A stretch of DNA of 5,817 nucleotides, taken from assembly GCA_003647765.1 (NCBI GenBank), contig QMNM01000112.1, forward strand, positions 1 to 5,817. Reading direction: 5' to 3'. The stretch's first letter is position 1, and each line of letters starts with the position of its first letter. The position numbers and the translations under genes were made by a program. The notes under the pieces were generated by a model that worked only from the letters and a program-made list of their open reading frames with translations, had not been told where the DNA came from and did not search any database. Shown piece after piece: positions 1 through 5,817 of the stretch. The DNA is from Candidatus Cloacimonadota bacterium (GTDB lineage Bacteria; Cloacimonadota; Cloacimonadia; JGIOTU-2; B8-G9).

Positions 1-320
1 CAGGGCCAACCTCCATCTGTACATAAATGCGACACCTGAACTCCACCTTCAAATAAAGCACCATAATTGTTCAGAAGTGGCGGTATGGAGTTTAAATTAT
101 ATTGCGGATCAGCAAAGATATTCCAGGTACTGCAATATCTGAACCACGCTCTTTTGCAAAATTGAGGATTCACATACGCGGCATAATCAACCATCCAGGC
201 TTCATATATATTTTCATTAAATGTCCATACAGCAATATCATTCAGATTGTCAACGGTTTGTGCTGTACATACCGTATTAATTGCAATTACGCATAAAAAG
301 ATGATAAATGTTTTTTTCAT
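1..320 (-). CDS. Secreted protein of unknown function (5' part only)
   Basis: The frame is open from the ATG at 320 to the window edge, giving 106 codons without a stop; the 3' end is missing. The start is supported by GAAAGG (328-333) seven bases upstream and by an immediate signal peptide: MKK, a hydrophobic stretch FIIFLCVIAI, then NTVCTA with likely signal peptidase I cleavage before QTVDN. The cysteine is not in a lipobox, because the residue before it is valine. The visible mature part is rich in aromatic residues and cysteine, for example the segment with C-K-R-A-W-F-R-Y-C-S-T-W and later N-Y-G-A-L-F-E-G-G. I do not recognise the family. A secreted carbohydrate-active or binding protein is possible but not shown. 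It lies 30 bases downstream of the abiEii stop on the same strand with no clear terminator between, so it may be read from the toxin operon or from a promoter inside it. Confidence 0.75.
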   Translation of the reverse strand, partial: MKKTFIIFLCVIAINTVCTAQTVDNLNDIAVWTFNENIYEAWMVDYAAYVNPQFCKRAWFRYCSTWNIFADPQYNLNSIPPLLNNYGALFEGGVQVSHLCTDGGWP

Positions 321-327
321 AATAATA

Positions 328-333
328 CCTTTC
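328..333 (-). promoter_or_regulatory. Ribosome binding site of the left-edge secreted gene
   Basis: GAAAGG on the minus strand, seven bases before the ATG at 320. It fixes the start of the partial gene and lies in the short gap after the abiEii stop. Confidence 0.55.
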
Positions 334-350
334 ATTCTAACCTATAAATT

Positions 351-1160
351 TTATTTATGTTGCTTGTTATGACTAAACTCTAATGACCTGACAATAAATT
401 TAAAATCATTTAACTTTTGCCTGTCCATATCACTAAAAACGAGATGTTGAAAATCCTGTGATTGAAATTTAAAATCTATTTCATCACACCTATTTAACAA
501 GGCTTTTTTTAATTGAGCAGGAGTATTAATTCCTTTTCTAAATGATAAATACTCATAGTTTGGTTCTGTCTTATTCACCAGGTTAAGAAAATCGAAGAAA
601 TCACGACCCTTATTTCTTTCAAGCATAGCAGATATTTTCATACTTAAAAGAATATCAGGAGGTGCAGTTTTGATAATGGCAAAAACATCAAAACCAGCAA
701 CCACCTTAGGAATTGGGTCATATTTAAAATTATGAGATTGTGATTCAATTTTAATAAGGAATTTTTTCCCCTTATGACCGGAAATGCCTTGTTTATACAA
801 CAATTCAGGAAAATTAATATTTCGCCTGAATGCATTTAGTTTTTTATCTTTTTCTTTATCAATAATAACAACAGGATAGCCATCTGCTTTAAGTTCTGAA
901 GTGATAAAATTCGTCATTTCCGTAAACTCCTGCTCACTCATACCAAAATTGTCAAAATCCAGATCTTCTGAAAACCGTTTTATTCCATACAAAATTCTCA
1001 AGCAAGATCCTCCAATAAAACTCAATTTTTCAGAGAATTGACTTTTTGAAAGAATGTCCAACATCTTATAATGGATATATTCTTTCAACATATACTCTCT
1101 GAAACGGGCAATGCGTATGTTTACAGGGAAAAAACCTTCAATATCGTTTATATTAATCAT
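351..1160 (-). CDS. abiEii: AbiEii/AbiGii-family nucleotidyltransferase toxin
   Basis: This is the toxin of an AbiE-type (type IV) toxin-antitoxin pair, 269 residues and apparently full length. Family signatures visible in order: the nucleotidyltransferase motif G50-G51-S52 followed by R62-F-S-E-D66-L-D68-F, whose two aspartates should bind metal; a strand with I-K137-I-E139 matching the second acidic motif; and K175-I-S-A-M-L-E-R182-N-K-G-R186-D187-F-F-D190-F, the lysine/arginine/aspartate motif typical of this family. AbiEii proteins are known to bind GTP, and the related MenT toxins add nucleotides to tRNA acceptor ends; the substrate of this protein is unknown. Its ATG overlaps the TGA of the antitoxin frame (ATGA, 1157-1160), and there is only a weak AAAGA upstream. 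Translation therefore probably depends on coupling to the antitoxin C-terminal frame. All visible catalytic motifs are present, so the toxin looks functional although its antitoxin gene is frameshifted. Confidence 0.88.
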   Translation of the reverse strand: MININDIEGFFPVNIRIARFREYMLKEYIHYKMLDILSKSQFSEKLSFIGGSCLRILYGIKRFSEDLDFDNFGMSEQEFTEMTNFITSELKADGYPVVIIDKEKDKKLNAFRRNINFPELLYKQGISGHKGKKFLIKIESQSHNFKYDPIPKVVAGFDVFAIIKTAPPDILLSMKISAMLERNKGRDFFDFLNLVNKTEPNYEYLSFRKGINTPAQLKKALLNRCDEIDFKFQSQDFQHLVFSDMDRQKLNDFKFIVRSLEFSHNKQHK

Positions 1161-1438
1161 TGTGAAACTATCTTTATTAATTTTGATATTCTTTTTTCTA
1201 ATGCTTTGTTACGGAAATCATTAAGATATTTATATAGCCTATCTAAGTTGACATCCGATTTAAATACATCAGCATCAATTCTAACCTGCAATATTTTTTT
1301 TTCGGTATTAATACCTGCGTTAATATAGAAGTAATCAAGAATAGTTTTTTCAATATCTGCAATTCTAATATACCTGTTTTTTCCATTATTTTTAACAAAA
1401 GGATTTTCAAATTTCACAAGTTTGTATCCGAACATCAA
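1157..1438 (-). CDS. AbiEi antitoxin, C-terminal part
   Basis: This fragment has 93 residues if read from the TTG at 1438 or the ATG at 1435, but the same frame is open back to about 1528 and its protein sequence there continues the antitoxin, so a separate start is doubtful. The part I-R-I-A-D-I-E-K-T-I-L-D-Y-F-Y is the conserved E-K-x-I-L-D helix of AbiEi C-terminal domains, followed by a charged helical region ending K-L-I-K-I-V-S-Q. In characterised AbiE systems this domain gives antitoxin activity and helps dimer contacts on DNA. Its stop overlaps the toxin start by four bases, so ribosomes finishing here can restart on abiEii. Confidence 0.65.
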   Translation of the reverse strand: MMFGYKLVKFENPFVKNNGKNRYIRIADIEKTILDYFYINAGINTEKKILQVRIDADVFKSDVNLDRLYKYLNDFRNKALEKRISKLIKIVSQ

Positions 1439-1515
1439 TGATGGTTTGATATGATTGTATGTGAAGTAACCTAACTTCGTATCAAAATGAGCATTTGTCT
1501 TTGATGTTAAGGAAG

Positions 1516-1794
1516 TTAAAAGATAAATTCAGGAATTAAATTGTAGTAAGATAAGGCAGTTTGAAGGCTGATATATGATGGATGATAAATTGAATTAGCA
1601 GCCAAAAGATGTGAATTATTCTGTTTTGTAAATAGCGGAAAATAATACCATTTGTTAATTAGTTTTACGATATAGCCCTTCTTTTGCCATTCCACAAGCC
1701 TCTTAGAATCAAAGTCGGGAAAATAAGCATTTACATCATAAACACTGAAGATAAGATGCTTTTCAAAAGTATTTCTGAATAATTCAAACTTCAT
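1516..1794 (-). CDS. AbiEi antitoxin, N-terminal winged-helix part
   Basis: This fragment has 92 residues from the ATG at 1794. A longer reading from a TTG at 1833 is possible but adds M-V-K-L-L-F-L-A-K from the AT-rich leader and would start very close to the predicted transcription start, so I prefer 1794. No good Shine-Dalgarno is visible for either start. Residues about 5-55 (F-S-V-Y-D-V-N-A-Y-F-P-D-F then L-V-E-W-Q-K-K-G-Y-I-V-K-L and W-Y-Y-F) match the winged helix-turn-helix with its wing found at the front of AbiEi-type regulators. Residues 62-90 (H-L-L-A-A-N-S-I-Y, S-L-Q-T-A-L-S-Y-Y-N-L-I-P-E) match the following helix. Alone it would contain the DNA-binding half but lack the C-terminal half needed for antitoxicity and cooperative binding. 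Confidence 0.7.
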   Translation of the reverse strand: MKFELFRNTFEKHLIFSVYDVNAYFPDFDSKRLVEWQKKGYIVKLINKWYYFPLFTKQNNSHLLAANSIYHPSYISLQTALSYYNLIPEFIF

Positions 1795-1808
1795 AATATT
1801 TATTATTT

Positions 1809-1824
1809 TTGCTAAAAATAGCAA
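1809..1824. repeat. Inverted repeat in the abiE leader
   Basis: TTGCTA (1809-1814) and TAGCAA (1819-1824) are perfect 6-bp arms around AAAA. It lies in the predicted 5' leader, 15 bases before the antitoxin ATG. It could be a second operator site or a small RNA hairpin affecting antitoxin translation. Confidence 0.35.
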
Positions 1825-1832
1825 TTTAACCA

Positions 1833-1852
1833 AATATTTTAAATAAAATATT
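1833..1852. repeat. Inverted repeat over the abiE -10 box, candidate AbiEi operator
   Basis: Perfect 8-bp arms AATATTTT (1833-1840) and AAAATATT (1845-1852) with a 4-base spacer. It covers the predicted -10 box and part of the promoter spacer, so a dimer bound here would block RNA polymerase. Studied AbiEi proteins repress by binding inverted repeats in their promoter. The A/T-only composition lowers confidence. Confidence 0.4.
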
Positions 1853-1864
1853 AGTTTATTTCAA
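1836..1864 (-). promoter_or_regulatory. Predicted sigma70-type promoter of the abiE operon
   Basis: On the minus strand, TTGAAA (1859-1864) and TAAAAT (1836-1841) are separated by exactly 17 bases. Each box differs from consensus by only one base. Transcription would start near 1829, leaving a leader of about 35 bases before the ATG at 1794. The region is very AT-rich, so chance matches are easier, but position and spacing are right for the antitoxin-toxin operon. Confidence 0.55.
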
Positions 1865-1896
1865 ATTAACATTTTTTGTGATAATTTGTCCTTTTG

Positions 1897-3576
1897 TTAT
1901 TTGAGAAGAATCATCTTTTTGATTTTTGTATATTTATCACCAACTTTCAATTTGTATAAATAAATTTCTGAAGAAACGGGTTTTCCATTCTCATCTTTCC
2001 CATCCCAAACAACAGAATGATAACCAGCAGGCATATCATTATTAATCAATGTTTTTATTCTTTGCCCACGAATATTATAAATTTCTATACTGACTTTTCC
2101 ATTATGAGGAATGCTATAACTAATAGTAGTTTGCGGATTGAACGGATTGGGATAATTTGCTAATAACAACATACGATTTTCAAGTGCATAATCATCATCC
2201 ACAGAAGTGCCAGTTTCTTCACCTATCTTTGCAACAAAGATGTCTCTATCTCCATTACTTATCAATGTAGTATTACCAAAATTTGCTATATTTTGAAATG
2301 CTCCGGTAATATAAGAGTTACTACTATTATCTAAGGATATTCCAGTGCCTTCATCATTGGAACTTCCACCTGCTTGCTTTGCCAAAATCCAATTACCATC
2401 TGTATCCATTTCTGCTACAAAGATGTCATAATTTCCACTGCTTGTTAGAGTGGTTGAGCCAAAAGATGCCGAACCAGAAAAATACCCTGTTACATAAGAA
2501 TTCCCATTGGTATCTGTAATTATGTCTATTCCACGGTCATCTTCATCATTTCCACCAGTTCCTTTTGCCCAAAGCCAATTGCCATTTGCATCCATTTTTG
2601 CTAAGAAAATATCCTCATATCCATTACTTGTTAGAGTAGTAGAGCCAAAAGTCGCTGTGCTTCCAAAAAATCCCGTTACATACAGATTCCCATTGGCATC
2701 TATATCTATACCGTAACCTTCGTTCCAATCACCTCCACCTGCTTCTTTTGCCCAAATCCAGTTGCCATCTGCATCTATCTTTGCCACAAAAATATCTCCT
2801 AACATAGTGCCGGTAATGGTAATAGAGCCAAAACTCGCTGAAAGGAAAAACATTCCTGTTACATACGAATTTCCATCTGCGTCAGTGGTTATATCTAATC
2901 CATAATCCCAGAAACTTCCACCTGCTTGCTTTGCCCATAGCCAATTGCCATCTGTATCAATCTTTGCTACAAAGATATCACTCTCTCCATTGCTTATAAG
3001 AATATTAGAACCAAAAGTTGCTGCACTATTAAACATTCCTGTTACATATAAGTCGCCATTTGCATCAGTAATTATGGCTTTTCCATAATCACCGTGATCA
3101 GAATCTGGTCCACCTGCACTTGACGCCCAAAGCCAGTTGCCTTCTGTATCCATCTTTGCCACAAAGATGTCATAATTTCCACAACTTGTTAGAGATGTAG
3201 AACCGAATGTTGCTGTTCCTGAAAAATATCCAGTAATATACAAATTCCCATTTGCATCCTGGCTTATATCGGAACATTTATCAAAATCTGTTCCACCTGC
3301 TCTTTTTGCCCAAATCCAGTTGCCAGCAGTATCAGTTTTGGCTATAAAAACATCACAATACCCACTACTTGTAAGAGTAATAGAACCAAAATTCGCTGAA
3401 TCGAAAAACGAACCAACTATATACGAGTTTCCATTACAATCTGTGGTTATACTATTGCCTAAATCCTCTTCTGTTCCACCAGCACTTTTTGCCCAGAGCC
3501 AGTCAGGTTCTTGAGCATAAGCAATGTTACATAACACACATAATCCAATCACTATGATAAGATTTTTTACTTTCAT
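1897..3576 (-). CDS. Secreted SBBP-repeat beta-propeller protein with C-terminal sorting domain
   Basis: 559 residues. The start is firm: AAGGAG (3583-3588) lies six bases before the ATG, followed by a signal peptide with cleavage after A-Y-A (residue 21). Residues 23-454 are seven tandem units of 61-64 residues, each of the form G-N-W-L-W-A-K-x-A-G-G ... D-A-N-G-N-x-Y-V-T-G-x-F ... F-G-S-x-x-L-T-S-x-G ... D-I-F-V-A-K-x-D. This is the SBBP (seven-bladed beta-propeller) repeat. Seven units suggest one blade each, although no fold is proven. The many D-x-D/N-G turns may bind calcium (inference). Residues 475-482 are N-Y-P-N-P-F-N-P, then a FlgD-like Ig domain and a terminal I-L-L-K, used in this superphylum for export and surface attachment. 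In the motif S-S-G-I-Y of such tails the glycine is glutamate here. The gene follows the other propeller gene on the same strand and may share its transcript. The biological role or ligand is unknown. Confidence 0.85.
   Translation of the reverse strand: MKVKNLIIVIGLCVLCNIAYAQEPDWLWAKSAGGTEEDLGNSITTDCNGNSYIVGSFFDSANFGSITLTSSGYCDVFIAKTDTAGNWIWAKRAGGTDFDKCSDISQDANGNLYITGYFSGTATFGSTSLTSCGNYDIFVAKMDTEGNWLWASSAGGPDSDHGDYGKAIITDANGDLYVTGMFNSAATFGSNILISNGESDIFVAKIDTDGNWLWAKQAGGSFWDYGLDITTDADGNSYVTGMFFLSASFGSITITGTMLGDIFVAKIDADGNWIWAKEAGGGDWNEGYGIDIDANGNLYVTGFFGSTATFGSTTLTSNGYEDIFLAKMDANGNWLWAKGTGGNDEDDRGIDIITDTNGNSYVTGYFSGSASFGSTTLTSSGNYDIFVAEMDTDGNWILAKQAGGSSNDEGTGISLDNSSNSYITGAFQNIANFGNTTLISNGDRDIFVAKIGEETGTSVDDDYALENRMLLLANYPNPFNPQTTISYSIPHNGKVSIEIYNIRGQRIKTLINNDMPAGYHSVVWDGKDENGKPVSSEIYLYKLKVGDKYTKIKKMILLK
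2215..3510 (-). repeat. Seven tandem in-gene repeats of about 183 bases
   Basis: Unit limits by protein alignment: 3325-3510, 3142-3324, 2950-3141, 2767-2949, 2584-2766, 2398-2583 and 2215-2397. Five are close to 183 bases; the third is 192 because of a three-residue insertion (D-Y-G type) before the T-D-A-N-G turn. Some blocks are also the same at DNA level: CTTGTTAGAG on the plus strand occurs at 2441, 2627 and 3185. This points to growth by duplication or recombination between units rather than protein-level convergence alone. Confidence 0.8.
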
Positions 3577-3582
3577 TGTAGT

Positions 3583-3588
3583 CTCCTT
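3583..3588 (-). promoter_or_regulatory. Ribosome binding site of the SBBP-repeat gene
   Basis: AAGGAG on the minus strand, six bases before the ATG at 3576. It lies just downstream of the GC-rich palindrome, so that structure leaves the site itself free. Confidence 0.7.
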
Positions 3589-3608
3589 ATTTTTTAATTG
3601 AAGTTTCC

Positions 3609-3652
3609 AACCCGACTCGGGTTCGGAGGGTTCGGAGAACTCGAGTCGGGTT
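3609..3652. repeat. GC-rich palindromic intergenic repeat (REP- or MITE-like)
   Basis: Arms AACCCGACTCG (3609-3619) and CGAGTCGGGTT (3642-3652) are a perfect 11-bp inverted repeat. After one G/T mismatch (3620/3641) GTTC pairs with GAAC, giving a 16-position stem and a 12-base loop. Two exact tandem copies of GGGTTCGGA lie at 3619-3627 and 3628-3636. Its composition is far richer in G+C than everything around it. It sits between two co-oriented genes, 11 bases after the stop of the first. On the minus-strand transcript no T-run follows, so it is not a normal intrinsic terminator. It could stabilise the upstream mRNA end, reduce readthrough, or be a mobile palindromic repeat. Confidence 0.7.
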
Positions 3653-3663
3653 GATATGTGCTG

Positions 3664-5253
3664 CTACTTCAAAAGCAGACACTTCTCTGTATCTATCACC
3701 TTATCATCTAATTTCAGACGATAGAAGTAAACACCTGAACTTAACTGTCTGCTATTATCATCTTTACCATTCCAGATAACTGAATAAGTTCCTCGCTTCC
3801 GTTTCTTGTCAACTAATGTTTTTACTAATTCACCTTTGATGTTATAGATTTTCAATTCAATTTCACTATCTTTTGGAATTGAATATTGAATTTTGGTCTC
3901 TGGATTGAACGGATTTGGATAATTCTGATGTAGTAATAATAGATGTTGAGTTTGTTGTATATTCTGTGTAATACCAGTTGCACCTGAATTATACATTCCA
4001 GAATTTTTATTATCTGCTTGATATTTAGGCCATGAAGAATTAAAAAGTGAAGTATCTTGGACTTGAAGTGCATATAAATTATTATCATAAGAGCCAAAAT
4101 ACAAAACACTATCTTTAATAGCAGAACCGGCTCTTGTCCAATTACAAGTATTAAATGTCCATAGAACATTTGCTTGATTCCCTTGATCTTGAAGGGCATA
4201 AAATGTGCCATTCATATCAGAAAAATAAATAGTTCCTGTGTTACCGATAGTAATTTGACTTTCAACCCAGTATCCTGTGGTAAAACTCCATTTTAGTGTT
4301 CCATCGTCAGGATTTAAAGCCAACAAACTATTTCCTTGTGCATCTTTTGTTCCAATATATATTGTTCTATCAATTCCTATTGCAGGTGAAGAATGGCATA
4401 TAAAATATCCAGCAGGATAACTCCATTTTAGTGAGCCATCTGGATTTAATGCGATAACTGAATTTTGTGTATCCATTGTTCCTACATATATTGTGCCATC
4501 TTCATCTATTGCAGGTGATGAAACTATCCAACCTGCAACATCATAACTCCATCTTAATGAGCCATTAGGATTTAATGCGAGCAATTCACTTTCACTGTGC
4601 ATAGTACCAACATATATTATTCCATCATTTCCTACTGCTGGTGCTGAAAGTATCCATTCTGCAACAGGATAATGCCATAATAAATCGCCAGTATTTGTAT
4701 CAATAGCCTTAATACCTTGATTGCCAACTCCAGTAGCAATATAAATAGTATTTCCATCTGGAGATAAAGCAGCAGAAGAGTAGTCAATACTTGCGCCTGC
4801 ATTATAAGTCCATTTTAAAGAACCGTCAGCATATACAGCATATAAATTGTTATCTCCTGGTGTAACAATGCCCCATCCAGGTATAGGATTTGGTGGGTTT
4901 TCAGCACCACCACCAAAATAAATTGTACCTTCTTCATCTATTGTTGGTGAAGAAGTTACCCACCCATTCGTTGGAAATATCCATTCTATATTCCCTGATG
5001 GACTTATTTTATATAAACTATGATATGAACCAATATAAATAAAACCATCACCATCAATAGCAGGTGTCCCATAAATAGAGCCTAAGGTTGATAGTGACCA
5101 TAATAAATCACGATTTTTATTTTTTTCACAATCAAAATTGTCCAGCCCTTTACTGCCCAGAGTTCCTGTCAATAAATTATCAGATGGCATTTGTGAAAAT
5201 AATAATGAAAACATACTCAATAGTATAATAATTGATAATATCTGTTTTTTCAC
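3664..5253 (-). CDS. Secreted PQQ/BamB-like eight-unit beta-propeller protein with C-terminal sorting domain
   Basis: 529 residues from a GTG at 5253. An ATG at 5292 is in frame but would put 13 unlikely residues before the signal peptide; AGGAGG (5258-5263) directly before the GTG and the K-K-Q-I-L-S-I-I-I-L-L start favour 5253. Cleavage is probably near F-S-Q at residue 21. Residues about 50-400 hold eight units of the PQQ-like type, each like S-S-P-A-I-D-E-D-G-T-I-Y-V-G-T ... L-A-L-N-P-D-G-S-L-K-W. Closing tryptophans fall near 52, 91, 148, 193, 235, 277, 322 and 365. Eight blades is the number in BamB and quinoprotein dehydrogenases, but no cofactor-binding or catalytic residues can be assigned. 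A W-P-K-Y-Q-A-D-N-K-N-S-G block (408-419) follows, a common feature of such secreted propellers. N-Y-P-N-P-F-N-P (from 444) begins a FlgD-like sorting tail ending C-L-L-L-K, closely similar to that of the next gene. A binding or scaffold role at the cell surface is inferred; the partner is unknown. Confidence 0.85.
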   Translation of the reverse strand: MKKQILSIIILLSMFSLLFSQMPSDNLLTGTLGSKGLDNFDCEKNKNRDLLWSLSTLGSIYGTPAIDGDGFIYIGSYHSLYKISPSGNIEWIFPTNGWVTSSPTIDEEGTIYFGGGAENPPNPIPGWGIVTPGDNNLYAVYADGSLKWTYNAGASIDYSSAALSPDGNTIYIATGVGNQGIKAIDTNTGDLLWHYPVAEWILSAPAVGNDGIIYVGTMHSESELLALNPNGSLRWSYDVAGWIVSSPAIDEDGTIYVGTMDTQNSVIALNPDGSLKWSYPAGYFICHSSPAIGIDRTIYIGTKDAQGNSLLALNPDDGTLKWSFTTGYWVESQITIGNTGTIYFSDMNGTFYALQDQGNQANVLWTFNTCNWTRAGSAIKDSVLYFGSYDNNLYALQVQDTSLFNSSWPKYQADNKNSGMYNSGATGITQNIQQTQHLLLLHQNYPNPFNPETKIQYSIPKDSEIELKIYNIKGELVKTLVDKKRKRGTYSVIWNGKDDNSRQLSSGVYFYRLKLDDKVIDTEKCLLLK

Positions 5254-5257
5254 CTTT

Positions 5258-5263
5258 CCTCCT
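5258..5263 (-). promoter_or_regulatory. Ribosome binding site that decides a GTG start
   Basis: AGGAGG on the minus strand, four bases before the GTG at 5253. No comparable site precedes the in-frame ATG at 5292, and the peptide after the GTG is a standard signal peptide. This sets the start of the PQQ-like propeller gene 39 bases inside the longest frame. Confidence 0.7.
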
Positions 5264-5355
5264 AATAGTATTACAAAATATGCGTTATGCAAAATACATA
5301 ACTTTCTGAAAAATCAGTAAATTAAAATAACAATTTTTCTTGACATACCTCCTGC

Positions 5356-5363
5356 TATATTTG
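5356..5363 (+). promoter_or_regulatory. Possible Bacteroidota-type -7 box of the transposase promoter
   Basis: TATATTTG matches the TAnnTTTG -7 element of Bacteroidota promoters. A start about seven bases further on, near 5370, would lie inside the inverted repeat and leave out its left arm. A TTGACA at 5340-5345 resembles a -35 box but is only 10 bases upstream, too close for a sigma70 pair, and no good -33 element is at the right distance. This is a weak call. Confidence 0.25.
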
Positions 5364-5382
5364 GATGTTAACTCTTTAATAA

Positions 5383-5399
5383 ATAGGATGTTATCCTAT
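5383..5399 (+). repeat. Small hairpin in the transposase leader
   Basis: ATAGGAT and ATCCTAT (5383-5389 and 5393-5399) are perfect 7-bp arms around GTT. The 8-mer GGATGTTA inside it also occurs at 5363-5370, a direct repeat 23 bases apart. It may be a transposase or host-factor binding site, or a leader hairpin just before the ribosome-binding site. Confidence 0.4.
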
Positions 5400-5404
5400 A
5401 AAAC

Positions 5405-5410
5405 AGGAGG
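5405..5410 (+). promoter_or_regulatory. Ribosome binding site of the transposase
   Basis: A perfect AGGAGG five bases before the ATG at 5416. It is unusual in lying wholly inside one arm of the 12-bp inverted repeat, so access to it may depend on where the transcript begins. Confidence 0.7.
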
Positions 5411-5415
5411 TATGT

Positions 5416-5817
5416 ATGAATAAATTCTTTTTTGATCAACCTGAACTTCATCTTATATCTGACAAGGACTTTGCATATACACCTATAGTCAAAAAATATG
5501 AAATCCTTTTTCAATATCTAGACCTTTCACATATTAAAACTCACAATCAGGGTGTTGGTTGCTCAGGTTATTCTACACATTCTATGATTAAGGCTTTTAT
5601 TGTCAAAACTTTGGAGCGAATTCCATCTATTCCTGAACTTATCTGGAGATTGCAAAATGAACCTTATCTATCTAAATACATCATCGGATTTAAAACTACT
5701 ATTCCTAATGAATCTCAATTCTATCGATTCTTGAAAAAATTCCATACTGCAAAAATTGAACACTTGATTGCAAAAATCAATAAACATACTCTAAAACTAT
5801 TAGGCAAAAATATTAAC
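5416..5817 (+). CDS. Transposase, N-terminal part (IS4/IS5/IS1182-like DDE type)
   Basis: 134 codons are open from the ATG at 5416 to the window edge. The ATG at 5412 is followed by a stop after two codons and is ruled out. Residues about 50-110 (S-M-I-K-A-F-I-V-K-T-L-E-R-I-P-S-I-P-E-L-I-W-R-L-Q-N-E then I-I-G-F and I-P-N-E-S-Q-F-Y-R-F-L-K-K-F) follow the pattern of the N-terminal domain found before the DDE catalytic domain in IS5/IS1182- and IS4-like transposases, where it reads roughly P-S-x-x-E-L-x-R-R-L ... P-D-E-S-T-F-x-R-F. The catalytic aspartates and glutamate lie beyond the window, so neither exact family nor activity can be judged. In the visible part there is no frameshift or stop. 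Confidence 0.8.
   Translation, partial: MNKFFFDQPELHLISDKDFAYTPIVKKYEILFQYLDLSHIKTHNQGVGCSGYSTHSMIKAFIVKTLERIPSIPELIWRLQNEPYLSKYIIGFKTTIPNESQFYRFLKKFHTAKIEHLIAKINKHTLKLLGKNIN

Follow-up and report, generated by a model that had tools for sequence, protein, structure and literature searches.

A tag-less, REP-like palindrome family of Cloacimonadota and its association with RAYT genes

Among the closest described systems are the GTAG-tagged REP elements and their TnpA_REP (RAYT) proteins, exemplified by the REPs and yafM of E. coli (PMC2817692, PMC8266576), in which short palindromes are dispersed through extragenic DNA and an HUH/Y1 RAYT gene is itself flanked by the palindrome. The stems of the E. 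coli REPs contain conserved mismatches or a bulge near the middle, and these are needed by TnpA_REP for activity (PMC8266576). Both the dispersed extragenic palindromes and the flanked RAYT gene recur in Cloacimonadota. We propose, with a probability of roughly 0.8, that an imperfect palindrome from a Candidatus Cloacimonadota bacterium is one copy of a REP-like family of this phylum, that a RAYT spreads these hairpins as non-autonomous units, and that the copy described here is an orphan.

The window, by which we mean the whole stretch of 5,817 nucleotides that was analysed, contains at 3609-3652 an imperfect palindrome of sequence AACCCGACTCGGGTTCGGAGGGTTCGGAGAACTCGAGTCGGGTT, in which two 15-nt arms pair with a single wobble or mismatch in the stem, a G.T that reads A.C on the other strand (Table 1). 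An inverted-repeat search places the arms at 3608-3624 and 3637-3653 (17 nt each, 94% complementary, with 12 nt in between), and the fold of the hairpin is far from chance, with z = -6.1 as RNA and -5.9 as DNA; an equally good fold was reached by 0 of 200 shuffles. Together with a GC content of 34-39% around the palindrome, this confirms the one-mismatch palindrome in an AT-rich setting that a preliminary description had reported from this locus. The same description had two exact adjacent 9-mers as the loop; the tandem copies of GGGTTCGGA are indeed exact, but the first of them (3619-3627) begins within the left arm, at its inner end, and hence "loop" is only partly right. Apart from the doubling of one 9-nt unit, the window copy (covariance-model match 3607-3654, E 1e-11) is the standard form found at loci L040 and L055. 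There is no other occurrence of the doubled unit in the genome, even at 3 mismatches. The number of 9-mers, whose variation between copies had been named as a point to check, is not a trait that varies across the family. The palindrome was rejected as a member of a curated RNA family, as the Rfam 15 covariance models give no match at E <= 1 within 3400-3850 of the window.

Table 1. Coordinates of the palindromic element and of its neighbours in the window.
Feature	Position	Strand	Remarks
Whole palindromic element, window copy	3608..3653	.	15-nt arms plus one further outer C-G pair
Arm 1, AACCCGACTCGGGTT (family motif AACYCGASTCGRGTT)	3609..3623	+	
Arm 2, AACTCGAGTCGGGTT (family motif AACYCGASTCGRGTT)	3638..3652	+	
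Conserved non-Watson-Crick stem position, two ends (G3620 with T3641)	3620..3641	+	A.C on the minus strand
Tandem duplication of GGGTTCGGA	3619..3636 (3619-3627, 3628-3636)	+	Two exact copies; private to the window copy
Upstream neighbour gene	3664..5292	-	542-aa PQQ-type beta-propeller protein, FlgD_ig / Por_Secre_tail C-terminus; not part of the element
Downstream neighbour gene	1897..3576	-	559-aa SBBP beta-propeller protein, FlgD_ig C-terminus; not part of the element

Two genes on the same strand are separated here by 87 bp, and the hairpin sits between them. The stop of the upstream gene (3664) is 11 bp away on one side and the start of the downstream gene (3576) is 32 bp away on the other; both genes encode beta-propeller-type proteins with secretion-type C-termini. 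Elsewhere in the window there is the start of a DUF772-type transposase gene (5416-5817), which is cut by the contig end and is preceded and crossed at its start by an inverted repeat (5325-5360 / 5398-5433), and an AbiEii-like nucleotidyltransferase of a type IV toxin-antitoxin system (351-1160). Two short ORFs upstream of the latter (1157-1438 and 1516-1833) have no Pfam match and may represent a broken partner gene.

The palindrome is far from unique in its own 1.97-Mb genome, where the 11-mer AACCCGACTCG has 63 matches, compared with 1 for the reversed control, and where a covariance model of the family built from 47 copies has 139 matches over both strands, representing about 72 distinct sites. 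The family consensus is a dispersed AACYCGASTCGRGTT-loop-AACYCGASTCGRGTT, and the typical copy is 35 nt long, with the two AACYCGASTCGRGTT arms separated by a spacer of 3-6 nt. By crude ORF calling, 86 of 104 copies are outside any ORF of at least 60 aa and are therefore mainly between genes. Many dispersed copies of an imperfect palindrome of 20-40 nt, located mainly between genes, are what is meant by REP in the broad sense, and the family fits this description. In 37 near-identical copies the loop and the flanks are also shared, giving a unit ACCGTGA-[35 nt]-TCTG with sharp borders, while the sequences around the copies are unrelated between sites, which together point to recent spread within this genome. 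The true copy number may be higher since many copies of this unit lie near contig ends, as repeats break assemblies. Two further interspersed repeats often adjoin the hairpin unit (for example at L011, L014, L018, and L041), one bounded by GGTAGTCC...GGACTACC and the other containing ATCCCGTAGGGATGAAAT...TAGCTCCGTAGGAGCGATATAAAT.

Several copies, including that of the window, are no more than 20 bp from a stop codon, and the palindromes might on this account be transcription terminators or 3'-end mRNA hairpins that are held by selection and are not mobile. We regard this as very unlikely. No T-run of an intrinsic terminator follows the window hairpin on either strand, and gaps that contain a hairpin are tandem, convergent, and divergent in 51, 8, and 9 cases, compared with 80, 14, and 15 for other gaps (p = 0.97, from crude ORF calls), such that divergent gaps are not depleted of copies. 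There is also no strand preference with respect to the upstream gene (17 vs 14). The equal proportions of gap types and the lack of strand preference speak against a terminator role, as do the 37 near-identical copies with their sharp borders. The preliminary view of a dispersed palindromic element rather than a gene-specific terminator is thus upheld, both by the number of sites and by the missing T-run, and confinement to orthologous loci, which it had named as evidence against this view, is not what we find, as the copies sit in unrelated flanks and in 28 of 117 genomes of the class. An RNA function of one strand, to which the G.U pairs had drawn attention, was likewise rejected for want of a strand preference relative to genes.

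The family is present in 28 of the 117 genomes of the same class that were searched, which, with the excess of the 11-mer over its control, agrees with the multi-copy repeat family of this lineage that had been suspected. When 257 Gb of bacterial and archaeal DNA (84,980 species genomes) were scanned for exact matches, 36 contigs were found, 32 of which are from MAGs named Cloacimonadota or Cloacimonadales and four from two MAGs labelled Armatimonad. The RAYT coordinates in the latter two are the same as those in G108 and G063, both from the class of the window's genome, and the Armatimonad labels are therefore probably wrong. The palindrome family is confined to Cloacimonadota in the exact scan, and the earlier suggestion that the element came from elsewhere is not borne out. 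There was no match in an exact scan of viral contigs (IMG/VR). Literature searches with AACCCGACTCG and CCCGACTCGGG returned unrelated papers only, and none of the papers found deals with palindromic repeats of Cloacimonadota. Two other types of repeat were considered and rejected. Integron attC sites are judged by RYYYAAC/GTTRRRY, and the flanks of the palindromes, which are also dispersed, are unlike these. DNA uptake signals have copy numbers far above those of the palindrome, which are far too low for such a role.

Variation within the stem is constrained. Among 46 distinct copies, changes occur on both sides, as pairs, at the outer positions, at the central S-S pair, and at the loop-closing pair, and the covariation exceeds that of all 500 shuffles and of every slid control, where the shuffle count is not to be read as a probability because the copies are related. 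The pair 14-27 is unpaired in 46/46 of these. A looser count covers 124 copies, in 122 of which the same inner position of the stem is non-Watson-Crick; both of the others (L046 and L080) are degenerate. Just outside the arms, flank positions 1 and 2 are complementary in 53/62 and 45/62 solo copies (22 and 17 expected), position 3 is marginally above chance, and positions further out are not. Solo copies have no conserved flank outside the stem, and the GT[AG]G tetranucleotide is absent from the 5' foot; the flanks of the own-genome subfamily are ACCGTGA and TCTG, not GT[AG]G. The hairpin is under structural constraint, in that pairing is kept by covariation and one non-Watson-Crick position is kept in the stem, and by analogy the latter may correspond to the stem mismatch of the E. 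coli REPs (PMC8266576).

Two further explanations draw on the arms. Taken singly, the 15-nt arms of many copies each read as a perfect palindrome (AACTCGASTCGAGTT or AACCCGASTCGGGTT), and the distance between the arms is nearly fixed, as might be expected of a double palindromic operator, the binding site of a double-strand DNA-binding protein. We give this very little credence, as covariation extends to the pairs beyond the arms and to those at the loop, which is needless for an operator, the arms remain paired across loops of 3 to about 80 nt, promoter-side gaps are not preferred, and the palindrome is linked to RAYT genes (see below). In five loci of relatives (L062, L073, L077, L084, and L085) the 15-mers also occur ~100 bp apart, in inverted orientation, at the two ends of short stretches that differ in their interiors. 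The palindrome could then be a MITE of a double-strand DDE transposase, with the 15-mers as terminal inverted repeats. This too is very improbable. Among those neighbouring genes that were inspected there was no DDE transposase with the 15-mers at its ends, whereas there were RAYTs bounded by the full hairpin; moreover, the flanks just outside are inverted complements rather than direct target duplications, and no role is known for such a mismatch at the ends of DDE elements.

The RAYT genes of relatives are a further argument for the REP-like reading. At locus L117 a 190-aa RAYT-type ORF is flanked by the palindrome, at a distance of 20 bp on the start side and 6 bp on the stop side. The protein matches REP_Tyr_transpos (NF047646) with E 3e-14, although below the NCBIfam cut-off (53 vs 80 bits), and PF01797 with 20.1 bits, just below the cut-off. 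Residues H60-F-H62 and Y120 are consistent with an HUH/Y1 enzyme, are conserved in 12 of 12 aligned rows, and Y120 aligns with the tyrosine of the YIxxNPVK motif of TnpA_REP 4er8, a match that is weak alone (E 0.22). A single-sequence AlphaFold2 model was too poor for use (pLDDT 38). Homologs are found in 62 of the 117 genomes of the class. Thirty RAYTs were fetched, and under a fixed rule the palindrome directly adjoins five of them on either side; two near relatives, near-identical, have a diverged version of it, as judged by eye and by a looser scan, and it is absent from the remaining 23, which are more distant. The seven RAYTs with the palindrome form one group (support 97/93). As judged by the A.C/G.T position, the flanking copies are inverted in L192 and L196 and have the same orientation in L191, L193, and L194. 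After the RAYT gene of L117 (2560-2664) the right half of the palindrome is tandemly repeated at 28-bp spacing. Other RAYTs of the class (L198-L220) seem, by eye, to have palindromes of another kind at their flanks, in several cases with an ACTTGA-like motif, and these are possibly co-diversified REP families.

The genome of the window has the most copies of any, and no RAYT of the flanked clade was found in its assembly, which is 89% complete, nor was a flanked RAYT among those fetched from several others with many copies (G002, G013, G099, and G108). The palindrome-flanked RAYT gene that the preliminary description had proposed to look for therefore exists in relatives but was not found in the window's own genome. 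The only Y1 transposase found there (L059) has a diverged copy of the palindrome about 200 bp away and a second copy beyond, but it was rejected as the partner because it is IS200-like and because none of 29 Y1 loci of relatives (L122-L150) has a clear copy. At the L059 locus, a PemK/MazF-like toxin and a ribbon-helix-helix antitoxin lie between two directly repeated, diverged copies (L189, 2416-3084).

At the level of sequence, then, this is a dispersed, mostly intergenic family of a single lineage that flanks a RAYT gene on both sides in several relatives. We consider it to be a new, tag-less REP-RAYT family, and the mobilisation itself we infer. The RAYT, a TnpA_REP-type HUH/Y1 tyrosine transposase, would bind the hairpin in single-stranded DNA, and the conserved A.C / G.T position would let it tell one strand from the other. 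Cleavage beside the hairpin and rejoining of the hairpin elsewhere would then spread copies as non-autonomous units. The window copy would be an orphan whose 9-nt tandem duplication was a later gain, with replication slippage as the simplest origin. A more tentative and somewhat doubtful extension is that this RAYT clade might need no guide tetranucleotide and might instead read the conserved 13-nt stem sequence and the obligatory A.C mismatch, with any paired bases at the foot and loop. If so, the choice of strand and of cleavage site would be unlike that in the GTAG-guided systems. A hairpin that has no GTAG guide but has a strict stem mismatch provides a direct test of which REP features are needed for strand discrimination by RAYTs, which are domesticated single-strand transposases. 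The family also adds a REP-RAYT pair from a phylum that is largely uncultured, and with it come a covariance model, a defined clade of RAYTs, and copies spread over many genomes.

Compared with known systems, the Cloacimonadota hairpin differs from the GTAG-tagged REPs in having no GT[AG]G tetranucleotide at its foot and in its longer stem, in which the arms are conserved in sequence and the pairs at the foot and next to the loop covary freely. In addition, as judged by the A.C/G.T position, the copies that flank the RAYT seem not always to be inverted (same orientation in 3/5, inverted in 2/5). The IS200/IS605 family also has imperfect hairpins at its ends that are recognised by a Y1 transposase, but the proteins associated with the Cloacimonadota palindrome are of the RAYT type (190-210 aa, with a match to REP_Tyr_transpos) and the IS200-like Y1 genes of relatives are not flanked by it. 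The CGTC-tagged REPs (PMC3733652) are similarly short palindromes dispersed in several phyla in families of 20-100 units, but their 8-9 bp stems, CGTC tag, CCA tail, and lack of transposase association do not fit a palindrome that has a stem of 15-18 bp and neither tag nor tail. Atypical REPs have also been described for TnpA_Y1 subclass 2.6 (Bacteroidetes) and class 3, in which secondary structures without GT[AG]G flank the RAYT and have copies elsewhere in the genome (PMC6006769, which does not mention Cloacimonadota); here the comparison is by description and not by sequence. The Y motif of subclass 2.6, YIH[QN]NP, is close to the YIHYNP of the Cloacimonadota RAYT, while its HUH motif is NH[LIV]H rather than NHFH, its W-Q motif reads F-Q in the Cloacimonadota protein, and its median HUH-Y distance is 82 aa, compared with 58 aa (H62 to Y120) in the latter (PMC6006769).
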